Assembly (NCBI GenBank): GCA_003647765.1
Contig: QMNM01000080.1
Location: 1-6,858, forward strand
DNA length: 6,858 nucleotides
Direction of reading: 5' to 3'
Origin: Candidatus Cloacimonadota bacterium
Lineage (GTDB): Bacteria > Cloacimonadota > Cloacimonadia > JGIOTU-2 > B8-G9
Position 1 is the first letter of the stretch, and each line of letters opens with the position of its first letter. The notes under the pieces were generated by a model, which saw nothing but the letters and a program-made list of their open reading frames with translations, was not told where the DNA came from and searched no databases. The position numbers and the translations under genes were made by a program. Of this stretch, positions 1 to 6,858 are shown one piece after another.

Positions 1-365
1 CAGATAGTTTATTTTTAATTACAAGTTCAACACCAACGGATAATTATCAATCAAATATGCCACATTCCTTTGAATTGAAACAGAACTATCCTAATCCATT
101 TTTCATCGGAAGTGGATATGGCGAACTTCCTAAAACTCGTATTACTTACCAACTGCCAAAAGCATCTAATGTGAAAATTGTTGTGTATAATATTAAAGGG
201 GAATTGGTTAAGACACTTGTTAATGAGCGGAAAGATGCTGGTTATTATAATGTAATTTGGAACGGCAAGAATGATAAATCTAGGTTAGTTGGAACTGGAA
301 TATATTTCTATCAACTAAAATCAGGTAATAATTCCAAGATAAAGAAGATGCTCCTATTACGCTAA
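1..365 (+). CDS. C-terminal end of a secreted protein with FlgD-like Ig / Por-type (T9SS-like) sorting domain, 5' truncated
   Basis: The frame is open from base 3 to a TAA at 363-365, so the gene starts before the window; the ATG at 57 is very probably internal. What remains is a short linker rich in Ser, Thr and Asn, then a C-terminal domain of about 95 residues. It begins LKQNYPNPF, continues through the TRITYQLPKAS and VVYNIKGE strands, then LVNERKDAGYYNVIWNGK and GIYFYQLKSG, and ends in the basic KIKKMLLLR. This order is the hallmark of the C-terminal FlgD-Ig/Por secretion domain found on exported enzymes and adhesins in FCB-group bacteria, where it directs export or anchoring and may be cleaved. 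The loop after NPF, usually about NPSTT, is replaced by a longer Gly-rich stretch. The passenger domain lies outside the window, so the protein's activity is unknown. Domain call secure; secretion route inferred from the family. Confidence 0.85.
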   Translation, partial: DSLFLITSSTPTDNYQSNMPHSFELKQNYPNPFFIGSGYGELPKTRITYQLPKASNVKIVVYNIKGELVKTLVNERKDAGYYNVIWNGKNDKSRLVGTGIYFYQLKSGNNSKIKKMLLLR

Positions 366-376
366 AGCTTCCTAGG

Positions 377-438
377 ATAAGACACCGACGCTTGATTTTA
401 CAGGATTTATAATCCTGTATCTTACTGAATAAGACACC
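377..438. repeat. Direct repeat of ataagacacc bracketing a hairpin
   Basis: The 10-mer ataagacacc occurs at 377-386 and again at 429-438, a 52-base period. A flanking G two bases upstream is also shared. Between the copies lies the 9-bp palindrome at 399-419. This could be a target-site-like duplication around a tiny element or the start of a degenerate tandem repeat. A 10-base match in AT-rich DNA could also arise by chance. Confidence 0.35.
399..419. terminator. 9-bp perfect hairpin after the sorting-domain gene, possible terminator
   Basis: The arms tacaggatt (399-407) and aatcctgta (411-419) are perfect reverse complements around a TAT loop, 34 bases after the stop codon. No run of T follows, so this is not a textbook intrinsic terminator. 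It could be a 3'-end stabiliser, a bidirectional terminator or part of a dispersed repeat. The same stretch lies between two copies of ataagacacc. Confidence 0.35.
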
Positions 439-439
439 A

Positions 440-507
440 TTCATCCCATTAGATATTTAGGTTGAGGCACTGTTTTTTGTTAAATTTTAATTATCTAATG
501 GGGTGAA
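440..507. repeat. 16-bp inverted repeat with 36-base loop
   Basis: Bases 440-455 pair with 492-507 over 16 consecutive positions; all are Watson-Crick except one G-U type pair (444/503). The core is cccattagata against tatctaatggg. The 36-base interior includes a run of six T (473-478) and holds no gene. The 3' arm contains a ggggtga purine stretch just before an ATG pair, so in RNA this ribosome-binding-like site would be sequestered. It may be a regulatory leader structure or the ends of a miniature element; the sequence alone does not decide. Confidence 0.5.
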
Positions 508-508
508 A

Positions 509-565
509 ATGATGTTAGGAACAATGAATATAAAATGTAAAGATTATTTAATTTCTTATCCTTAA
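509..565 (+). CDS. Possible 18-codon leader ORF
   Basis: ATG at 509, immediately followed by a second ATG at 512, opens a frame of 18 codons ending in TAA at 563-565 (peptide MMLGTMNIKCKDYLISYP). A Shine-Dalgarno-like ggggtga lies at 500-506, five bases before the second ATG, inside the 3' arm of the inverted repeat at 440-507. That pairing of a hidden ribosome site with a tiny ORF ahead of a metabolic gene resembles a leader peptide. The peptide has no recognisable family and no run of a regulatory amino acid, in particular no Lys run that would tie it to the saccharopine gene downstream. It may be a chance ORF. Confidence 0.2.
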   Translation: MMLGTMNIKCKDYLISYP

Positions 566-604
566 TGTATCCAGATACATCAGCATTTTTGTAATCTGAC
601 AAAA

Positions 605-610
605 TATAAT
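605..610 (+). promoter_or_regulatory. Possible -10 box upstream of the saccharopine reductase gene
   Basis: A perfect TATAAT lies at 605-610, 29 bases before the preferred start at 640. No good -35 element is visible at the usual spacing, and such hexamers are common in AT-rich spacers, so this is only a candidate. Confidence 0.2.
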
Positions 611-627
611 AATATCAAAAAATGAAA

Positions 628-633
628 GAGAGG
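628..633 (+). promoter_or_regulatory. Ribosome binding site that decides the saccharopine reductase start
   Basis: GAGAGG at 628-633 is the only Shine-Dalgarno-like stretch nearby. It lies six bases before the ATG at 640 and three before the ATG at 637. It falls inside the coding sequence if the ATG at 622 were used, and nothing comparable precedes 622. It therefore favours translation from 640. Confidence 0.6.
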
Positions 634-639
634 AAAATG

Positions 640-1965
640 ATGAAGAAAATTCTTGTTTTGGGAGCCGGATTAGTATCCAGACCCCATGTGCAATATCTTC
701 TGAACCAGCCGGAATTTGAAGTTACAGTAGCGAGTAGAACTTTCAGTAAAGCAGAGAAATTAGTTAATGATAATGCCAAAGGAAAAGCAGTGCAACTTAA
801 TGTAAAAGATGATGAGCAGTTAAAAAGATTGATTTCTGAACACGATTTATCAATAAGTTTACTGCCATATATTTATCATACAAAAATAGCCAGATATTGT
901 ATTGAATTTGGCAAAGATATGGTAACAACTTCTTATGTAAGTGATGAGATGAAATCTCTTGATGAGCAAGCCAAAAATGCTGGTGTTATTTTACTTAATG
1001 AAATTGGAGTGGATCCTGGTATTGACCATATGTCAGCAATGAGAGTTATACACAAAGTTCAGGAAAATGGTGGTAGAATAATCAGTTTTTGCTCTTATTG
1101 TGGAGGATTGCCCGCGCCAGAAGCTAATACTAATCCCTGGGGATACAAATTTTCTTGGAGTCCTCGCGGTGTAATTATGGCTGGGAAAAATAATGCCAAA
1201 TATCTGATGAATAAAGAACTTATTGAAGTTCCAGGAACTGAACTTTTTGACCACCATTGGTTGATACAGGTTCCTGGATTCGGCGAATTAGAAACATATC
1301 CAAATCGTAATTCTATTCCATATCGTGAAATTTATGGTATAGAAGATACAGATACAATTTTTCGCGGCACTCTTCGCTATCCAGGATGGTCATTTACAAT
1401 GAAAAAAATTGTGGAATTATGTCTGTTGGACGATGAAAAATTATACAATCTTAATGGCATAACTTATAAAGAATTTATGCATAAGTTTGTAAAAAATCCG
1501 AAATATAATAAGTTGGAAAAAGACCTTGCTTTACAATTGAATATTGCAGAACATACTGATTCATTGTATAGAATGAAATGGTTGGGATTATTCAGTAATG
1601 AACAAATAGGATTAAATGAAGGCACAGCAATGGATGTATTATGTAAAATTTTTGATGAGAAGCTTAATTACGATGAAGGCGAAAGAGATATTCTTATTTT
1701 ACATCACGAATTCATTGCTGAATACGGTGAGAAAAGGCAAAAAATTACATCAACAATGATTGACTATGGCATTCCGTATGGAGATACTTCAATGTCCAGA
1801 ACAGTTGGATTACCATCTGCAATTGGTGCAAGAATGATTATACAAGGAAGAATTAAAGAAATAGGCGTTCATATTCCTGTTAAACCAACTATTTATAAGC
1901 CAATATTAGAAGAGTTAGAAAAAAATAATATTATATGTAAAGAACATTTCAATGAAATAGAATAA
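640..1965 (+). CDS. Saccharopine dehydrogenase (glutamate-forming), LYS9 / AASS C-terminal type
   Basis: The predicted 441-residue cytosolic enzyme interconverts saccharopine and 2-aminoadipate 6-semialdehyde plus glutamate using NAD(P). The N-terminal Rossmann fold starts MKKILVLGAGLVSRP (nucleotide-binding GAGLVS at 8-13). The second domain has DPGIDH (125-130), CGGLPAPE (154-161), GYKFSWSPRG (168-177) and GTLRYPGW (243-250). TVGLPSAIGARM begins near 388, ahead of the return to the Rossmann domain. These motifs match yeast Lys9 and the reductase half of animal AASS better than bacterial carboxynorspermidine dehydrogenases. The length fits a stand-alone LYS9-type enzyme, with no fused lysine-ketoglutarate reductase. 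In-frame ATGs at 622 and 637 are alternative starts; 640 has the better ribosome site and begins directly at the fold. No lysine gene is adjacent, so whether it works in lysine breakdown or synthesis is open. Confidence 0.9.
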   Translation: MKKILVLGAGLVSRPHVQYLLNQPEFEVTVASRTFSKAEKLVNDNAKGKAVQLNVKDDEQLKRLISEHDLSISLLPYIYHTKIARYCIEFGKDMVTTSYVSDEMKSLDEQAKNAGVILLNEIGVDPGIDHMSAMRVIHKVQENGGRIISFCSYCGGLPAPEANTNPWGYKFSWSPRGVIMAGKNNAKYLMNKELIEVPGTELFDHHWLIQVPGFGELETYPNRNSIPYREIYGIEDTDTIFRGTLRYPGWSFTMKKIVELCLLDDEKLYNLNGITYKEFMHKFVKNPKYNKLEKDLALQLNIAEHTDSLYRMKWLGLFSNEQIGLNEGTAMDVLCKIFDEKLNYDEGERDILILHHEFIAEYGEKRQKITSTMIDYGIPYGDTSMSRTVGLPSAIGARMIIQGRIKEIGVHIPVKPTIYKPILEELEKNNIICKEHFNEIE

Positions 1966-1979
1966 TGCAGGAATTAACC

Positions 1980-2012
1980 GACTTTGCGAAAGCTTAAAAC
2001 TTTCGCAAAGTC
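1980..2012. terminator. Perfect 13-bp hairpin after saccharopine reductase, terminator or dispersed repeat
   Basis: The arms gactttgcgaaag (1980-1992) and ctttcgcaaagtc (2000-2012) are perfect reverse complements around the seven-base loop cttaaaa, 14 bases after the stop codon. This is the strongest short hairpin in the window and is GC-richer than its surroundings. It lacks a following T run, so it may act as a symmetric terminator or 3'-end stabiliser, or belong to a repeated intergenic family. Confidence 0.55.
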
Positions 2013-2053
2013 ATAATCTAATGCTCCTTAATTATCAATAATTAACAATCATT

Positions 2054-3100
2054 ATGAAAATTCTCATCATCCGATTCAGTTCTATTGGCGATATATTACT
2101 GACAACCCCAATAATTCGCTCATTAAGAATACATTATCCACAAGCACAAATTGATTTTGTTACAAAAAAACAATTTTCACCTTTATTAGAAAATAATCCA
2201 CATTTGAATAACATTATTACACTTGACGCAAAAAAATCTTCATATTTCCAGCTTATAAAAAGGATAAGAGCCACTCATTATGATTTAGTAATTGACCTTC
2301 ATAAAAAATTATTGTCTATGTTATTATCAATTCTTGTTAAACACAGAACAATCATACGATACCAAAAGAGGCATTTTTATCGGCAGCTATTATCTCATCC
2401 TAAATATTTTCATCATCTAAAAGGAATCAAGTCCACTGTCTATCTGTATGCCTCAGTTCTAAAAAAATTGCGTATTAGTTTAGACAATAACACATTGGAA
2501 TTATATACAGATGATAGCAAAAGTATGGAGATTTTAGCAAAATTTGGCATTAGTAAAAATAAATACAAAATATTTATTTCTCCTGGAGCAACCAGTTATA
2601 CAAAGCGTTATCCAGCAAAATTATGGGCAGAGTTAATAAATTTGATACCATTTGAGTGGAATCCTGAAATTGTATTGTTGGGTGATGACAAGGATAAGAG
2701 CATTTGTAATGAAATTGTAAGAAATGCTAATCGTTCCGATGGCAGAGCTGTTTCGGATAAATCAATAAAAAATCTGGCTGGGATCACAACCTTACAGGAC
2801 TTAATATATTTAATTGACAACTCAGATATATTTTTGAGCAATGACAGTGGACCAATGCATATAGCCTCTGCTTTACAGAAACCGCAAATTGCTTTATTTG
2901 GAGGCACAAGTTCTAAACTTGGGTTTGCTCCTATAAATGAAAAAGCAGTGATTTTAGAGTTGGATTTGAAATGTCGTCCCTGTTCTTTGCATGGAATCAA
3001 GCAATGTCCTAAAAAGCATTTTAAGTGTATGTATAATATCAAGCCAACAAGAATATTTTCTATAATAGAAAAATGGAGGAAAGTTACAAAGAATGCCTGA
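2054..3100 (+). CDS. Glycosyltransferase family 9, ADP-heptose:LPS heptosyltransferase-like (WaaF/RfaF type)
   Basis: The 348-residue protein should transfer a heptose or related sugar from an ADP-activated donor to a lipopolysaccharide-type acceptor at the cytoplasmic face of the inner membrane. The N-terminal Rossmann half opens with [19 protein letters not shown]; the Asp at 13 matches the catalytic-base position in E. coli WaaC. The C-terminal donor-binding half has SPGAT (176-180) with Lys184 and Arg185 close behind, and the family signature NDSGPMH (263-269) followed by LFGG. A cysteine-rich tail [12 protein letters not shown] (307-318) with a further Cys at 325 is usual in this family. 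No signal peptide or membrane span is evident. No clear Shine-Dalgarno precedes the ATG; the upstream bases form only an AT-rich 7-bp inverted repeat (2028-2045). The stop overlaps the next gene by eight bases. Donor and acceptor cannot be fixed from sequence; a heptosyltransferase II-like role is the best guess. Confidence 0.85.
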
Positions 3101-3572
3101 AAATAGACCAAATTGGAATGAATATTTTATGCAAATGGCAAGGCTTGTATCTACGCGGTCAACTTGTTTAAGGCGAAAAGTAGGTGCTGTGATTGTGCGT
3201 GATAATCAGATTTTATCAACAGGATATAATGGAGCTCCAAAAAATGTACCTCATTGTAGCGAACTAGGTTGCTTACGAGAAAAACTGAATGTTCCATCAG
3301 GAGAAAGACACGAATTGTGTCGCGGAGTTCACGCAGAACAAAATGCAATCATACAGGCCGCAGTGCAAGGTGTATCAATAAAAAATAGTACTATATACTG
3401 CACTAATTTACCTTGCATAATCTGTGCAAAAATGATAATTAACGCTGAAATAAAACAGGTAATTATTGCAGAAACTTACAAAGATACAATGACTATCAAT
3501 ATGTTCAAAGATGCTGGTGTACAAGTAATTCTATTTGATAAGGAGACAGATACTATAAAGAAAATTGTGTAA
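3093..3572 (+). CDS. comEB: dCMP deaminase, ComEB family
   Basis: The 159-residue soluble zinc enzyme deaminates dCMP to dUMP, feeding dTMP synthesis. Zinc-binding and catalytic residues are intact: His80 and Glu82 in HAEQNAII, and Cys108 and Cys111 in PCIICAK. The N-terminal [22 protein letters not shown] segment, the [12 protein letters not shown] loop (44-55) and the extra Cys/His region CSELGCLRE (55-63) are typical of the dCMP-deaminase branch rather than cytidine or tRNA-adenosine deaminases. The length is normal. The start at 3093 lies inside the end of the glycosyltransferase gene (8-base overlap), which suggests co-transcription and translational coupling. A GGAGG at 3075-3079 lies 13 bases upstream, rather far. 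The functional pairing with a glycosyltransferase looks incidental. Allosteric control by dCTP/dTTP is known in the family but cannot be judged here. Confidence 0.93.
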
Positions 3573-3580
3573 TTATGGAT

Positions 3581-3607
3581 TAGACAATACATTCGTAATT
3601 TTATAAA
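3581..3607 (+). promoter_or_regulatory. Possible promoter for the response regulator
   Basis: TAGACA (3581-3586) and TATAAA (3602-3607) are separated by 15 bases and end 25 bases before the TTG start. The -10-like box sits inside a 16-base perfect AT palindrome (3596-3611). Spacing is slightly short and the region is simply AT-rich, so confidence is low. Confidence 0.25.
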
Positions 3608-3618
3608 ATTAATAGGTT

Positions 3619-3625
3619 AAGGTGG
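3619..3625 (+). promoter_or_regulatory. Ribosome binding site supporting a TTG start
   Basis: AAGGTGG at 3619-3625 lies seven bases before TTG at 3633. That spacing, and the fact that the receiver fold begins directly at the TTG codon (KILIVDDD follows), make TTG the start; no in-frame ATG occurs until Met25, inside the domain. Confidence 0.7.
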
Positions 3626-3632
3626 TAATACA

Positions 3633-4058
3633 TTGAAAATACTAATTGTTGATGACGATTGGAATATATTAGAGTATTTAAAAAACATTTTTATACAGTC
3701 AGGTATGGAAGTAATTATTGCTGACAATGGATTTGATGCTTTACAATATATTCGTGAACAGCAAATTGATTTGGTATTGACTGATATTGCTATGCCTGAT
3801 ATGGATGGGTATGAACTTTATACGCAGATAATGGATTATGATGATACTATTCCTGTAATTATGATGACTGGCTTTGGTTATGATCCTAACCATGTGGTTG
3901 TGCGTGCAAAAAAAGATGGCTTACACGATGTAGTATTTAAACCATTTGATCCAGATAAACTAATTCTTTTAATAAAGAAAAGAATAGAGCATAGGAAAAG
4001 AATAAATAATGTCATTAAACTAAAGTCCAATTACCACAATAAGATATGGATAAGCTAG
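3633..4058 (+). CDS. Receiver-only response regulator (CheY-like)
   Basis: The 141-residue protein is a single phosphoacceptor receiver domain. Visible key residues are the acidic pair Asp7/Asp8, phosphoacceptor Asp51 in LTDIAMPDMDG, Thr79 in MMTGFG and Lys103-Pro104 in FKPF. The loop GFGYDPNHVVVRAKKDGL (80-97) carries a DPNH motif more often seen in receivers attached to sensor kinases than in classic CheY. After the domain (about residue 120) there is only a short basic tail with no DNA-binding or enzymatic output domain, so it probably relays phosphate or acts through protein contacts. No histidine kinase lies in the window. It starts at TTG with a good ribosome site. Its TAG stop lies at the outer edge of the inverted repeat at 4056-4134, so the C-terminal end may have been set by an insertion or rearrangement. 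Confidence 0.88.
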   Translation: MKILIVDDDWNILEYLKNIFIQSGMEVIIADNGFDALQYIREQQIDLVLTDIAMPDMDGYELYTQIMDYDDTIPVIMMTGFGYDPNHVVVRAKKDGLHDVVFKPFDPDKLILLIKKRIEHRKRINNVIKLKSNYHNKIWIS

Positions 4059-4134
4059 TGCAGTGTAAAGTTCACCTCACAACTGAAGTTGTGGGCTTCT
4101 GTCTATCAATCAGAATTTACTTTACAAAGCACTA
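4056..4134. repeat. Nested inverted repeats with an IS200/IS605-end-like hairpin (possible miniature element or remnant)
   Basis: The inner hairpin has cacaac (4078-4083), TGAA loop and gttgtg (4088-4093), extended by one G-T and one C-G pair to 4076-4095, then followed by GCTTCTG. Read on the minus strand it is GAAGCCCAC, stem, TTCA, stem, GAGGTGAAC, very like the right-end hairpins of IS200/IS605 tnpB elements (from general familiarity, not a search). An outer inverted repeat, 4056-4071 against 4119-4134, matches at 14 of 16 positions (core tgtaaagt/actttaca). On the minus strand TTGAT, a known target motif of one IS605-type group, occurs just before the hairpin. No transposase or tnpB fragment is present. 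Alternatives are a terminator for the receiver gene (no T run follows) or an operator/leader structure for nifJ. Confidence 0.45.
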
Positions 4135-4145
4135 TGTATTATAAT
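4116..4145 (+). promoter_or_regulatory. Possible nifJ promoter
   Basis: TATAAT at 4140-4145 has TTTACT at 4116-4121 as a -35 candidate 18 bases upstream. The -35 lies partly in the right arm of the outer inverted repeat (4119-4134), so that palindrome would overlap the promoter. Transcription from here would leave a leader of only about 13 bases before the ATG at 4165, with the ribosome site AGAGGTG (4153-4159) at its very start, which weakens the assignment. Confidence 0.3.
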
Positions 4146-4164
4146 CATTAAAAGAGGTGTTAAA

Positions 4165-6825
4165 ATGAAAAAAGAGATAATCTCAATGGATGGCAATACT
4201 GCTGCATCTTATGTAGCTTATGCATTTAGCGAAGTAGCTGCTATCTATCCAATTACACCATCTTCACCAATGGGAGAGCTTGCTGATGCCTGGGCAGCAC
4301 AAGGAAGGAAAAATATATTCGGTCAAACAGTTGATGTAATAGAAATGCAGTCAGAAGGAGGAGCTTCTGGAGCTGTTCATGGTGCGCTTTCAGCAGGTGC
4401 TTTAACAACTACTTTCACTGCTTCACAAGGTCTAATGTTGATGCTACCCAATATGCACAAAATCGCAGGAGAGATGCTTCCAACAGTGTTCCATGTTGCT
4501 GCTCGTTCACTTGCCTGTCAGTCATTATCAATTTTCGGAGACCATTCTGATGTAATGTCAGCAAGGAACACAGGTTTTGGTTTAGTTGCTGCTGGTTCAA
4601 TTCAGGAAATTATGGATCTTGCTGTTATTTCTCATCTTGCAACCTTGAAATCAAAAGTGCCGTTCCTCAATTTCTTTGACGGTTTCAGAAGTTCGCACGA
4701 AATTCAAAAAATTGAAGCTATACCTTATGATGTAATGGCTGAACTGCTTGAAATGGAATATGTGGAGGATTTCCGCAATCGTGCAATGAGACCTGATAAA
4801 CCAGTTCTTAAAGTGGGTGCTCAAAATCCTGATGTCTATTTTCAATGCAGAGAAACAGTGAACAAATACTATCTTGTTACTCCACAAATCGTCCAGGAAT
4901 ATATGGACAAATTTGCAGATAAAATCGGAAGAAGATACAATCTCTTTGACTATGTGGGCGTGCCTGATGCTGAAAAGATTATTGTATCAATGGGCACATC
5001 CACAGAAACAATAGAAGAAACTGTAAATTATCTCAATAAGAAAGGTGAAAAAGTTGGTGCAATAAAAGTGCGACTTTATCGTCCGTTCTCTGCAAAAGCA
5101 TTCGTTTCAGCCATTCCTGATACAGTAAAGAAGATCGCTGTCCTTGACAGAACAAAAGAGCCCGGCTCTCTCGGAGAACCGCTTTACCTTGATGTTGCTG
5201 TTGCACTTTCCGAAAAGAATATCAAAGTCATTGGCGGTAGATATGGTCTCTCATCAAAAGAATTTACACCAACAATGGTTAAAGCTGTATATGACCATCT
5301 TGACGGAAAATGCACACATGGATTTACAGTCGGTATAACTGACGATGTTACTGGCACATCAGTAGAACCTGTTGAAGAAATTGATGCTGAACAGGAAGGC
5401 ATCATTCGTTGTAAATTCTGGGGATACGGCTCTGATGGAACTGTTGGTGCGAATAAGAACTCAATCAAAATCATCGGCAACAACACAGACCTTTATGTTC
5501 AAGGATATTTTGAGTATGATTCAAAGAAATCAGGTGGTGTTACAATTTCTCATCTAAGATTTGGGAAAAATAAAATCCAATCACAATATCTTCTTAATAA
5601 TGTGGACTTTGTCGCACTTCATAAGTCATCGTATATTGGGCGATTTGATATTCTAAAAGGTATCACAAAACGCGGAACTTTTCTTTTGAATTCCAATTGG
5701 AAAGCAGAAGAGGTTTTTGAAAATCTGACAGAGGATATGCAAAAAATTATAATTGATAAGCATATCAAAGTTTATAATATTGATGCTCTTAAAATAGCAC
5801 AGGAAGTTGGACTTGGAGAGCGAATAAATACGGTTATGCAAGTAGCATTTTTCAAGATTTCAGGAGTATTGCCAGAAGAGAAAGCGATTCGGTTGATTAA
5901 AGATTACATCAAAAAGACATTTGAGAAAAAAGGCAAAGAAGTTGTTGAAATGAACTGGCGAGCTGTTGATAGAGCGGTTTCTGCTATTGAGGAAGTTCCA
6001 ATTCCTACTGAGCTTGTGGGAATCAAATCTGCATCAATTCCAAAACTAATTCCTGATAATGCAAATGAATTCACAAAAAATGTTATTGAACCAATTATGC
6101 ATCTTAAAGGGAACGAAATTCCAGTATCAAACCTGCCTTATGATGGACAAATTCCAACAGGGACAAGCAGATTAGAAAAGCGTGGAGTTGCTCCACAAGT
6201 GCCTAAATGGATTCCAGAAAACTGTACCCAATGTAATCAATGTTCATTCATCTGTCCTCATTCAGCGATTCGTGCAAAACAGATAGACCAAAAAGATTTA
6301 GAGGATGCACCTGATGGCTTTGTTACGCTTAAATCAAATACAAAGAATAATAGAGACCTTAGATATCGTGTTCAGGTTTATATTGAAGATTGTGTAGGAT
6401 GTGGAAACTGTGCCAATGTATGTCCGGCTAAAGAAAAAGCATTAGTTATGGTGCCTCTTGAACATGCTCGTGCAGATGGCGAAACAGAAAAAGCCGTATT
6501 CTTTGACAGTCTTCCTGATAATGTGTTAGATGGTATAAAAAAAGAGACAGTAAAAGGTAGTCAGTTCCTTGTGCCATATTTTGAGTTCAGTGGTGCTTGT
6601 GCTGGTTGTGGTGAAACTCCTTATGTAATATTGGCTACACGACTATTTGGCGATAGAATGATAATTGCTAATGCAACAGGTTGTTCATCAATTTATGGTG
6701 GAACTTTCCCGACAGTTCCGTATTGTAAGAATAAACAAGGTGTTGGACCAACCTGGGCAAATTCATTATTTGAAGATAATGCAGAATATGGACTTGGGAT
6801 GCGTCTCGCAATTGATGCAAATTGA
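4165..6825 (+). CDS. nifJ: Pyruvate:ferredoxin (flavodoxin) oxidoreductase, interrupted by an in-frame TGA after codon 886
   Basis: The single-chain enzyme oxidises pyruvate with CoA to acetyl-CoA and CO2, passing electrons to ferredoxin or flavodoxin in the cytosol. Domain I has YPITPSSPMGE with Thr31, Glu64 and Arg114, positions matching pyruvate/TPP-site residues of the Desulfovibrio africanus enzyme. The gamma-type domain begins near residue 416 (FWGYGSDGTVGANK). The ferredoxin-like domain carries two CxxCxxCxxxCP sets, Cys687/690/693/697 and Cys743/746/749/753. Domain VI starts GACAGCGETPY with Cys812 and Cys815, then Cys840 in ATGCSS. Family members run to about 1,170-1,200 residues; here TGA stops the frame after MRLAIDAN, yet the downstream frame still reads like nifJ. 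The truncated product lacks the fourth proximal-cluster Cys (near 1071 in D. africanus) and the Mg-TPP region, so it should be inactive alone. The start is backed by AGAGGTG five bases upstream. Identity is certain; functional status is not. Confidence 0.95.
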   Translation: MKKEIISMDGNTAASYVAYAFSEVAAIYPITPSSPMGELADAWAAQGRKNIFGQTVDVIEMQSEGGASGAVHGALSAGALTTTFTASQGLMLMLPNMHKIAGEMLPTVFHVAARSLACQSLSIFGDHSDVMSARNTGFGLVAAGSIQEIMDLAVISHLATLKSKVPFLNFFDGFRSSHEIQKIEAIPYDVMAELLEMEYVEDFRNRAMRPDKPVLKVGAQNPDVYFQCRETVNKYYLVTPQIVQEYMDKFADKIGRRYNLFDYVGVPDAEKIIVSMGTSTETIEETVNYLNKKGEKVGAIKVRLYRPFSAKAFVSAIPDTVKKIAVLDRTKEPGSLGEPLYLDVAVALSEKNIKVIGGRYGLSSKEFTPTMVKAVYDHLDGKCTHGFTVGITDDVTGTSVEPVEEIDAEQEGIIRCKFWGYGSDGTVGANKNSIKIIGNNTDLYVQGYFEYDSKKSGGVTISHLRFGKNKIQSQYLLNNVDFVALHKSSYIGRFDILKGITKRGTFLLNSNWKAEEVFENLTEDMQKIIIDKHIKVYNIDALKIAQEVGLGERINTVMQVAFFKISGVLPEEKAIRLIKDYIKKTFEKKGKEVVEMNWRAVDRAVSAIEEVPIPTELVGIKSASIPKLIPDNANEFTKNVIEPIMHLKGNEIPVSNLPYDGQIPTGTSRLEKRGVAPQVPKWIPENCTQCNQCSFICPHSAIRAKQIDQKDLEDAPDGFVTLKSNTKNNRDLRYRVQVYIEDCVGCGNCANVCPAKEKALVMVPLEHARADGETEKAVFFDSLPDNVLDGIKKETVKGSQFLVPYFEFSGACAGCGETPYVILATRLFGDRMIIANATGCSSIYGGTFPTVPYCKNKQGVGPTWANSLFEDNAEYGLGMRLAIDAN

Positions 6826-6858
6826 AAACAGTTGAGGTATAATATAGATAAGCTTCTA
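6826..6858 (+). pseudogene. nifJ: Continuation of the nifJ frame after the in-frame TGA, cut by the window end
   Basis: Translating past the TGA in the same frame gives KQLRYNIDKLL, with no further stop before the window ends. Intact family members have after the GMxLA motif a stretch like DxxRxxLxxxIxxL, so these eleven codons look like the true continuation of domain VI. The stop falls where an Arg is common, and CGA to TGA is one transition. No start codon or ribosome site is evident here, so a separate downstream ORF is unlikely to begin within these bases. Confidence 0.6.

What the first reader, a model, noticed from the sequence alone, without database searches (positions are those of the whole stretch)
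6823..6858. In-frame TGA interrupts an otherwise intact nifJ, with homologous frame continuing downstream
All visible pyruvate, TPP and Fe-S residues are conserved up to codon 886 and there is no decay or frameshift upstream, yet the gene stops about 300 codons early. The frame after the TGA (KQLRYNIDKLL) resembles the normal continuation, and the stop sits at a position commonly held by Arg, so a CGA to TGA transition explains it. Possibilities are a recent nonsense mutation in a redundant copy, strain heterogeneity or sequencing error, or readthrough. The lost part carries the fourth ligand of the proximal cluster and the Mg-TPP motif, so truncation should abolish activity.
Basis: partly seen in the sequence, partly recalled or inferred. 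Interest (0 to 1): 0.6.

Follow-up and report, generated by a model that had tools for sequence, protein, structure and literature searches.

The report
Probable draft-genome error inside nifJ
A stop codon appears near the end of a DNA fragment inside an otherwise normal pyruvate-oxidising enzyme gene; the rest of the gene is intact on another fragment of the same draft genome, so this is most likely a base-level error or minor-strain variant, not new biology.

Summary
In detail: nifJ (pyruvate:ferredoxin oxidoreductase, 4165-6822) stops at TGA 6823-6825 and the frame after it is homologous. The window is a whole contig (C106, 6858 bp) of a 360-contig, 89%-complete draft genome whose closest named relatives are mostly labelled Cloacimonadota or Aminicenantes. 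The missing C-terminal codons, with the TPP motif and last Fe-S cysteine, lie intact and in frame at the start of contig C12. The contigs share 6 bases (CTTCTA); the joined gene has 1175 codons, close to relatives' ~1180. The stop position is Arg in 107 of 108 relatives and a stop in none. The C-terminal part is not decayed and no second NifJ was found. UGA is an ordinary stop here: 73 of 371 long ORFs end in TGA, prfB keeps its UGA-dependent frameshift, and no tRNA-Sec, SelB or UCA-anticodon tRNA was found. A second single-copy core gene, pyrG, carries an in-frame TAA mid-gene. Two different, undecayed stops point to sparse consensus errors or minor-strain alleles. A real, very recent nonsense mutation is the main rival; recoding is very unlikely. 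Reads would decide but are not available here. Interest is low.

The parts
4165..6822 (+). nifJ, pyruvate:ferredoxin oxidoreductase, codons 1-886 (N-terminal three quarters)
   Evidence: TIGR02176 1392.7 bits over cut-off, Pfam POR_N, PFOR_II, POR, EKR, Fer4; 82% identical to closest relative
6823..6825 (+). in-frame TGA at a position that is Arg in 107 of 108 relatives
6826..6858 (+). continuation of the nifJ frame (KQLRYNIDKLL) up to the contig end; last 6 bases CTTCTA are the first 6 of contig C12, where the frame runs on for 279 codons (the first two shared) to a normal TAA

Best explanation
nifJ is an ordinary, single-copy, full-length (about 1175-codon) pyruvate:ferredoxin oxidoreductase gene that this draft genome splits over two contigs. 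The TGA is a base-level consensus error, or a minor-strain allele that entered the consensus, beside the place where the assembly broke inside the gene. Shown: the split, the in-frame intact remainder, the absence of decay, the use of UGA as a stop, and a second in-frame stop in another core gene. Inferred: that the base at the TGA is not what the dominant population carries, because no reads can be examined.
For: Window is a complete contig ending 33 bases after the TGA. C12 starts with the same 6 bases and continues in frame with 279 codons matching TIGR02176 906-1167; the joined length agrees with relatives. None of 108 relatives has a stop there. C-terminal versus N-terminal identity ratio 0.926, inside the 0.84-0.94 range of relatives. 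pyrG, single copy in the bin, also has an in-frame TAA (C113:3205), inside the GATase domain, where relatives mostly have Leu. About 4.7% of single substitutions in nifJ create a stop, so two in roughly 0.85 Mb of screened sequence would need only about one wrong base per 20 kb (rough estimate). About half of sampled contig ends (91 of 186) match repeats elsewhere, but the C106/C12 break does not, which fits low coverage or polymorphism as cause of the break (inference).
Against: No read coverage or quality was available. The six other long ORFs ending within 60 bases of a contig end appear to be natural gene ends, so contig ends here are not generally full of false stops, and the pyrG stop is in a contig interior. 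The bin's base error rate was not measured independently. Only part of the genome was scanned, and contigs under about 3 kb read as N.
Confidence: 0.72

Rival explanations
1. A genuine, very recent nonsense mutation fixed (or at high frequency) in the sampled population, making a truncated, inactive NifJ; pyruvate oxidation would fall to other enzymes.
For: One substitution from AGA or CGA makes TGA. A 2-oxoacid:ferredoxin oxidoreductase of the separate-subunit type is encoded on C19 and a gamma-subunit-like stretch on C298, so partial substitution is conceivable.
Against: No decay at all downstream; no second NifJ found; none of 108 relatives has a stop at this position; pyrG, which is essential in most bacteria (general knowledge), shows the same kind of stop.
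Confidence: 0.24
2. UGA is read through or recoded here (near-cognate readthrough, a suppressor tRNA, or selenocysteine), giving full-length PFOR from the interrupted gene.
For: The frame after the TGA is open and under constraint.
Against: Position is Arg, never Cys or Trp, in relatives. UGA ends 73 of 371 long ORFs, with a median of 7.5 codons to the next stop; prfB retains AGGAGGTATCTTTGAC, the frameshift that depends on UGA being a stop. No UCA anticodon among the tRNAs typed (35 detected), no tRNA-Sec over threshold, best selB hit is a 402-aa EF-Tu-sized frame under cut-off. Relatives have no stop there, and the pyrG stop is TAA, so no one codon is recoded.
Confidence: 0.02
3. C106 and C12 come from two different strains or organisms and only appear to join.
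For: The overlap is only 6 bases.
Against: The junction is in frame and of the right length; both parts resemble the same relatives in the usual proportion; G+C 34% and 32%; each half of NifJ occurs once in the bin.
Confidence: 0.02

Closest known systems
NifJ / pyruvate:ferredoxin (flavodoxin) oxidoreductase, TIGR02176 (solved relatives: PDB 6CIN, 1B0P, 7PLM)
   Same: All domains, Fe-S cysteines and TPP motif, over two contigs
   Different: Only the in-frame TGA and the contig break
In-frame stops from consensus errors or minor-strain alleles in draft metagenome-assembled genomes
   Same: Isolated stops in intact, single-copy conserved genes (nifJ and pyrG)
   Different: Not confirmed at read level; no paper describing this exact case was found in the held library

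Membership tests
NifJ / PFOR (TIGR02176) | score over curated cut-off with all domains | tested here: met
   1392.7 bits against 911.35 for the window part; the rest of the model, 906-1167, on C12
NifJ / PFOR (TIGR02176) | TPP/Mg motif GDGW...NTGG and C-terminal proximal-cluster cysteine (PCINHG) | tested here: met
   present on C12, residues 970-1008 and Cys1079 of the joined frame; ligand role from general knowledge of the D. africanus enzyme
NifJ / PFOR (TIGR02176) | uninterrupted reading frame | tested here: not met
   TGA at codon 887 as assembled
Selenoprotein (UGA = Sec) | tRNA-Sec and SelB in the genome | tested here: not met
   no tRNA-Sec over threshold; selB best hit 194.7 bits under cut-off 242, EF-Tu-sized; bin 89% complete
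Selenoprotein (UGA = Sec) | Cys (or Sec) at the homologous position | tested here: not met
   Arg in 107/108 relatives, Ser in one
UGA sense-codon genetic code | UGA not used for termination; RF2 lost or changed; UCA tRNA present | tested here: not met
   73 ORFs end in TGA, prfB with UGA frameshift, no UCA tRNA found
Consensus error or minor-strain allele | reads disagree with the assembled base | not testable with these tools
   no reads available

The most novel reading that the evidence does not exclude
The population really carries UGA in its only NifJ and makes full-length enzyme by regulated readthrough, so that a central metabolic enzyme is controlled by stop-codon leakage.
Probability: 0.01. 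Interest if true: 0.7.

Novelty: not a real feature. Interest (0 to 1): 0.07.

Why it matters
It matters mainly as a caution: gene loss or pseudogenisation should not be inferred from a single stop next to a contig end in a draft genome. Here both the remainder of the gene and a second unrelated stop in a core gene suggest that the break says more about the assembly than about the organism. If the stop were real, the organism would lack its main pyruvate-oxidising enzyme.

Tried and rejected
Second NifJ in the bin: none. UGA recoding: rejected by stop usage, prfB, tRNA and SelB searches. Old pseudogene: rejected, no relaxed constraint. General excess of false stops at contig ends: not seen; ORF stops per 50-base bin from the contig end were flat and the six others within 60 bases of an end look like natural gene ends. 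Other in-frame stops: the candidates checked are mostly neighbouring genes in one frame; only pyrG is a clear interruption. Longer overlap between C106 and C12: none beyond 6 bases. A second assembly of the species: none among the genomes offered as relatives; the genome-contig scan gave at most 78% identity and may leave out the window's own genome; the viral contigs pattern scan found nothing. Literature: nothing on this case; PMC13082233 names pyruvate:ferredoxin oxidoreductase as a step of the Cloacimonadota propionate pathway.

Full report
The observation. The ORF at 4165-6825 encodes 886 codons of a pyruvate:ferredoxin oxidoreductase (NifJ) and ends in TGA at 6823-6825. It scores 1392.7 bits against TIGR02176 (cut-off 911.35), covering model positions 2-883 of 1167, with the expected Pfam domains up to the second ferredoxin cluster region. 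The next 11 codons, KQLRYNIDKLL, align without a gap to the continuation in relatives; 8 of 11 residues agree with the closest one.

What lies beyond. The window is the whole of contig C106 (6858 bp) of a draft genome with 360 contigs, 1.97 Mb, 88.8% completeness. A search of that genome with TIGR02176 finds the missing part at the first bases of another contig, C12:43-834, model positions 906-1167, without a stop. C12 begins CTTCTAAAAATCGGG and C106 ends ...GATAAGCTTCTA: six shared bases, and the frame runs through. The joined frame has 1175 codons including the TGA; relatives have about 1180 and align across the junction without a gap in the closest case. C12 carries GDGWAYDIG and NTGG (TPP/Mg site) and PCINHG (last proximal-cluster cysteine, by general knowledge of the D. 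africanus enzyme). So the gene is complete in the bin apart from one codon.

What the codon should be. In 108 homologues the position is Arg 107 times and Ser once; no homologue has a stop. Arg codons in the nearest relatives are mostly AGA or AGG, and AGA is the commonest Arg codon of this gene.

No recoding. 73 of 371 long ORFs in about 0.6 Mb of this genome end in TGA, with a median of 7.5 codons to the next in-frame stop. The RF2 gene prfB has the classical programmed frameshift, AGGAGGTATCTTTGAC, which requires UGA to act as a stop (the mechanism is general knowledge). Among the 35 tRNAs detected, those typed include none with a UCA anticodon. No tRNA-Sec passes its threshold, and the best SelB match is an EF-Tu-sized frame under the cut-off.

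No decay. Identity of the C-terminal part to relatives, relative to the N-terminal part, is 0.926; among relatives themselves the ratio runs from 0.84 to 0.94. Third codon positions differ about two to eight times as often as first and second ones in both parts. The gene has been under selection for full-length protein until very recently.

A second case. I screened 93 contigs (0.85 Mb) for long frames interrupted by one stop. The candidates checked are nearly all neighbouring genes in one frame or ORFs with short tails. One is real: CTP synthase pyrG on C113 has TAA at 3205, inside the glutaminase domain, and pyrG is single-copy in the bin. Relatives mostly have Leu there (TTA in four), one substitution from TAA. 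Two core genes, two different stop codons, both undecayed: this fits sparse base errors or minor-strain alleles in the consensus. About 4.7% of substitutions in nifJ make a stop, so roughly one wrong base per 20 kb would suffice (rough estimate).

The contig break. About half of the sampled contig ends (91 of 186) match sequence elsewhere in the sampled genome, against 38 of 400 interior controls; neither the C106 nor the C12 end does. The break in nifJ is therefore not repeat-driven, which leaves low coverage or polymorphism (inference); either raises the chance of a wrong base. Against this, other stops near contig ends look like natural gene ends, so position alone is weak evidence.

Verdict. 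Most likely (0.72) the TGA is a consensus error or a minor-strain allele in an ordinary nifJ. A real, very recent nonsense mutation (0.24) cannot be excluded without reads. Readthrough or recoding (0.02) has no support. The finding is ordinary.

Noticed in passing
L274 (G000 contig C113) 1990-3690, stop at 3205: CTP synthase pyrG, single copy in this genome, has an in-frame TAA inside the glutaminase domain where relatives mostly have Leu.
   Followed up: yes
L296 (G009 contig C178), TGA at locus position 1767: In a relative of the same order, pyrG has TGA at the Cys of the glutaminase GICLGM motif (GI*LGM). That genome has tRNA-Sec (UCA) and SelB on one contig, so a selenocysteine CTP synthase is possible; no clear SECIS hairpin was seen in a quick fold, and a TGT/TGC to TGA error is equally possible.
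   Followed up: partly
contig ends of G000, e.g. L119 1-215 and L279 1-272: Many contig ends share dispersed repeats of about 40-200 bases at 85-100% identity (91 of 186 ends against 38 of 400 interior controls). Nature of the repeat not determined.
   Followed up: partly
L048 (G000 contig C1, 60 kb) 1-20000: The largest contig of the bin looks like a phage: DNA polymerase I, RecA-like, primase, DnaB-like helicase and Cas4/RecB-like proteins, judged by eye from translations.
   Followed up: no
L056 (G000 contig C9) 1241-2330: prfB with the classical programmed +1 frameshift AGGAGGTATCTTTGAC.
   Followed up: yes
window 3-365: C-terminal end of a larger, probably secreted protein with a FlgD-like / CHU_C-like domain.
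   Followed up: no
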